Assembly (NCBI GenBank): GCA_024403355.1
Contig: JAKSRW010000010.1
Location: forward strand, 1-64,000
Reading direction: 5' to 3'
Length of the DNA stretch: 64,000 bases
Source: Lachnospiraceae bacterium
GTDB taxonomy: Bacteria > Bacillota > Clostridia > Lachnospirales > Lachnospiraceae
Below the pieces are notes generated by a model. That model was not told the DNA's origin, made no database searches, and worked only from the letters and a program-made list of their open reading frames with translations. This document shows, piece by piece, positions 1-64,000 of this stretch. How positions within the stretch are numbered: position 1 is the stretch's first letter; every line of letters starts with the position of its first letter. Made by a program: the position numbers and the translations under genes.

Positions 1-503
1 TATGCAAGACCTAAATCCCATGCATCGCCTGTTGCATCCTGGTGAACAGCGATAAGACAGGGAACACCCTTGCCTGCCTGGTACTCTGAACGTACTGTAT
101 GTCCGGGTCCCTTGGGAGCGATCATGATAACGTTTACATTTGCAGGGGGCTTAATGCAGCCGAAATGGATGTTGAAGCCGTGTGCGAATGCAAGTGTCTT
201 GCCCTCTGTAAGGTTGGGCTCGATGCTCTCCTTGTAGAGCTTAGCCTGCTTCTCATCATTGATAAGAATCATGATAATATCAGCTGCCTTTGCTGCCTCT
301 GCAGCTGTCATAACCTTGAGGCCCTGTGCCTCAGCCTTTGCCCAGCTCTTTGAACCCTCGTAAAGACCAACTACTACATTTACACCGCTGTCCTTTAAAT
401 TAAGAGCATGTGCGTGTCCCTGTGAACCGTAACCGATGATTGCAACGGTCTTGCCGTTTAACTTCTGAAGGTCACAGTCCTGCTGATAAAAAATTCTTGC
501 CAT
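1..503 (-). CDS. ilvC: Ketol-acid reductoisomerase, N-terminal part (runs off window)
   Basis: Acetohydroxyacid isomeroreductase, the second step of valine/isoleucine synthesis, converting acetolactate to dihydroxyisovalerate with NADPH and Mg. About 167 N-terminal residues are visible. They begin [19 protein letters not shown] and carry the Rossmann motif [14 protein letters not shown] typical of the family; the C-terminal knotted domain lies beyond position 1. The start ATG (501-503) lies about 70 nt after ilvN, with an AGAGGA-type ribosome binding site just upstream. This is the last visible gene of the ridA-leuACDB-ilvBNC operon, so it is probably under the same T-box control. Confidence 0.96.
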
Positions 504-572
504 TTTAGTATCCTCTCTTTTTTATATAAATTTTAATAAAGACATCTTAATTTCGCAACAGTTATTTGCTGC

Positions 573-1088
573 TTATAAATTTATAATCTGCTTGATTGTT
601 GTGCTGCCCTTTTCAAGTGATACGCTGCCGCTTCGGCAGATTTCAAGGATTGTATAATCTCTCATAAGATTGATGAAATCATCAATTCTTCTGGGGTTAT
701 CCGTAAGTCTGAAGGTCATTGAATCCTTGTAATAATCAACGATTTCCGCATTGAAGGCCTGAGCCGCAGCACGGATTTCCTCTCTTGTTGCGGGCTCATT
801 CTTCATCTTGATAAGTAATAAATCAAAGCTGAGTGATGACTGGTCTGAAAAATCCTTGATTGAAACTACATCCGGAAGCTTGTAAAGCTGATTTACAAGC
901 TGCTGCTTTGAAAGTTCCTCGCCATCGAAGGTAACGGTGATACGTGAATATTCAATCGATTCAGTCTCCGAAACAGAAAGAGCGCTGATGTTGAACTGAC
1001 GACGTCTGAACATACTTGTTACACGGTTAAGAACACCAAACTGGTTGTTTACCAGAACTGCTATTGTATACTGCTTCAACTTAATCAC
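573..1088 (-). CDS. ilvN: Acetolactate synthase small (regulatory) subunit
   Basis: Regulatory subunit of acetohydroxyacid synthase, which binds valine for feedback inhibition and activates IlvB. The N-terminal ACT domain is clear (YTIAVLVNNQFGVLNRVTSMF, split by NQFGV at about residues 17-21), followed by the C-terminal ALS_ss_C region; about 170 residues is normal. Two starts are possible. A GTG at 1088 overlaps the ilvB stop by 8 nt. A TTG at 1079 lies just after that stop, 12 nt from an AAAGG site, the spacing favoured by other genes here. Translation is probably coupled to ilvB. Confidence 0.95.
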   Translation of the reverse strand: MIKLKQYTIAVLVNNQFGVLNRVTSMFRRRQFNISALSVSETESIEYSRITVTFDGEELSKQQLVNQLYKLPDVVSIKDFSDQSSLSFDLLLIKMKNEPATREEIRAAAQAFNAEIVDYYKDSMTFRLTDNPRRIDDFINLMRDYTILEICRSGSVSLEKGSTTIKQIINL

Positions 1089-2751
1089 CCACCTTTACAA
1101 TAATATCATCCATGCTGCCGCCGGGAGGAAGCATGGGAAGTACAAATTCATCTCTGTCGATTCTGCAGTCAATCAGGTAAGGACCTGCTGCCTTAAATGC
1201 CTTATCAAGTGCCGCATCAAGCTCCTCAACTGTCGTAACAAGCTGACCGTCCGCACCGAACGCTTTGCTGAGAGCCACAAAATCAGTCTTTCTCGCATCA
1301 AGTACCGTATTTGAATAGTGCTTGTCGAAGAAAAGAGTCTGCCACTGACGTACCATACCGAGTACTCCGTTGTTAAGAAGAAGGATTACCATGGGTACAT
1401 TGTGGCTTACCGCTGTTGCCATTTCATTAAGGCACATACCGAAGCTGCCGTCACCTGTAATGAGAACCGACTTCTCGCCTGTACCGTATGACGCACCGAT
1501 TGCAGCGCCCATACCGAAGCCCATGGTTCCAAGTCCGCCCGAAGAAATAAATCTTCTGGGATTAACAAGCTTTACTGTCTGTGCGGCCCACATCTGATGC
1601 TGTCCTACGTCTGTTGCAACAGGTGTGTTGGGTCCAAGATATTTATTAAGTGTAAGGAGGGCATTTCTGGGTGTCATACCGTCTCTGTTATCCTGGTATT
1701 CAACCTCCTCAGCCTTAAACTGACTGATTTTTGCCTGCCACTCATCCTTTTTATCTTCATTAACAAGAGTAAGAAGCTTTTCAAGAGTTTCCTTAATGTT
1801 TCCTCTTAAGCCTACGGTGGTATTTACTGTCTTTGAAAGCTCTGAACCGTCGATATCAATATGAATAATGGGTGTGCCTACGGCGAACTTTGCTCTGTTG
1901 CCTGTTACACGGTCATTGAAACGAACGCCGAGTGAGATAATGAGGTCTGAATGATGCATGCCCATGCTTGATGCATAATGTCCGTGCATACCCTGCATAC
2001 CAAGGAATCTGGGATGCTCTGTGGGAATACCCGAAAGACCCATAAGAGAGCAGCCGATAGGTGCATCGATCTTGTCAGCAAGCTCAAGCATTTCCTTCTG
2101 TGCAGCCGATACAAGCATACCGCCGCCGAAGTAAATAAAGGGTCTTCTTGATGCATTGATAAGAGCTGCAGCCTCCTGAATACGAATATCCTTTGCTGCC
2201 TTTGTAGGCTCGGCATCAACCTTTGTGCTTTCTGTAAATTCACACTTCTTAACCTGAACATCCTTGGGAATATCGATTAATACAGGACCGGGACGGCCTG
2301 ACTTTGCAAGCCTGAAGGCCTCTCTGATAGTATCTGCGAGCTCCTCAACACTGCCTACGAAGTAGTTATGCTTTGTGATGGGAAGTGTAACACCTGTAAT
2401 ATCAATCTCCTGGAAGCTGTCTGTACCGATCTGTGTGGTGGGTACGTTACCTGTGATAGCCACAAGGGGAATTGAATCAAGATATGCGGTAGCAATACCT
2501 GTAACCAGATTTGTTGCACCTGGTCCCGAAGTAGCGATACATACGCCTACCTCACCTGTACTTCTTGCAAAACCGTCGGCTGCATGAACCGCACCCTGCT
2601 CATGAGCAGTAAGTACATGGTTAATTTCATCCTGAAACTTATATAAACTGTCGTAAATATTAATAACCTGTCCGCCGGGATAACCGAATACGGTCTTTGC
2701 GCCCTGCTCGATTAATACCTTTACGAGTATATCTGAGCCTGAAAGAATCAT
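1081..2751 (-). CDS. ilvB: Acetolactate synthase large (catalytic) subunit
   Basis: ThDP-dependent catalytic subunit of acetohydroxyacid synthase, condensing two pyruvates or pyruvate with 2-ketobutyrate. About 556 residues, normal length. The N-terminal PYR domain carries VFGYPGGQVINIYDSL and the catalytic-Glu region (AHEQGAVHAADG). A FAD-binding middle domain follows, then the C-terminal ThDP/Mg motif GDGSFGMCLNEMATA with LLNNGVLGMVRQWQ. I chose the ATG at 2751 because MILSGSDILVKVLIEQG matches the usual start of the family. A TTG 12 nt further upstream almost touches the AAAGG site. It lies between leuB and ilvN in one operon. Confidence 0.96.
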   Translation of the reverse strand: MILSGSDILVKVLIEQGAKTVFGYPGGQVINIYDSLYKFQDEINHVLTAHEQGAVHAADGFARSTGEVGVCIATSGPGATNLVTGIATAYLDSIPLVAITGNVPTTQIGTDSFQEIDITGVTLPITKHNYFVGSVEELADTIREAFRLAKSGRPGPVLIDIPKDVQVKKCEFTESTKVDAEPTKAAKDIRIQEAAALINASRRPFIYFGGGMLVSAAQKEMLELADKIDAPIGCSLMGLSGIPTEHPRFLGMQGMHGHYASSMGMHHSDLIISLGVRFNDRVTGNRAKFAVGTPIIHIDIDGSELSKTVNTTVGLRGNIKETLEKLLTLVNEDKKDEWQAKISQFKAEEVEYQDNRDGMTPRNALLTLNKYLGPNTPVATDVGQHQMWAAQTVKLVNPRRFISSGGLGTMGFGMGAAIGASYGTGEKSVLITGDGSFGMCLNEMATAVSHNVPMVILLLNNGVLGMVRQWQTLFFDKHYSNTVLDARKTDFVALSKAFGADGQLVTTVEELDAALDKAFKAAGPYLIDCRIDRDEFVLPMLPPGGSMDDIIVKVGD

Positions 2752-2774
2752 ATTAATGTCCAAACCTTTCCATA

Positions 2775-3848
2775 TTATTTAATATTCTCTAAGATAATGC
2801 GTCCGCATTCCTCGCAGCCAACCTGCTTCATGCCCTCGCTCATAATGTCTGCAGTACGATATCCCGCATCAAGATAATCCGACACAGCCTTTTCAATTGC
2901 ATCAGCTTCCTTAGCCATATCAAAGCTGAAGCGAAGCATCATTGCGGCAGAAAGAATAGTTCCTACCGGGTTAGCCAGATCCTTACCTGCAATATCAGGA
3001 GCAGAACCATGGATAGGCTCATAAAGTCCGCAGCTTGTAGCGCCGAGACTTGATGAAGGAATCATACCGATTGAACCGGTAATCATGGATGCCTCGTCTG
3101 ACAGAATATCACCAAACATGTTTTCAGTCACCACTACATCGAACTGTGCGGGATTTTTTACAATCTGCATCGCACAATTATCTACCAGCATATCTGAAAG
3201 CTCTACATCGGGATACTCATCTGCGAGTCTGTGCATAACCTTCTTCCAAAGACGGCTTGAATCAAGTACGTTGCTCTTTTCTACCGAGCAGAGCTTCTTG
3301 TTTCTCTTCTGCGCTGTCTCGAAGCCGATTCGTCCGATACGCTCAATTTCCTTCTCGTCATATTTGAGAATGTCTGTAGCTACTGCCAGTCCGTCCTTAT
3401 CCTCTGTCTTATGCTCACCGAAATAAATGCCGCCGATAAGCTCGCGCACAATAATAAAATCAATACCCTTCTCAACAATTTCCTTTCTGAGAGGTGATGC
3501 ATCGGCAAGCTGTGCCCAGATTTTGGCGGGGCGGTTGTTTGAGTAAACACCCATGCCTGCACGAAGTCTTAAAAGCCCCTTTTCGGGACGTCTGTCGCCC
3601 GGAACATCATTCCACTTGGGACCGCCTACCGCGCCAAGCAATACACTGTCTGCACCCGTACACTTATCAAGCTCTGACTGGGGAAGCGGGTCACCGTATT
3701 TGTCAATGGCGCAGCCACCCATATCCACATCCGTATAGCTGAAGCTGTGTCCGTAAAGCTCTGCAACCTTATCGAGAATCTTTATTGCCTGATTTACGAT
3801 TTCGGGACCGATACCGTCGCCACGGATTACTGCGATATTTTTATTCAT
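2775..3848 (-). CDS. leuB: 3-isopropylmalate dehydrogenase
   Basis: NAD-dependent oxidative decarboxylation of 3-isopropylmalate, third step of leucine synthesis. About 357 residues. It starts MNKNIAVIRGDGIGPEIV, the usual beta-decarboxylating dehydrogenase N-terminus, and has GAVGGPKWND, the substrate-binding LLRLRAGMGVYSNNRPAK, the RELIGGIYFGEH loop and YEPIHGSAPDIAGKDLANP near the cofactor site. Other ATGs lie 12 and 21 nt upstream, one touching the AAAGG site, and are less likely. It sits between leuD and ilvB. Confidence 0.96.
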   Translation of the reverse strand: MNKNIAVIRGDGIGPEIVNQAIKILDKVAELYGHSFSYTDVDMGGCAIDKYGDPLPQSELDKCTGADSVLLGAVGGPKWNDVPGDRRPEKGLLRLRAGMGVYSNNRPAKIWAQLADASPLRKEIVEKGIDFIIVRELIGGIYFGEHKTEDKDGLAVATDILKYDEKEIERIGRIGFETAQKRNKKLCSVEKSNVLDSSRLWKKVMHRLADEYPDVELSDMLVDNCAMQIVKNPAQFDVVVTENMFGDILSDEASMITGSIGMIPSSSLGATSCGLYEPIHGSAPDIAGKDLANPVGTILSAAMMLRFSFDMAKEADAIEKAVSDYLDAGYRTADIMSEGMKQVGCEECGRIILENIK

Positions 3849-3901
3849 AGTTTTATCCATACCTTTCAAAAAATCTGCAAAAACTTCCGGTTAGTTACCG
3901 T

Positions 3902-4381
3902 TTATTTTAATGAAGCAAGTAATCCGCCCTTAGCAATAATATTCTGAATAAAGGGAGGGAAGGGCTGAGCCTTATAGGTCTTGCCTGTTGTTAAATTTGT
4001 AATAACGCCTGTATCAAAATTTACATTAACCTTATCGTTTGCACTGATTTCCTCGGCAGCCTCCTCACACTCGAGAATGGGAAGACCGATATTGATGGCG
4101 TTGCGGTAAAAGATTCTTGCGAAGCTTTTTGCAATAACAACACCTGTGCCGCAGGTCTTAATAACCAGAGGCGCATGCTCACGTGAGGAGCCGCAGCCGA
4201 AATTCCAGCCTGCAACCATAACATCGCCTGCCTCGACATTTTTTACGAACTCAGTGTCAATGTCCTCCATGCAGTGAAGCGCAAGCTCCTTTGCGTTAGG
4301 GGTATTAAGATAACGTGCCGGGATGATAACGTCGGTATCAACATTATCAGGATACTTAAAAACTTTACCTTCTGTATTCAT
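3902..4381 (-). CDS. leuD: 3-isopropylmalate dehydratase small subunit
   Basis: Small (swivel) subunit of isopropylmalate isomerase, working with LeuC to isomerise 2- to 3-isopropylmalate. About 159 residues, in the short archaeal/clostridial size class. Visible motifs are [15 protein letters not shown] near the N-terminus and [16 protein letters not shown], the substrate-loop signature. The start ATG at 4381 has AAAGG 13 nt upstream; an in-frame ATG 12 nt earlier abuts that site. leuC lies immediately upstream. Confidence 0.96.
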
Positions 4382-4430
4382 AATAACTACCATGCCTTTC
4401 TAGCTGTAGCGCAAAATATATTTTACACTA

Positions 4431-5690
4431 TTATTCTGCAATGTACTCTGTGATGTAGCCTGTTAATGCACTTGCTGCCGCTGTATGAGGCGAAGCAAGA
4501 TATACCTCACTTTCAACATGTCCCATTCTTCCTACGAAGTTACGGTTTGTTGTAGCGATACACTTCTCACCTGCTGCAAGGATTCCCATATAACCGCCAA
4601 GGCAGGGACCACAGGTAGGTGTTGAAACTACTGCGCCCGCATCGATAAAGGCTGTGTACCAGCCGCGCTCTACACACTCACGGAGAATCTGCATGGTTCC
4701 GGGGATAATGATTACACGGATACCGTCAGCAACCTTCTTGCCCTTAAGAATATTGTAAGCGGCCTCCATATCCTCCATACGGCCGTTTGTACAGCTTCCG
4801 ATTACAACCTGGTCTACCTTAATATCATGAAGCTCTGCAGCCGGATGAGTGTTCTCGGGAAGATGAGGACATGAAACTGTAGGAACAATCTTTGATAAAT
4901 CAATATCAATTACCTGCTCATACTCAGCATCCGGATCTGCCTCATAAACAACGGGCTTACGCTCGCATCTGCCCTCCATATATTCCTTTGTGAGCTCATC
5001 AACAGGGAAAATACCATTCTTCGCGCCGGCCTCAATCGCCATGTTGCAGATGCAGAGACGGTCATCCATCGAAAGATTCTTAACACCCTCGCCGGTAAAT
5101 TCCATACTCTTGTAAAGAGCGCCGTCCACACCTATCTGACCGATAATTGAAAGAATCACATCCTTGCCGCTGCAGTTTGAGGGAAGCTTTCCGGTTAAAT
5201 TAAATTTTATTGCCGAAGGCACCTTGAACCAGGCCATGCCGGTTGCCATACCTGCTGCCATGTCTGTACTTCCTACACCTGTAGAAAAAGCTCCGAGTGC
5301 ACCGTAGGTACATGTGTGGCTGTCTGCACCGATAATGCAGTCACCTGCGGTAACTACGCCCTGCTCGGGAAGAAGTGCATGCTCGATACCCATCTTTCCT
5401 ACGTCATAGAAATGACTTACGCAGTGCTCACAGGCGAACTGTCTGCAGGTCTTTGACTGCTCAGCTGCCTTAATATCCTTATTAGGTACAAAGTGGTCAA
5501 GTACGATTGCCACCTTATCCTTGTCGAAAACCTTATCAAATCCCGCTTTTCTAAACTCATTTACCGCAACAGGAGTGGTAATATCATTACCAAGCACTAT
5601 ATCAAGCTTTGCATTGATAAGCTGCCCTGCGACTACACTGTCCAGACCTGCATGTGCTGCGAGAATTTTTTGAGTCATAGTCATTCCCAT
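4431..5690 (-). CDS. leuC: 3-isopropylmalate dehydratase large subunit
   Basis: Aconitase-family [4Fe-4S] large subunit of isopropylmalate isomerase. 419 residues, the shorter LeuC class. Visible are the cluster/substrate motifs [21 protein letters not shown], split by [19 protein letters not shown] and [13 protein letters not shown], whose cysteines bind the cluster. The start [15 protein letters not shown] is preceded by a GGGGG-type ribosome binding site that overlaps the leuA stop, so translation is probably coupled to leuA. It pairs with leuD, 49 nt downstream. Confidence 0.96.
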
Positions 5691-5692
5691 TA

Positions 5693-7366
5693 TTATTTTA
5701 CCCCCTTAAGCATATTTCGGAAAGCACTTAAAAGTGCATTGGTATTTGCTGTAGAAACGTCCGTGTCCGTACCTGCGCCCCAGTAAACTGTTCCGTCGGC
5801 ATCCTCGATTCCAATATATGATGCAGCCACACTCTGTGAGCCCTGGCCCTGCATACTGTGCTGGGTATATTCCTGAAGTACGAACTGTCTTCCGGTAAAG
5901 CTCTTTAACGCGTTTACAACTGCATTAAGTGTACCGTTGCCGACTGCATTAAGCTTTGTTTCTTTACCCTCCTTGCAGAAGGTGATATCTACTCTTACCG
6001 ACTTTCCTTCACGAACCGAATCGAATTCAGAAACAGATATTTCATCCACAAGATTAAGATATGTATTTTGAAAAATTTCAAGTACCTCAGATACCTTAAG
6101 CTCCTTGTGCTCTCTGTCTGAAACATTTTTGCAGGCGTATCCGAGGCTTTCCCTCATCTTAGGAGGAAGCACATAACCATAGGTCTGCTCGAGAAGGTAG
6201 CTGATACCGCCCTTGCCGGACTGAGAGTTAACTCGGATAACATCCGCATCATAGGTTCTTCCGATATCCTGGGGATCAATCGGAATATAAGGAACGGTCC
6301 AGTCCTGACTGTCATTTTCAATTCTGTATTTCATACCCTTTGCAATCGCATCCTGATGGCTGCCCGAGAATGCGGCAAATACCAGCGAACCTGCATAGGG
6401 TGCTCTCTCATATACTGTCATACGTGTGCACTTCTCGTATTCCTCAACAAGGTGATTCATATTTGAGAAGTCAAGTCCGGGATTAACACCGTGCGAATAC
6501 ATATTCATCGCAAGTGTGATGATATCCACATTACCGGTTCTTTCACCGTTACCGAAAAGTGTTCCCTCGATTCTGTCGGCACCTGCAAGCAGACCAAGCT
6601 CCGAATCCGCCACACCTGTACCACGGTCATTGTGGGGATGCAGTGAAACCGTAACAAACTCACGGTATTTAAGGTTTTCACACATATATTCAACCTGTGA
6701 AGCATAGACATGAGGAAGACTCATTTCTACCGTTACAGGGAGATTAATTATAACATTATTATCCTCGTTCGGCTCCAATACGTCAAGTACCGCATTACAA
6801 ACCTCAAGTGCGTATTCAGGCTCTGTTCCGGTAAAGGATTCGGGTGAATACTCAAAACGGAAGTTGCCCTCATATTCCGAAGCAAGCTTCTTGACAAGCT
6901 TTGCACCGTCTACCGCAATCTGCTTAATTTCTTCTTTTGATTTTCTGAAAACCTGTTCACGCTGAGCCACACTTACTGAATTATAAAAGTGGATGATAGC
7001 GCTCGGAGCACCCTTGCAGGCCTCAAAGGTTTTTCTGATAATGTGCTCACGGCACTGGGTCAATACCTGGACCGATACATCCTGAGGTATCATATTATTA
7101 TCAATAAGTGTTCTTAAGAACTCGTACTCAGTCTCGCTTGCCGCAGGAAAACCAACCTCGATCTCCTTAAAGCCAACCTCCAGGAGAACCTTATAAAACT
7201 CCAGCTTCTCCTCCAGGCTCATCGGAACGATAAGACTCTGATTACCGTCTCTCATATCAACACTGCACCAGATAGGTGCCTTCTCGATATGATCCTTCAT
7301 AACCCATTTATTATACTGAGCAGGCACCGGATAATATCCGATGTGATATTTATTTGCATTCATCAT
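5693..7366 (-). CDS. leuA: 2-isopropylmalate synthase (long class)
   Basis: Committed step of leucine synthesis: acetyl-CoA plus 2-ketoisovalerate gives 2-isopropylmalate. About 557 residues, resembling the actinobacterial-type long LeuA rather than the 520-residue enteric form. It has the HMGL-like TIM barrel with [14 protein letters not shown] (metal and substrate binding), EVGFPAAS and [20 protein letters not shown]-terminal LeuA allosteric domain (about residues 435-557) should bind leucine for feedback inhibition. The start was set at MMNANKY, 13 nt from AAAGG; a GTG 12 nt upstream is less likely. Confidence 0.95.
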
Positions 7367-7392
7367 AATTAATTTCACGCCTTTCTTCCAAA

Positions 7393-7770
7393 TTACAGAA
7401 TTTCAGCAATGACCTCCACCTCTACAAGAGCTCCCTTGGGAAGGTCCTTTACAGCCACGCAGGAACGGGCGGGCTTATTTGTGAAATATTCTGCGTATAC
7501 TGCATTAAATGCAGCAAAATTATTAATATCTGACAGAAAACATACCGTTTTCACTACTTTATCGAAAGAGGAACCGGCCTCAGATAGGACTGCATCCAGG
7601 TTCCTGCATACTCTGTGAGTCTGCTCTTCGATTGTATTGCCCGATAGCGCGCCTGTTGCGGGGTCCAGCGCAATCTGGCCTGAAGTAAATACCAGATTAC
7701 CGCTAATAACTGCCTGCGAATAAGGTCCGATTGCTGCGGGTGCATTGTTTGTCTGTACTTTACTGCTCAT
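7393..7770 (-). CDS. ridA: RidA/YjgF family enamine/imine deaminase
   Basis: Hydrolyses reactive enamine/imine intermediates made by PLP enzymes such as threonine dehydratase and thereby protects branched-chain amino acid metabolism. 125 residues, full length. Family features include APAAIGPYSQAVISGNLVFTSGQIALD at the N-terminus, the catalytic-site Arg in PARSCVAVKDLPKGALVEVEVIA and the C-terminal Glu. A strong ribosome binding site (AAAGGAG) precedes the ATG. It is the first gene after the T-box leader, which makes it part of the leu-ilv operon and fits its detoxifying role. Confidence 0.95.
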   Translation of the reverse strand: MSSKVQTNNAPAAIGPYSQAVISGNLVFTSGQIALDPATGALSGNTIEEQTHRVCRNLDAVLSEAGSSFDKVVKTVCFLSDINNFAAFNAVYAEYFTNKPARSCVAVKDLPKGALVEVEVIAEIL

Positions 7771-7842
7771 GCCCAGTCTCCTTTATAATTATTATTTTAC
7801 TGTATTAAAGCCTTCAAAGACTTTTAATCAAATCAAAAAACC

Positions 7843-7882
7843 CAAATAAAAAACCCGCCCCAAAGCTTTGCTTTGAGACGGG
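7843..7882 (-). terminator. Intrinsic terminator of the T-box leader
   Basis: On the minus strand, CCCGTCTCAAAG pairs with CTTTGGGGCGGG across a five-base loop (G-U pairs included) and runs into TTTTTTATTT. It is mutually exclusive with the antiterminator that would include the T-box bulge. Confidence 0.9.
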
Positions 7883-8124
7883 TGTAAATATCACTCGCGG
7901 TACCACTCAAATTATGGATAATAATCCATCACTCTTCGAAATCTAACAATTTCTATGCACTTACGTAGCAGACACGTAATGCCCTACTTAGAATCATCTG
8001 TTGAGGCATTCAGCTCAGAAGGGAGAAGATAACTAACAAATGTTGTCGGACTCTCAGCAACTCCGACTCTCTGTGAACCTTGAATAGCATCGCTCTTCGT
8101 CATAGCCTTTGTTTATATTGTGTT
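7843..8124 (-). ncRNA. T-box riboswitch leader, probably leucine-specific
   Basis: A tRNA-sensing leader upstream of ridA-leuACDB-ilvBNC. Read on the minus strand, the distal stem I holds AGAGAGTCGG with a GNTGCTGAGAG-type bulge and its partner CCGAC. The T-box sequence GAGTGGTACCGCGAG sits at about 7891-7909 (its complement is read on the plus strand). It is followed by a GC-rich terminator with a T-run. The specifier region is about 8021-8033; it contains CTC, CTT and ATC, and CTC at 8023-8025 looks best placed, which together with the gene content points to leucine. Uncharged tRNA would stabilise the antiterminator. The specifier assignment is inference. Confidence 0.93.
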
Positions 8125-8130
8125 TTTTTA

Positions 8131-8159
8131 AAAATACTACCTTTTAACAGAAATGTCAA
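8131..8159 (-). promoter_or_regulatory. Sigma-A-type promoter of the leu-ilv operon
   Basis: On the minus strand, a consensus -35 TTGACA (8159-8154) and a -10 TATTTT (8136-8131) are separated by exactly 17 nt. Transcription should begin near 8124, just upstream of the T-box stem I, leaving a leader of about 350 nt before ridA. Confidence 0.8.
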
Positions 8160-8168
8160 GCATTATTT

Positions 8169-8210
8169 TTATATTAATTATATCATTATTTTATATTAAT
8201 TATATCATTT
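8169..8210. repeat. Short AT-rich direct repeat
   Basis: Two 19-bp copies of TTATATTAATTATATCATT lie 22 nt apart (8169-8187 and 8191-8209). The second copy contains the stop codon of the glyoxalase-like gene, so the 3' end of that gene and the spacer before the leu promoter share sequence. This looks like a local duplication. Confidence 0.7.
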
Positions 8211-8630
8211 CTGCATTGAAAGTAAGAATTGCTTTTGCGGACTGTTCTCATTTAACATCATAAGCTCAATCTTGATTCCGTCAGGATCATGTGTCCAGCA
8301 CTGCCAGTTTCCGTCACCGCCGCACTTTGGTGCATCGTCCATGGGCGCGCCTGTCTCCTGAATCTTCTTCCAGATTGCCTGAATGTCATCTACCTCAACA
8401 CAGTAATGGAAGAAGCCTACATTCTCGTCCTTATAAGGATTGTCTACCGAAGCACCATAGAAAAGCTCGATATACTGCTCTCCGCCTGCATACATATATA
8501 CAATCCAGGGCTCTCCTGTCTCGCGGTTGATTTCAAAAGCCTTCTTAAAACCAAGAACGTTCTCATAGAAAGCTACTGTCGTGTCCATATCCTTTACGTT
8601 AAATGCAACGTGTGCTACCCCTTTAATCAT
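8205..8630 (-). CDS. VOC/glyoxalase-family protein (possible lactoylglutathione lyase-like)
   Basis: A 141-residue vicinal-oxygen-chelate protein. It opens MIKGVAHVAFNVKDMDTTV and has the paired beta-alpha-beta-beta-beta modules, FYENVLGFKKAF, the metal-ligand region EQYIELFYG, a second module with GFFHYCVEVDDI and the C-terminal DPDGIKIELM ligand motif. Metal ligands would be H7, E77, H98 and E129 by family analogy. Substrate is unknown: glyoxalase I is possible, but this family is diverse. It follows the xylanase gene by 63 nt and could be cotranscribed. Ribosome binding site AAAGG with 8 nt spacing. Confidence 0.85.
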   Translation of the reverse strand: MIKGVAHVAFNVKDMDTTVAFYENVLGFKKAFEINRETGEPWIVYMYAGGEQYIELFYGASVDNPYKDENVGFFHYCVEVDDIQAIWKKIQETGAPMDDAPKCGGDGNWQCWTHDPDGIKIELMMLNENSPQKQFLLSMQK

Positions 8631-8693
8631 AGTAATTACCTTTCTTTTCTTAAAACATTGGCTTTATTACTATTTCTTCCCCATTTAATCAAA

Positions 8694-9701
8694 TTATTCA
8701 GCTGCCTTGCAGATTTTCTCAAGGAAAGGCTTTGCCTTACCCTCTGCATCGAAGGGAAGAGGCCAGTTCTTTCTGTCGGGACGGCTGATCCATGATGTAG
8801 CATCAGTTACACCCCAAAGTGTTACTGAATCGATAACATCACTGTATGAACGGTACATCTCGAAAAGTGTCTCATAAATCTTTGTATGCTTCTCAATCTG
8901 CTCCTCAGTAGGAACAATCTCAGGTGAACGGAAGGGATCCTCATAGAAGGAAATATCCATTTCTGTAATGTGAAGTCTGAGGCCGAGAGCTGCATAGGTT
9001 TCGATTGAACGCTTTACTTCATCCATCTCAGGGAAATGAATGCTGTAATGTGACTGGAGACCCATACCGTGAATAGGTGCACCTGCATACTGAACAGCCT
9101 TGATAAGGTCTACAATACGCTCTCTCTTTAAAGGATTGCACTCGTTATAATCATTGTAGAAAAGCTGTGCACCAGGTGCATACTTTGCCCAGAGGCTGTA
9201 AGCCTTTGCCACATACTCAAAACCACAGGCTGTAAGATATTTGCTCTGTCTGTAGGTTTCATTTCCGCCGAACTTAATCTGCATCTCGGGAACCTCATCA
9301 AGACATGCCTCATTTACTACATCCCATGCAAATACAGAGTCACCGTAGTGCTCGGCCATAGTCTTGATATGCTGCTCCATACGCTCATAAACGAGCTCTC
9401 TTGAAGCATGACGCTCTCCGTCCTTAAAAATCCAGTTAGGGGTCTGTGCATGCCATACGGGTGCATGACCTCTGACCTTCATACCGTTTGCCTTAGCAAA
9501 TGCTACTATCTCGTCAGCACGAGAAAAATCCCACTTATCCTCCTCGGGATGTGTGCTGATATACTTCATTTCATTCTCACAGGTTACACTGTTGAAATGC
9601 TGCTTTAAAATCTCAGAACAGCTCTTTATTGTATAAGGATTTACTGCTGCTCCGATATCAAAATACTTCTCATAAGACTTGCAAAATGATAACTCACTCA
9701 T
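8694..9701 (-). CDS. Endo-1,4-beta-xylanase, GH10, intracellular
   Basis: A GH10 xylanase of about 335 residues consisting of the catalytic (beta/alpha)8 barrel alone. There is no signal peptide and no carbohydrate-binding module, so it should act in the cytoplasm on imported xylo-oligosaccharides. The acid/base Glu lies in WDVVNEA (about residue 131) and the nucleophile Glu in HITEMDIS (about residue 247). Other family markers are CENEMKY, RGHAPVWHAQTPNW and FYNDYN. The start was set at MSELSF (9701) with AAAGG 13 nt upstream; an in-frame ATG 12 nt earlier abuts that site. Confidence 0.95.
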   Translation of the reverse strand: MSELSFCKSYEKYFDIGAAVNPYTIKSCSEILKQHFNSVTCENEMKYISTHPEEDKWDFSRADEIVAFAKANGMKVRGHAPVWHAQTPNWIFKDGERHASRELVYERMEQHIKTMAEHYGDSVFAWDVVNEACLDEVPEMQIKFGGNETYRQSKYLTACGFEYVAKAYSLWAKYAPGAQLFYNDYNECNPLKRERIVDLIKAVQYAGAPIHGMGLQSHYSIHFPEMDEVKRSIETYAALGLRLHITEMDISFYEDPFRSPEIVPTEEQIEKHTKIYETLFEMYRSYSDVIDSVTLWGVTDATSWISRPDRKNWPLPFDAEGKAKPFLEKICKAAE

Positions 9702-9740
9702 AATACTATCCATACCTTTCTCGTAAGATTTTGTTAACCC

Positions 9741-9775
9741 ACTATTATATAATAGTATTAAAAAAAGTTTATCAA
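9741..9775 (-). promoter_or_regulatory. Xylanase promoter with overlapping palindrome
   Basis: On the minus strand, a possible -35 TTGATA (9775-9770) and -10 TTATAT (9752-9747) are 17 nt apart. The -10 lies inside a perfect 16-bp palindrome, ACTATTATATAATAGT (9741-9756), placed as an operator would be. The region is very AT-rich, so chance cannot be excluded. The rest of 9714-9860 holds no gene that I can see. Confidence 0.45.
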
Positions 9776-9863
9776 ATCTATCAAAAAATCATTTAATAAT
9801 ATGCAAATATTGTCATATTTTATTACTGTAAGCACACAATTAATGCAAGTATCCTTTATTTTA

Positions 9864-9893
9864 TTGACAGTATATCCTCAGAAATGATATATT
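9864..9893 (+). promoter_or_regulatory. Promoter of the zinc-ribbon membrane protein gene
   Basis: TTGACA (9864-9869), an 18-nt spacer, then TATATT (9888-9893), about 35 nt before the ribosome binding site AGAAAGGA at 9913-9920. It is divergent from the xylanase promoter. Confidence 0.7.
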
Positions 9894-9933
9894 ATTTTTG
9901 AATAGTAGATAAAGAAAGGATCTGGTAAATACT

Positions 9934-10785
9934 ATGAAACAACTTACTTGCGAGATGTGTGGTAGCAATGAGCTATTAAAAAAAGATGGTTTATATGTCT
10001 GTACTGCATGTGGAACAAAATACACAGTAGAAGAAGCTCGTAATCTCTTCGTAGAAGGCAAAGTTGAAGTAAGTGGTACCGTCTCCATCGACGATAGCCA
10101 AGATGTAAAGAATTATATTGTATTAGCAAGACGTGCAAAGAAGGTTAATGACTACTCTACTGCCAAAGACTGGTATTCAAAGTATTTATTAAAGTTTCCT
10201 AACAATTCAGAGGCTTATTTCTATTCATCATACTATGGTTTGTTGGTTAATGAGAAAAATATACCTATTACTTCCCAATCATTGATTTCTGTCATACAAA
10301 CCACTTTTAAATTGATGAGAGAAGACCCTGACGCAAGCCCTGAAATGTACAAGGATATCAGTAATAATATTCTCCACTTTCAACCAAGTATTGTTCCCGA
10401 TTCTTTTCATGCTTTTCAAATAGCTCCACAAACCGATAAAATAGCTATGTTCAATAAATTTCAACATACCAAAGATTTATATATGCAATCTGGAGTTGCC
10501 TTAATTAACTGTATTATAGAATATTATAAAGATTATCGATTTGCTAACTCACTACTTATCTCAATGATTTCTTCTTTCAAATATTATAGGGATGATCAAA
10601 ATCGTTATAATTATGAAACTCAATTGAATTCTATAAGAACCACGTTATTACAAAACCTTGACGAAAATTCAGTTGCACAAGTTAAATTTGGGCTTTCATC
10701 TACTGTCAATACAGTAATTATTACACTAAGTGTATTGGGCGCTGTTATTCTACTAATGTTTATTTTGTTTTTTAAAGGAAGATAA
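9934..10785 (+). CDS. Zinc-ribbon, C-terminally anchored membrane protein of unknown function
   Basis: A 283-residue protein. The N-terminal zinc ribbon has CxxC pairs at C6/C9 and C23/C26 (TCEMCG and VCTACG). A TPR-like helical stretch (about 65-110, LARRAKKVNDYSTAKDWYSK) and a longer unrecognised helical region follow. A single transmembrane helix at about 260-280 is followed only by a short FFKGR tail. The layout suggests a tail-anchored protein with a cytoplasmic body. It has its own promoter and is one of only three plus-strand genes. Codon use looks more AT-rich than in its neighbours, which may mean separate acquisition. Similar zinc-ribbon/TPR proteins are common in Firmicutes, but I know no function for them. 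Confidence 0.8.
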   Translation: MKQLTCEMCGSNELLKKDGLYVCTACGTKYTVEEARNLFVEGKVEVSGTVSIDDSQDVKNYIVLARRAKKVNDYSTAKDWYSKYLLKFPNNSEAYFYSSYYGLLVNEKNIPITSQSLISVIQTTFKLMREDPDASPEMYKDISNNILHFQPSIVPDSFHAFQIAPQTDKIAMFNKFQHTKDLYMQSGVALINCIIEYYKDYRFANSLLISMISSFKYYRDDQNRYNYETQLNSIRTTLLQNLDENSVAQVKFGLSSTVNTVIITLSVLGAVILLMFILFFKGR

Positions 10786-10794
10786 TATATTACA

Positions 10795-10838
10795 AACTGA
10801 GAGCTTTAAGATTATTTTTGACCTTAAAGCTCTCAGTT
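10795..10838. terminator. Perfect 16-bp inverted repeat between convergent genes
   Basis: AACTGAGAGCTTTAAG (10795-10810) and its exact complement (10823-10838) flank a 12-nt loop. It lies between the convergent ends of the zinc-ribbon gene and the 10908 gene, so a bidirectional terminator is likely. The flanking T-runs are weak. The rest of 10839-10907 is AT-rich, with nothing else recognised. Confidence 0.6.
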
Positions 10839-10907
10839 CAAAATAATATAATTACAACTCGTTTGTTATATAACTCGTTTGCAATCTTATGTTTGAAGAA
10901 TTTATTA

Positions 10908-11780
10908 TTATGAATAAATAGTATGCTTCTCAAGATATCCTTCAGTCACATATCTGCTCATTTCGCCCAGCATCGGCAGGCTTCTGTTTCTTAATCCCGC
11001 ATCCGAAAGAGATATTCTCACCCTCGTATCAGTCAGGTAATACTGGGACAGCTGAAGAATAACCGCAGCCAGTAGTGACAGCCTTATCGGGTCAGTGTCA
11101 CCTTCCTTTTCAAGATACGCATCATCTATATAGAGGATTCCGTCTGCGTGAGGCCTGCAGCAGCATACTCCGTCCGGCCTGTTTCCGTCCGATGAACAAA
11201 ATACCGTCAGCTCCTCATCAAAATCTGCGGCAGAAAATGCGATTCCCTTTTCAAGGCATATTTTCTCCAGCTCAATAAGCGCTTCATTTTCATGCTCCTG
11301 AAGCAGAAATACATCAGGGAACTTATCAGGCGTGCTTAATACCCCCCTGATAAGTCGTCCCTTCAAAAGACTCTCCAGCGTAAACTCAAGATATTCCTTT
11401 TCCCCGGAAAAACCGTATGACAAAAGCTCTGCGGCATCCCGCAGCCTGAGTCCGGACATATCCTCACCATAATCCTCGGGAAGCTCGTATTTTATTCTGA
11501 GGCCCTTTGCACCCCTGCTTTTTGCAAAACGCTCGGCAGCCTCTATTATACTGCATTCATTTTCCTCACTTCTGTATTCATCCGCTATATCAAGTCTGTC
11601 CAGCTGCATAATATCAGTATCCGGGGCCATCGAAAGATAACAGAAGCCGACATTTTCATTTGTGTGCTCATTAAGCATTCCGATGCAGTAACCACCGTCA
11701 AACAAAGAAAGTACATTTACCGCATTTTTGTCATGCCTGTTAAGTATTTCATCATTTTTATCAAAAATATAATAATTCAT
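10908..11780 (-). CDS. Degenerate double-GNAT-like protein, downstream partner of the giant protein
   Basis: About 290 residues, not assignable to a named family. The first half looks like an acetyltransferase fold: GYCIGMLNEHTNENVGFCYLS, then MQLDRLDIADEYR where the acetyl-CoA loop would be, then a helix (IIEAAERFAKSRGAKGL). The usual R/Q-x-x-G-x-G/A loop is missing. The second half repeats the plan with ILYIDDAYL followed by a long helix. The same two-part plan is seen in the 18257 protein on the other side of the giant gene. The start at 11780 has AAAGG 10 nt upstream and lies 38 nt after the giant gene, so these are cotranscribed. Acetyltransferase activity is doubtful given the loop. Confidence 0.6.
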   Translation of the reverse strand: MNYYIFDKNDEILNRHDKNAVNVLSLFDGGYCIGMLNEHTNENVGFCYLSMAPDTDIMQLDRLDIADEYRSEENECSIIEAAERFAKSRGAKGLRIKYELPEDYGEDMSGLRLRDAAELLSYGFSGEKEYLEFTLESLLKGRLIRGVLSTPDKFPDVFLLQEHENEALIELEKICLEKGIAFSAADFDEELTVFCSSDGNRPDGVCCCRPHADGILYIDDAYLEKEGDTDPIRLSLLAAVILQLSQYYLTDTRVRISLSDAGLRNRSLPMLGEMSRYVTEGYLEKHTIYS

Positions 11781-11818
11781 TAATCCACAGCCTTTCAAAA
11801 TCACTTCTGATGACAGCA

Positions 11819-14800
11819 TCAGAGTCCCGCATTAGCCCTTGCCGCCGCCAACTGTTCACGATTAAAATCAGACACTAACCTGTTCACCATTTCCCCGCTT
11901 CTGTCCACATATACGGTAAAATCGTCCTCGTCAGAGCCCCTGAGATTTGTCTCCATCATACGAATAATAGCCTTGGCATCATCTGAAAGCTCCATTTTTT
12001 CCGCAGAATTCTTTGAAGCCATTTTATCTGCGTAGGTCTTGTCAAAATCTTCGGCAAGTGCATCTTTGTTTGCCTCAACCGCATCGACAAAATCAAGTGC
12101 CGAAGCAAGCAGTCCCGTATCAATGGCGGTCGTTCTTTCAAGCGCTCCCTTTGCCAGGTCGGACCGTAAAAGAGTCCCGGTCTTTGAAAGAGTCTCATCC
12201 TTCTTTTGGAAGGAATAAAGAGCGTAAAGTGCCTGCGTAATGTAAACTGATTTTGAGGAATTTCTCATGTCCTCCGACAGCTTCTGTGCCTGCCCCTTTT
12301 GTGTAAATCTTTCGACCGTTTTTCTGCGCAGTATCTCATTTGCATAGCTGTTTTCAAGGGTCGTTGATTCATCAAGCATACTTCTGTTCTGAAGGGCTGT
12401 AATAAGCAGAGAGAAATTGCCGCAGTTCTCGAGCCTTTTTACAAGCTCATTATCCTCACCAAGCTCCTGCTTTACAGCCATTGCAAACTGATCCCTGCCG
12501 GTTACCGGTTCAGGCAGACCCTTGCTTATTCCGAGTCTTTTTGCCAAAAGAATACTGTCTGCGTTATCAGGCTGCTTCTTCCAGTCCTTTTTATCGTAAA
12601 TGTCCAGCATATTTCTGCAGGAAACAATGAAGGAATAGCACTGATAGAATATACTCCGTGCACGTTCTGTAAGCTCAGGTGTGTCCCCGGTCCAGAGTCT
12701 GATACTTGCATCCCTGTAGGTCTGACCTTCAATACTGCTGTTATTTTTTAACATATCGATTATTCGGTAAATTTCCTTCTGACTTACTGCAACATGGTCA
12801 TCAAGGCTCTCCCATTCACCGGTCTCAGTTACATTTACACCCGATTTAACGACTGCAAGCGAACCCGCTTTATCATAATCCGTAAAACGTATAGGCAGTG
12901 TAACGGCAAGTATCAGGGCCTTCTGCTCGGTCAGTGACAGACTGTCAAACAAATCACTGCAGCTGTCTCCGAGCTCTCTTACGGTAGTCACAACAGTAGA
13001 CATTCCCACATCTCCGGCTACGGTTGCGCGCTCCTCAAGCACCTCGCTGTTTATCACGCTTCTGGTCATTTCACTGTTAAAGGCCTTAAGATAATATTCT
13101 TTTTTATCTTTGCCAATCAGCTCCCTTACAGCCTCTGCAATTGCCTCTTTATTGGCCGCCATTGTCTCATCAGACACAAATGAACTGTCCTTAGGCATTG
13201 TAGCCCTGATTTTATCCTGCAGGAATAAAAGCATATTGTTTCCTATGCTCCGGCAGTATAATCCCTTAATAGATTCCCCGAGATATTCATATTCTGCTCC
13301 CGCAATTTCATTTACGGTATCCTTCAGATGCTGAGCCATCTCATAATAATGGATTCTCTGATTAATAAAGCTGCAGAATTCCTCAGGAGACATTTTGAAC
13401 ATCTCCAGCTGAACGCATATAAGCTCATCGGAGAGCTTTGCATGTAAGTCCATATCACTGATGCGAAGCTGTTCCTTTTCCAAACGGTTCACTTGTGCCT
13501 GAACCATACGATAGCTGTCATGCTCCGCCTCCATACGTTTGGTTACATCACTCTCACTGTAATCGGTATAGGTCCAGGTTACGAGATTCCAGAAGCCTCT
13601 GGCAACGGCGCTTACCGTACCGGTAACTGTACCGGTAACTGCACCGACCACCTTGGCAGTCTTTCCCAAAATACTGTTGTTATATTGATTCTGAGGCAGT
13701 TCAAGCTTCTTCTGCGCTGTCAGATATACCATAAAACGGTAGAGCTCTTCCTGATAAAGACGCTCCTGCTTGGCCTTTTCTTCTGCGCTTGAAGCCTTAG
13801 CAATTCTGGCTTCAAATTTCTTTCTGAGCATATCCGAGGCTGCGGCACAAACCTCATTTATTCGGGATAATACCGCCTGATAATTACCTGCGGTGATCCA
13901 GCCTCCTCCGTTTGCAATCTGAAGGCTGCTCAGCTCACCAAAGAGCTTCGCATTAACCGACATACGGCTGACTGACTCAGCATAGGCTCTGGCTTTTTCT
14001 TCTTTTTCCTCCGTACTTGTAATCTCGGGTTCTACCGCGTCCTTAGGGGTATACTCCTTTTTAAGCTCGTAGTATTTTACGTTGGTTTTTTCGGAGTCCT
14101 GCATCTTTGCCACAAGCTCCTTTTGCAATTCCTCAAAAGCCCTTTTCTGCTCTTCGTTAAGGTCTGCTTCGGTTTTTGACTGAACCTTTCTAAAGGCGAT
14201 GGCAAGCGGTGACTGCTCTCTGTAAAAGGACATACGTCCTCCCTCAATAATACAGAAATGGTCACTGAACACACGCCTTCCGCTTTTTATTCCCGCCTCA
14301 ACCTCACGACGGATTTCTTCCTCAATTACAGGGTCCAGACGGCCTTCTTCAGCTTCCCCTGCATTATCCTTCTCCTCTTCATTTTTACGTGCAATAAGGA
14401 GTCTGCATTTGTCAATACGCCCCTTTAAGCGAGCCTCAAAATCAGAAGCGTCCTCGGTAAGTATTGCAAGTCCGTAGCGCTGTCTGAAGGCATTATAAAG
14501 CCCTGTATCGGATATGTCCGCTTTAGTCAGCAGTTCCAGATTAATTCGCTTTTTCTCTTTAAAGCTGCTAAGTATCTTCTCTGCATTTTTAACGTCATAA
14601 AGATCTGTATACTTTACCAGATCCGCTGCAACAAGCATCGATAAAATGGCTATTTTTTCACCGGGTTTATACTCTCTGTCTTCAGAGCCTTCCTTCATCA
14701 GCTCATCAAAGGATTTACCGTTCTCATTAACCCTCTGGCCTAATTCGCGGTGGAAGTTCTTCAGCTCATCCTTCCAGTCCTGTGCAGAAAATCCTAACAG

Positions 14801-17800
14801 ATCCATTCCTGCCAGACGCTCTGCATTTACATTAATATACAGAGAAATAATGTCTTCACCGTATAAAAGCTCATCAGAGCCTTCACCCGCCCTTATTGCA
14901 TCAAATAAAGATTCGAACTCTAAAACTATAAAATCAGCATAATCTTCAAGCAGCGCGTCACCCTCGGACATAGCCTCCACAAAGCTGTCATCCTTCATCA
15001 GGAACGGCTGGAATATCTTTACCGATACGGGCATTCTGTCCGCAGTCAGGCCGTCAAGCAGATTAAGATTTTCCTGATAAACAGCAGGGTCCATATTCTT
15101 TCGCTTATCGGCAATTACATTTTCCCTGACCATTTCCCTCTGGATGCCCACAAGTACATCAATTATTCCGCCGGCATAGTCAATTCCCGCAAGCGAAGCC
15201 TTTATACAGCGGTAGCTCATAGCGTGAGAAAGCCAGGCCTCGTTGATGCCCTCTTCTCTTAATTTTTCAACAAATTCGCCAACTCTTTCTATTACGGTAT
15301 CCCGAAGCTTTGCATACTCCTCCGCATTCAGATGCTCCGTATCGCCATGCAGGTCCGAAAGATACTCAAAGCCCTCAGCGCCCCGAAGTAAGTCCATTAC
15401 CTCTGTAAGGCTGAGTCTTCCTCTTAAAAACTCACCGACAGCTTCCGAATCCGCAATCTCGTTTTCAAAGCGGATGCTGTTTGGCATTTGTCCCCCAAAT
15501 GCAGGACCTGCATCCCTGTTAAAGCCCTGGGCCCACAATGCAAATCTGGCCTGCAAATCTGTCTTTTTCATGGAACGGTATGTCTTTTCATCCTTCTCGT
15601 ATTCCCTCAGAAATCTTGTGATAAGCTGCTCCTGATAGGGTCTGAAAGCATCATTATCACGCAGTATTTCCGTAAGGTTTACCTTCAAAAACTGACCGAT
15701 GGCGGGAGCCTGAACATCTCCCTTGAATAGTTTTTTAAATTCCTCTGCCGCATGCATTCTGATTTCTTCCACAGAGCCCGAAAGCATGAGAAGTCCAAGG
15801 TTGTGAATAACTTTTCGCTCATTAATACGCATGGTAACATTGGTCATATCCATGACAGAATGAACAGCCTCTATAGCTGCCGCAAGCTGAGTTAACAGCT
15901 GCCCGTGGAAATTTTCAAACTCCGCATCTGTAGCCCTTGTCAGCATTTTTGCATATTTTTCATCCTTCATAAGCTCGCTTACGGGAACTCTGTATCCATG
16001 CTTTTCAAGGACTGCCAGAACACCTGCCGTATCATCCTGTGAAGCTTCGGTAAGCTTCTTTGAACGGGTGCTGTAATTATTTACGATAAGCTTTGCCTCT
16101 GCATCCTCAGTATAATAAGCATCTAATCTGCTCTTAACCGCGGGCAGATATTCCTGCTTTCTTTCATCAGCTTCTCCAAGGGCATTAAGCTCAAGAAGAC
16201 CCTGCCAGTGTTTTCCGAATACAAATGCCGCACCAAGACTTTCTTTAATTCTTTGGGCAATAAGGTTCTCTGCCTCCGGAATACCTAAGCTTTCGTCCTT
16301 TTTATAGTTCTTTATATAATCACGGATAATTGCTTCCTTTGAAGGCATGGATAAAATAAGAGGCTCTATATTTTCAGCATAAAACGAGGCAATCAAAGCA
16401 TCATTAAGCTCCCCGTTTGCCGCCCCAAGTTCTATCATTTTATCCGTAACAGGCCTCATTGCTTCATCGGTTCGCGCATTTTCACTTTTAAGCATAGCAA
16501 TATAACCCGCATATTCCGGGCCTGCTTTTTCCTGTATGGTATCAGTAATAGTATTTATCCACTGCTGTTCCTTTTCAGCCTCTGTACGCTCGCCCTGACT
16601 AAAGGCCTCCTGAAAATCGCGTCTGCTTACAATCGCATCCGCTGCCAGTCTCGAGAGCCTGTAATTTGCGGCAAGCTTGCCGAACTGCGCCAGATCTACC
16701 GTATTTTTTCCGTATCCGTAATGATTGACAGCATCAAACAGACGCTGCGATACGCAGGCCATAAGAAGCACCTGTGCATATCTCGGCATCCCTTTAAGTA
16801 CTCTGATATTTCTTTCTGTCCTGAAATAGCTCTGATAAAGCGGGGCATTTCCGTCTGACATCTGCTGTGAATAAAGCTCACGATATTCCTTCAGACATTC
16901 ATCCAGTGTCGCACCTGAATCATCAGACATAGCGGCCCTGGTTTTCTCAAATAAAGCAGCCGTGGATTCAAAGGCCTTAGTTACGGGATTATTTCCTTTA
17001 TCTGCGCTTCTGACATTCTGCTCAGTGTAGAATAAGGACTCACGGCTAACCTCAAGCGTAGCAACTCCGTCCTTTTTTTCGAGCATAATTTCTCTGTATG
17101 CATCAGCCACGTCCAAAGAGCCTGCCGTAAGAAGATCCTTTTTATCCGACAGACGGCTGTGAAGCTTTGTATAGCTTTCAATCTGGTCCTTCTGATATAC
17201 AAGTCTGCTGCGCTCCACCTTCGCCTGAAGCTTCTTATGCTCTGCCAGCGCCTTACCGCCCTTTGTAGCCCTTCCGAGGATATAGCCCAGTTTACCGCCG
17301 AAGCCGCTTGTAAATATCTCTTTTTCCTTCTCTGACAGTTCAATGGCCTTAAAGCCCATAACTCTGGACTCGAGTGTACCGTCCTGTGAATCCGCCGATT
17401 CACGAGCCTTTTTTTCAGAGCTTTTATGTCTGAAATAATCTACGATATTAAGCTTGCCCCAGAAGCCCTCCTGTCTGGGAATCACAAAGGAAGGCATCTC
17501 CTTAAGGTAGCTGTAATCAGTTACCCTGTCGGTTTCAGAGGCCGTTCCGAGAGGCTTTCTGCCGGAATTCAGCTTAAGATAGCTCTGTCTGTTTAATTTT
17601 ACAAGGCCCTGTCTCTGCTCTTCACTGATTTCATCAAGGCTTCGGTTATTTACTATGCTTACACCCTTTTGATAAGCATCCAGGTCCCCCAGATATTCAT
17701 AATCCCTGTCTCCGCCTGCTCTTAATGAGTACTCGAGGACTCTTCTCATTTTTGACTGTCTAAAATCACAGAAGAGTGAAAAGCTTCCTTTTGCAGCTTC

Positions 17801-18253
17801 GCTCGCCAGCCATTTAGCATTTTCTGCCACTGCATCTTCTACAGCCTGAGCAACCGGACTTACCGCTTCAGCCACGGTATCTACCACATTATTTACCTCT
17901 CTTGCGACTGCAGTCACCTTTTCCTTTACTTCTTCAGGTACAACTGCATTTGCGACATACTTTCCCACCGACACCGAGGTATCCAGAACCAAAACCGCCA
18001 CACCATGTACCGCAGGTCCGATGCTGCAGATGCTCTTTGCATTACGATAGGTACTCAGCGGATTTTTCATGACATGCTTTGCCGCCCATTTACCCATTTT
18101 TAAGCCGTATTTTTTTGCATTTCTCTCTACCATTCCGTGTCTTGTATCGAAAAGGCGCTTTTGCTCATCCGCCAGCTTAAGTTCCTCTTCAAACTGCAAA
18201 AGCTCGTTCTGAATTAACTGCTCACGAGTCATCTGCTCCATATAATCAGACAT
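11819..18253 (-). CDS. Giant (2144-residue) protein of unknown function
   Basis: A single uninterrupted frame encoding about 245 kDa. I recognise no enzyme family. It has no signal peptide, and most of it looks soluble, charged and helical, with many E/K/R-rich stretches suggesting coiled coils (for example about residues 1330-1420). Two hydrophobic, Ala/Val/Gly-rich stretches stand out: about 80-145 (IGPAVHGVAVLVLDTSVSV and onwards) and about 1525-1560 (VVGAVTGTVTGTVSAVARGF, then WNLVTWTY). Both could insert into or lie on a membrane. Start ATG at 18253, 3 nt after the stop of the upstream double-GNAT gene with a GGGG-type ribosome binding site, so translation is coupled. Possible roles (scaffold, toxin-like effector, surface machinery) are guesses; being a real gene is certain from length and codon structure. 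Confidence 0.9.
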   Translation of the reverse strand: MSDYMEQMTREQLIQNELLQFEEELKLADEQKRLFDTRHGMVERNAKKYGLKMGKWAAKHVMKNPLSTYRNAKSICSIGPAVHGVAVLVLDTSVSVGKYVANAVVPEEVKEKVTAVAREVNNVVDTVAEAVSPVAQAVEDAVAENAKWLASEAAKGSFSLFCDFRQSKMRRVLEYSLRAGGDRDYEYLGDLDAYQKGVSIVNNRSLDEISEEQRQGLVKLNRQSYLKLNSGRKPLGTASETDRVTDYSYLKEMPSFVIPRQEGFWGKLNIVDYFRHKSSEKKARESADSQDGTLESRVMGFKAIELSEKEKEIFTSGFGGKLGYILGRATKGGKALAEHKKLQAKVERSRLVYQKDQIESYTKLHSRLSDKKDLLTAGSLDVADAYREIMLEKKDGVATLEVSRESLFYTEQNVRSADKGNNPVTKAFESTAALFEKTRAAMSDDSGATLDECLKEYRELYSQQMSDGNAPLYQSYFRTERNIRVLKGMPRYAQVLLMACVSQRLFDAVNHYGYGKNTVDLAQFGKLAANYRLSRLAADAIVSRRDFQEAFSQGERTEAEKEQQWINTITDTIQEKAGPEYAGYIAMLKSENARTDEAMRPVTDKMIELGAANGELNDALIASFYAENIEPLILSMPSKEAIIRDYIKNYKKDESLGIPEAENLIAQRIKESLGAAFVFGKHWQGLLELNALGEADERKQEYLPAVKSRLDAYYTEDAEAKLIVNNYSTRSKKLTEASQDDTAGVLAVLEKHGYRVPVSELMKDEKYAKMLTRATDAEFENFHGQLLTQLAAAIEAVHSVMDMTNVTMRINERKVIHNLGLLMLSGSVEEIRMHAAEEFKKLFKGDVQAPAIGQFLKVNLTEILRDNDAFRPYQEQLITRFLREYEKDEKTYRSMKKTDLQARFALWAQGFNRDAGPAFGGQMPNSIRFENEIADSEAVGEFLRGRLSLTEVMDLLRGAEGFEYLSDLHGDTEHLNAEEYAKLRDTVIERVGEFVEKLREEGINEAWLSHAMSYRCIKASLAGIDYAGGIIDVLVGIQREMVRENVIADKRKNMDPAVYQENLNLLDGLTADRMPVSVKIFQPFLMKDDSFVEAMSEGDALLEDYADFIVLEFESLFDAIRAGEGSDELLYGEDIISLYINVNAERLAGMDLLGFSAQDWKDELKNFHRELGQRVNENGKSFDELMKEGSEDREYKPGEKIAILSMLVAADLVKYTDLYDVKNAEKILSSFKEKKRINLELLTKADISDTGLYNAFRQRYGLAILTEDASDFEARLKGRIDKCRLLIARKNEEEKDNAGEAEEGRLDPVIEEEIRREVEAGIKSGRRVFSDHFCIIEGGRMSFYREQSPLAIAFRKVQSKTEADLNEEQKRAFEELQKELVAKMQDSEKTNVKYYELKKEYTPKDAVEPEITSTEEKEEKARAYAESVSRMSVNAKLFGELSSLQIANGGGWITAGNYQAVLSRINEVCAAASDMLRKKFEARIAKASSAEEKAKQERLYQEELYRFMVYLTAQKKLELPQNQYNNSILGKTAKVVGAVTGTVTGTVSAVARGFWNLVTWTYTDYSESDVTKRMEAEHDSYRMVQAQVNRLEKEQLRISDMDLHAKLSDELICVQLEMFKMSPEEFCSFINQRIHYYEMAQHLKDTVNEIAGAEYEYLGESIKGLYCRSIGNNMLLFLQDKIRATMPKDSSFVSDETMAANKEAIAEAVRELIGKDKKEYYLKAFNSEMTRSVINSEVLEERATVAGDVGMSTVVTTVRELGDSCSDLFDSLSLTEQKALILAVTLPIRFTDYDKAGSLAVVKSGVNVTETGEWESLDDHVAVSQKEIYRIIDMLKNNSSIEGQTYRDASIRLWTGDTPELTERARSIFYQCYSFIVSCRNMLDIYDKKDWKKQPDNADSILLAKRLGISKGLPEPVTGRDQFAMAVKQELGEDNELVKRLENCGNFSLLITALQNRSMLDESTTLENSYANEILRRKTVERFTQKGQAQKLSEDMRNSSKSVYITQALYALYSFQKKDETLSKTGTLLRSDLAKGALERTTAIDTGLLASALDFVDAVEANKDALAEDFDKTYADKMASKNSAEKMELSDDAKAIIRMMETNLRGSDEDDFTVYVDRSGEMVNRLVSDFNREQLAAARANAGL

Positions 18254-18256
18254 AAT

Positions 18257-19150
18257 TTACCCCACAATCCCTCTTATTATCTCCTGCTCAGTCCATTCAA
18301 CATTATCGCCGAGGAGCTTATTAATAAGAGCATATACTCTATCTTCATACACAACAAAACTAAGTCTTTTAATCAGATCATCCGTCCAAAGCAGGTATTT
18401 AAAGGCCTGACCTAAGAAATTAACAAAATGACTTCTGTATTTATCATCAAGATAGATTCCCGTGATAATGTAGTCACCCTTTTCCCTGCCCTCGGTATCA
18501 TCCTCAGCTACCAGAATATAGCCTGCCATATTACCGTCCACACCGTAAACAACGCTTAACAGCTTATCCGCCGCCAGCAGATCCTCTGTAGAAAATGCAG
18601 TCAGGTGCTTATCTTTAACAAAAGCCTGAAGCACCTCACCCGGAAGCTCCTCAAAGGAATACAAATCACCCATTTCCTCATCTGCAAAGGTCAGCTCCGC
18701 AAGCTTTGAAGCATAAAGTCCGACTCTGTCAATCATTCCCAGCCGCAGAAGCGAGGATGTAAGCTGTGCCTCTCTTTTTATCAGCATATGATTAAAAATC
18801 ATGGAATAATCCTGCTCGGCTTCCTCTTTATTTACAGCTGCCGGCTGTTTGTCTGCCGGTGCATTGTCTAACGGATACTCAAGCGTCAGACAGGCGTTTT
18901 CCTCCCTTTTTATCTCATCCAGAATAAAATCGAGCAGCGCATTTGCCACGCCCTGTCTTCTGAATTTTTCAGGTACGTACAGCCATTTCAGGGCCATCTG
19001 CTTTCCCGACAGCTTCTGAACTACGGCGACACCCATTACAGTATCTTCCTCAACCGCCGCCAAAACAAACACGACTCCGGACAATATACCCTCCGGAAGA
19101 ACCGGCAAAACCGCCTCCAGTTCATTTTCCTGCAAATATAATATCTTCAA
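18257..19150 (-). CDS. GNAT-family acetyltransferase-like protein (double domain)
   Basis: 297 residues. The N-terminal half is a recognisable GNAT fold: VMGVAVVQKLSG, then LKWLYVPEKFRRQGVANALL (about residues 54-73), which carries the acetyl-CoA-binding R-R-x-G-x-A pattern, then an alpha helix and LTLEYPLDN. The C-terminal half has a second, degenerate copy (GYILVAEDD, GIYLDDKYRSHFVNFLGQAF) without the glycine loop. The start is TTG at 19150 with GGAGG 8 nt upstream. The gene ends 3 nt before the giant gene. Function within the cassette is unknown: it might modify the giant protein or a small substrate. Confidence 0.7.
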   Translation of the reverse strand: MKILYLQENELEAVLPVLPEGILSGVVFVLAAVEEDTVMGVAVVQKLSGKQMALKWLYVPEKFRRQGVANALLDFILDEIKREENACLTLEYPLDNAPADKQPAAVNKEEAEQDYSMIFNHMLIKREAQLTSSLLRLGMIDRVGLYASKLAELTFADEEMGDLYSFEELPGEVLQAFVKDKHLTAFSTEDLLAADKLLSVVYGVDGNMAGYILVAEDDTEGREKGDYIITGIYLDDKYRSHFVNFLGQAFKYLLWTDDLIKRLSFVVYEDRVYALINKLLGDNVEWTEQEIIRGIVG

Positions 19151-19181
19151 CTTCCCTTCCTCCGTTTCCTATCTTCAAATA

Positions 19182-19209
19182 ACTATATCTCCAAGAATAA
19201 TAATATCAA
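19182..19209 (-). promoter_or_regulatory. Possible promoter of the GNAT-giant cassette
   Basis: On the minus strand, TTGATA (19209-19204), 16 nt, TATAGT (19187-19182), ending about 30 nt before the start codon. It lies in an AT-rich spacer downstream of the cysK terminator, so the cassette probably has its own promoter. Confidence 0.45.
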
Positions 19210-19266
19210 AAAGCTATACACTTTTCATCCGAATTTTAAGATTTTTAGAATATCTTTAGAAATAGA

Positions 19267-19298
19267 AAACAGCCGCATCATACACAATGCGACTGTTT
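19267..19298 (-). terminator. Probable cysK terminator
   Basis: On the minus strand, AAACAGTCGCAT pairs with ATGCGGCTGTTT over an 8-nt loop (one G-U pair), followed by the T-rich stretch TCTATTTCT. It separates cysK from the GNAT-giant cassette. Confidence 0.65.
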
Positions 19299-19344
19299 GC
19301 TGTCATAAATTATTTTGTTTGCCGTAAAGCTGCAAAAATCCGGC

Positions 19345-20274
19345 TTATTCTCCGAAAAGCGATGTTGAAAAATATCTCTCTGCAGTGTCAGGAAGAACGG
19401 TAACTACGGTCTTTCCGGGACCGAGCTTTTTAGCCAGTGCTATTGCTGCGGCAACATTTGTACCGCTGGAAATACCGCACATAAGGCCCTCTTCCTTCGC
19501 CAGACGTCTGGAAGTCTCAAGTGCTTCCTTATCCGAAATAATATAAATATCATCGTAAATCTGCTGATTCAGGATATCGGGAATAATTCCGTCACCTATA
19601 CCCATCTGCATATGTGTTCCGATTGTACCGCCTGCCAGAATCGCAGCATTTTCAGGCTCAACCGCCCAAATCTCAATATTGGGATACTGTGCACGAAGCA
19701 CCTCGCCGATACCTGTGATTGTACCGCCTGTTCCAATACCTGAACAGAAGCCGTCAATCGGGCCTGCCACCTGCTCCATAATTTCCAGAGCGGTGTGCTT
19801 CTTGTGTGCCAGAGTGTTATTCTTATTTGCAAACTGCTGGGGAACAAATACCCTGGGATTCTTCTTCTGCATGTTAAGTGCAGTCTGAAGACACTCATTT
19901 ATACATGCACCGATATCTCCCGCATCATGAATAAGCTTAACCTCTGCACCGTAATGGCGAACGAGCTTTCTTCTCTCCTCGCTTACCGAATCAGGCATAA
20001 TGATAATAGTTCTGTAGCCCTTTACCGCTCCTACAAGAGCCAGGCCGATACCCTGATTACCGCTCGTCGGTTCTACAATGATAGAATCCTTATTTATAAG
20101 ACCCTGACGCTCCGCCTCATTGATCATATTAAGTGCAGTTCTGGTCTTAATTGAACCACCTACGTTCAACGCCTCAAACTTTACGAGAATCTGTGCGCTG
20201 TCCTCACCCACCATGCGCTGAAGACGAATCATCGGTGTATGACCGACCGCCTCCAAAATATTATTGTAAACCAT
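19345..20274 (-). CDS. cysK: Cysteine synthase (O-acetylserine sulfhydrylase), variant motifs
   Basis: PLP enzyme making cysteine from O-acetylserine and sulfide; about 309 residues. The PLP Lys sits in GGSIKTRTALN (K43 with this start), the substrate loop is PTSGNQGIGLA, the phosphate loop is GIGTGGTITGIGEVL and the C-terminal region is CGISSGTNVAAA. Two departures from the textbook enzyme: KTR where most have KDR, and SGNQG where most have SGNTG. The fold and PLP site are intact. Cystathionine beta-synthase-type or other beta-replacement activity is possible. The start at MVYNNI has AAGGG upstream; an ATG 12 nt earlier abuts it. Confidence 0.88.
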   Translation of the reverse strand: MVYNNILEAVGHTPMIRLQRMVGEDSAQILVKFEALNVGGSIKTRTALNMINEAERQGLINKDSIIVEPTSGNQGIGLALVGAVKGYRTIIIMPDSVSEERRKLVRHYGAEVKLIHDAGDIGACINECLQTALNMQKKNPRVFVPQQFANKNNTLAHKKHTALEIMEQVAGPIDGFCSGIGTGGTITGIGEVLRAQYPNIEIWAVEPENAAILAGGTIGTHMQMGIGDGIIPDILNQQIYDDIYIISDKEALETSRRLAKEEGLMCGISSGTNVAAAIALAKKLGPGKTVVTVLPDTAERYFSTSLFGE

Positions 20275-20383
20275 CTTAATCTCCATGCCCTTCTGCCCGC
20301 AGCGAAAAAACTATTTGAATACTTTCAAAAACGCCCTGTCCATCAGCATAACTCTTTCAGGCGAATTTTGCAATAAGTTTTTC

Positions 20384-21328
20384 TTATAACGCCTCAATCT
20401 CGGCTCTTTCGGGCATAACCTTGAGCGCACCCTTTCTGGTGGTAATAAGGGCTGCTGCCGCATTCGCAAATCTCAGCATCTCATGAAGCATCTCATCAGT
20501 CAGATTATCAAGTCCGTTTTCAAGACAGTAATTAATCACACAGGCCATAAAGGTATCCCCCGCACCTGTTGTTTCAATTGTATCCTCTCTTATAAAGGGA
20601 GCCGCGGTAACCTGCCTTCCGGCGTAAAGAGCTATGCTTCCGTTCTTTCCGAGCGTTACGCAGGCAAGCTTCACACTGTATTTTTCGGTAAATGCCTTAA
20701 CCGCAGCCTCTACACTGTCACAGCCTGTAAGGAAGCAGATTTCATCATCCGCAATCTTAAGAATATCACAGTGCTCGATTCCGTAAATCATCATGCGCTT
20801 TGCATGCTCCATATCATCCCAGAGAAGAGGTCTGAGGTTCGGGTCAAAGGATATAAGCTTTCCCTTTTTCTTTGCATAATCAAGAGCCGCCACCGTAGCC
20901 TTTTCAACCTCTGAATCGGTCATTGATAAAGTTCCGAAATGAAAAAGCTTTGAATCATCGATTACGGAATAATCAATATCCTTTTCCCTGAGCATCATAT
21001 CAGCGCCGGGATTTCTGTAAAAGGAAAAGCTTCTGTCACCGTCCGGAGCAGTATGAACAAAAGCAAGTGTCGTAGGAACCTTCTCGTCCTTCAGCAGGTT
21101 TTTAGTACAGATTCCCTGCTCCTCTACCGTTGCCGTAAGGAAATCGCCGAAGGCGTCCCTGCCAACCTTTCCGATAAACGCAGTCTTTCTTCCAAGCTTC
21201 TGAAGCATGGCAAGAACATTGCAGGGTGCTCCGCCGGGATTTGCGGTAAGCACAGGATTTCCTGCCTCATTTAATCCGTTTTCGGTAAAATCTATAAGTA
21301 ATTCTCCCAAAGCTACTACATCAAACAT
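20384..21328 (-). CDS. scrK: Fructokinase, PfkB/ribokinase family
   Basis: 314 residues. ATP-dependent sugar kinase, most like bacterial fructokinases (fructose to fructose-6-P). N-terminal VALGELLIDFT, the first PfkB signature around GGAPCNVLAMLQKLGRKTAFIG (split at A-M), and the second signature TTGAGDTFMACVINY with catalytic base D258. It lies directly downstream of a YihS/mannose-isomerase-like gene, which would supply fructose, and then of a beta-mannosidase. This context supports fructose over other sugars. Good ribosome binding site GAGGTGG. Confidence 0.87.
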   Translation of the reverse strand: MFDVVALGELLIDFTENGLNEAGNPVLTANPGGAPCNVLAMLQKLGRKTAFIGKVGRDAFGDFLTATVEEQGICTKNLLKDEKVPTTLAFVHTAPDGDRSFSFYRNPGADMMLREKDIDYSVIDDSKLFHFGTLSMTDSEVEKATVAALDYAKKKGKLISFDPNLRPLLWDDMEHAKRMMIYGIEHCDILKIADDEICFLTGCDSVEAAVKAFTEKYSVKLACVTLGKNGSIALYAGRQVTAAPFIREDTIETTGAGDTFMACVINYCLENGLDNLTDEMLHEMLRFANAAAALITTRKGALKVMPERAEIEAL

Positions 21329-21367
21329 AATTCCACCTCATACTAAGAGCCAAGCGTTAGCTAATGC

Positions 21368-21417
21368 AATAGACCGGTGCGCTCTTATCACCGGTCTATT
21401 AGTCTGAAAATTTTCAG
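21368..21417. repeat. Two hairpins between the isomerase and fructokinase genes
   Basis: AATAGACCGGTG (21368-21379) is exactly complementary to 21389-21400 with a 9-nt loop, and a 14-bp palindrome CTGAAAATTTTCAG lies at 21404-21417. There is no T-run on the minus strand, so these are more likely an mRNA processing or stabilising element, or a partial terminator, within the operon. Confidence 0.5.
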
Positions 21418-21465
21418 GCTTCACCGCAAAAATCATGAATCGTCCGCACTGCTTTATCATTAATA

Positions 21466-22698
21466 TCAGTTCTGTGCTTTAACCGCAGCCGCAATCGACA
21501 CAGCCACCGGTGAATAAGGAATAAGTGTTGCCTGAAATGCATGATATAAATCAGACTTTCCGGGCCATACTGTACCAAGCAGCTTATTATTTCTGTCAAG
21601 CTGATGGAACCATGAACCATTTACACTGTCATGAACCTTCTCATCGAGATACCCCATAAACATATAATAGTCCTTTGCATATTTTTCATTGTTTGTAAGC
21701 CTAAAAAGCACCGCCGAGCTGTTAATAGCCTCAGCAAGCGTCCAGTGCATTCTGTCATGAACAACCGGCCTGCCCGTCCAGTCTGTGGTATAAACAATTC
21801 CCGGGGCACCGTCTGCATTCCAGGCATCTGTAATCGCTCTGTTATAAAGCTTTTCTGCGGCATCAAAGTATTCAGATGCATCAAAATCAGCATCCGCTGT
21901 CATGGAAGCGGCCCACTGTGAAATCAGTCTTGCCCACTCGATTCCGTGGCCCGGAGTCGCTCCGTAGGGCTTAAAGGGATCGTCGGGCTTTTCCTTATTG
22001 CATTCAAGGTCAGCCCTCCAGTCATCAGTAAAATGCTCGGGAATACGATATTCATTATCCTTTGCCCAGCCGATTACATGCTTAATGATTCTTCCGGCAC
22101 GCTCGCGGTATTTTTCATCCCCTATAGCATCCGCTGCGGCAAGAAATGCCTCTACGGTATGCATATTTGCGTTAATTCCCCTATAGGAATCAAGCACTGT
22201 GAAATCGGTATTCCAGGTATCGCAGGAAAGTCCTTCCTCCTCATTCCAGAAGTATTTATCGTACACGGTAAGTGCATCCGAAAGAAGCTCTTTTGCGCCC
22301 TCCACACCTGCCAGAAGCGCAGAGCTTGCTGCCAGGATGACAAATGCGTGTGCGTAGCACTGCTTGTTCGGAAGAATCTCCCCGTCTGCAGTAAGTCCGG
22401 CATACCAGCCGCCGTTTTTCTCATCATGAAGCTCTGTACACAGGCCCTTAAGTGCCGCTGCTGCAAGCTCCTTGCCCTCCTCAAAGCCCAAAAGCGAGCC
22501 GATACTGTATACATGAGTCATTCTGCCTGTAATCCAGGTTTCACGGCTTCTGTCCTTCCAGGGACTGCCGTCATCCCCCAGATAATATGAACCGCCGCCC
22601 GGTGACGGGAAACGTCTGCCGAATATCAGAAGCTCATTCCTGAGCTTTTCCAGATATTCCCTGTTCTCTATTGAGTCTAATTCATATTTTTTATTCAT
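21466..22698 (-). CDS. AGE-superfamily aldose-ketose isomerase (YihS/mannose isomerase type)
   Basis: 410 residues, an (alpha/alpha)6-barrel protein of the N-acylglucosamine 2-epimerase superfamily. It closely follows the YihS/D-mannose isomerase pattern as I remember it: ETWITGRMTHVYSI, KNGGWYAGL, YRGINANMHTVEAFLA, YGATPGHGIEWARL and KSDLYHAFQATLIP. The presumed catalytic histidines are H180 (NANMH), H251 (TPGH) and H386 (DLYH). D-mannose/fructose interconversion is the best guess because a beta-mannosidase lies upstream and a fructokinase downstream. Sulfoquinovose isomerase is a less likely alternative, as no sulfosugar genes are nearby. Cytoplasmic. Confidence 0.85.
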   Translation of the reverse strand: MNKKYELDSIENREYLEKLRNELLIFGRRFPSPGGGSYYLGDDGSPWKDRSRETWITGRMTHVYSIGSLLGFEEGKELAAAALKGLCTELHDEKNGGWYAGLTADGEILPNKQCYAHAFVILAASSALLAGVEGAKELLSDALTVYDKYFWNEEEGLSCDTWNTDFTVLDSYRGINANMHTVEAFLAAADAIGDEKYRERAGRIIKHVIGWAKDNEYRIPEHFTDDWRADLECNKEKPDDPFKPYGATPGHGIEWARLISQWAASMTADADFDASEYFDAAEKLYNRAITDAWNADGAPGIVYTTDWTGRPVVHDRMHWTLAEAINSSAVLFRLTNNEKYAKDYYMFMGYLDEKVHDSVNGSWFHQLDRNNKLLGTVWPGKSDLYHAFQATLIPYSPVAVSIAAAVKAQN

Positions 22699-22756
22699 CC
22701 TGATTTATAAACCCCTCTCTGCTGTTTTTGTAAACCATCCAAACTTTATTTCAATA

Positions 22757-25267
22757 TTATCGAATATCGTAAACGCTTCTTACCTTGAGTCCCACAGGCT
22801 CACCCTTGAGAATCTTTACGCGCTTTGTGCCCGCATTCATATCAAAGTAATTGTCCTCGAGAAGCATTGTATCCTCCTCGTTAATTATCTCAACCGATCT
22901 GGCATATGCGCTCGCAGTTACCAGAATTTCATCTCCCTCTACCCTTACCGAAAGCCCGGGATTTTTGAACCTGAACTGCTTGGGTGCAGTGAAAAGAACC
23001 GTGCCCGAGGAAATGACCTCACCATTACGGCAGCATTCATAGCTTACGTAATTATCATAAAGAGCGGCATCCATCATATCCTCTCGCCCGAGCCATACAG
23101 ATGAAAGTGCAGGAACATTAACTTCTTCCTCACCGCATCTGATTACCCTTGCAGAAGCGTCTCGAAGCGCCCATTTTACGGTCAGCCTTTCATCCTTTAC
23201 AGACTCGTTTGCAATATTAAGCTGTATAGACTTCTTCACCTCATAGGGCTGTGCGTTAGGATTTGTATCCTGTGTTAAAATCCCCTCCTCCGCACATGAA
23301 ATCATTATCGGCGCAAAGAATCTCTTTTCATAATAATGCAGGGCCTTCCAGCGTCCGTAATAGTCAATCGATGACCAGCTTGCCACTGGCCAGCAGTCGT
23401 TAAGCTGCCATACCACGGCACCCATACAGCGTCCGCGGTTTCTTCTGAAATGCTCTACTCCGTAGCGGATTGCTTCAGCCTGCAAAAGCTGGGAAGCATA
23501 AAGAACAGTATCAAAATTCGTGGGATAAAGGAAGGTCTGCTCCATATAGTTCATAATCTTTCCGTTTGCCACGGAATTCCTCTGATGCTTCTCCATAACG
23601 TATGAGAATATGTTTCTGTCCTCAGGCTCTGTGAAGCTCTCGCAGGTCTTGAGTGACGGGAACGACTGGAAGCCGAACTCCGATACGTATCTGAAATAGA
23701 ACTTACGATATTCGGTAATAGGCTTGCTGCCGTGCCATACATCCCAGTAGTGAACATCACCGCGGTTTTCCGCATTCGGATCATCAAAGCATCCGCCCGA
23801 CGAAGGACTTGCAGGCCAATAGAAGGTGTCGGGGTCGTACTCCTTAAGTACCTGAGGAATAATGTATTCATACATTTTTACATAATCAAACTTCTGCGAA
23901 GGCTTATTTACCCAGACGCCCTGCATTACGAACATTTCCATTTCGTTGTTTCCGCACCAGAGTCCTAGTGAAGCATGATTACGGATTCTCTTAATATTAT
24001 CAATAAATTCGGCTCTGATATTTGCCTCAAATTCATCGGTTAAATTGTAAACCGCACAGGCAAACATAAAATCCTGCCATACCATAAGTCCCAGCTCGTC
24101 ACAGGCATCATAGAACCAGTCCTCTGGATAATGTCCGCCGCCCCATACACGCACGCAGTTATGGTTGGCATTTTTTGCCTGAAGCAGAAGCTCGTAGGTA
24201 CGCTCCCTGTTTGTTCTGGGAAGAATATTGTCCTCAGGGATATAATCCGCACCCATGGCAAATATACTTACACCGTTTACCTCATGGTAGAAGGACTCGC
24301 CGTATTGGTCCTTTTCACGGTGTATGGTCATGGTACGAAGTCCTATTCGCTTTGACAGACAATCAAGCACGATACAGTCATTTTCGGAATCAGATTTACC
24401 GTTTTCATTTGAATTTGCAGCAGACAAAAGGCTGATTTCCACTGTATAAAGAGGCTGTTCTCCAAAGCCGTTAGGCCACCAGAGCTTGGGATTTTCCAGC
24501 TCTATACCCTTTAAAAGCTCCTCATGTGTAAGCTCTCTTTCACAGCCGCAGGGCATGGTAAGCTTTCCCGAAAGACATAAGCCCTCGAGTCTCTTATCAT
24601 CTCTTCCGAAGCGTCTGATATGCTCCTCACCGATTCTTTCAATATCAAGGTCAAAGCTCAGCATTACCCTGCCGTCCGAATGCTTCTGTCTGATATTTAC
24701 ACTGTCAATTCTGGCCTCATTATAGGCAATAAGCTTTACAGGCTTCCAGATTCCCGCATCAGGCAGTCTGGGGCCCCAGTCCCAGCCGAACATACAGTGA
24801 GCCTTACGAAGATATGCCATACCCCTCATGGCATCCTCCTGACCCAGAATGGGGTCCTTCTCATTCTCCGCCTCGATGAATTTTGTAGGTGAATGAAGCA
24901 CAAGCTCCAATTTATTATCAGCCTTCAGAAAAGACTTGATATCAAACTGCCAGGTACGGTGCATATTGTTTACCGCAGCCAGAAATGAATCATTAATATA
25001 TATATCCGCAAGCGTGTCAACGCCCTCAAATACAAGCAACACCTTATCATAATTTTCCATTCCGTCTGCCGTAAATGAGGTTCTGTAGGTAAAATCATTC
25101 TCTATCAGCTTAAGTGCCTTAAGCTCATTATCCCTGTAATATGGGTCCTCAAGCTGACCGTTATTAATCAGGTCATTATATACACTGGCAGGAACACTTG
25201 TCTTATATTCGACGTCGCTTCCGACCTGCTTCATGAACCAGTTATCCTTTAACATTTTTGTTACCAT
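22757..25267 (-). CDS. Beta-mannosidase, GH2, intracellular
   Basis: 836 residues, matching GH2 beta-mannosidases. The N-terminal jelly-roll carries YRTSF and the metal/substrate region MRGMAYLRKAHCMFGWDWGP. The TIM barrel has VRVWGGGHYP, the acid/base Glu in WCGNNEMEM (E442) and the nucleophile Glu in VSEFGFQSFP (E530). There is no signal peptide, so it should split imported manno-oligosaccharides. It is first in the run mannosidase - isomerase - fructokinase. The first ATG has AAAGG 12 nt upstream. Confidence 0.94.
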   Translation of the reverse strand: MVTKMLKDNWFMKQVGSDVEYKTSVPASVYNDLINNGQLEDPYYRDNELKALKLIENDFTYRTSFTADGMENYDKVLLVFEGVDTLADIYINDSFLAAVNNMHRTWQFDIKSFLKADNKLELVLHSPTKFIEAENEKDPILGQEDAMRGMAYLRKAHCMFGWDWGPRLPDAGIWKPVKLIAYNEARIDSVNIRQKHSDGRVMLSFDLDIERIGEEHIRRFGRDDKRLEGLCLSGKLTMPCGCERELTHEELLKGIELENPKLWWPNGFGEQPLYTVEISLLSAANSNENGKSDSENDCIVLDCLSKRIGLRTMTIHREKDQYGESFYHEVNGVSIFAMGADYIPEDNILPRTNRERTYELLLQAKNANHNCVRVWGGGHYPEDWFYDACDELGLMVWQDFMFACAVYNLTDEFEANIRAEFIDNIKRIRNHASLGLWCGNNEMEMFVMQGVWVNKPSQKFDYVKMYEYIIPQVLKEYDPDTFYWPASPSSGGCFDDPNAENRGDVHYWDVWHGSKPITEYRKFYFRYVSEFGFQSFPSLKTCESFTEPEDRNIFSYVMEKHQRNSVANGKIMNYMEQTFLYPTNFDTVLYASQLLQAEAIRYGVEHFRRNRGRCMGAVVWQLNDCWPVASWSSIDYYGRWKALHYYEKRFFAPIMISCAEEGILTQDTNPNAQPYEVKKSIQLNIANESVKDERLTVKWALRDASARVIRCGEEEVNVPALSSVWLGREDMMDAALYDNYVSYECCRNGEVISSGTVLFTAPKQFRFKNPGLSVRVEGDEILVTASAYARSVEIINEEDTMLLEDNYFDMNAGTKRVKILKGEPVGLKVRSVYDIR

Positions 25268-25322
25268 AAAGCCACCATACCTTTCCTTTTTCTGTGTAAA
25301 CCGCCTCGCCTCGCCCCGCCAT

Positions 25323-25369
25323 AAAAAAACTGCGGAAGCTCTACCACTATGGTAAACCTTTCCGCAGAA
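25323..25369 (-). terminator. Terminator after the NifX-FKBP fusion gene
   Basis: On the minus strand, CTGCGGAA and TTCCGCAG form the stem, with a second small palindrome (ACCATAGTGGT) in the loop, followed by TTTTTTT. It separates the fusion gene from the beta-mannosidase gene. It also means the mannosidase run is probably transcribed on its own. Confidence 0.8.
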
Positions 25370-25415
25370 ATTAACAATGTTTTATTTAGCCACTGTTTGA
25401 GGCATTCTTGGCAAA

Positions 25416-26273
25416 TTATTTTACTTCGACAAGTTCGATTCTGAAGTTAAGCTCCTTGCCTGCCATTTCATGATTTGCATCAAAGGTAACGGTCTTTTCA
25501 TCTCTTGCAACAACCTTAACGTGGAAGGGCTGTCCGTACATATTCTGAAGATAAACCTGCTGACCTGCCTGAAGCTCCTCCGCACCGGGCATCTGGTCGA
25601 TTTCTACCGTGAAAATAGCATCGGGATCTGCCTCGCCATATGCTTCCGATGGCATAAGGTGAACATCCACAATCTCACCGGGCTCCATATTTGCCACTGC
25701 CTCATCGAAGCCTCTGATCATCATACCTGCGCCGCAAACGAACTCAAGGGGCTCGCCTCTGTCATAGGATGAATCAAACTGGCTGCCGTCATTAAAGGTT
25801 CCTCTGTAATGTGCTCTTACGGTCTTTCCTACATTCTTTCCTTCAAATGCAGGTGTGTGGCATCCGCCGCAGCCGCCACCGCAGTTTCCGCAGCCACCGC
25901 CGCAGCCGCCTTCCTCATCAGCGCAGTTATGACCCTCACCGTGATGGTCACAGTTTGCACCCGAATCAACCAGTTCTCCCCTGAGATATGCCTCAACCGC
26001 CTCGTCTGCATTACCTGCCTGGCCTGCGCAAAGTACAATGCCCTTTTCCGCAATGGCATTCTGTGCACCGCCGCCGATTCCTCCGCAGATTACCACATCG
26101 ATATCCAGCTCGTCAAGAAGCGCTGCAAGGGCACCGTGGCCCTGTCCTTCTGTGTCTATAACCTCAGATGATACTACCTTGTCATCCTCTACGCTGTACA
26201 CCTTAAACTGCTCACTGTGTCCAAAGTGCTGGAAAATCTCACCATTCTCATAAGTTACCGCAATTTTTAACAT
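25416..26273 (-). CDS. NifX-like domain - Cys/Gly-rich linker - SlyD-type FKBP fusion
   Basis: About 285 residues in three parts. Residues 1-102 are a dinitrogenase iron-molybdenum-cofactor (NifX/NifB C-terminal) domain (FQHFGHSEQFKVYSV, VVICGGIGGGAQNAI). Residues 108-139 are a Cys/His/Gly-rich segment with HHGEGH, CGGGCGNCGGGCGGC. Residues 148-285 are a SlyD-like peptidyl-prolyl isomerase: AHYRGTFNDGSQFDSSYDR, GMMIRGFDEAV, AYGEADP and an insert-in-flap domain. SlyD proteins deliver nickel, so a metal-binding chaperone is plausible. Metal and client are unknown. The start at 26273 has AGAGG 7 nt upstream. Confidence 0.88.
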   Translation of the reverse strand: MLKIAVTYENGEIFQHFGHSEQFKVYSVEDDKVVSSEVIDTEGQGHGALAALLDELDIDVVICGGIGGGAQNAIAEKGIVLCAGQAGNADEAVEAYLRGELVDSGANCDHHGEGHNCADEEGGCGGGCGNCGGGCGGCHTPAFEGKNVGKTVRAHYRGTFNDGSQFDSSYDRGEPLEFVCGAGMMIRGFDEAVANMEPGEIVDVHLMPSEAYGEADPDAIFTVEIDQMPGAEELQAGQQVYLQNMYGQPFHVKVVARDEKTVTFDANHEMAGKELNFRIELVEVK

Positions 26274-26304
26274 TTTTTTACCTCTTTCTTTTATCTTTCC
26301 CGGA

Positions 26305-28224
26305 TTAAGACTGTTTGGCTTTTTTACGCCTTCTTTTGTTTTCATACATACAGTCGTCCGCAATTTTCTCTATTTCTTTAATATTTTCCATTTCGGATAT
26401 TTTCGCCATGGCATAGCCTACGCTAACCGCAACGGAATATTCCTTCTCTGCCAGGAAAGGCATATTTTTCAGATAATTGTTAAAGTCCGAAGAAATCTTT
26501 TCCGCTGAAAAGCTTTCTTTGTTTTCGTTGAAAACAGCTACCGAAAATTCATCGCCGCCAAATCTTGCACTGATACAGGGCTTCTCAAAGTAATCCTCTA
26601 TGGCCATTGCCACTGCCTTAATTGCATTGTCCCCTTCGAGATGACCGTAATTATCGTTTATTATCTTCATTCCGTCCATATCAATGGAAATCAGATGCAG
26701 ATAGCCGCTTTGCAGCTCAGCCTTCTTAATGTACTCCTCGAGGTCCCTGTAATAACCGTGTCGGTTATAAAGCCCCGTAAGCATATCCCTTATGTAAATT
26801 TCGGACATACGCTCATACATCTCGCTGAGCTTATCGTTGGCCTGCTTAAGTCTCATATTTCGAAGAATGCTTTCCAGAATATGTGTAAAGCTTTCAACAA
26901 ACTGGCCCATCAGCTTCACTTCATTCGAGGAATACGACTTTGCCCTCAAAATCGCATAACCGTAGTCCTTTTCTCCGCAGTAAATCATTCTGAGCATAAA
27001 GATATCTTCATCCGCCGCATTCTCAAATACCCTCTCGTAGGCGGGTATGACATCCTTTACAGAAAAGCTTCCGCATTCATCAAATGTTAGAAAATCCTTA
27101 TTAAAATGAACCCTCATTTTGTCAAAGGCTTCCGAAAAATCCGTCAGCTCCTCAATATTTTCCCTAAGGCAGTAAAGATGTGAGTAATCCTTAAAATAGC
27201 TCAGGGTTCCGTCCATATAACCGAGACTGTCCCAAAGTGAACAGCTGTCAATCATATCGAACTGCATAGCCGCCACCATATGATGCAGCCATGTGTTCTG
27301 GCGATTATTATCCAGAAGCCTTGCAATTTCCACTCTGTCCTGAATCGTATTCTGATTGCTGCAGCCACAGCTTTCCTTAGGATAGAAACGAAGAGGTATG
27401 AGATACTCCGTCTCCTCTGTGCTGCCATTAATAACGTTAAATATAAAATCCGATACCGCATCCATATCCGGCTCACAGGTAGATATAACGGGCATATTGT
27501 ATTTTCCGTCATCTATACCGTCAAAGCCCGTAACAAGTATATCCTCGGGAACTCTTATTCCCCTCTGCGACAGAACCCTTGTTGCGGAGATTGCCATTGA
27601 ATCGTTTGCACAGCAGATTGCATCCACGGGAAGTCCCGAATCCAGAAATTTATTCACAGCCGCAACAGCCGGAAGCTCCCAGAATTCTCCGTAGCCAATC
27701 TGCTCCTCGCTGTATTCGATTCCGTGTGCAGACATTTCCTGCCTGTACATTTCTATTCTGTCATCTGAATATTTGTTGTTCTTTATTCCCGCAAGCATAA
27801 ATATATGCCTGCAGCCGTGATGCTCGATAAGATGCCTTACACTTTCCGCAAAGCCCTGCCTGTAATCGGGCTTTATTGTGACAACACCCCGACTGCCCTC
27901 TATGCCGAATACATCACAGTCGTAAACCAGAACAGGAATATTCCTGCTTTTTCCAAGCCCAATCAGATAATTAATTATCTCTATATCGCCAAGTGACTGA
28001 GCATGAATAATAATTGCCGCCAGGTCCATGTTCTCGGCAAGTCTGAAGAGACCGACCGTAATTTTGGAGGTTGTTGTATTCTTAATCGTATCATGGGTAG
28101 CTGAAAATAGTACAAGATTGTACCCCAGCTTCGCTGCCCTCTCATGCAGTGACTTATAAAGGCTGCCCTGTACGCGTGATGATATTTCCGTAGCAAAAAC
28201 ACCGATAAGCTTTCTTTTACCCAT
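26305..28224 (-). CDS. Diguanylate cyclase with LacI-type periplasmic-binding-fold sensor
   Basis: 639 residues. The N-terminal part (about 1-290) is a type I sugar-binding-protein/LacI effector domain: LIGVFATEISSRVQGSLYKSL (split at R-V), PVDAICCANDSMAISATRVL, GIRVPEDILVTGFDG. It lacks the LacI helix-turn-helix and has no signal peptide or membrane helix, so sensing should be cytoplasmic. After an unrecognised middle region (about 290-470) comes a GGDEF domain with MLTGLYNRHGYY and an intact FGGDEF active site (556-560). No RxxD inhibitory site is visible before it. Probably couples a sugar or uronate signal to cyclic di-GMP. It follows uxuB by 22 nt with a strong AAGGAGG site. Confidence 0.9.
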   Translation of the reverse strand: MGKRKLIGVFATEISSRVQGSLYKSLHERAAKLGYNLVLFSATHDTIKNTTTSKITVGLFRLAENMDLAAIIIHAQSLGDIEIINYLIGLGKSRNIPVLVYDCDVFGIEGSRGVVTIKPDYRQGFAESVRHLIEHHGCRHIFMLAGIKNNKYSDDRIEMYRQEMSAHGIEYSEEQIGYGEFWELPAVAAVNKFLDSGLPVDAICCANDSMAISATRVLSQRGIRVPEDILVTGFDGIDDGKYNMPVISTCEPDMDAVSDFIFNVINGSTEETEYLIPLRFYPKESCGCSNQNTIQDRVEIARLLDNNRQNTWLHHMVAAMQFDMIDSCSLWDSLGYMDGTLSYFKDYSHLYCLRENIEELTDFSEAFDKMRVHFNKDFLTFDECGSFSVKDVIPAYERVFENAADEDIFMLRMIYCGEKDYGYAILRAKSYSSNEVKLMGQFVESFTHILESILRNMRLKQANDKLSEMYERMSEIYIRDMLTGLYNRHGYYRDLEEYIKKAELQSGYLHLISIDMDGMKIINDNYGHLEGDNAIKAVAMAIEDYFEKPCISARFGGDEFSVAVFNENKESFSAEKISSDFNNYLKNMPFLAEKEYSVAVSVGYAMAKISEMENIKEIEKIADDCMYENKRRRKKAKQS

Positions 28225-28246
28225 GGTACAAGACCTCCTTTTTGAA

Positions 28247-29911
28247 TTATTCCGTACAGTATTTTTTCAATGTACTCCTGATTGCTCCGACGCCGGCATT
28301 CAGTTCATTGAAATATCCTGTAATCTTCTTTCCGAGACCTGCAGCAATGAGATCTGTTCCGAATATTACATCATTTGAAAGAAGTCCGGAAAGCTTATCC
28401 TCAGTTACGCTGTCTCCGAGCTGAATGCCCTCCAGCATGCCCTGTGCAGTCTCAAGCAAAGGATCTGAAGAAGGTTCAAAAACCTGCCCGTTATCATCTT
28501 TCGCAAGCAGATATCTTAACCAGCCTGCAATAACAAGAGGCATATATTTCAGTTCAAGGACATCGCCCTTTTCAATATGAGCCTTGAAATTCTCACCGTA
28601 TCTGATAGGCAGCTTCTGTGAAGTATCGGTTGCGATACGCTGTGGTGCATCAGGCATGAAGGGATTGGGGAAACGCTCCTTCAGGCACTCCTCGAGAAAT
28701 TTACGGGGATCGATAATACCGGGGTCTGTAACAACAGGCATTCCCTCTTCAGAGCTCATTTTGCTAATGAGATTTACCAGCTCGGTATCCTTCATTTCCT
28801 CCGAAATATATTTATAATCCAGCAGACATCCGAAAATCGCAAGTGCAGTATGTAAAGGATTGAGACAGGTACAAACCTTCATTCTCTCGACCTTATTTAC
28901 TGTATCACGGTCAGTGAAAATGATTCCGCGCGCATTTTCAAGTGCGGGTCTTCCGTTAGGAAAATCATCCTCGATTACAAGGTACTGGGGGCGCTCTGCA
29001 TTAACAAAGGCCGCAATGTAGGTACCGTTCGGTGTAACAAAGGGCTTAATATCCTCTATTCCGTCCTCAATAAGCGAAGCCTCAACCTTTGCATCGGGAC
29101 GGGGTGTAATCTTGTCAATCATTGACCAGGGATAACTGATTTTGCCGGTAAGATATTCCATATCCTCCGCTGTAATCATTCCCTTTGCAAGCCATTCGCC
29201 TGCAATTTCCTTTACCGCATTTTCTATCTTTTCACCGTTGTGTGAACAGTTATCCATCGAAACCAGGGCAAGCGGTGCACCGCAGGCCTGCTTTCTCCTG
29301 AGCAGAAGGGTAATAATGACCGACATCAGATGGTGATTCGGCACTGAACTTACCTCAGGTGAATTAACGCCAAGGTCCTTGCCAAGCTCTGCCCTCATAG
29401 CCATGTCCGAGTAAATAATATTCGGACCGCAGTTCATGTCCTCCGCAATAACAGGGAAAAGATTACCCTTTGCATCACGTAGTGCATAGCCCTTTTCCGT
29501 AATTGTAAAGGAAACCATCTGAAGTGACGGATTGCAGAATACAGACTCAATTCGCTTGAAATCAAGTGCACAGCTTACGGCCTCACCTACAGAAGCAACC
29601 ACTTCCTTCGTGGTAGTTCCGTCAGAATTCAGCGTAACCGAAAGACAAAGATTGTCATGCGGCGCAAACAGTCTGCTTACACTGTCGATTCCACGGCTCT
29701 CACAGGCAGTAATACCTGCATCCATGATCCCTCTTTCAAGAAGGTCCTGTGCCGAACTGCACAGAAAAGCCTTGAAAATATTACCTGTACCAAAGTGAGC
29801 CCATACCGGTGCTTCCTTTGTCTTTGCAACCATGGCAGGGATATCAAATTCCGGAAGCTTATACCCCTTCCATTCTTCCTTTTTGTTAATTCCATCTAAT
29901 GTAAGTTTCAT
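28247..29911 (-). CDS. uxuB: D-mannonate oxidoreductase (fructuronate reductase), long-chain mannitol dehydrogenase family
   Basis: About 554 residues. Interconverts D-fructuronate and D-mannonate with NAD(H) in glucuronate catabolism. N-terminal Rossmann region with VWAHFGTGNIFKAFL. Family motifs include MSVIITLLLRRKQACGAPLALVSMDNCSHNGE (in part) and the catalytic region KVERMKVCTCLNPLHTALAI, with the Lys and the N-x-x-H pair expected of this family. Tagaturonate or mannitol activity is possible in this family, but the adjacent uxuA favours mannonate. The start was set at ATG 29911; the in-frame TTG two codons earlier touches the AAAGG site. Confidence 0.88.
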   Translation of the reverse strand: MKLTLDGINKKEEWKGYKLPEFDIPAMVAKTKEAPVWAHFGTGNIFKAFLCSSAQDLLERGIMDAGITACESRGIDSVSRLFAPHDNLCLSVTLNSDGTTTKEVVASVGEAVSCALDFKRIESVFCNPSLQMVSFTITEKGYALRDAKGNLFPVIAEDMNCGPNIIYSDMAMRAELGKDLGVNSPEVSSVPNHHLMSVIITLLLRRKQACGAPLALVSMDNCSHNGEKIENAVKEIAGEWLAKGMITAEDMEYLTGKISYPWSMIDKITPRPDAKVEASLIEDGIEDIKPFVTPNGTYIAAFVNAERPQYLVIEDDFPNGRPALENARGIIFTDRDTVNKVERMKVCTCLNPLHTALAIFGCLLDYKYISEEMKDTELVNLISKMSSEEGMPVVTDPGIIDPRKFLEECLKERFPNPFMPDAPQRIATDTSQKLPIRYGENFKAHIEKGDVLELKYMPLVIAGWLRYLLAKDDNGQVFEPSSDPLLETAQGMLEGIQLGDSVTEDKLSGLLSNDVIFGTDLIAAGLGKKITGYFNELNAGVGAIRSTLKKYCTE

Positions 29912-29932
29912 CGTCAACCTTTATCCTATCAA

Positions 29933-30997
29933 TTATTTATCATATCTTTCAAGAGTATCCCAGATTCCAAGCAGATACATGATTCCGAGCGCTCTGTCAT
30001 ATAAGCCGTAGCCTGGTCTGCACTTCTCACCCCAGATATGACGTCCGTGGTCAGGTCTGATATAGCCCTTAAAGCCATTATCATGATATGCCTTCATAAT
30101 CTCGAGCACACCTGTGTCACCGTCGCAGTCACGGTGTGATGCCTCGGTAAAATCGCCGTTAGGGAAATGCTTTACATTTCTTACGTGAGCGAAGGCAATT
30201 CTGTCACAATGCTTTCTTACAATATCTGCCACACAGTTTGCGGGATTAGAGCTCATTGAACCTGAACAGAGAGTAAGTGCATTGTAAGGGTCATCCACCA
30301 TCTTCAGGAATCTGTCAATAGAAGCCTCATCTACCAGAAGGCGGGGAAGTCCGAAGATATCCCAGGGCGGATCGTCCTGATGAATAGCAAGCTTGATGTC
30401 GCATTCGCGGCAGGTAGGCATAAGCTGCTCAAGGAAATATTTAAGGTTATCCCAAAGCTTCTCCTTGGTTACAGGCTTGTAGGCCTCAAAAAGCTCCTTA
30501 AGATGATCCATTCTCTCAGGCTCCCAGCCGGGCATTGTGTAGCCCTCGCACTTTTCAAGGATATAGTCAGCCATCTTTACGGGATCATCTATAATCTTGT
30601 CCTTCTCATAGAAAAGGGCTGTTGAACCGTCGGGAAGCGGATGGAAGAGATCTGTTCTCGTCCAGTCGAATACCGGCATAAAGTTGTAGCATACAACCTT
30701 AACTCCGAATTCCTTAAGATTTCTTAAGGTCTGTTTGTAATTTTCAATATATTTGTCTCTTGTGGGAAGGCCGATTTTGATGTCGTCGTGAACATTTACA
30801 GACTCTACTACGTCCATATTGAAGCCGTAGGCATGAAGCTGGTCTGCCACAATCTGAATTTCTTCCTTCTCCCAAACCTCTCCGGGCAGCTTGTTATGAA
30901 GCGCCCATACGATACCTTCTACACCCGGTATCTGGCGAATCTGTGACAGTGAAATGCTGTCATTTCCTTCACCGTACCATCTGAATGTCATCTGCAT
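29933..30997 (-). CDS. uxuA: Mannonate dehydratase
   Basis: About 354 residues, the usual UxuA length. Dehydrates D-mannonate to 2-keto-3-deoxygluconate. TIM-barrel features include MTFRWYGEGNDSISLSQIRQ at the start, CYNFMPVFDWTRTDL, LAIHQDDPPWDIFGLPR, LCSGSMSS, FAHVRNVK and RPDHGRHIWGE, in which the Cys/His/Asp residues bind manganese. The start at 30997 has AAAGG 12 nt upstream. The frame stays open further upstream to 31183, but that extension reads through the repeat element and is not credible. Operon with uxuB, 21 nt downstream. Confidence 0.95.
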   Translation of the reverse strand: MQMTFRWYGEGNDSISLSQIRQIPGVEGIVWALHNKLPGEVWEKEEIQIVADQLHAYGFNMDVVESVNVHDDIKIGLPTRDKYIENYKQTLRNLKEFGVKVVCYNFMPVFDWTRTDLFHPLPDGSTALFYEKDKIIDDPVKMADYILEKCEGYTMPGWEPERMDHLKELFEAYKPVTKEKLWDNLKYFLEQLMPTCRECDIKLAIHQDDPPWDIFGLPRLLVDEASIDRFLKMVDDPYNALTLCSGSMSSNPANCVADIVRKHCDRIAFAHVRNVKHFPNGDFTEASHRDCDGDTGVLEIMKAYHDNGFKGYIRPDHGRHIWGEKCRPGYGLYDRALGIMYLLGIWDTLERYDK

Positions 30998-31036
30998 AAT
31001 ATTGTTTGTCCTTTCAAAACATACTAATATAATAAT

Positions 31037-31284
31037 ACTTTTGTTCGTGTCTTGTGGCGATTGCGCGCCCCATTCACACCTCCACAAGCCCACTCTCAAA
31101 AGCGGTCGCAAATTCTCCGACCGGCTGTGCATATTATGCACAGCGGACTTTTGTTCGTGTCTTGTGCCTAATATTCGCCCCATTCACACCTCCACAAGCT
31201 CACTCTCAAAAGCGGTCGCAAGTTCTCCGACCGGCTGTGCATATATGCACAGCGGACTTTTGTTCGTGTCTTGTGGCGATTAGT
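31037..31284. repeat. Tandem 110-bp palindrome-bearing intergenic repeat
   Basis: Two near-identical units, 31037-31146 (110 bp) and 31147-31255 (109 bp), followed by a third truncated unit, 31256-31284. Each begins ACTTTTGTTCGTGTCTTGTG and contains two hairpins: CGGTCG...CGACCG, and next to it the palindrome GCTGTGCATA(T)TATGCACAGC. The units differ at a handful of positions, mostly just after the first 20 bases. It lies upstream of uxuA, within the first 50-300 nt before its start. Possibly a MITE/REP-like family spread through the genome; a transcribed structured leader is an alternative. Confidence 0.85.
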
Positions 31285-31301
31285 CATTTCATGCCTAATC
31301 G

Positions 31302-31359
31302 ATCCCCGAAAGTATCTGCCTTCTAAAGCAAGCTTTGAAGGCAGATACTTTTCGGGGAT
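31302..31359 (-). terminator. Long hairpin after yhaM
   Basis: ATCCCCGAAAGTATCTGCCTTC (31302-31323, split as ATCCCCGAAAG/TATCTGCCTTC) pairs with 31337-31359 with one bulged base. It lies 18 nt after the yhaM stop. A second small hairpin, CGATTAG (31278-31284) with CTAATCG (31295-31301), sits beside it on the edge of the repeat. No strong T-run is seen, so it may be a barrier or mRNA-stabilising hairpin as well as a terminator. Confidence 0.6.
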
Positions 31360-31376
31360 AGGCGTGTGAATGGTAA

Positions 31377-32315
31377 TCATGTTTTTCTCATGTTTGATTC
31401 GAAGAGTTTCTGGTAGCCGAGCCAGTCTGCTTTGTCGTCTGCTGTTTCAAGCAGCTCACGCATTGTTTCAAGCTTTGCATCCACGTTATCCGCGAAGTTT
31501 AATGCAATGGCTTCCGCTATTGCAGGCTTTTTGGGCGAACCGTACTCAAGCTCGCCGTGATGTGCGAGGATACAGTGGCGAAGCTCAGATGCAAGTACCT
31601 TCGGGAAATCCTCGATTTTTGCAATTCTCTCACCTAACATTTCGTAGCCCATCACAATGTGTCCGAGAAGATTACCGTCATCGGTATAATCATTCTGCGG
31701 AAGCTCAGAGAGCTCACGGATTTTTCCGATATCATGACACATTGCTGCGGCAATCAAAAGGTCCTTATTCAGGAAACGGTACTGCTCCGCGAACTTTACG
31801 CACAATGAGGTTACCGAAAGAGTATGCTCTAAAAGTCCCCCGACAAAGCCATGATGTACGGATTTTGCTGCGGAATGTGTCTTAAATTCCTTTATAAAAG
31901 CCTCATCCTCAAGGAAAAAGCTGTCTATAAGCTTCTTAATATGAGGCTCTGTAATCATCGCCGCATAGCTCATCAGCTTTTTATACATTTCCTCGATATT
32001 GAAACGGGTATAGGGCAGATAATCCGACGGGTCATACTCTCCCTCACGGCACTTTCTGATACGTCTGCACTTAAGCTGAAGAGTTCCCTGAAATACAGTT
32101 ACCTCACCTTCAACATAGATATAATCAAGTGCCTGAAATTCCTCGATTCCGCCACTGGTTATATCCCATACCTTTGCATCCAAAACACCGGTTTTATCCT
32201 GAAGAAGGATAGACATATAAGTCTTGCCGGTCTTGGCTACGAGATTCTGCACCTGCTTACACAGGTACACGTCGCGGGTAATGTCACCCTCGCGAAGCTC
32301 ACCAATATACTTCAT
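31377..32315 (-). CDS. yhaM: 3'-5' exoribonuclease YhaM family (OB fold plus HD domain)
   Basis: About 312 residues, as for Bacillus YhaM. An N-terminal OB-type nucleic-acid-binding domain (KTYMSILLQDKTGVLDAKVWD, VEGEVTVFQGTLQLKCRRIR) is followed by an HD phosphohydrolase domain with GGLLEHTLSV, AAAMCHDIGKI, DDGNLLGHIVMG and LRHCILAHHGELEYGSPK, the metal ligands. The start at 32315 has AAAGG 9 nt upstream. The reading frame extends 9 codons further but would include that ribosome binding site. A small hairpin, CCACCG/CGGTGG (32362-32379), precedes it. Confidence 0.93.
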   Translation of the reverse strand: MKYIGELREGDITRDVYLCKQVQNLVAKTGKTYMSILLQDKTGVLDAKVWDITSGGIEEFQALDYIYVEGEVTVFQGTLQLKCRRIRKCREGEYDPSDYLPYTRFNIEEMYKKLMSYAAMITEPHIKKLIDSFFLEDEAFIKEFKTHSAAKSVHHGFVGGLLEHTLSVTSLCVKFAEQYRFLNKDLLIAAAMCHDIGKIRELSELPQNDYTDDGNLLGHIVMGYEMLGERIAKIEDFPKVLASELRHCILAHHGELEYGSPKKPAIAEAIALNFADNVDAKLETMRELLETADDKADWLGYQKLFESNMRKT

Positions 32316-32403
32316 AAGCTTATGCCTTTCTAATAGTTTCACTCTTATTTATAGTCCGAACCCACCGCAATTCCGGTGGTTCAGCCATTTTATCAATCTT
32401 TTT

Positions 32404-34281
32404 TTACTCCGGAATTACACTGATTACAAGCTCAGGATTAGCCATCTGGCTGCTTCTGAAAATCTTAACATCAATCGCCTCACTGGCTTCAGTATCCATA
32501 AGAATTGAAGAAAATTCCTTCACACTGCCAATGCTTATGTTATTAACCTCAACAATGATATCTCCCTTATGGATGTCCGCAGCTGCTGCAGGCGATGAAA
32601 CACTTACCTCATCAACGTAGATACCATGCTCAAGCTTGAGGTCCTTTAAGGCGCTCTCGGGCACATCCTCTGCCATTATTCCGAAATAAGGCATATGCTG
32701 TTCATTGCAAAGTCTCTGTGCCACAAGCAGCAGACTCTCAACACTGATTTCCGTACTTGTACCCGACGCAGCATTTCTCGAAATGATACCTATCAGCTCG
32801 CCGTCAAGATTCAGAACCACACCCTCGCTTGAAGGACTGTTTGTAATATCCGTGGTAAAAAGACTGCATACACCGTCTGTAACATATCTTACCTTACCGC
32901 AGCCCGTAATATAACCATACTCAACAGAACCGATGCTTCCGTTGGGACTTCCTATTGCAATAATGGGCATACCTGCGTAAATATTAGCCGTATTACCGAA
33001 AACTACAGGCTTAACCGCCTCAAGCTCCTCTTCGGCAATTGCCTTAAGGGGTACCGCGATAACCGCCATATTATAGCCGGCATCGGTTGCCAGCATCGTG
33101 CCCTCATATTTTGAACCGGTAGCTAAAGTAACCTCAATACGGTCCGAATTTTTAACCTTGTCATAGTAAGTGACAATAAGTAATTCAACACCGTTATCCG
33201 CTACGATTCCGCCCACGGTTTCACTGGTATTTTCAACATTTTCACCCATCCAGTTTACGATGCTGGTGGCAGACTTAATTGTTACAATACCTTTTCCTGC
33301 CTCGTCAGCAACCTTATGAAGTTCGTCCATAAGCTTCCTGTAGCTTTCAAGCGAAAATTCGGGCATAACTGCAGAGCTTTCCGTTTTTTCTTCACTGCCG
33401 TTTTCATCATTCCCTGAAACGGGATTGTTTTCATCGTCGGGATTAGTTTTTCCGTCTTCTGCTGAATCGGAAGAATCTGTACCTTCAGTATTTATTGTAT
33501 CAGCTTCGCCGTCGTTCTTTTCATCGGCATCAGAGTCCCCGTTAGCGGTATCTCCCGTTGTTTCCAAGCTTCCGTCCGGCTTTGTTTCATCCCTGCCGTC
33601 ATTACCGATGTCAATTGGATTCCCCGAAGCATCAGAGCCGTTACCGTCTGTCTTTTCCTCATTCCCTGAAAGGCTTACCGAGGTTGTGGGAACAGGCTCT
33701 TTGTCGTTAGGTGCAGAGGTAATCACCACAACAGGATGCTTGTCACCCGTCTGCTCGCTATCATCAGTCTTCTCCTGACCGTCCGCCTTGTCCGCTGCAA
33801 TTTCATGCTGATTTTTGTCAGCTGCTTCTGTAGGCTTTGGCGATGCCGAAGCAACATCTCCCGGCTTATCTGAAGCTTCCGTCTGACCGGGACCCGGCTT
33901 AGAAGGATTAGTGTCAGGCTTATCGGTCTTATTGCCGTCAAAGGAAACAGGCTGCTTCTCATTATCTGCGACCTTTGTGGGTGCAGGAGCCGCAGTAACA
34001 CTGCCTGCAGGCTGAAGCGTTACCTCGCTGCGCTTTGCAGGTGTTCCTTCACCTTCGGTCTCTGTGCTGTTCTGATTGATAATCCTGTTCACCTGCGAAG
34101 GAGTTATTCCAAAAAACAAGCGAACCGTCAGTCCGAACACCACGCCCGCAACAATAGCCAGCACCACTACCTCCAGCAGCTTCTTCAGCTTCTTTTTGTA
34201 CTTCGGCTTGATGCTTTCCTGTACCACAGGCTCAGCTTCACTATCATTCAATTTCTCGTTTTCCTGTCCGTCAATACCCAT
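32404..34281 (-). CDS. HtrA/DegP-like membrane protein with PDZ domain; catalytic triad appears degenerate
   Basis: 625 residues: a cytoplasmic N-terminus, one transmembrane helix (about 34-59, LLEVVVLAIVAGVVFGLTV), and a long acidic, Ser/Thr/Asp/Glu-rich low-complexity linker (about 70-305). A trypsin-like S1C domain (about 315-525) and a PDZ domain (about 530-625, GDIIVEVNNISIGSV) follow. Aligned by eye with DegP/HtrA, the catalytic His is replaced by D374 (VTYYDKV), the Asp by N404 (GYNMAVI), while a Ser remains at 485 (SPSSEGVVLNLDGE) with Glu for Gly in the oxyanion loop. It should therefore be a non-proteolytic sensor or chaperone. It ends an operon with a kinase and regulator, like CssRS-HtrA. 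Confidence 0.85.
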   Translation of the reverse strand: MGIDGQENEKLNDSEAEPVVQESIKPKYKKKLKKLLEVVVLAIVAGVVFGLTVRLFFGITPSQVNRIINQNSTETEGEGTPAKRSEVTLQPAGSVTAAPAPTKVADNEKQPVSFDGNKTDKPDTNPSKPGPGQTEASDKPGDVASASPKPTEAADKNQHEIAADKADGQEKTDDSEQTGDKHPVVVITSAPNDKEPVPTTSVSLSGNEEKTDGNGSDASGNPIDIGNDGRDETKPDGSLETTGDTANGDSDADEKNDGEADTINTEGTDSSDSAEDGKTNPDDENNPVSGNDENGSEEKTESSAVMPEFSLESYRKLMDELHKVADEAGKGIVTIKSATSIVNWMGENVENTSETVGGIVADNGVELLIVTYYDKVKNSDRIEVTLATGSKYEGTMLATDAGYNMAVIAVPLKAIAEEELEAVKPVVFGNTANIYAGMPIIAIGSPNGSIGSVEYGYITGCGKVRYVTDGVCSLFTTDITNSPSSEGVVLNLDGELIGIISRNAASGTSTEISVESLLLVAQRLCNEQHMPYFGIMAEDVPESALKDLKLEHGIYVDEVSVSSPAAAADIHKGDIIVEVNNISIGSVKEFSSILMDTEASEAIDVKIFRSSQMANPELVISVIPE

Positions 34282-34289
34282 AATCTACC

Positions 34290-35681
34290 TCACGAAACCG
34301 GAAGCGTGAAGGAAAACTCCGTTCCTACGCCCTCGGTACTGATAACATTGATATTTTCGTCATGCGCGGTAATAATTTCTCTTACAATTGAAAGACCAAG
34401 ACCTGTACCCTTCTTGTCCTTTCCGCGGGATGAATCACTTTTGTAAAAGCGGTCCCAGATTTTTTTAATGCTGTCCTTCGGAATTCCGCAGCCGGTATCC
34501 TTCACACGGATGAGAGTCTTACTTCCCTTAATCTCCGCACCGATAAGTATTTCCGAACCGCTTTCCGAAAATTTAATTGCATTGTCCGTCAGGTTGTAAA
34601 TAACCTGCTCTATTTTACCCTGGTCAGCGTCCACAAACATATCGGCTTCTTCGAACTGCAGCCTGATAGTAAGCTTCTTCTGCCTGCAGATTCCCTCAAA
34701 GGAATCCGCGATTCTTTTTATAACTCTGTTAATATTAAAGCTCTTGATATTAAGCTTCACAGCCCCGCTGTCCATACTGTTCAGATCAAGTATATTGCTG
34801 GTCAGCTTATGAAGTCTTTCTGCCTCAAAAAGGATAATATCAAGGTACTTGTCCTTTGACTCAAAGGGAATGGTGCCGTCCTTTATCGCCTCTGCATAGC
34901 CCTTGATTGAAGTCAGCGGAGACCTGAAATCATGTGAAATATTGGCAATAAATTTTCTCTGCTTTTCCTCTGTATTCTGAAGCTCGCCGACCATGTAGTT
35001 AATGGTATCACCCAGCTCACAGAATTCATCATGCCCTTTAATCTTTATCTTATGCTCATAATTTCCCTTGCCGTACTCGATAGCCGCTTTTCTGATTTTC
35101 TTCACGGGAAATACGGTAAAAAGGAAAATAACGATATACATCAGCAGGAATACACCGCATATCATAATAATGGATACATTCAGAATATCCATATTTTTAT
35201 TCAGTGCTGATATCAGCTGTGACATAGGCACAATCACACATACATAGCCGGCTGTTTTATAGTTGCTCATAACCGGCGCCGATGCGACTGCAACCGCTTC
35301 GCCCTCTTCCCTTATCCTGATATCCTCAGAGAATTCCCTTCCGAGAACCAACGGGTCCATTATTTCCTCTTCGATACTCTTCATATCAAGTTCATTATCA
35401 GTATCGATAATAACGGTTCCCGCTGAATTCACAAGCAACAGGCGCGCCTTCACTATCCTGGCGATTCGCTGAAGCTCGCCGCGGACATGGGAAACATCGG
35501 CATTGTAATAATATGCCGAAACAGTATTATCGGCAATGCCCTCAGCCACATTGCTGTAGCGTTCTCTGAATTCCGAACGAATCCTGTCCTCGTATCTTCC
35601 GGTTCCCCAGAAATTTACTGCCAGAATGATAAGTATAACCGCAATCAGATAACATACTATCAGCTTAACGGAAATTTTCAC
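34290..35681 (-). CDS. Sensor histidine kinase (OmpR-type partner)
   Basis: About 463 residues. Two transmembrane helices (about 5-25 and 168-190) flank an extracytoplasmic sensor region. A HAMP linker (FPVKKIRKAAIEYGKGNYEHK, split at A-I), a HisKA domain with FIANISHDFRSPLTSIKGYAEA (phosphorylated His about 250) and an HATPase_c domain with DNAIKFS, VKDTGCGIP and GTGLGLSIV follow. The start is uncertain. A GTG at 35681 follows GGGGG and gives a short pre-membrane segment; an ATG at 35693 and a GTG at 35711 lack good sites. The HtrA-like gene starts 8 nt after the stop, so the two are tightly coupled. Confidence 0.92.
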   Translation of the reverse strand: MKISVKLIVCYLIAVILIILAVNFWGTGRYEDRIRSEFRERYSNVAEGIADNTVSAYYYNADVSHVRGELQRIARIVKARLLLVNSAGTVIIDTDNELDMKSIEEEIMDPLVLGREFSEDIRIREEGEAVAVASAPVMSNYKTAGYVCVIVPMSQLISALNKNMDILNVSIIMICGVFLLMYIVIFLFTVFPVKKIRKAAIEYGKGNYEHKIKIKGHDEFCELGDTINYMVGELQNTEEKQRKFIANISHDFRSPLTSIKGYAEAIKDGTIPFESKDKYLDIILFEAERLHKLTSNILDLNSMDSGAVKLNIKSFNINRVIKRIADSFEGICRQKKLTIRLQFEEADMFVDADQGKIEQVIYNLTDNAIKFSESGSEILIGAEIKGSKTLIRVKDTGCGIPKDSIKKIWDRFYKSDSSRGKDKKGTGLGLSIVREIITAHDENINVISTEGVGTEFSFTLPVS

Positions 35682-35738
35682 GTCTGCCCCCATTCCGTGC
35701 CCGTAAGGCACTGTAAATGATAATGCTTTCTGACCGTT

Positions 35739-36446
35739 TTATCGGTTTACAAGGTCAAATTTATAGCCTACGCCCCATACGGTGGCGATACTCCACTGGT
35801 CCGTATCCTTTATTTTTTCACGAAGACGCTTGATATGAACATCAACGGTTCTGGTATCGCCTGCATACTCATAACCCCAGATTCTGTCCAAAAGCTGCTC
35901 TCTTGAAAAAACCCTGTTCGGATTTGACATAAGGAAATAAAGAAGCTCAAGCTCCTTGGGCGGCATATCAACACTCTCACCCATATATTTTACGGTGTAA
36001 TTATCCTTGTTTACCGTAATATCCTTATAGCTTACCTGTTCACCCTTCGCCTCGGGCTCCGAAGCGGGCTCTGCATTATTGCGTCTTCTTAACACGGCAC
36101 GCACTCTGGCCACAAGCTCCTTTGAATCAAAGGGCTTTACCATATAATCGTCCGCACCGAGCTCAAGACCAAGCACCTTATCAAAGGTTTCGCCCTTTGC
36201 CGAAAGCATGATTACGGGTACCTGAGAGGTTTTCCTTATCTGCCTGCAGACCTGATAGCCGTCGATACCGGGAAGCATGAGGTCTAACAGCACAAGGTCC
36301 GGAGAAAAACGCTCAAATTCCAGAAGCGCCTCCTCCCCATCGTAGGCAATACTTGTTTCGAAGCACTCCTTCATAAGATAGAGCGAAACAAGCTCTGCGA
36401 TGTTGCTGTCATCATCTACTATAAGTATTTTCTGTCTGTCTGCCAT
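35739..36446 (-). CDS. Response regulator, OmpR/PhoB family
   Basis: About 235 residues. Receiver domain with the acidic pair KILIVDDDSN, phosphorylation site D55 in LVLLDLMLPGIDG and the switch Lys in GADDYMVKPFD. The C-terminal winged helix carries ELELLYFLMSNPNRVFSREQLLDRIWGY (in part) and RTVDVHIKRLREKI. The start at ATG 36446 has AAGGA 14 nt upstream; a TTG four codons earlier is closer to the site. It follows mutS2 by 25 nt and precedes its kinase. Likely target is the operon with the HtrA-like gene, by analogy with CssR. Confidence 0.94.
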   Translation of the reverse strand: MADRQKILIVDDDSNIAELVSLYLMKECFETSIAYDGEEALLEFERFSPDLVLLDLMLPGIDGYQVCRQIRKTSQVPVIMLSAKGETFDKVLGLELGADDYMVKPFDSKELVARVRAVLRRRNNAEPASEPEAKGEQVSYKDITVNKDNYTVKYMGESVDMPPKELELLYFLMSNPNRVFSREQLLDRIWGYEYAGDTRTVDVHIKRLREKIKDTDQWSIATVWGVGYKFDLVNR

Positions 36447-36471
36447 TTTATTAACCAAAATCCTTCCAAAC

Positions 36472-38847
36472 TCAATTATCCTTAAATGTTACTATCGTGA
36501 CACCGTGATCCCCCTCACCAAAGCTTCCGAGTCTGTATTCCCTGACATAATTCAGCCTTCTGAGGTGCTCATGCACGGCAGTCTTCAGCGCACCGGTTCC
36601 GCGTCCGTGTATGATGGAAACCTGTGTAAGATGCGCCAGATAAGCATCATCAAGATATTTATCAACGATAGGAAGTGCTTCATCAACACGCATTCCGATA
36701 ATGTTGCACTCCGTACTTATATTCATATGCTTTGAGAACTTAATAAGATCTGAGCCTGTCTTTTTCTTCTCCTTAACCTCGGGAACGCTGTCAAGAATTT
36801 CGATATCGCTTACCTTAACCTGTGTCCTCATGGCACCCATCTGAACATAAAGCTCACCCTTTGCATTGGGAAGCGCCATAACCTTTGCATTTACATCAAA
36901 GCTGAGAACGTGTACATCGTCACCGATTTTCAGATCGCCGATTTTCTTTGCCGACTTCTTTTTAGGCTTTGCTTCAAGCTTCAGACTGTCATTTTTCTCT
37001 GAAAGCATGCCGCGAAGTCCGCTTCTCTCCTGCTCCATTTCCTTGACAGATGCACTTGCACCCAGCTTATTGAGCTTTCGGATGCTTTCATCGGCATATT
37101 CCTTTGTATCCTCGAGAATCTTCTTTGCCTTCTCGTTTGCCTCACGGATTACACGCTCCTTTGCGGCATCAAGCTTACGCTGCTTTTCCTCCCAGCGGGC
37201 CTTAAGCTCAGTCGCCTGTTTACGTGCCGCCTCAGCCTCTGCAAGGGCCTCGTCAGTTACGCGCTGCTTCTGTTCGAGTTCACTTATTACGTCCTCGAAG
37301 CTCTTATCCTTTGTTCCGATAAAGCTTTCAGCCATGGCAATTACATCATTTTTAAGGCCAAGCTTTCTCGAAATTGCAAACGCATTACTCTTTCCGGGAA
37401 TACCGATAAGTAGCCTGTAGGTAGGGCTCAGCGTCTCTACATTAAACTCACAGCAGGCATTCGAAACGCCCGGTGTCGATAATGCAAAAACCTTAAGCTC
37501 CGCATAATGTGTGGTCGCCATAACATGCACATTTTTATTATGCAGGTAGGTAAGAATACTCATTGCAAGGGCTGCACCCTCAGTCGGGTCGGTTCCCGCA
37601 CCAAGCTCGTCAAAGAGCACAAGTGAGTGCTTATCGGCTGATTCAAGTATCGAAACCGTATTCTTCATATGTGATGAGAAGGTTGACAGACTCTGTTCAA
37701 TGCTCTGCTCATCACCTATATCGGCATAGACCTCCTTAAAAATCGAAAGCTCTGAACCGTCAAAGGCAGGAATATGAAGACCCGCCTGTCCCATTATCGT
37801 AAAAAGACCAACGGTCTTCAGTGAAACCGTCTTTCCTCCCGTATTGGGACCTGTGATGACAAGCAGTGAAAACTCATCACCCAGCCAGATATCAATAGGC
37901 ACCACCTTCTTATGGTCAATAAGCGGATGTCTGCCCTTTTTTATATTTATATAACCGTTTTTATTGAAAACGGGCTCTGAACCCTTCATTTCCTTTGAAA
38001 GAAGACCTCTTGCAAAAATAAAGTCGAATTCAGCGATTGTATCAATATTGTATTTAAGATTTGCAGTTTCGGGATAGAGGCTCTCCGAAAGTACGGCAAG
38101 CACCTTCTCGATTTCCTCTTTTTCCTTTATTGCAAGCTCTTTAAGCTCGTTATTAAGTCTTACCACGGCCATAGGTTCGATAAACACCGTTGAACCGCTT
38201 GATGACTGGTCATGCACCATTCCGGGGAAATGATTTTTGTGCTCTGCCTTAACAGGAATACAGTAGCGGCCGTCACGCATTGTGATAAGATTATCCTGAA
38301 GAATCAGCTTATTGTCCTGCGAATTGATTATGGAATTAAGCTGATCCCTGATTTTGTCATTTGCAACCTTCATGCTCCGCCTTACAGCTCTGAGGCCCGC
38401 ACTGGCATCATCTGCCATTTCCTCCTCCGAAATAATGCAGCGAAGTATCTCGTTGTTAATAGTTTTTAGGGGTTCAAGCAGGCCAAAGCGCTCGGTAAGG
38501 CAGTCTGCAGGGCTGTCCTCGTCCTGCTTTCCGTAGCTCTTTATATGCGCTGTTGCGGTAAGTACCGAGCTGATATGAAGAAGCTCACCCATTCCCAGTA
38601 CCGACCTGATTTCAAGTCTCTTGATTGAGCCTCTTATATCGTGAATTCCCGAGAAGGAAAGGCTTCCCTTCTGATAAATTCTGGCCAGCGCCGCTGAGGT
38701 CTCTGCCTGTCTTTCCCTGATTTCCTCGAGGTTTGTAACCGGTAAAAGATTTCTGCACTTCTCCTTACCGATTGACGAACCCGCAAGGTGCTCAAGTCTG
38801 TCTATTATTTTAAAATATTCAAGTGTTTTTAATGCTTTTTCGTTCAT
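36472..38847 (-). CDS. mutS2: MutS2 family ATPase/endonuclease
   Basis: About 791 residues, usual length. MutS core and clamp domains are followed by an ABC-type ATPase with Walker A GPNTGGKT (333-340), a signature near EQSLSTFSSHMKNT, and Walker B LVLFDELGAGTDPTEGAAL. A charged coiled-coil region (about 510-600) and a C-terminal Smr domain (DEALPIVDKYLDDAYLAHL, IIHGRGTGALKTAV) complete it. In other Firmicutes MutS2 acts on recombination intermediates and on collided ribosomes. The start at 38847 (MNEKALKTLEYFKII) fits the family; the frame is open 16 codons further upstream. Confidence 0.95.
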   Translation of the reverse strand: MNEKALKTLEYFKIIDRLEHLAGSSIGKEKCRNLLPVTNLEEIRERQAETSAALARIYQKGSLSFSGIHDIRGSIKRLEIRSVLGMGELLHISSVLTATAHIKSYGKQDEDSPADCLTERFGLLEPLKTINNEILRCIISEEEMADDASAGLRAVRRSMKVANDKIRDQLNSIINSQDNKLILQDNLITMRDGRYCIPVKAEHKNHFPGMVHDQSSSGSTVFIEPMAVVRLNNELKELAIKEKEEIEKVLAVLSESLYPETANLKYNIDTIAEFDFIFARGLLSKEMKGSEPVFNKNGYINIKKGRHPLIDHKKVVPIDIWLGDEFSLLVITGPNTGGKTVSLKTVGLFTIMGQAGLHIPAFDGSELSIFKEVYADIGDEQSIEQSLSTFSSHMKNTVSILESADKHSLVLFDELGAGTDPTEGAALAMSILTYLHNKNVHVMATTHYAELKVFALSTPGVSNACCEFNVETLSPTYRLLIGIPGKSNAFAISRKLGLKNDVIAMAESFIGTKDKSFEDVISELEQKQRVTDEALAEAEAARKQATELKARWEEKQRKLDAAKERVIREANEKAKKILEDTKEYADESIRKLNKLGASASVKEMEQERSGLRGMLSEKNDSLKLEAKPKKKSAKKIGDLKIGDDVHVLSFDVNAKVMALPNAKGELYVQMGAMRTQVKVSDIEILDSVPEVKEKKKTGSDLIKFSKHMNISTECNIIGMRVDEALPIVDKYLDDAYLAHLTQVSIIHGRGTGALKTAVHEHLRRLNYVREYRLGSFGEGDHGVTIVTFKDN

Positions 38848-38896
38848 AATACTTATTTCTTTCTGTTTACCTGCAGGCTGAACGGACCCCGGCAAT

Positions 38897-39391
38897 CTAC
38901 TGCTTCCACTTCAGTCGGTGAAGATTTCCCACCGGATTAAGCTCAGAAAAACCATTCTGGCGCAGTGCCTCATATGTCACGATAGCCACAGAATTACCAA
39001 GGTTCAGTGAACGTATGTCGCCGACCATGGGAATTCTGATACAGGTATCCTCGTGATCGACAAGGATTTCCTCGGGTATTCCCGCGCTTTCCTTGCCGAA
39101 CATTATATAATCATCAGGTCCGAAGCTGACCTCCGTATAGGTCTGATGGGCCTTTGTCGTTGCATAAAAGATCCTTACTCCGGGATGCTTTTCGCAAAAG
39201 TCCTCATAATTTTCATAGATGTAATATTCAAGCTTTGACCAGTAATCAAGGCCCGCACGCTTGAGATGCTTATCATCAATTACAAAACCGAGAGGCTTTA
39301 TCAGATGGAGCACTGAACCCGTTGCCACACAGGTTCTTCCGATATTTCCGGTATTCTCAGGAATTTCCGGCTCGTGAAGCACAATATTCAT
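38897..39391 (-). CDS. trmL: tRNA (cytidine/uridine-34-2'-O)-methyltransferase
   Basis: SPOUT-class methyltransferase of 164 residues, normal for TrmL. It modifies the wobble base of tRNA-Leu. N-terminal MNIVLHEPEIPENTGNIGRT, the LIKPLGF motif, the knot motifs IMFGKESAGIP and IRIPMVGDIRSLNLGNSVAI. The gene begins 45 nt after the aminotransferase gene and ends 49 nt before mutS2. Confidence 0.95.
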   Translation of the reverse strand: MNIVLHEPEIPENTGNIGRTCVATGSVLHLIKPLGFVIDDKHLKRAGLDYWSKLEYYIYENYEDFCEKHPGVRIFYATTKAHQTYTEVSFGPDDYIMFGKESAGIPEEILVDHEDTCIRIPMVGDIRSLNLGNSVAIVTYEALRQNGFSELNPVGNLHRLKWKQ

Positions 39392-39401
39392 TGTTCAAAC
39401 T

Positions 39402-39421
39402 CTGCGGAGGATACTCCGCAG
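39402..39421. terminator. Small hairpin between the aminotransferase gene and trmL
   Basis: CTGCGGAG (39402-39409) and CTCCGCAG (39414-39421) form an 8-bp stem with a 4-base loop. There is no T-run, so it is more likely an attenuating or processing hairpin than a full terminator. Confidence 0.45.
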
Positions 39422-39436
39422 CCTTTCCTGCCGTAA

Positions 39437-40600
39437 TTATTTCTGATATTTCTTTACGAAGCGTGCAATACGCTCGAGTGCAATCTTAATTTTGTCAATT
39501 GAGTAAGCATAGGAAATACGAAGGTAGCCCTCTCCGCTGTCACCGAAAGCTGTACCGGGGACAACCGCAACCTTCTCTTCCTCGAGAAGCTTTGTTGCGA
39601 ACTCCTCTGAGGTCATGCCTGTACCCTTTATGCAGGGGAATACATAGAATGCGCCTCTGGCCTCAAATGTGGGAAGTCCCATTTCACGAAGCTCATGGAT
39701 AAGGAAACGTCTTCTCTGGTCATAAGCCTCAGTCATCATTTCAACATCGCTGTCACCGTTCTTTACTGCCTCTACTGCCGCATACTGGCTGGTTGTGGGT
39801 GCACACATGATGGCAAACTGATGAAGCTTTGTCATCTGTGCAATGATATTTGCGGGTCCTACTGCATATCCGAGTCTCCAGCCTGTCATTGCGTATGACT
39901 TAGAGAAACCATTGATAACGATGGTTCTTTCCTTCATTCCGGGGAATTCCGCAATGGAGGTATGCTTCTCACCATAGGTGAGCTCAGAATAAATTTCATC
40001 TGAAATGACAAATAAATCCTTCTCGATAATTACATCAACAATATCTGCAAGCTCTGCTCTTGACATTACAGAACCTGTAGGATTGTTGGGGAAGGGAAGA
40101 ATAATCACCTTTGTCTTCTCGGTGCAGGCATCGAGAATCTGCTGTCTGGTAAGCTTAAACTCGACCTCGCCCTTGAGCTCGATAATAACGGGCTTACCGC
40201 CTGCCATAATGATACAGGGCTCATAGGAAACATAGCTGGGCTGAGGTAAAAGTACCTCATCGCCGGGATCAAGCATTACACGAAGGCCCATATCAATAGC
40301 TTCGCTGCCGCCGATGGTAATAAGACTCTCGCTCTTCCAGTCATATGAAAGGTTGAAACGTCTCTTAAGGTAATTACAGATTTCAACACGAAGCTCCTTT
40401 AAGCCTGCGTTTGAGGTATAATAGGTTCTTCCCTTTTCAAGTGAATAGATACCCTCCTCGCGGATATGCCAGGGTGTATCAAAGTCAGGCTCGCCGACAC
40501 CGAGTGAAATAGCGTCCTTCATCTCACTTACAATATCAAAAAACTTTCTGATGCCCGAAGGCTTAATATCTACAATTGTTTTATTTAACGGATCTCTCAT
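39437..40600 (-). CDS. Class I/II PLP aminotransferase
   Basis: 387 residues, fold type I. PLP Lys K234 in VINGFSKSYAMTGWRLGY, phosphate and ring contacts in GGSEAIDMGLRVML, PFPNNPTGSVMSRAEL, VISDEIYSELTYG, and the C-terminal substrate Arg in YLRISYAYS. It resembles the aspartate/aromatic aminotransferase subgroup often called PatA or AspC in Firmicutes. Substrate is not determined. An Lrp/AsnC regulator gene lies directly upstream, the common arrangement for amino acid aminotransferases. Confidence 0.92.
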   Translation of the reverse strand: MRDPLNKTIVDIKPSGIRKFFDIVSEMKDAISLGVGEPDFDTPWHIREEGIYSLEKGRTYYTSNAGLKELRVEICNYLKRRFNLSYDWKSESLITIGGSEAIDMGLRVMLDPGDEVLLPQPSYVSYEPCIIMAGGKPVIIELKGEVEFKLTRQQILDACTEKTKVIILPFPNNPTGSVMSRAELADIVDVIIEKDLFVISDEIYSELTYGEKHTSIAEFPGMKERTIVINGFSKSYAMTGWRLGYAVGPANIIAQMTKLHQFAIMCAPTTSQYAAVEAVKNGDSDVEMMTEAYDQRRRFLIHELREMGLPTFEARGAFYVFPCIKGTGMTSEEFATKLLEEEKVAVVPGTAFGDSGEGYLRISYAYSIDKIKIALERIARFVKKYQK

Positions 40601-40647
40601 ATTATTTATTCGCCGAAAAAACGGCTTTCCTCCTGTATTATGCTTCA

Positions 40648-40679
40648 GGACATTTCACGCGCAATTTGGCAAAATGTCC
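40648..40679. promoter_or_regulatory. Inverted repeat between the lrp-type gene and the aminotransferase gene
   Basis: GGACATTT (40648-40655) and AAATGTCC (40672-40679) flank a 16-nt loop that can extend partly (TTTTGCC/GCGTGAAA side poorly paired). It lies about 50 nt before the aminotransferase start and after the regulator stop. It could be an mRNA hairpin or an Lrp-type operator; the sequence alone does not decide. Confidence 0.35.
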
Positions 40680-40699
40680 GCTATTTTATTTTTTCTGCA

Positions 40700-41191
40700 T
40701 CAGGGTGAAACAGGAATACGTGAATCCTCTTCATCGACCTGCATTACAATTCCCTGATCCTTATATTTCTTTAATACAAAATGTGTTGCCGTGCTGAGAA
40801 TTGCTTCCATGGGTGCCAGCTTTTCTGAAACGAAGCTTGCAACCTCACGCATGCTCTTACCTCTGATGATAACGGTAAGGTCAAAGCCGCCTGACATAAG
40901 ATATACAGACTCAACCGCATCAAATTTATAAATTCTCTCGGCAATTTTATCAAAGCCCTGTCCACGCTGGGGAGTAACCTTAACCTCGATCAGCGCTGTT
41001 ACTTTTTCGTTTGAAAGCTTGTCCCAGTCAATAAGTGTGGGATATCCGCAAATAATTTTATCTGCTTCCATTTCGGCTATAGCAACGCTGACTTCCTGCT
41101 CGGTACTACCCAGCATAATGGCCAGCTCCGCCGCGGCTGCTCGTCCGTCTTTAGCTAATGTTCTTAAGATTTTCTCTTTTAATTCGTTCAT
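40700..41191 (-). CDS. Lrp/AsnC family transcriptional regulator
   Basis: 163 residues. N-terminal winged helix-turn-helix (LAKDGRAAAAELAIMLGSTE, QEVSVAIAEMEADKIICGY) and C-terminal RAM ligand-binding domain (ALIEVKVTPQRGQGFDKIAE, VYLMSGGFDLTVIIRG, VLKKYKDQGI). It probably senses an amino acid and controls the aminotransferase gene that follows. It starts just after the AIRS_C gene. Confidence 0.93.
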   Translation of the reverse strand: MNELKEKILRTLAKDGRAAAAELAIMLGSTEQEVSVAIAEMEADKIICGYPTLIDWDKLSNEKVTALIEVKVTPQRGQGFDKIAERIYKFDAVESVYLMSGGFDLTVIIRGKSMREVASFVSEKLAPMEAILSTATHFVLKKYKDQGIVMQVDEEDSRIPVSP

Positions 41192-41233
41192 ATCTGCTCT
41201 CCTTTTCCCCCCGTATCACGGTACAGGGAATAA

Positions 41234-41740
41234 TTATCCTTTTGATTTATTCAGAAATCTTCTGATTTCACCGTTAACCACAACTCTGTCGTTGCTGTTA
41301 TTTGTGTATCCAATTATTGCGGCATTAACACCTGCATTTTTGAGTTCTTCAATCGTTTCACCCGCATTTGCCGCCGCAAGCACCGCAGCGCCTGCGGATT
41401 TTGCCTCATAGGGACTAATATCCGCAAAATCGCACATTTCTATGGCAATCTGTCTGATGGGAATTGCCGAAAGCTCGATGGTCATTCCGCACCCGAGCTG
41501 TTCCCCCAACCGCCAAAGTGAACCAAAAACCCCGTCCCCAAGGGACCATTCCAGGTAGTCCGCACTGCAGATTTGCTCTCCTGCGAGGTCACCTTCGAGC
41601 TGAGCCTTTCCACGGTTAAGGTAGTTGGCCGGATAACGACCAATAAGCGTCTCCCACTGCCGCTCCATTATTTCGAGCGCAGCCTCAGAAGCCGCATAAC
41701 CGGTCATTATTATAGCCATTTCATTATACTCCTGATTCAT
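41234..41740 (-). CDS. Stand-alone AIR synthase C-terminal-like (HypE/PurM-type) domain protein
   Basis: About 168 residues. The sequence from GDGVFGSLWRLGEQLGCGMT through IELSAIPIRQIAIEMCDFADI, SPYEAKSAGAAVLAAANAGE and IEELKNAGVNAAIIGY follows the C-terminal half of HypE/PurM/ThiL-type ATP-binding proteins. The N-terminal ATP-binding half is missing; there is only a short leader (MNQEYNEMAIIMTGYAASEAA). It could be a shortened paralogue with a new role or a decayed gene. The frame is intact and it has its own ribosome binding site (AAAAGG, 8 nt). It is likely cotranscribed with the Lrp gene. Confidence 0.7.
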   Translation of the reverse strand: MNQEYNEMAIIMTGYAASEAALEIMERQWETLIGRYPANYLNRGKAQLEGDLAGEQICSADYLEWSLGDGVFGSLWRLGEQLGCGMTIELSAIPIRQIAIEMCDFADISPYEAKSAGAAVLAAANAGETIEELKNAGVNAAIIGYTNNSNDRVVVNGEIRRFLNKSKG

Positions 41741-41833
41741 GCTGCCATCCTTTTGCCATCCGGCCGCTTTCATCGATACTCTTCTTTACTGCTTACAGTC
41801 TGTTGAAATACACCTGTTCTTGTGTTACTATTA

Positions 41834-41935
41834 TCACATAAGTGATCCGAAAACGGAAAGAACAAGGGCTAATACAACGATTGCCGCAATAACAATTGTA
41901 ATGGTTCTCTGTGTTTTTTTGTTGTAAAAATTCAT
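41834..41935 (-). CDS. 33-residue single-pass membrane protein
   Basis: A small frame beginning MNFYNKKTQRT, followed by one hydrophobic helix of about 20 residues (TIVIAAIVVLALVLSVFG) and ending SLM-stop. A ribosome binding site AAAGG lies 12 nt before the ATG, the spacing of many genes here. The positively charged N-terminus and short tail suggest an N-in small membrane protein. I recall similar short MNFYNKK-type proteins in other Lachnospiraceae, but not a function. It is easy to miss in automatic annotation. Confidence 0.7.
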   Translation of the reverse strand: MNFYNKKTQRTITIVIAAIVVLALVLSVFGSLM

Positions 41936-41996
41936 TTGTTAACCTTACCTTTCTTTCCCCCATTCAGGATTAATACCTTTATAAATGAGGATTTAT

Positions 41997-42599
41997 ATGA
42001 ATATTCCATATTTTGGTCTTGTAATAATATTTGTAGTCTGGCTTAGCTATGAGCTTCATAAATCACGACGTAAAAACGAGAAAGCCTCCGAGGATTTCTG
42101 GGAACGTGAAATCGAAGCCGGCTCTGTACGACGCCAGAGTACCGATGATATAAAATTCATCTGCTTTGACACTTCCGTTCTGCCCTTGGACCGCGGCGAG
42201 CCCGACAGTGAGCTCGAAAGTCTCTGTGACAGAATCGAAAAGCTGTCTGTTAAAAAAATAGCCGATTTATCCGCCTACACCAATACCGATTTGAAAATGA
42301 AATACGGTGTGGCTAATTTTCAGGAGCTAAGCGAAGCTGATACACGCTTTACCTCACTCACTCCGCTTGTAGGTAATCTCTGTAATTATTTATACGAAAA
42401 TAACCGTTCCGATGAAGCGATGAAGGTCTGTGAATATGCAATAAATATCGGCATCCACACCTCTGTTGTAATGCTCACCCTTGCAAAAATTCACAAGGAC
42501 AGGGGCGAGAGTCAAAAAATCGCTTCACTTCTGGCCATAGCCAAAGAGGACAAAAAATGTCCTGCTTCCTTAATCGAAAAGCTTAACGGTTTTCTTTAA
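41997..42599 (+). CDS. N-terminally anchored TPR-like protein of unknown function
   Basis: About 200 residues. An N-terminal membrane helix (MNIPYFGLVIIFVVWLSYEL), a charged linker, then helical repeats resembling TPRs (FTSLTPLVGNLCNYLYENNR, SDEAMKVCEYAINIGIHTSV, VMLTLAKIHKDRGESQKIAS). The start at 41997 follows GAGG by 6 nt; the ATG at 41985 contains that site. It is one of three plus-strand genes. It converges with the exonuclease gene, overlapping its end by 4 nt. Confidence 0.75.
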   Translation: MNIPYFGLVIIFVVWLSYELHKSRRKNEKASEDFWEREIEAGSVRRQSTDDIKFICFDTSVLPLDRGEPDSELESLCDRIEKLSVKKIADLSAYTNTDLKMKYGVANFQELSEADTRFTSLTPLVGNLCNYLYENNRSDEAMKVCEYAINIGIHTSVVMLTLAKIHKDRGESQKIASLLAIAKEDKKCPASLIEKLNGFL

Positions 42600-43318
42600 T
42601 AAAGCGGCTTTCCATAGCTGGCAATAATATTATCAATTCTGCGGGACGCTTCGCTTTTTGTGAGCGTCTCGTAATTTATATCTGCCTGAAGGCCATGATA
42701 ACGTAAAAGAGCGCCGAGATACTTAATCTGTTTATCTGTCGCAGGTTCAGTTTTCTTCGGCTTATAGCACATCTCAACAGGCTTAAAGGCCTCGGGTGAG
42801 CTTTCACCGAATTCCTTTAACAGTCCGAAATATACCTCAGCGGTAGCCTTTGCATCGCAGTAAGCCCTGTGTGCGGCTTCATTTACCACACCGTAACGCT
42901 CACACATGGCTGAAAGCTTACGTTCGGGCATATCAGCGCAGCACTGCTTGGCGATTTTTAAGGTATCAATTCCTTTTTTTCTGAAATCCCTGTTTATTCT
43001 GAGGGCCGCCATTGTCAAAAAGCTATGGTCAAAGCCAAGATTATGGCCCATTATAACCTCATCCTCCGCAACAAACGCCAAAAACTTCTCCATCTGTTCA
43101 CTTTCGAAGGGGGCGGAATCAATATCTGCCTGAGCGATACCGGTCAGTTCTGCAATTCTCTGAGGTATCGGAATTTCCTGCCTTACAAATTCGGAAAACT
43201 CTTCAACCGGAACTCCGTTTCTGTACTTTACGGCACCTATTTCAATTATTCTTTCTTTTTCGGCGCTGAGTCCCGTGGTCTCCACATCGACACAAACAAA
43301 ATCCTTTATGAATGACAT
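42596..43318 (-). CDS. DnaQ-type 3'-5' exonuclease
   Basis: 240 residues. DEDDh-type exonuclease: Exo I FVCVDVETTGLSAEKERIIEIG, split at K-E (D and E ligands), Exo II MGHNLGFDHSFL, Exo III HRAYCDAKATAEVYF. It resembles the proofreading subunit of DNA polymerase III but is a separate small gene. A C-terminal extension, ATDKQIKYLGALLRYHGLQ and TKSEASRRIDNII, resembles a short domain seen at the end of other DnaQ-like or UvrD-type proteins. Role in repair or RNA turnover is unresolved. Confidence 0.9.
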   Translation of the reverse strand: MSFIKDFVCVDVETTGLSAEKERIIEIGAVKYRNGVPVEEFSEFVRQEIPIPQRIAELTGIAQADIDSAPFESEQMEKFLAFVAEDEVIMGHNLGFDHSFLTMAALRINRDFRKKGIDTLKIAKQCCADMPERKLSAMCERYGVVNEAAHRAYCDAKATAEVYFGLLKEFGESSPEAFKPVEMCYKPKKTEPATDKQIKYLGALLRYHGLQADINYETLTKSEASRRIDNIIASYGKPLY

Positions 43319-43358
43319 ACGTTTTCCGTTCTGCTTTCTAAAATTATCTTTTGTCTTA

Positions 43359-44003
43359 TTACAGCTTTTTGCCGGGACAAAGTCCGTTCAGCCTGCATTC
43401 GGCGCACTTCGGTCTTCCCGAAATGCAGATGCTTCTTCCGTGGTCAATAAGCTGCAGATTAATTCTGATCCAGTGCTCCTTAGGAAGCAGCTCCATCAGC
43501 TGAAATTCTGCCTTTACCGGGTCATCCGTATCGGTCAGTCCCAGAAGCCTGGAAATTCTCTTAACATGAGTATCCACGACTATGCTCGGCTCATTAAAAA
43601 TGTGGCATCTTATTACATTTGCCGTTTTCCTGCCCACACCCGGAAGTGCAGTGAGCTCCTCTACTGAGGAGGGCATTTCACCTTTATATTTTTCAATCAG
43701 CAGCCTTGCGCAGTCCCTGATATGAAGAGCCTTGTTCCGGTAAAAGCCCGCAGGCTTCACATCCTCCTCAAGCTCCTTCAGATCCGCCTCTGCAAAGGCT
43801 TCGATTGTCGGATATTTCTTAAATAAATCCTTTGTTAAAATATTAACTCTGGCATCCGTACACTGGGCACTCAGAATCGTGGCACACAGCAGCTGCCAGG
43901 GACTTTCATGATCCAGGAAACATTTTTCACGCGGATAAAGCTCATCCAGCAGCCTAAGCAATTCGCCCACGCGTGCCTTTTCACTCATATTTTGTGTTTT
44001 CAC
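43359..44003 (-). CDS. nth: Endonuclease III (DNA glycosylase/AP lyase)
   Basis: 214 residues. Removes oxidised pyrimidines. It has the helix-hairpin-helix LPGVGRKTANVI with the catalytic Lys, the catalytic Asp in IVVDTHVKRI, and the C-terminal [4Fe-4S] cluster cysteines in CISGRPKCAECRLNGLC (spacing C-x6-C-x2-C-x5-C). The start is GTG at 44003 with AAAGG 11 nt upstream. It lies next to a DnaQ-like exonuclease gene. Confidence 0.95.
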   Translation of the reverse strand: MKTQNMSEKARVGELLRLLDELYPREKCFLDHESPWQLLCATILSAQCTDARVNILTKDLFKKYPTIEAFAEADLKELEEDVKPAGFYRNKALHIRDCARLLIEKYKGEMPSSVEELTALPGVGRKTANVIRCHIFNEPSIVVDTHVKRISRLLGLTDTDDPVKAEFQLMELLPKEHWIRINLQLIDHGRSICISGRPKCAECRLNGLCPGKKL

Positions 44004-44045
44004 TTCGATGATATCCTTTCAGGTCTCCTGCTTTCTCCATCCGTA

Positions 44046-46187
44046 TTACTGAAGATATGAAGGAAGATTTTTCATGCAAAGTCCGTATCTGGGACGAAGT
44101 CTTAAGCTTATTACACCATGCTCGGGTCTGTATACCGAAGCGCTGTAATTCACACCGTCATCGGATGTTTCAACCAGACGAACAAGTGCCTCATTTTCTC
44201 CGCAGCCTATCTCCCAAACCGGGATATCTACATTTTCCCAGCTGTCATTATTATTTATAACGATAATAAATCTGTCATTATCATCAAAACGGCCGTAGCT
44301 TATTACACCATGACTGCCTGCCAGAAACTTCAGTGAACCGTTCTTAAGCGCAGGATAGTTTTTGTGGATTGTGATAAGCTCTCTGTGAAAATCTATAAGA
44401 TCCTTGTCCTCTATTCCCCAGGGATAGGTTCTTCTGTTATCGGGATCGGTCCAGCCGCAAAGTCCGGCCTCATCACCGTAGTAAACTGTCGGAGCACCCG
44501 GCCAGGTCATCTGGATAAGTACACCCTCTCGCATTACCGAAGGTCTGATTCCCTCTGATGCAGCCTCTGCACCCGCAGTCGCAAGCCTGCCCACACGTCC
44601 GTTGGTTCTGGTCATAAAACGTGAATGATCATGGTTTGACAGCTCATTCATCGCTGTCTGAAGCGACTGACAGTTCATTCTCGACATATGATAAAGCATT
44701 GCGCCGAAGAAGGCATCCTGATTATTCAAAAGATCCCCGCGGTAATGGTCGCTGTGCTTCTCAAGACCTGTCAGGAACCATGTTACCGGCTCCATAAAGG
44801 CCTCATAGTTCATAATGGAATCCCACTCATCACCCTGCAGCCAGTTTTCCGAAGCACTGTAATTTTCAGCAAGGATAAGCGCATCCGGATTGGCATCCTT
44901 AACCTCACGTCTGAAACGCTTCCAGAACTTGTGATTGTATTCGGGTGAGAAACCGAGATCTGCCGCCACATCAAGACGCCAGCCGTCTACCGAATAAGGC
45001 GGTGAAACCCATTTTCTGCCAACATTGATTATATAATCCTCAAGCCCCTTTGAGCCCTCATAATTAAGCTTGGGAAGGGTATCATGTCCCCACCAGCCGT
45101 CATAATCACCGTTATTGGGCCATTTGTCCGAATTAAATTTAAAAAATGAATTGTAAGGACTTTCCTTAGAGCAGTAAGCTCCGGGCGGATAACCGTGCTC
45201 CTCACTGTATATTCCCTGTCTGTCCAGCCATTTATTAAAGGAACCGCAGTGATTGAACACACCGTCAAGGATAACCTTCATGCCTCTGCGGTGAACCTCC
45301 GAAACAAGAGTCGCAAAGAAATTATTGCTGGCCTCAAGATTTCTCATATCCGTTACACGCTTTATGTAACGCTCGGAATGTCTGTTGTCCTGATCTCCAT
45401 CCTCAAGAACATTACCGTCATCATAAGGAATAACCGTTAAATGGGGATCAACATAGTCATAATCCTGTATATCATATTTGTGGTTTGAAGGCGATACAAA
45501 TATGGGGTTAAAGTAAATAACCTCCACTCCCAGCTGCTGAAGATAATCCAGCTTATTCATAACACCTGTCAGATCTCCGCCGTAAAAACGTCTGATATCG
45601 TCCGCCTCAGGATTCGCAAACCAGTTTTTAACCTTGCTGACATGCTTGCCGATATAGCTGTACTCATTATCCATTACTTCGTTTCGGCCGCTGCCGTTGG
45701 CGAAGCGGTCAACGAAAATCTGGTACATTACAGCGCCCTTCGCCCATTCCGGAGTCTTAAAACCGGGCATAATCTTAAAATTATAATCTGCATTAAGCTC
45801 CTCGGTAATACCTACCTGGTTATAATAATAAGGGCTGTCTCCCGACCATATCAGGAAATAGTATTCAATTATTTTATCTTCAACCTTAAATGATGTCGCG
45901 TAATAATCAAACATTGCATCCGATTTTTCAAGTGACATCTGCAGTCGAAAATCTTTTGTTACCAAAACACATGCGAAACAGTTTCCGCGTGCGGTTCTGA
46001 GTCTGATTGTTACCTTATCTCCGCATTCAGGCTCTGCCGGGATTCTGTATCTTGCGGTTCCATCAGAAAAAACAGCTCGTCTGATGAATTCTCTTGTCAT
46101 ATATGCGGTACTCGAACCTGCCATCGATTCAAGCGGTGCATATTCACTGTCTCGCTGCGCACTTGCATTTATCTGTCTGTATTCCAA
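44046..46187 (-). CDS. GH13 alpha-amylase-family enzyme (neopullulanase/maltogenic type), intracellular
   Basis: 713 residues. An N-terminal beta-sandwich resembling CBM34 (about 30-140) precedes the GH13 barrel. VMYQIFVDRFANG, DGVFNHCG, GWRLDVAAD with nucleophile D406, ILAENYS with acid/base E441 and LSNHD with transition-state D520 are all intact. A C-terminal beta domain follows. The N-terminal domain and the absence of a signal peptide suggest cytoplasmic cyclodextrinase or neopullulanase activity on malto-oligosaccharides. The start is TTG at 46187 with AGAGG 8 nt upstream. Confidence 0.92.
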   Translation of the reverse strand: MEYRQINASAQRDSEYAPLESMAGSSTAYMTREFIRRAVFSDGTARYRIPAEPECGDKVTIRLRTARGNCFACVLVTKDFRLQMSLEKSDAMFDYYATSFKVEDKIIEYYFLIWSGDSPYYYNQVGITEELNADYNFKIMPGFKTPEWAKGAVMYQIFVDRFANGSGRNEVMDNEYSYIGKHVSKVKNWFANPEADDIRRFYGGDLTGVMNKLDYLQQLGVEVIYFNPIFVSPSNHKYDIQDYDYVDPHLTVIPYDDGNVLEDGDQDNRHSERYIKRVTDMRNLEASNNFFATLVSEVHRRGMKVILDGVFNHCGSFNKWLDRQGIYSEEHGYPPGAYCSKESPYNSFFKFNSDKWPNNGDYDGWWGHDTLPKLNYEGSKGLEDYIINVGRKWVSPPYSVDGWRLDVAADLGFSPEYNHKFWKRFRREVKDANPDALILAENYSASENWLQGDEWDSIMNYEAFMEPVTWFLTGLEKHSDHYRGDLLNNQDAFFGAMLYHMSRMNCQSLQTAMNELSNHDHSRFMTRTNGRVGRLATAGAEAASEGIRPSVMREGVLIQMTWPGAPTVYYGDEAGLCGWTDPDNRRTYPWGIEDKDLIDFHRELITIHKNYPALKNGSLKFLAGSHGVISYGRFDDNDRFIIVINNNDSWENVDIPVWEIGCGENEALVRLVETSDDGVNYSASVYRPEHGVISLRLRPRYGLCMKNLPSYLQ

Positions 46188-46344
46188 GATTACTGCCTCT
46201 TTCCAATATGTTTTTTATCCATTTGCGGTTTTTGGCTTTCATTAAGGTCTTATGACCCTATTATCCTTCAAATTATATCACAAATCCTTATCTGTTACAA
46301 CTAAAAAATCCCCGGCACACATTTACCTCCTTGGGACCCGTAAA

Positions 46345-46458
46345 AAGTAAAAAAGGACAGCTTTAGGCTATCCTTTTTCGGAGAAGGTATTTTTGCTAAG
46401 AGTATAAAACTCTTTATTATGGGGTGTAGCAAAAACTATAAATGTATTGGGGTTTACA
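46345..46458 (-). ncRNA. Candidate small structured RNA or mobile-element remnant
   Basis: In the 419-nt gap 46188-46606. On the minus strand, a TATAAT (46470-46465) would start a transcript near 46458. This transcript folds into a 9-bp stem TTTTTGCTA (46435-46427) with TAGCAAAAA (46398-46390), an inner AAGAG/CTCTT hairpin (46414-46398), and then a hairpin AAAAGGATAGC/GCTGTCCTTTT (46377-46351) running into a T-run, a good intrinsic terminator. No -35 box stands out. An insertion-sequence or MITE remnant is an equally good reading. 46188-46344 and 46471-46544 hold nothing recognisable. Confidence 0.35.
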
Positions 46459-46544
46459 AGACATATTATAGCATGATTTCTCAATAAGTGTGCACAAAGT
46501 TAAATTCTTTTTTATATTCTTTTTAATCATTTTGTACAAAAGAA

Positions 46545-46568
46545 CCGGACGCCATTTCTGACGTCCGG
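46545..46568 (-). terminator. ftsH terminator
   Basis: On the minus strand, CCGGACG and CGTCCGG form a stem around a 10-nt loop, followed by TTCTTTTG. It lies about 40 nt after the ftsH stop codon and ends the hup-side operon. Confidence 0.75.
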
Positions 46569-46606
46569 GGAAAAAGTGAACAAATTATACATTTTCGTGG
46601 TGAAAA

Positions 46607-48433
46607 TCAGGCATTTTCAATGTTTTCAGTGAATAATCCTTCGAATTCCTCTCTTGTGATTCTTTCCTTCTCTATAAGAAGTTCAGCACATTTATGAAGA
46701 ACATTTATATTATCGCTGATAATTTTCTTTGCATCGGCATAGCACTTGTCAATGATTGCATGTACCTCTTCGTCAATCTTGCCTGCCACATTTTCGCTGT
46801 AGCTTCTTGTATGTGCAAGGTCACGTCCGATAAATACCTCATCATCGTCGTTGTCATAATTGACCATTCCGATGCTCTGTGAGAAGCCGTATTTTGTAAC
46901 CATGTTTCTGGCAAGCTTTGTAGCCACCTTAATATCCTGTGAGGCACCTGTGGTAATATCATCAAAAATGATTTCTTCTGCGATACGTCCGCCAAGGTCT
47001 ACCATGATGTCCTGAAGCATTTTGCCACGGGTATTAAACATTTCATCCTTCTCGGGAAGGGGCATTGTATAGCCGGCAGCGCCGGGACCTGTAGGAATAA
47101 TCGAAACTGTATAAACAGGACCCACATCGGGAAGCAGATGGAAAAGAATTGCATGTCCTGCCTCATGATAAGCGGTAATCTTCTTTTCCTTATCGCTGAC
47201 TACGCGGCTCTTACGCTCTGTTCCGATACCAACCTTGATGAAGGACTTTTTGATATCCTCATCATTAATAAACTTTCTGTTAGCCTTTGCGGCAGAAATT
47301 GCAGCCTCATTCATGAGGTTCTCAAGGTCTGCACCTGTAAAGCCGGCGGTTGTCTGGGCAATCTGACCCAGATCGATATCGTCTCCCAAAGGCTTATTTT
47401 TAACGTGAACCTTAAGAATATCCTCTCTGCCCTGAACATCGGGTCTTCCGACTACGATTTTACGGTCAAAACGACCGGGACGCATAATGGCAGGGTCAAG
47501 AATGTCTACACGGTTAGTGGCCGCAAGCACGATAATTCCCTCGTTTACGCCAAAGCCGTCCATCTCAACAAGCATCTGGTTAAGGGTCTGCTCACGCTCG
47601 TCATGGCCGCCGCCCATACCCGTACCACGTCTTCTTGCGACAGCATCAATCTCATCGATAAAAATGATACAGGGTGAATTCTTCTTCGCATCGGCAAAAA
47701 GGTCACGCACACGTGAAGCACCGACACCTACGAACATCTCTACGAAATCCGAACCTGAAATAGAGAAGAAGGGAACACCTGCCTCACCTGCCACAGCCTT
47801 CGCAAGCAGTGTTTTACCGGTTCCCGGAGGTCCCTCCAAAAGAATACCCTTCGGAATTCTGGCACCGAGTGTGATATACTTCCTCGGATCCTTAAGAAAG
47901 TCAACGATTTCCTCCAGGTCTTCCTTTTCTTCCTTAAGTCCGGCAACATCCTTAAATCCGGTCTGATTTTCCGAGCCCTTGGTCATTCTGGCTCTTGATT
48001 TACCGAAGTTCATGACCTTCGAATTCGAGTTGTTGCTTACCGGTCCCATCAGCATAAAAATCATAAAAAGCATCAGCACAATTATGATAATGTTGGGAAG
48101 TATTGTGGTAAGGAACCAGCTCGGCTTATCGATAGTTTCCATCGAATACGGTATATTCACATCTCTCAGCATCTTCTCTATCTCCGCTACATCCGAGCAG
48201 TAGAAATATGCCGACTGTCCGCCCTTAAGGTTGATATCCACCGTACCTGTAGGGATTTCTTCATTAGGAGTAATGATTACCGTATTGATATTATTTTCCG
48301 CAACGGCCTTGGCAAACTGCTGGTAGCTGTAGACAATACTGCCCTGATGACGGGATGTATTTACTATGAAATACAGAAGCAGTACCATGACAATCAGGAA
48401 AAAATATACGCCTAATCCTCGTGATTTTTTCAT
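46607..48433 (-). CDS. ftsH: ATP-dependent zinc metalloprotease FtsH
   Basis: 608 residues. Membrane-bound AAA+ protease for quality control. Two transmembrane helices (about 8-26 and 106-131) flank a short extracytoplasmic domain. AAA domain: Walker A GPPGTGKT (201-208), Walker B IIFIDEID (256-263), SRH region around [20 protein letters not shown]. Peptidase zinc motif HEAGH (423-427) and a further Asp ligand later. The ribosome binding site is inside the gap of 7 nt after tilS. Usual neighbour of tilS. Confidence 0.97.
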
Positions 48434-48440
48434 CCTTTAT

Positions 48441-49880
48441 CTAACCTTTCTTAGATATTTCTGCAATAAGAACAGTTTTTGTTTCCTCCGTTACATAACA
48501 GCTGTCATCTCTTCTGTAGCCTGGTATCCACAAAATATGACTGCCGTCTGCAAGCAGCAAAAGGCTGTCCCTTAGCTCTGCCGGAATCTTTGCATCTATC
48601 ATGTAACGGTTCAGCGCCTTTCGCAATGCCCCTTTACCGATCAGGATGTAATCTCCGGCCTGTCTGCATCTGACCTGCAGACCATTCTGTATTTTATCAT
48701 AATCGAACCACTGTATGCAATCATTTTTCGGAAATTCAGCCGAAAGCCCACTTTTAGGTCTGACTGTATAAGTGATTTCAATATTATTTTCAATGCATTT
48801 GCTTAAATTTTCCGTCTTTTTTCGCAAAATTACCGCATCATAGCTCTTCTCCGCCTCAATTCCGTAGGGTAAATCAAGCTTACGGCCTACCTGATTTCGA
48901 GTCAGGGCCACAATCTGCCCGATATGAACATTTTCAACATCCTTCAGACTTTTGCTCAGCCGCCCGAAGCATTCCCTGATAAGAGCCTTTTGAACTACGG
49001 GATGCAGGGAATTGATATGAGAATCCTCTATACGGCATGACACCGCTTCAAATTCCTTTTCTGTCGCCCCTGTATCTCCTGCTGCCGCTTTATCACCTGC
49101 CGCACCGGTGTCATCCGCGTAAGAAAACTGACATTTTTTTACTTCTTCCTCTACCATACAGTGAAGAAATTCCTCCAGCTCTGCTGCCTGCGCGCTGAGC
49201 CCCGCAATGTGCTCAACGGCCGCTGAATTTAATTCCTCCCTAACTGTAGGCATGATGCAGTTTCTGATAACATTTCTGCTGTAATCATTTTCCAGATTTG
49301 TCTCATCCGTACACCAACTGATATTTCTCTTATTAAGAAATTCCTCTATTTCAGCCCTTGACAGACACAAAATCGGTCTGATTATCCAGCTGCTGCCCAT
49401 ACTGCGCGAAGGCCTTATGCCTCTTATTCCGGACAGCCCGCTTCCGCGGAATATATTAAAAAGAACCGTTTCGGCATTATCATCACTGTTGTGCGCAATC
49501 GCTATTTTATTAAAATTTCCTTCCTCTGCCAGTCTGCCGAAGGTCTCGTAGCGGAAATTTCGCCCCGCCTCCTCACAGCCTGTGTGAGTCTGTGCGGCAA
49601 TACGGGGAATATCCCCGGTCACGCACTCATAGTCAACCCCAAGCTCCCTGCAAAGCTCAGCCGTGAACCTCTCATCCCTTAATGCGGTCTCCCTGCGTAT
49701 TCCGTGGTTAATATGCACAACCTTCAGCGAAAGCCCATATTCATTTCTCAGCTCACAAAGCACTGCCAGCAGACATACCGAATCCGCGCCGCCCGATACT
49801 CCTGCCAGAATGCGGTCGCCGACGCTGATTAAATTATTAGTTTTTATATAATCCGAAAGCTTTTTTATCGTTTTATCCAT
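48441..49880 (-). CDS. tilS: tRNA(Ile)-lysidine synthetase
   Basis: 479 residues. Converts C34 of tRNA-Ile2 to lysidine, an essential step for AUA decoding. PP-loop ATPase motif SGGADS (29-34, in LAGVSGGADSVCLL), HINHGIRRE, and further N-terminal motifs GRNFRYETFGRLAEE and AHNSDDNAETVLFNIFRG (with H and DD), then C-terminal lobe with LFLA-type KGALRKALNRYMIDAKIP. An Ala/Gly/Thr-rich insert lies at about residues 254-275 (DDTGAAGDKAAAGDTGATEK). It is followed by ftsH after 7 nt. Confidence 0.95.
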   Translation of the reverse strand: MDKTIKKLSDYIKTNNLISVGDRILAGVSGGADSVCLLAVLCELRNEYGLSLKVVHINHGIRRETALRDERFTAELCRELGVDYECVTGDIPRIAAQTHTGCEEAGRNFRYETFGRLAEEGNFNKIAIAHNSDDNAETVLFNIFRGSGLSGIRGIRPSRSMGSSWIIRPILCLSRAEIEEFLNKRNISWCTDETNLENDYSRNVIRNCIMPTVREELNSAAVEHIAGLSAQAAELEEFLHCMVEEEVKKCQFSYADDTGAAGDKAAAGDTGATEKEFEAVSCRIEDSHINSLHPVVQKALIRECFGRLSKSLKDVENVHIGQIVALTRNQVGRKLDLPYGIEAEKSYDAVILRKKTENLSKCIENNIEITYTVRPKSGLSAEFPKNDCIQWFDYDKIQNGLQVRCRQAGDYILIGKGALRKALNRYMIDAKIPAELRDSLLLLADGSHILWIPGYRRDDSCYVTEETKTVLIAEISKKG

Positions 49881-49956
49881 AATAGTCAGTAGTTTATCCT
49901 AATCATAGCTTACAGGCAGACAGCAAGGCTTCTGCCTGCATTTATCAAAAAGAAAA

Positions 49957-49978
49957 GAGACACCGCAAACGGCATCTC
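49957..49978 (-). terminator. Terminator after divIC
   Basis: On the minus strand, GAGATGCCG pairs with CGGTGTCTC over TTTG, followed by the T-rich tail TTTTCTTTTT (49956-49943). A second small palindrome, GGAGACTGCAGCCTCC (49997-50012), precedes it. tilS-ftsH may therefore have a separate promoter. Confidence 0.7.
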
Positions 49979-50019
49979 CATTGCTTATAGATTGCAGGAG
50001 ACTGCAGCCTCCCGGTATT

Positions 50020-50340
50020 TTACTTTTTTTCGTCCGCAGCTTCATCGCTTCCGGGAATAAAAATCGTATCCTCGGGGTCTCTCAGACCAAATATTTCCTT
50101 TGCCTGGTCCTTTACGTAATCATCGGTTTCACGATAGGCTATTTCATTCTCTAGATTTGTATGCTCCTGTCTGGCGGCGGCCTTCTGCTCCTCCAGAATA
50201 ACCAGGGCCTCGTCAAGAGACTTCTCCGTGTTTCTTAAATCCATCGTTATTTTAAAAAGCCAGCCGCATATAAGCAGAGCAATCACAACTGTAATTACGA
50301 CACTGGCTCTGCCCTCTTTGGTTTTCTTAGCCTTGCTCAC
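50020..50340 (-). CDS. divIC: Septum formation initiator, DivIC/FtsL-like
   Basis: 106 residues. One N-terminal transmembrane helix (about 13-31, ASVVITVVIALLICGWLFK) then a coiled coil (about 33-70, LRNTEKSLDEALVILEEQ) and the end motif ETDDYVKDQAKEIFGLRDPED, as in FtsB/DivIC family proteins of the divisome. It lies between rqcP and tilS, the DivIC position of other Firmicutes. The start is GTG at 50340 with AAAGG 14 nt upstream. Confidence 0.9.
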   Translation of the reverse strand: MSKAKKTKEGRASVVITVVIALLICGWLFKITMDLRNTEKSLDEALVILEEQKAAARQEHTNLENEIAYRETDDYVKDQAKEIFGLRDPEDTIFIPGSDEAADEKK

Positions 50341-50365
50341 ACTTAATCACCATGCCTTTCAAAAT

Positions 50366-51658
50366 TTAAACATTTAATACAAACAAATCAATAAATACCA
50401 TTGAATCCTCATCCTCAGACGCAGGCCTCTGAATATCTAATGCAAACTGGAATTTTTCAGCCTTTTTAACACCAAAGTATTCAAAGTTCGAGAGGTCTGT
50501 ATATATTCTTTCAATTGCTCTGTAACCGGGTCTCACTGTACGTGACCAGTCCATATCAAAAAGGATTCCGTTCAAAGCTGTATTTGACCAGGAAAAGGTC
50601 AGGCTGTCATCCGAAAAATTCTCCATAAAAAGGTCCATATAGAAGCCCTTTTCATCCGTTCCCTTTTCAAGAACAATAAAGGAACAGTCATCATTTCCCA
50701 TGCAGACATTTTCCCCGTTTCTGAAAACAAGCTCTCTTGCCGAAAGTTCTTCTTCCGAAAGACCTGTAGGATAAATACAAAGCTCCTTACAGTCCGTCAG
50801 CTCCGATTCATCAGCCGTTTCCGAAGTGTCTGTCTCTGTCAAAGCAGGCATAAGCTTAACCTGCATTTCCAGCTTTTCCGCCGCATCTGTGCCCATTCCG
50901 GTAAAATCCACATTTTCAAGAAGAAAGCTTCCAAAATCAAAGGAAGCTGCTGCCCTGTCGATTTTTATATTCTGATAAAACTCATAGTTGTTTACTGCTA
51001 TTTCGTCTATCTGAACCATAATCCAGGAATCAGTCCTGTTCGATAAAAAATATCCGATTTCAATTTCATTTTTGCCGGGGCGTGCCTCTATATTATTAAT
51101 AATAAAAGATATTTCATCATTGTCAATAACGACTGTACCGTCAACCTCCGGCTCCTGAGAACTTTCAAAGCTGTCTCCATCGTTTTCGGAAGCATCCATT
51201 CCGCTTCCTGTGCTCTCAGTTCCTGCGGCTTCCGTTCCTGCACTCTCCGTTCCGTTTTCTGCGGCTTCCGCACCGCTTCCTGCACTCTCCGTTCCGCTTC
51301 CTGTGGCTTCCGCATCCGTTCCGACAGTCGCACTACCCTGATTTTCTGCTCCGGTTTCCGCATTTTCGCTTCCCACTGCAGAACCTGCACTTCCCGCAGC
51401 ATCGTTTCCTACCGTCATATCCACCGCAGTCGAAGAAAAGTCATACTTACCGTTTATAAGCTTCTCTATGTCACTTCTGTCATCTGCCGTATTATCAGGC
51501 TCCGGGCTAACAGCCGGCTCCTCATGCTTTTCCTCCGAATGAGGTGTCGCGGTCTGCAAGAGCGACGAATGCTTTTGTTCATCCTCCTTTTTACCGCACG
51601 AAGCAAGCCCCAGACACAAGAGCATAATCAAAACTGCCAGTGACCATCTGTTTCTCAT
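50366..51658 (-). CDS. Lipoprotein of unknown function with low-complexity linker
   Basis: 430 residues. Lipoprotein signal with lipobox LASC, cysteine C21. A Ser/Gly/Ala/Thr/Glu-rich low-complexity linker (about 78-155) follows, made of near-repeats such as TESAGSG/TESAGTE. The C-terminal part (about 175-430) looks like a beta-rich globular domain (DISFIINNIEARPGKNEIEI-type strands, FYMDLFMENFSDDSLTFSW) that I do not recognise. In Bacillus-type genomes, this place between rqcP and divIC holds yabP/yabQ. The gene starts with a 4-nt overlap with rqcP, so translation is coupled. Confidence 0.82.
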   Translation of the reverse strand: MRNRWSLAVLIMLLCLGLASCGKKEDEQKHSSLLQTATPHSEEKHEEPAVSPEPDNTADDRSDIEKLINGKYDFSSTAVDMTVGNDAAGSAGSAVGSENAETGAENQGSATVGTDAEATGSGTESAGSGAEAAENGTESAGTEAAGTESTGSGMDASENDGDSFESSQEPEVDGTVVIDNDEISFIINNIEARPGKNEIEIGYFLSNRTDSWIMVQIDEIAVNNYEFYQNIKIDRAAASFDFGSFLLENVDFTGMGTDAAEKLEMQVKLMPALTETDTSETADESELTDCKELCIYPTGLSEEELSARELVFRNGENVCMGNDDCSFIVLEKGTDEKGFYMDLFMENFSDDSLTFSWSNTALNGILFDMDWSRTVRPGYRAIERIYTDLSNFEYFGVKKAEKFQFALDIQRPASEDEDSMVFIDLFVLNV

Positions 51659-51894
51659 ATATATTTAAAAAGCTCCTTTGCTTCTTCTTTCCTGCTTGTA
51701 TCCGCAATGGCCAGAACCTCGACCTTCACGCTTTTTGTTCCGAATCCGATTTCAATAATGTCGCCAACCTTCACGTCAGCCGAAGGCTTTGCAGCCTTTC
51801 CGTTGAGCATTACTCTTCCCGCATCTGCAGCCTCATTCGCCACAGTTCTTCTTTTAATAAGTCTTGAAACCTTAAGATACTTATCAAGTCTCAT
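51655..51894 (-). CDS. rqcP: S4-domain RNA-binding protein RqcP (YabO)
   Basis: 79 residues, essentially one S4 domain: MRLDKYLKVSRLIKRRTVANEAA, split at L-I, then GRVMLNGKAAKPSADVKVGDII. RqcP stabilises P-site tRNA in ribosome quality control with RqcH in Bacillus. It lies next to hup and divIC, as in other Firmicutes. The start has AAAGG 9 nt upstream. Confidence 0.92.
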   Translation of the reverse strand: MRLDKYLKVSRLIKRRTVANEAADAGRVMLNGKAAKPSADVKVGDIIEIGFGTKSVKVEVLAIADTSRKEEAKELFKYI

Positions 51895-51956
51895 AAAACA
51901 TTGCCTTTCTTTATTACGGTGCCCTGCACGGGCATTTACTGTTTAGGTTTAAAAAA

Positions 51957-51979
51957 CCCCGTAGCTATTCACTACGGGG
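51957..51979 (-). terminator. hup terminator
   Basis: On the minus strand, CCCCGTAG and CTACGGGG form an 8-bp stem around TGAATAG, followed by TTTTTT (51956-51951). It lies about 25 nt after the hup stop. It would reduce read-through into rqcP. Confidence 0.88.
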
Positions 51980-52004
51980 CCGCAAATTTTAATTACTTTT
52001 AGAA

Positions 52005-52280
52005 TTAAGCATTAACAGCATCCTTAAGTGCCTTGCCAGCCTTGAACTTAGGTGCCTTTGAAGCTGCGATCTCGATAGCAGCACCGGTGCTGGGGTTCTT
52101 ACCTGTTCTTGCTTCTCTCTTAGCAACCTCGAATGTACCGAAGCCAACTAACTGAACCTTCTCACCTGCGATAAGCTCTTCTGTAATAACATCAATAACA
52201 GCCTTTAATGCGCTCTCTGAATCCTTCTTTGATAATCCTGCCTTCTCTGCAATTGCAGCAACTAACTCTGTCTTATTCAT
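52005..52280 (-). CDS. hup: HU-family DNA-binding protein
   Basis: 91 residues starting [20 protein letters not shown]. The DNA-binding arm [20 protein letters not shown] carries the conserved GKNP motif, and [20 protein letters not shown] follows. The start at 52280 has AGGAGG 8-9 nt upstream; the frame is open 18 codons further but this is not needed. It has its own consensus promoter and terminator, as expected for an abundant nucleoid protein. Confidence 0.96.
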
Positions 52281-52347
52281 TAATAAAACCCTCCTAAAAT
52301 TTTTACATAACTGTACACTAGATATACTGCACAATGTTCACAATACA

Positions 52348-52376
52348 TTTATAAAGGTATACCGCTGTTTTGTCAA
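52348..52376 (-). promoter_or_regulatory. hup promoter
   Basis: On the minus strand, TTGACA (52376-52371), 17 nt, TATAAA (52353-52348). It is divergent from the foldase promoter. Confidence 0.8.
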
Positions 52377-52417
52377 GTATTTTTACTGTTTTTAAGCAAA
52401 AACAGGCAAAAAACCGC

Positions 52418-52446
52418 TTCACATTTTTTTCACAAAATGTTATTAT
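52418..52446 (+). promoter_or_regulatory. Promoter of the trigger-factor-like gene
   Basis: TTCACA (52418-52423), 17 nt, TATTAT (52441-52446), about 45 nt before the AAAGG site that precedes the ATG at 52517. Confidence 0.6.
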
Positions 52447-52516
52447 AGTCAAACAGTGACTTTTTTGCTGATTAAAAAAGATCGTAAAAAGATATTAGAA
52501 AGGTACAGGTATACCC

Positions 52517-54043
52517 ATGAGTACAGATAACGAAACAGTAACTGCACAGGACTCTGAAGAGATTCTCGAAAATGCAGCTGCCAAAGTAAATGAAGCTGCC
52601 GGAGATTTCACAGAGGCCGCAGAAACGGTCGCCGATACCGTAGAAAGCTTCAACGATGAAGCAACAGAAGCTTCCGTGGCAGCGCAGGAGACGGCAGCCA
52701 TGGCTGCAGATTCTGCTGAGGAGGTCAAGGCTTCATTTAAGAAGGAAAGCAAAGCAGGCAGAGTGATTCTCTGCATCAGTATAGCAATCGTAATACTTGC
52801 GATTGTTCTTGTAATTGCAGCACTCATTATTGCTTCTTCCATGAAGGGCAAAGGACGCGTCAGCCAGGATGCTTCTATATTCGAAGCAGTATCCACATTC
52901 TTTAGCGGCGAAGACAAATCAGCTTCCAATAATAATTCAGACAATACAGACAGTTCATCTACTGCCCAGCCTACAAAGGCAGCCGATTCATCAGCTACCG
53001 TAGACATCACAGCTACTCCCGATGATTCAACAGGCAGCACGACAGTTGAACCGATTCCCACCTTCGAGGTTACTACCAAGCTCGGACAGTATAAGGGCAT
53101 CGAAGTTGACTACATGGATACTACTGTTACAGATGCAGATGTTGAAGCCAGAATTCAGTCTGTACTTGCTTCAAAGGCAGAGCAGGTTGCTGTTACAGAC
53201 AGACCCTGTAAAGCTTCCGATACGGTAAACATTGATTATCTCGGAAAAATCGATGGCGTTGCATTTGACAGAGGTGCAGCAAACGGTGTTGACCTTCTGC
53301 TTGGTTCCGGCAATATGATACCCGGCTTTGAAGAAGGCATCATAGGACACAACGCAGGTGAAAGCTTCGTAATTGATGTTACATTCCCTGACCCCTACCA
53401 GAATAATCCCGATATGTCAGGAAAAGCTGCTACCTTTGATATTACCATCCACTCTATCACAGCAAATGTGCTTCCCGAGTTCACAGATGAATTCGTTACC
53501 GCAAATTCAGAATTTACAAACATTGCAGACTATACAGAGAACCTTAAGGCAAGTATCCAGGCCGAGAAAATTTCCGCAGCCAATGATGACGCTGATACAA
53601 ATATTCTCTTAAAGGTAATTGACAATTGCAGCTTCGAAGGTCAGATTGAAGAAGAAATCAGCTATGGTGTTGAGGCACAGCGCAGCTACTACGATAATAT
53701 GGCTTCACAGTACTACGGTGTAGACGGTGCCACACTCTTCCAGTACTTCTACGGTATTACAGCTGCACAGTATGATACTATGCTTCATGAGCAGTCAGTT
53801 TTCTCAACAAAGATTACTCATGTTCTCGAAGAAATCATCAAGGCGGAAAATATCAGCTATACAGACGATGAGTATCAGACAAAGTTCAAGGAAGTATTCT
53901 TCGATACCTACGGCTTCGAAAACGAAGAGACCGTTTACCAGAACATTTCAAAGGAAGAGGCTGAGAAGCTTGTTTCAGACCAGCTTCTCAAGGACAAGGC
54001 ACAGAAAATCATCCTTGATAATGCAATCATTAACGGCAAGTAA
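52517..54043 (+). CDS. Membrane-anchored trigger-factor-like FKBP peptidyl-prolyl isomerase
   Basis: 508 residues. Residues 1-80 are acidic and Ala/Glu-rich with no signal peptide. A transmembrane helix follows at about 82-107 (VILCISIAIVILAIVLVIAA). Next come a Ser/Thr/Asp-rich linker (about 112-180), an FKBP domain (about 210-305: DTVNIDYLGKIDGVAFDRGA, GNMIPGFEEGIIGHNAGESF) and a C-terminal region like trigger factor's (about 310-508: YTENLKASIQAEKIS). The ribosome-binding N-terminal domain of trigger factor is absent. The domain should face outside, so an extracytoplasmic foldase is likely. AAAGG lies 12 nt before the ATG. Confidence 0.88.
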   Translation: MSTDNETVTAQDSEEILENAAAKVNEAAGDFTEAAETVADTVESFNDEATEASVAAQETAAMAADSAEEVKASFKKESKAGRVILCISIAIVILAIVLVIAALIIASSMKGKGRVSQDASIFEAVSTFFSGEDKSASNNNSDNTDSSSTAQPTKAADSSATVDITATPDDSTGSTTVEPIPTFEVTTKLGQYKGIEVDYMDTTVTDADVEARIQSVLASKAEQVAVTDRPCKASDTVNIDYLGKIDGVAFDRGAANGVDLLLGSGNMIPGFEEGIIGHNAGESFVIDVTFPDPYQNNPDMSGKAATFDITIHSITANVLPEFTDEFVTANSEFTNIADYTENLKASIQAEKISAANDDADTNILLKVIDNCSFEGQIEEEISYGVEAQRSYYDNMASQYYGVDGATLFQYFYGITAAQYDTMLHEQSVFSTKITHVLEEIIKAENISYTDDEYQTKFKEVFFDTYGFENEETVYQNISKEEAEKLVSDQLLKDKAQKIILDNAIINGK

Positions 54044-54082
54044 TTTAATAAATCAGCTTAATAAACACCTCGCATAAATTAT

Positions 54083-54117
54083 AAAACCCCGGGAGCTTCG
54101 ACAACTTCCGGGGTTTT
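54083..54117 (+). terminator. Bidirectional terminator after the foldase gene
   Basis: AAAACCCCGG and CCGGGGTTTT (with GAG/CTT extension) form the stem; the T-run on the plus strand and A-run on the other allow use in both directions between the convergent foldase and 54135 genes. Confidence 0.85.
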
Positions 54118-54134
54118 GATTTTCTTATCTGTAA

Positions 54135-55451
54135 TTATTTTAAAGTAATCAGTTCAACCTTTTTGCCGGCTGTCAGTACAAATAATTCCTCACCAACAGA
54201 GCTAACATCGGCATCTGCGCTAACCTTCACTTTCTCACTTGCAGTTTTCATCTTTGCATTTACCAGATACATATATCCGTTTTTAACAACAGGAGCATAC
54301 TTTCCGTAAAAATCGGCCGCACTGTCAAAGAATCCCAGTTCTTTACCCTTTAAATCCATATATCCTTCTTTATCCGCTGCGTTCTTTACAAAATATGATT
54401 TTCCGTTTTTACATAAAGATATCTCTTTGTACTGCTTACCAACAAAGCTGTCATTCCTAATGTCCACAACTCTGACCATATATTCCTCACCCTTTGAGTA
54501 CTTTGCAACTACCTGTCCTCCGTGAATCGCAGCAGTTATACCCTCAAATGTATAGCCGTCAAAGCCTACAGCTTTTTTAACTGTATATATTTTATCATCT
54601 TCAGCAGAAAAAACCACTATCTGTTCAAGCTCATTGTTCTGATCGTATTTTTTACAATAGATGGAATTATACTGACTCGATAAACGATATTCCCAATCAG
54701 GCATTTTTTCTTCTATTACCGTAAGTCTTCCCTTGCTGTCATAACGAACAAGCTTTGTTTCCTCTTGGGCATAATCTTCATCTACGGCATAATATACATA
54801 ATCAGTGTCTCTTCCGGGGAATAACTTAACATATTTACCGGGTCTGTTATTGTAATAAAGCTCATCACCCTCAGAATCAACAATTAAAATAGCAGAGCCC
54901 GCTCCGTCTTCAGAACCTACAAGAACTCCTCCGTCTCGGAACATACCGACATATTCGAAAAAGTATGGCATGTCATTAAAAGCAGTCACAGTTTTTACTG
55001 TTTTCTTCTTACTGTTATATTTTAATGCCATACAATAGTATTTCGGAATCTCCTCCTCATAGTATCCCTCATAATCCTTGGGGTCCACAGGAACTTTTAC
55101 AAAAAATGTATTGCCTTTTGTAAGTAATTCGTCATCGTAATATGTCCATCCCTGAACATCAAGCATCCCCTTCGTATCAACCTTTGCAGCCGCTAATTTA
55201 CCGGTTTTCTTCCAGTTTTTTAATACCGAACTGTCAATGGAAAACAGTTTTGCAGGCTCTTCGCCATCAAAATCTATACGATATAAATCTTTTCCAAAAT
55301 CTTTAATGTCTGTCGCCCCTTTAAAAGCGTCTGTCAGGTTCGCAGTGATTATAGTCTTTTTCTCTGCCGCAAAGCTTTCGTTTGGCAGAATCAATAAAGT
55401 ACACAATACCATCGATAATACAAACAGGCATCTCTTTATAATAGATTTCAT
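54135..55451 (-). CDS. Secreted protein of unknown function (possible beta-propeller)
   Basis: About 438 residues. Sec signal peptide (MKSIIKRCLFVLSMVLCTLL, cleavage likely after SFA). The rest alternates short beta-strand-like motifs (YYDDELLTKGNTFFVKV, KYVKLFPGRDTDYVYYAVDE, KLVRYDSKGRLTVIEE), which suggests WD/DUF5050-like propeller blades. It has no membrane anchor or LPxTG motif. The start at 55451 follows GGAG by about 10 nt; the frame is open 12 codons further upstream into the preceding gene. It follows the 55468 gene by 16 nt and so forms an operon with it. Confidence 0.75.
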   Translation of the reverse strand: MKSIIKRCLFVLSMVLCTLLILPNESFAAEKKTIITANLTDAFKGATDIKDFGKDLYRIDFDGEEPAKLFSIDSSVLKNWKKTGKLAAAKVDTKGMLDVQGWTYYDDELLTKGNTFFVKVPVDPKDYEGYYEEEIPKYYCMALKYNSKKKTVKTVTAFNDMPYFFEYVGMFRDGGVLVGSEDGAGSAILIVDSEGDELYYNNRPGKYVKLFPGRDTDYVYYAVDEDYAQEETKLVRYDSKGRLTVIEEKMPDWEYRLSSQYNSIYCKKYDQNNELEQIVVFSAEDDKIYTVKKAVGFDGYTFEGITAAIHGGQVVAKYSKGEEYMVRVVDIRNDSFVGKQYKEISLCKNGKSYFVKNAADKEGYMDLKGKELGFFDSAADFYGKYAPVVKNGYMYLVNAKMKTASEKVKVSADADVSSVGEELFVLTAGKKVELITLK

Positions 55452-55467
55452 ATTAGTTTGTCTCCTC

Positions 55468-56529
55468 TCACATTGACTCATAGCCAAAAATTATACTGTT
55501 ATTTACCGAACAGAAGCCATCGAAATCCACCGGCGCGTATTCGCTGTCATCTCCAAAAACATTGGTATTTCTGACCGACTTGTGATTGAAGCAGTCAAAT
55601 CTGTCATCCTCCATTTCATCTCGATCAATACCGTTAAATCTGATAACATCCACAAGTTTTTCATTCTTGTAGAGCAAAATATAATTAGTAACTATTATTT
55701 TATGACCGTACGACTTGTAAATACCGGCATTATTAATCAGGCTTCCCTTAATCTTATAGGCCTGACCGTCTTCATCTGTATCTGCTGCATATACCTTCTC
55801 AATTTCATAACAGTAATTATTTTTGTCAACATCAAGCAAATCATAAAAGGCACTGTAAGAGTTATGGGTTTTGTTTTTATGGTCTGCCTTAACAAATACT
55901 GTATCAAATGTAGGCATATATCTAGAATACGAGCAGCTGTAATCATCGATTTCAAAGGACTTATCCAAATAAATATAGTGATAATCCGTCGTAGATGCCC
56001 CTATATAAAAGCTTTCAGATCTATACGAGCTTTTGCCGTTATCAAGCTTTGACTTAAGATTTATCCGAACATTTATAGGATGCTTATATTTGTTTGTAAC
56101 CTTCAATTCCACAAAATTATTATCTAATTTATTTGTTTTAATAATTATGTTTTTCTTTATAGATTTTGCATCATAAGCCATCCTAACAGTTACATTGCAG
56201 GTAAACGTAGCCTTTTTTGTTTTGGCTGTAATCTTACATTCTCCTACTGACACTGCAGTTACTCTTCCGTTTTCATCCACTGTGGCAACTTTTTTATCAC
56301 TTGTGCTGTATTTGGGTGTTGAAGAGTAATTTTTTACTTCAAGCTTTCCAAATCCGTAGTAGTATTCCGAAGGGTCTGCATATTTTCCGGGCGACTTGAT
56401 AAAAATCACCATATTCTCACGGTTAATCTGTTCCTTCTTTTCCGCAGCTTCTGCAGAAGCCGGTAACAGACAAAGCATAATTGTCGTTGCCATCAGCAAT
56501 AATCCAAAGATTTTTCTGAACGTCTTCAT
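55468..56529 (-). CDS. Secreted protein with BIG2-type Ig-like domain
   Basis: 353 residues. Sec signal peptide (MKTFRKIFGLLLMATTIMLC, cleavage likely after AEA). A bacterial Ig-like group 2 domain follows at about 65-120 (YSTSDKKVATVDENGRVTAV, SVGECKITAKTKKATFTCNV). The C-terminal half (about 125-353) is beta-rich and unrecognised. It may act at the cell surface. The ribosome binding site AGGAGG is strong. It heads a two-gene operon with another secreted protein. Confidence 0.82.
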   Translation of the reverse strand: MKTFRKIFGLLLMATTIMLCLLPASAEAAEKKEQINRENMVIFIKSPGKYADPSEYYYGFGKLEVKNYSSTPKYSTSDKKVATVDENGRVTAVSVGECKITAKTKKATFTCNVTVRMAYDAKSIKKNIIIKTNKLDNNFVELKVTNKYKHPINVRINLKSKLDNGKSSYRSESFYIGASTTDYHYIYLDKSFEIDDYSCSYSRYMPTFDTVFVKADHKNKTHNSYSAFYDLLDVDKNNYCYEIEKVYAADTDEDGQAYKIKGSLINNAGIYKSYGHKIIVTNYILLYKNEKLVDVIRFNGIDRDEMEDDRFDCFNHKSVRNTNVFGDDSEYAPVDFDGFCSVNNSIIFGYESM

Positions 56530-56718
56530 TTTAATCCTCCTTGTAATATATATTTTTTGACCTTCGGTTTTATTTTACAACAAATAGAAGCACAGAATAC
56601 TCCGCATGCAAAATTGACCCATAAATTGGCAAAATTGGGCGGCAGAAAAATAAAGCAGAAAAAAAGAAGAGGAATTGGGCGGCAAAACACCACGTAACCT
56701 CTTCATATGCAATCCTCA

Positions 56719-56748
56719 TAAAAAACCGGAGGCTTAACCGCCTCCGGT
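56719..56748 (-). terminator. Terminator after the esterase gene
   Basis: On the minus strand, ACCGGAGGCG and CCTCCGGT-type arms pair around TTAAG and run into TTTTTT (56724-56719). The remainder, 56530-56718, contains two copies of AATTGGGCGGCA on the plus strand (about 56632 and 56673) and nothing else I can name. Confidence 0.85.
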
Positions 56749-56753
56749 CCTTT

Positions 56754-58037
56754 TTATTTAAAAGTTCTGTAATTTTCAGGCCAGCTTCCCCATTTATCCG
56801 TTCCGTCAGCATTAGGATTCCCGCTCTTCATAAATGAGGCCCAGCAGTCAATCATCTCTTTTGATAAACTGTAGTCCTCATCCGTCATCGGACGCCAGCT
56901 CCTGTCAAGCGTTCCGAAGGTATACCAAAGCTCCGCTGAATGAAATGCTCCTTCACCATTTCCGGGAAGATTATGTGCAAAATAATAAAGGTACACAGGG
57001 CAGCCCTGCTTTTCCAGCTCAGTTCCGAGACGGCAGGTTCCCTCCCAGAGCTCACCGTTTGGCTCCTCTGCAGTAGATATATCCATCCACAAATCATCCT
57101 TGTTTGCGCCCATCATATAAGGCAGCTTAAGCATTTTGCCCTGTGAGATGGAGTCATCGGTAGACAAAGGCACTATATCATTGTCAATGATTGGCGCCAG
57201 AATACCTATTTCCTGCATCCTGGGAAGCCCGTCAAAGATATTATAGAGCTCCATTGCCGGAATCTTTTTCAGCTCCTGCAAGCTTTCACAGCCTGCTGCC
57301 TGCAAAAGCTGCGAATAAACCTGCTCCGCACTTTCTTTATCCAACAGCTCACCTACGCCCGAGCGGTAGCCTGCTCCGCTTTGGAAAATAGCTTTACAAA
57401 ACAGGCCCTCGCTGTAAGGACTATTAGCTAAAAATAATGCGCTCATTGCTCCCGCCGACTGGCCGAATAAGGTGATATTATCCGGATTTCCGCCGAATGA
57501 AGCAATATTTTCTTTTACCCATTTTAATGCCTGAAGCTGGTCTCTGAGACCTAGATTTGTTCTTTTCCCTTCTCCGGGTGTCGGAAGAAATCCGAAAAGA
57601 TTACATCTGTACGCGATTGTTACCAAAATTATTCCGCGCTCGGCATATACCCTTCCGTCAAATTCCATTTCCGAAGCATATCCGTTTTTAAAAGCACCGC
57701 CGTGTATCCAGACAGCTACAGGACAGTTTTTACTATCTTCTGACTTTGGTGTCCAGATATTAAGGTACAGACAATCCTCCGATGCCTGAACATTATATTC
57801 CGGATTTTGATAAAATTCCTTGCCCCAGAGCTCCAGATTGCCAAGCTCCTGCTGGATAGCCTTCTCACGGAAATGGTCCGCCGTAAGTATTCCATCATAT
57901 GCTTCGGCTTCCTGCGGAGCTTCAAAACGCAGCTCCCCGACCGGTGCCTTTGCATAGGGTATTCCAAAATATGTCAAATAGCTGTCATGGTCTACCCCTG
58001 CAATTTTACCGTATTTTGTCTCAATTATATTTTTCAT
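56754..58037 (-). CDS. Type B carboxylesterase (para-nitrobenzyl esterase family)
   Basis: About 427 residues, alpha/beta hydrolase. FGIPYAKAPVGELRF, EDCLYLNIWTP, WIHGGAFKNG (oxyanion hole), nucleophile S194 in FGQSAGAMS, and the late His region FHSAELWYTFGTLD. No signal peptide. It could remove acetyl or feruloyl groups from imported oligosaccharides; the family is broad, so this is only inference from the alpha-xylosidase gene upstream, which ends 8 nt before it. The start at 58037 has no clear ribosome binding site, so translation is probably coupled. Confidence 0.88.
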   Translation of the reverse strand: MKNIIETKYGKIAGVDHDSYLTYFGIPYAKAPVGELRFEAPQEAEAYDGILTADHFREKAIQQELGNLELWGKEFYQNPEYNVQASEDCLYLNIWTPKSEDSKNCPVAVWIHGGAFKNGYASEMEFDGRVYAERGIILVTIAYRCNLFGFLPTPGEGKRTNLGLRDQLQALKWVKENIASFGGNPDNITLFGQSAGAMSALFLANSPYSEGLFCKAIFQSGAGYRSGVGELLDKESAEQVYSQLLQAAGCESLQELKKIPAMELYNIFDGLPRMQEIGILAPIIDNDIVPLSTDDSISQGKMLKLPYMMGANKDDLWMDISTAEEPNGELWEGTCRLGTELEKQGCPVYLYYFAHNLPGNGEGAFHSAELWYTFGTLDRSWRPMTDEDYSLSKEMIDCWASFMKSGNPNADGTDKWGSWPENYRTFK

Positions 58038-58044
58038 TCTGTTA

Positions 58045-60066
58045 TTATAAGCGTATGAATACAGGCATATAGTCAATGGGTGCATCAACCGTTACCGTGC
58101 ATCCGCCCTCGAATACCGTATTATCTGATGTAAGCTGCCATTTTCCCGCAGGAAGGTAAACCTCACGTTTAAACTGGTTAAGCTTAAGAATAGGTGCTAC
58201 AAGATACTTATCGCCGAACATATACTGGTCCTGAAGCTCCCAGCAGTTTGAATCCTCAGGGAACTCATAGAACATTGCTCTGATAAGGGGCGAACCGTTT
58301 GCACTTGCCTCCTCATAAAGCTTCTTGATGTAATCATGCAGAGAAATACGGACATTGTAATATTTCTTCATGATTTCATAATTGTCCTCACCGTAGCTCC
58401 AAAGCTCATTGGGCTGACCTGTATGAAGATATCCGCCGCCCCAGTCTCTGTCATCAAGAGGCGGAATATCGTAAGGACCGCGGTCGCCGTGCATACGAAG
58501 CACTGCCGAATATACCGCAAACTGATACCATCTGATGAGAAGCTGACGGAAATCAGGGTCATTTACATCATCCGTCATGAATCCGCCGATATCGGTTGTC
58601 CACCAGGGAATACCTGCAAGTCCCATATTAAGGCCGCACTGAAGCTGGTCTGCAAAGGACTCGAAGTTACTGGGCACATCACCAGACCATACCACATTTC
58701 CGTACTTCTGAGAACCGGCCCAAGCACAGCGGAGAAGATTTACCACAGGCTTATTCTCCTTGCTCATCTCATCATAGAAGATTCTGCTGTACATCTGAGG
58801 ATACATATTGCTGATTTCAAGTGCAGGACCGTCGCAGTAACGGTAATTTTCAAAATCATACACACCGTAATCGGGCTCTGAATTATCCAGCCAGAATGCA
58901 TCGATTCCAAAGTCGTAGTAATTCTTTTTACAAACCTCCCAGACATATTTTCTGGTCTCGGGATTGAAGGGATCGATTTCGACACAGTCACCCTGATAAT
59001 CATAGGTCTGTGCTGCACCGCGCTCTGTTTTAATGAGAAGTCCCTGCTCAGTCATGGGATAGAAATTCTCACTCTTTCTGTCAACAGAGGGCCATACCGA
59101 AACGATGACCTTAATACCCATCGAATGAAGCTCGTCCACCATAGCCTTCGGATCCGGCCAATAGGTCTTATCGAATTTCCAGTCACCCTGAACTGTCCAA
59201 TGGAAGAAGTCGATGACAATCTGGTCAATTTTGATGCCCTCTTCCTTATATTTTCTGGCAATGCTGAGAACCTCCTCCTGAGTACGGTAGCGAAGCTTAC
59301 ACTGCCATAAGCCCATAAGATTCTCGGGGAACTCGCCTGCACGGCCTGTCACAGCCGTATAATTCTCCACAAGCTGCTTGGGTGCATCCGCAACTGTAAT
59401 CCAGTAGTCCATATCCTTTGTCGCACGGGCAATCCACTCTGTATAATTATTTCCGAAGGTTACACGGCCGACAGCGGGATTGTTCCACAAAAAGCCGTAA
59501 CCCATAGAAGATACCGCAAAAGGAACTGAAATCTGGGAATTTCTCTGCGCCAGCTCGAGCACACAGCCCTTAAGGTTCATATCGTTCTGCTGATACTGGC
59601 CCATACCGAAAATCTTCTCTCCGGGATTACTCTCAAACTTAACATTGAGTGTATACTCACTTCCGCCGATATTACCCTTCCATTCTCTGTTTGTAATCTT
59701 TAAACAGCGGCTCTCCTTAGAAAGTGTTCCGCCGTAAAATCTGAAATATTCACGTAAAAACTTTTCACCGTCGCGATAAAAGGTAATTACACCCGCAAAA
59801 TTCACCTCTGCACTGACACGTCCGTTTCTGATGACTGCGTATTCCTGGCCGGGATTAGAGTCCGAGCCCATCCACTTGTCATTTTTCTTAATCTCAACTA
59901 CAGGACTGCACTGTTCCTTCTCCTCCGTAAGAGCCCAGTCCTTACCCGAGAATTTACCCTGCATAGTCGCACGCACACGAAGAGAGTCCTTACCCCAGGC
60001 CTCAATTCGAACGGTTTCGCCTGCCTTTTTAAACACAAGCGCCCCATTATCATTGATAAAAATCAT
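58045..60066 (-). CDS. GH31 alpha-glycosidase, probably alpha-xylosidase
   Basis: About 673 residues with the GH31 plan: an N-terminal beta-sandwich, a TIM barrel and C-terminal beta domains. Nucleophile D394 in FWLDNSEPDYG and acid/base D463 in VWSGDVPSNFESF. PENLMGLWQCKLRYR and IDQIVIDFFHW match the alpha-xylosidase subgroup, which also commonly has WKFDKTYWPDPKAMV. No signal peptide; acts on imported xylogluco-oligosaccharides or isomaltose-type sugars. The start at 60066 has GGAGG upstream; the frame is open 23 codons further. Confidence 0.9.
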   Translation of the reverse strand: MIFINDNGALVFKKAGETVRIEAWGKDSLRVRATMQGKFSGKDWALTEEKEQCSPVVEIKKNDKWMGSDSNPGQEYAVIRNGRVSAEVNFAGVITFYRDGEKFLREYFRFYGGTLSKESRCLKITNREWKGNIGGSEYTLNVKFESNPGEKIFGMGQYQQNDMNLKGCVLELAQRNSQISVPFAVSSMGYGFLWNNPAVGRVTFGNNYTEWIARATKDMDYWITVADAPKQLVENYTAVTGRAGEFPENLMGLWQCKLRYRTQEEVLSIARKYKEEGIKIDQIVIDFFHWTVQGDWKFDKTYWPDPKAMVDELHSMGIKVIVSVWPSVDRKSENFYPMTEQGLLIKTERGAAQTYDYQGDCVEIDPFNPETRKYVWEVCKKNYYDFGIDAFWLDNSEPDYGVYDFENYRYCDGPALEISNMYPQMYSRIFYDEMSKENKPVVNLLRCAWAGSQKYGNVVWSGDVPSNFESFADQLQCGLNMGLAGIPWWTTDIGGFMTDDVNDPDFRQLLIRWYQFAVYSAVLRMHGDRGPYDIPPLDDRDWGGGYLHTGQPNELWSYGEDNYEIMKKYYNVRISLHDYIKKLYEEASANGSPLIRAMFYEFPEDSNCWELQDQYMFGDKYLVAPILKLNQFKREVYLPAGKWQLTSDNTVFEGGCTVTVDAPIDYMPVFIRL

Positions 60067-60195
60067 ACCTTCCTCCTTATTGCTGTTCTGCCGTAATCCA
60101 TTCAACGTCAGACTCCTTGCCGCATCGATTGTCATTCTTTATAGAATCGCTGCCTGCTATCCTTCTGATTTATATCTTCTTCCCTGATACGGCAG

Positions 60196-60230
60196 AAAAA
60201 TACTGCATGAAGCCATCACTCCATGCAGTA
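60196..60230 (-). terminator. Terminator after the M18 aminopeptidase gene
   Basis: On the minus strand, TACTGCATG and CATGCAGTA pair around an approximately 12-nt loop and run into TTTTT. It lies about 55 nt after the stop codon and separates the peptidase gene from the GH31-esterase pair. Confidence 0.85.
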
Positions 60231-60285
60231 ATTATAACAAAAATATTGCTTTTTGTTCAATGTATCTAATTAGCCCTTGAATGGA

Positions 60286-61698
60286 TTATATTTCCTTTAA
60301 GAAGGCCTCATAGCCCTTCTCTGTCTCATAAATATCTGCCTTGCTTGCAACCTCCCAGGGAGCATGCATATTATGAAGGGCTACACCGCTGTCGATAACC
60401 TCCATATTATACTTTGCCATGATATATGCAATGGTTCCTCCGCCGCCCTGGTCTACCTTTCCGAGCTCTGCCATCTGGTAGGATACCTCATGCTTGTCAA
60501 GCGCTGCACGAAGCTTGGCGATAAATTCAGGGTTCGCATCATTTGAACCTGACTTTCCGCGGGAGCCGGTGAACTTGCTGAAGGCCATGCCGCGTCCAAA
60601 ATATGCGCAGTTCTTTCTCTCCATTACAGAAGGGAAATTAGGGTCAAACGCCGCATTAACATCCGATGAAAGCATATGTGAATTCTGTAATGCGCGGCGC
60701 ACTGCAAGCTCGCTGTAAGCACCCATTTTATCGAGCAGCTCAGCAATAATATTTTCAAAAAACGCAGAGGTCATACCGGTGGCACCGACGCTTCCGATTT
60801 CCTCTTTATCAACAAGAATACATGCTGCTGTTCTGTCAATTGAACTGCAGTTAAAAATAGCCTTTGCAGATGTAAATGCACAGATTCTGTCATCCTGGCC
60901 ATAGCCCATAATCATACTCCTGTCAATACCGTAATCCCTTGCTCTTCCCGCAGGTACTACCTCAAGCTCAGCTGACATAAAATCAGCCTCTTCGATATCA
61001 TATTTATCGGCTATAAGCTTCATTACATTCGCTTTAACCGCATCCTTTTCCTCATCCTTCAAAGGCATGCTTCCGACAAGGACATTCAAATCCTCACCCT
61101 CTATTACCTTTGCCGCCTTCTTATCCATCTGGTCCTGTGCAAGATGAATGAGAAGGTCCGAAATTCCTACTACGGGATCCTTATCGTCCTCACCGATAAC
61201 AACCTTCACAACACTGCCGTCCTTCTTACATACCACGCCGTGAATCGCCATAGGGATTGTAACCCACTGGTACTTCTTGATTCCGCCGTAATAGTGTGTA
61301 TCAAGAAAAGCAAGCTCTGTATCCTCATAAAGAGGGTTCTGCTTAATATCAAGTCTGGGAGAATCGATATGTGCGCCGAGAATCTTCATACCCTTCTCAA
61401 GAGGCTCTGTACCTACTACAAACAGTACCACAGCCTTTCCCTTGTTTACTGCGTAAAGCTTATCTCCCGCCTTAACCTTTTTAACCTCATAAAGGTTTTT
61501 GTAGCCCTGTTTTTCCGCCATGGCTACGATTTCATCCACACATTCACGTTCTGTTTTGCAAACGGAAATGAAATCCCTGTATTCGTCACATAATGAATTT
61601 AATGCCTTCAAGTCCTTTGCCGCGTACTTGAGCCAGGCATTTTTCACCTTTTTACTATCCTTTTTTGTATCCTTCTTTACAGTTTTCTTATCTGCCAT
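60286..61698 (-). CDS. M18 family aminopeptidase
   Basis: 470 residues. Zinc aminopeptidase of the aspartyl aminopeptidase (M18) family. Metal ligands lie in ILGAHIDSPRLD (H110), GYGQDDRICAF (D269/D270), VDKEEIGSVGATG (E299/E300) and the late His in NMHAPWEVASKAD. It has a Lys-rich N-terminus, MADKKTVKKDTKKDSKKVK. Likely cytoplasmic peptide turnover. It lies 30 nt after the degenerate kinase gene. Confidence 0.92.
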   Translation of the reverse strand: MADKKTVKKDTKKDSKKVKNAWLKYAAKDLKALNSLCDEYRDFISVCKTERECVDEIVAMAEKQGYKNLYEVKKVKAGDKLYAVNKGKAVVLFVVGTEPLEKGMKILGAHIDSPRLDIKQNPLYEDTELAFLDTHYYGGIKKYQWVTIPMAIHGVVCKKDGSVVKVVIGEDDKDPVVGISDLLIHLAQDQMDKKAAKVIEGEDLNVLVGSMPLKDEEKDAVKANVMKLIADKYDIEEADFMSAELEVVPAGRARDYGIDRSMIMGYGQDDRICAFTSAKAIFNCSSIDRTAACILVDKEEIGSVGATGMTSAFFENIIAELLDKMGAYSELAVRRALQNSHMLSSDVNAAFDPNFPSVMERKNCAYFGRGMAFSKFTGSRGKSGSNDANPEFIAKLRAALDKHEVSYQMAELGKVDQGGGGTIAYIMAKYNMEVIDSGVALHNMHAPWEVASKADIYETEKGYEAFLKEI

Positions 61699-61728
61699 TT
61701 TGCTTTCCTGCCTTTCTTTTTTATCACA

Positions 61729-63003
61729 TCAGGCTATTATCTGCCTTATATTCATGAGAGTGGTCTTTAATTCGGGAATATCCAGGTTAAGCAGCTCTTC
61801 CTCTCCCTTACTTAAGAGCTCCATAAGCTCATCACTGTCCGAATTAAGCTGGGACAGACTGAAGTAAAGCTCCTCTACACGTTCCATATTGTATTCCGAA
61901 AGATTTCTGTTTATCTCATCAATGACCGCGATGAGATTTCCGTTATCAATTATTGCATGACCTATATCTGCCGCAGCCTCTTCACTGCCGTTTCGGAGTG
62001 CATTGCAGAACCTCTGGATATAATTCGAAAACTCCTGCATATTTATCATTGTCTGATTATAATTGCCGTATTTTGCTTCATCCGCGAGCTCACATACTCT
62101 GGCGGTTACGGTTTTTGCACCAATCTTTTCGGCCTGCGTTGAAAGACTTCTGAAGGTTCTTATGCAGTTTCTGTAATCTCTGATACTGAGATAATGAATT
62201 GCCAGGTCGGCCTTGGCCGGTGCCTCATTCAGGAAAATCTTAAGCTCTGCCACATCGTATGTTTGCAATATAGTCTGTGCATCAAGCTCCGCATTTTCAT
62301 TTCCGGCAACATACTCAAAATCATGAGCCTTATCTTCCAATCGCTCATCGCTACACTTGCGCTGTGCAATAATCATAGAAATCTTATTTTTATTGCTTCC
62401 GCCGAATTCCGCAGTCAGCTTTCCGCCCATTTGCGATGCCAGCCTCTGCGCTATCAGAAGCACACTTTTAAATTCGGTGGTTAGCGAAGAATCCCCGGAA
62501 TATGACACATCAAATTTTAAGTAGACCAGATCATCCTTTTCGGCTATGTTCTGTGCAAAAAACTGAAGTCTGCCTGCACCTGCGGCCTCTACCGCACATT
62601 TAAGCAGGCGTCCCAGTATACCGGTTATTCTGTCAACATCACCGTATAAACGGGCAGGCAGTTTTTTATCAATGCTTACAGTCAGGCGTGTTCCCTTACG
62701 TGCAGTACGCTCTTCCGCCTTCGAACGAAGAAATAGCGCTGCCTCCTCAAAATCATACTCATCCTCATTAAGCTCGATATCATCCAGCAAAATGCCGATA
62801 AGGTCCTTAACATCATCCCGAATACGGGTCAGCTCACGCACTGCCACATTAATATCATACGCACTGTTATTAATTTTTGAATTAGTATTTTCACGAAGAA
62901 TCAGTTCAGCATTAGCTGCAACACTGTCTAAGGGTGACCTTATTGCCTCAATTACATCCTTAATCTGCTCACTGATATCCGGAAGTCTGTTATTTGCCCT
63001 CAT
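61729..63003 (-). CDS. Degenerate histidine-kinase-like / HPt-like signalling protein
   Basis: About 424 residues. Residues 1-85 resemble a HisKA dimerisation helix pair (DVIEAIRSPLDSVAANAELI), but where SHELRTPL-type boxes carry the phosphorylated His, there is Glu. A shortened ATPase-like fold follows (about 100-215), with weak N and G boxes (GILGRLLKCAVEAAGAGRL). The C-terminal part (about 245-320) resembles an HPt domain, but the His position is Arg (NCIRTFRSLSTQAEKIGAK). It probably cannot autophosphorylate, and may be a phosphatase or scaffold for the CheY-like protein encoded upstream. Start at 63003, AAAGG spacing 11. Confidence 0.6.
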   Translation of the reverse strand: MRANNRLPDISEQIKDVIEAIRSPLDSVAANAELILRENTNSKINNSAYDINVAVRELTRIRDDVKDLIGILLDDIELNEDEYDFEEAALFLRSKAEERTARKGTRLTVSIDKKLPARLYGDVDRITGILGRLLKCAVEAAGAGRLQFFAQNIAEKDDLVYLKFDVSYSGDSSLTTEFKSVLLIAQRLASQMGGKLTAEFGGSNKNKISMIIAQRKCSDERLEDKAHDFEYVAGNENAELDAQTILQTYDVAELKIFLNEAPAKADLAIHYLSIRDYRNCIRTFRSLSTQAEKIGAKTVTARVCELADEAKYGNYNQTMINMQEFSNYIQRFCNALRNGSEEAAADIGHAIIDNGNLIAVIDEINRNLSEYNMERVEELYFSLSQLNSDSDELMELLSKGEEELLNLDIPELKTTLMNIRQIIA

Positions 63004-63104
63004 TACAAACACAACCTTTCCAATAAGTTAAAGATGCCCACAATACGCTTCGCCTGCCTTTATCAGCCCACAGTACTCCTGCCGCCCGATATAAGCCATA
63101 ATAA

Positions 63105-63132
63105 AACAGAAAAGACCTGTCCGATGGACAGG
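63105..63132 (-). terminator. Terminator after cheY
   Basis: On the minus strand, CCTGTCC and GGACAGG around ATC, followed by the T-rich TCTTTTCTGTTTT. It sits between cheY and the degenerate kinase gene, so read-through must be partial or the latter has its own promoter. Confidence 0.85.
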
Positions 63133-63149
63133 CCTGTAGAATTTACAAA

Positions 63150-63512
63150 TTATCCGATAACCTTCTTAATTGCTTCAAGAACACGGTCAGCCTGGAAGGG
63201 CTTTACAATGAAATCTCTTGCGCCTGACTGGATTGATTCAATAACCATTGCCTGCTGACCCATAGCTGAACACATAATAGCCATGGCAGAAGGATCCTGC
63301 TCCTTAATCTTCTTAAGAGCCTGAATACCATCCATCTCAGGCATTGTGATATCAAGCATTACAAGATCGGGCTTTGTCTCAGCATACTTTGTAACTGCTA
63401 CTGCACCGTTCTCTGCCTCACCTGCTATCTCGTAACCATTTTTTGTAAGTATATCTTTAATCATCATACGCATAAATGCTGCGTCGTCACAAACAAGAAT
63501 TCTCTTTGCCAT
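63150..63512 (-). CDS. cheY: CheY-like response regulator
   Basis: 120 residues, receiver domain only. Acidic pair D9/D10 (RILVCDDAAFM), phosphorylation site D54 (VMLDITMPEMDG) and the Lys in ARDFIVKPFQADRVL. It ends with the receiver fold, so output is by protein contact, as with chemotaxis CheY. No other chemotaxis genes are in view. A degenerate kinase gene lies downstream. Confidence 0.9.
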   Translation of the reverse strand: MAKRILVCDDAAFMRMMIKDILTKNGYEIAGEAENGAVAVTKYAETKPDLVMLDITMPEMDGIQALKKIKEQDPSAMAIMCSAMGQQAMVIESIQSGARDFIVKPFQADRVLEAIKKVIG

Positions 63513-63637
63513 CTCGTGTCTCCTGTTCCAATATGCAAAATCTTAATCAATACCAAAGCGATAGGATTCATGGTATTGTGTCGTAGTATTTATGCCACAT
63601 AGTTCTACGAATGGTCTCTAAAATACTTTACTTGATA

Positions 63638-63666
63638 ATAATATCCCACTATCGGCAGATTGTCAA
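63638..63666 (-). promoter_or_regulatory. cheY promoter
   Basis: On the minus strand, TTGACA (63666-63661), 17 nt, TATTAT (63643-63638), about 125 nt upstream of the start codon; an untranslated leader with a weak AATACC/GGTATT hairpin lies between. Confidence 0.75.
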
Positions 63667-63720
63667 GATTTTTGTGGATAAATGCCTGTAGATTAGGGGA
63701 ATCCGTTTTAGTCTGCCGGC

Positions 63721-64000
63721 TTATGAAAGCGTAGCCTTCTGACCCTTTGCGCCCCTGTTGCGAAGCTTAACCTTACGTGCCTGCAGAGTCTTTCCCTTAT
63801 ACTCAAAGCTTTCGGTATCAGGTCCGGCCACACATACAAAATCAACCACGTCATTTCTTTCCAGCGTGATGGCCTTTACTCCTCGGCCGGTCTTCTTCAT
63901 CTCGCTGACCTCAGTAAGAGGATAGCCGAGTGAAAGACCGCTCTTGGTTATGGTAATAACCTTCCTGTTGCCCTTAAGAACATCCGCCGCACCGATACTT
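63721..64000 (-). CDS. Type II topoisomerase (gyrase or topoisomerase IV) A subunit, C-terminal end
   Basis: About 92 C-terminal residues, the 5' part of the gene lies beyond the window. It shows repeats of the beta-pinwheel that wraps DNA: VITITKSGLSLGYPLTEVSE and MKKTGRGVKAITLERNDVVD, then RGAKGQKATLS-stop. GyrA and ParC cannot be separated from this piece; no GyrA-box is visible. Confidence 0.85.
   Translation of the reverse strand, partial: SIGAADVLKGNRKVITITKSGLSLGYPLTEVSEMKKTGRGVKAITLERNDVVDFVCVAGPDTESFEYKGKTLQARKVKLRNRGAKGQKATLS

Follow-up and report, generated by a model that had tools for sequence, protein, structure and literature searches.

The repeat array upstream of uxuA

The window (the whole 64,000-nucleotide stretch of DNA analysed here) carries uxuA and, upstream of it on the same strand, a yhaM-like gene. 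Between the two lie ~340 bases dense in nested palindromes. They contain two copies of a 110-bp unit and a 26-bp piece, which together with the adjoining palindromes make up the following features.

29933–31000, minus strand: uxuA, D-mannonate dehydratase (PF03786, E 2.4e-154; NCBIfam mannonate dehydratase), downstream of the array
31037–31062, plus strand: third copy, truncated to the end of the unit (matches 31256–31281, 100% over 26 nt, 26/26)
31057–31069: joint at which the truncated copy meets copy A, with a sequence unlike that of the A/B joint
31080–31167, minus strand: copy A, a three-way-junction palindrome lacking arms 2 and 3 (RNA folds, z −4.1 and −5.3; alignment)
31103–31123 and 31213–31233: CGGTCG/CGACCG hairpin, perfect in both copies
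31124–31144 and 31234–31253: GCTGTGCATA/TATGCACAGC hairpin, perfect in both copies
31167–31179: joint between copy A and copy B, read from the sequence
31180–31373: complete nested cloverleaf, 194 nt (terminal inverted repeat and DNA folds)
31180–31189 and 31364–31373: terminal inverted repeat CCATTCACAC / GTGTGAATGG, 10/10 matching
31190–31276, minus strand: arm 1, which is copy B, a three-way-junction palindrome (RNA folds, z −5.1 on the minus and −5.5 on the plus strand; A/B alignment)
31277–31301: arm 2, short hairpin CGATTAG..CTAATCG (inverted repeat and folds)
31302–31359: arm 3, long near-perfect hairpin of 58 nt (opposite-strand self-match, 90% over 58 nt)
31377–32342, minus strand: yhaM-like OB-fold and HD-domain gene (PF01966 over cut-off), upstream of the array

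The stretches 31037–31134 and 31147–31244 are 92% identical over 98 nt at a spacing of 110, with the third piece in register, and the 20-mer ACTTTTGTTCGTGTCTTGTG occurs three times against 0.02 expected in the whole window. This bears out the tandem repeat that the first-pass annotation had placed here, as well as its two hairpins, whose stems are perfect in both copies; alignment of copy A with copy B likewise upheld its statement that the differences spare both inner stems. The repeat is real, but the frame first given to the unit cuts through the element, the branched palindromes being 31080–31167 and 31190–31276. The array had also been said to abut the uxuA start; it is near, but begins 37 bp upstream of the ATG (31000) and makes no contact with it. 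The two joints differ from each other, one resembling the left side of arm 2 and the other its right side.

On the minus strand, GGAGG stands five bases 5′ of an ATG in both copies (31073 and 31183). From the ATG at 31183 a 416-aa ORF runs in frame with uxuA, and that at 31073 opens a 19-codon ORF whose TGA overlaps the AAAGGA preceding uxuA. They could suggest a leader peptide, but the GGAGG–ATG pairs form part of the inverted repeat and probably arise as its side effect. Elsewhere in the window, a short tandem repeat of ~21-bp units (TTCCTGCACTCTCCGTTCCGC) was noted at 51205–51318, and a strong hairpin rich in A and T (ACTGAGAGCTTTAA..TTAAAGCTCTCAGT), which is likely to be an ordinary terminator, at 10797–10842.

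Folding of the array

Each copy forms a three-way junction of ~87 nt, with an outer stem CACAAG.CAC.CAAAAG/CTTTTG.GTG.CTTGTG and two inner arms, namely the 20–21-nt palindrome (GCTGTGCATA..) and the CGGTCG..CGACCG hairpin. The closed cloverleaf of which copy B is the first arm extends beyond 31284, the end first described, and was missed at first reading. In this 194-nt cloverleaf 80–81% of bases are paired (dG −65/−69 kcal/mol). Folded as single-stranded DNA, 31030–31390 gave z values of −14.5 (minus strand) and −12.9 (plus strand), neither of which was reached by any of 100 shuffles, and the three lowest energies among 658 tiled segments of the same length fell on the array, the next best being −31.4 kcal/mol.

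Stable folding on the uxuA strand, 37 bp from the start of the gene, is what would be seen if two tandem three-way-junction RNAs served as a structured leader tuning the transcription of uxuA or the stability of its mRNA. The RNA of 31000–31284 folds with z −5.3 on the minus strand, and the three A/B differences inside the element all lie in unpaired columns. The plus strand, however, folds equally well (z −6.2), the fourth difference disrupts the outermost base pair in copy A, and a terminator-like site is absent on the uxuA strand. Rfam returned no match near the gathering score at 30900–31500, with eukaryotic and archaeal families far below their cut-offs. A covariance model of the two copies (R1) gave no convincing match at the 22 uxuA loci of the genus (L008–L029), so that conservation upstream of the gene was not found there. 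We therefore regard a leader as unlikely. The placing of three of four differences in unpaired columns (26 unpaired of 88) was considered as a signal of selection for structure and set aside, a binomial estimate by hand of ~0.08 being too weak. To a tandem three-way-junction uxuA leader, acting as RNA or as extruded DNA, built on a lineage-specific cloverleaf outside any described family, we give very little credence. Were a leader reading true, uronate use would be under a control that is absent from the relatives.

The hairpins might alternatively block transcription, as terminator-like DNA kept or tolerated as punctuation. Both copies of the GCTGTGCATA palindrome are terminator-like on the plus strand, the region having 3 such sites against 0.4 expected, and a near-identical palindrome followed by T6 stands after a tRNA-like gene in another genome (G152). 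Against this, the T-runs are short (CTTTTG) and lie on the plus strand, both flanking genes being on the minus strand, which makes punctuation improbable. No T-run follows the arm 3 hairpin on either strand. Promoter-like sites in the region (3 against 0.9 expected) were given no weight as evidence.

The junction in related genomes

UxuA is present in 22 of the 24 genus genomes, and in several related species the yhaM-like gene and uxuA stand side by side. Compared with the NCBIfam YhaM model, the yhaM-like gene scored 205.9 bits (E 7.7e-61), below the cut-off of 460. Neither flanking gene is out of the ordinary. Ten loci with a presumed upstream yhaM-like gene were passed through a junction script, which recognised the gene end in nine and missed that of L012 by its pattern. 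The gap between the genes is 379 bp in the window and 12, 21 and 21 bp in L008, L011 and L014, where the site is empty; in other relatives it is wider, at 121 (L016), 125 (L010), 167 (L009), 338 (L013) and 476 bp (L015). The yhaM-like product ends in ESNMRKT in the window and in ESNMRKT plus four or five residues at the other eight loci, the compact-junction relatives having the C-terminus ESNMRKTTYKED or ESNMRKTVYKED. Relative to these, the gene in the window is without its last codons.

The junctions of L009, L010 and L016 hold a different repeat, ending in GATGAGGTG, and the window junction had no 12-mers in common with the other widened junctions. When the six widened junctions were folded, that of the window gave z −13.4 and the others −5.6, −4.4, −3.9, −0.8 and −0.4. 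The repeat at L009:607–668 is hairpin-rich, of the form ..GCTTCCCC..GATGAGGTG, and we know of no name for it. Of 24 genus genomes, 12 carry it, at 3 to 39 matches per genome, which shows that the search method detects dispersed repeats when they are present; it was not found in the genome of the window. Since the copy at L009 belongs to this family, the junction takes in palindromic repeats, and since three widened junctions hold the GATGAGGTG repeat it seems to accept inserts repeatedly. The yhaM-like/uxuA junction may thus be an insertion hot spot.

Copy number and search for relatives

For the genome of the window itself, 71 contigs (94.7% complete) were searched. The array was found at one locus by sequence search of all contigs, other matches amounting to nothing beyond 16-base chance pieces. 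The central 16-mer of the palindrome had no further perfect site in this genome and three places with 2 mismatches. A collapsed multi-copy element should leave pieces at contig ends, and none was seen in this genome at E up to 1.

The wider genome sets (family, class and relatives) overlap and hold one genome per species. No array was found by a sequence sweep in the other genus genomes (0/23) or by BLAST in the other family genomes (0/396; 397 including its own). R1 recovered its own locus only from the 397 family genomes; having been built from two near-identical copies, it is insensitive to diverged members and so a weak test for them. Over the 24 genus genomes it gave one weak match (G001, E 0.25), at L036:1501–1720, where a run of hairpins with a recurring GCGATAAACGAAAGCCGT motif is seen.

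A second copy was found neither among 390 class genomes (391 including its own), which yielded matches of 20–34 bases in eight (E 0.002–0.009), nor among 394 relatives (395 including its own), where a single match of 25 bases turned up (G152, E 2.2e-4). At that place (L170:1430–1530) a tRNA-like gene is followed by a terminator-like hairpin that almost equals the 21-nt palindrome of the array but has no cloverleaf around it. The eight class matches (L157–L164) reached at best 13.6 bits with R1. All nine are taken as probable chance or terminator likeness, the G152 match alone having been inspected directly.

Pattern searches of public collections were carried out as well. The exact 20-mer was not found in genome_contigs, and six patterns gave no hit in viral_contigs; plasmids and phages yielded none either, and these collections may omit the window's own record. 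Among plasmids, UxuA itself had distant matches only, the best at 63.7%. A looser two-stem pattern occurred in at least 118 stretches, those listed coming mostly from high-GC taxa. The 118 loci listed scored at most 22.5 bits with R1 (L043, E 0.00099), against 112.9–114.3 for the two copies, and the L043 match is treated as chance, having been pre-selected by the pattern. A literature search for the cloverleaf array found no paper, which does not prove absence.

The array is thus unique among the genomes searched. The first-pass annotation, which had proposed counting the unit across the genome and its relatives, had named uniqueness beforehand as speaking against mobility; with a single locus and sweeps that gave no convincing second copy, a mobile family is unsupported.

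Mobility marks

Comparison by eye with the empty sites showed no target duplication, the true ends of the insertion being uncertain. As regards ends in common with an autonomous transposon, the search of the window's genome gave the 16-base chance pieces only. A partner transposase was sought among Y1 transposases and none was found for the array. One Y1/IS200-like transposase gene is present in the genome (L171, C6:70743–71066; a 210-aa open frame and the sole Y1 match), and its 3.3-kb locus has no 11-mers in common with the array. The MITE- or REP-like character first suggested holds for form (a terminal inverted repeat, nested hairpins, an intergenic site, absence from the junction of relatives), but no mobile family can be demonstrated.

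Because a second copy and a target duplication are both missing, an origin on the spot stays alive, in which the palindromes were born in place by hairpin-templated mutation and replication slippage with no mobile element involved. A single locus in its own genome, no related copy in the sweeps, no duplication visible by eye and partial tandem copies with differing joints are all as this account would have them. It has difficulty with three arms enclosed by a terminal inverted repeat, which independent slippage would hardly produce, and with the compact junction of three relatives, which offers nothing to grow from. We hold local birth to be somewhat unlikely, though ahead of an RNA leader.

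Origin of the array

The array looks like a lone insertion and not like a visible mobile-repeat family, since no second copy was found in the genomes searched. Our preferred reading, to which we assign a probability of about 0.5, is that a short nested-palindrome element of MITE-like anatomy, with no coding content, entered the yhaM-like/uxuA junction as a solitary insertion specific to this lineage. Such an insertion explains the sudden presence of the array, its inverted ends and the lost codons. The origin and function of the array are unproven.

Under the insertion reading, the intact element would be the 194-nt cloverleaf at 31180–31373, probably arriving as one element. On its insertion, a junction of ~12–21 bp, as seen in some relatives, would have grown to 379 bp, and the yhaM-like gene would have lost its final codons. 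The 26-bp piece and copy A would be partial tandem copies, with joints in the region of arm 2. Slippage at inverted repeats and the instability of hairpins are well established, and the partial copies may have been made by hairpin-prone slippage or deletion. Once transcribed, the hairpins would likely break the link between uxuA and the yhaM-like gene, so that uxuA would depend on a promoter of its own.

An elaborate nested palindrome can, on this evidence, occupy a single site without a detectable family. Being compact or otherwise filled in relatives, the junction is usable for studying the arrival of palindromic elements and gene coupling. The practical weight is modest, the effects on coupling being predicted ones.

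Comparison with known systems

REPs and BIMEs (PMC2817692) resemble the array in being palindromic, tandem and extragenic; according to the abstract of that paper, a genome usually holds more than 100 REPs. The array differs in occupying one locus and in having direct, not alternating, units; neither a high copy number of 20–40-bp palindromes nor a RAYT flanked by the same palindrome was found for it. The bacterial stem-loop repeat families, as covered in part of PMC2267715, are likewise intergenic and stem-loop-rich, some with an adjacent stem-loop pair, but are defined by repetition within a genome, whereas the array is single-locus.

The ..GCTTCCCC..GATGAGGTG.. repeat of the genus is also hairpin-rich and fills this junction in L009, L010 and L016; it differs in having no 12-mers in common with the array and in reaching several to many copies per genome.

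With MITEs, going by the portion of PMC10969869 consulted, the array shares short length, absence of coding, a terminal inverted repeat, strong secondary structure, an intergenic position and a site that is empty in relatives. It departs from them in being single-locus, with no second copy found in the genome or in relatives, no target duplication seen and no partner transposase found. Instead of one long hairpin, the array forms a nested three-arm cloverleaf.
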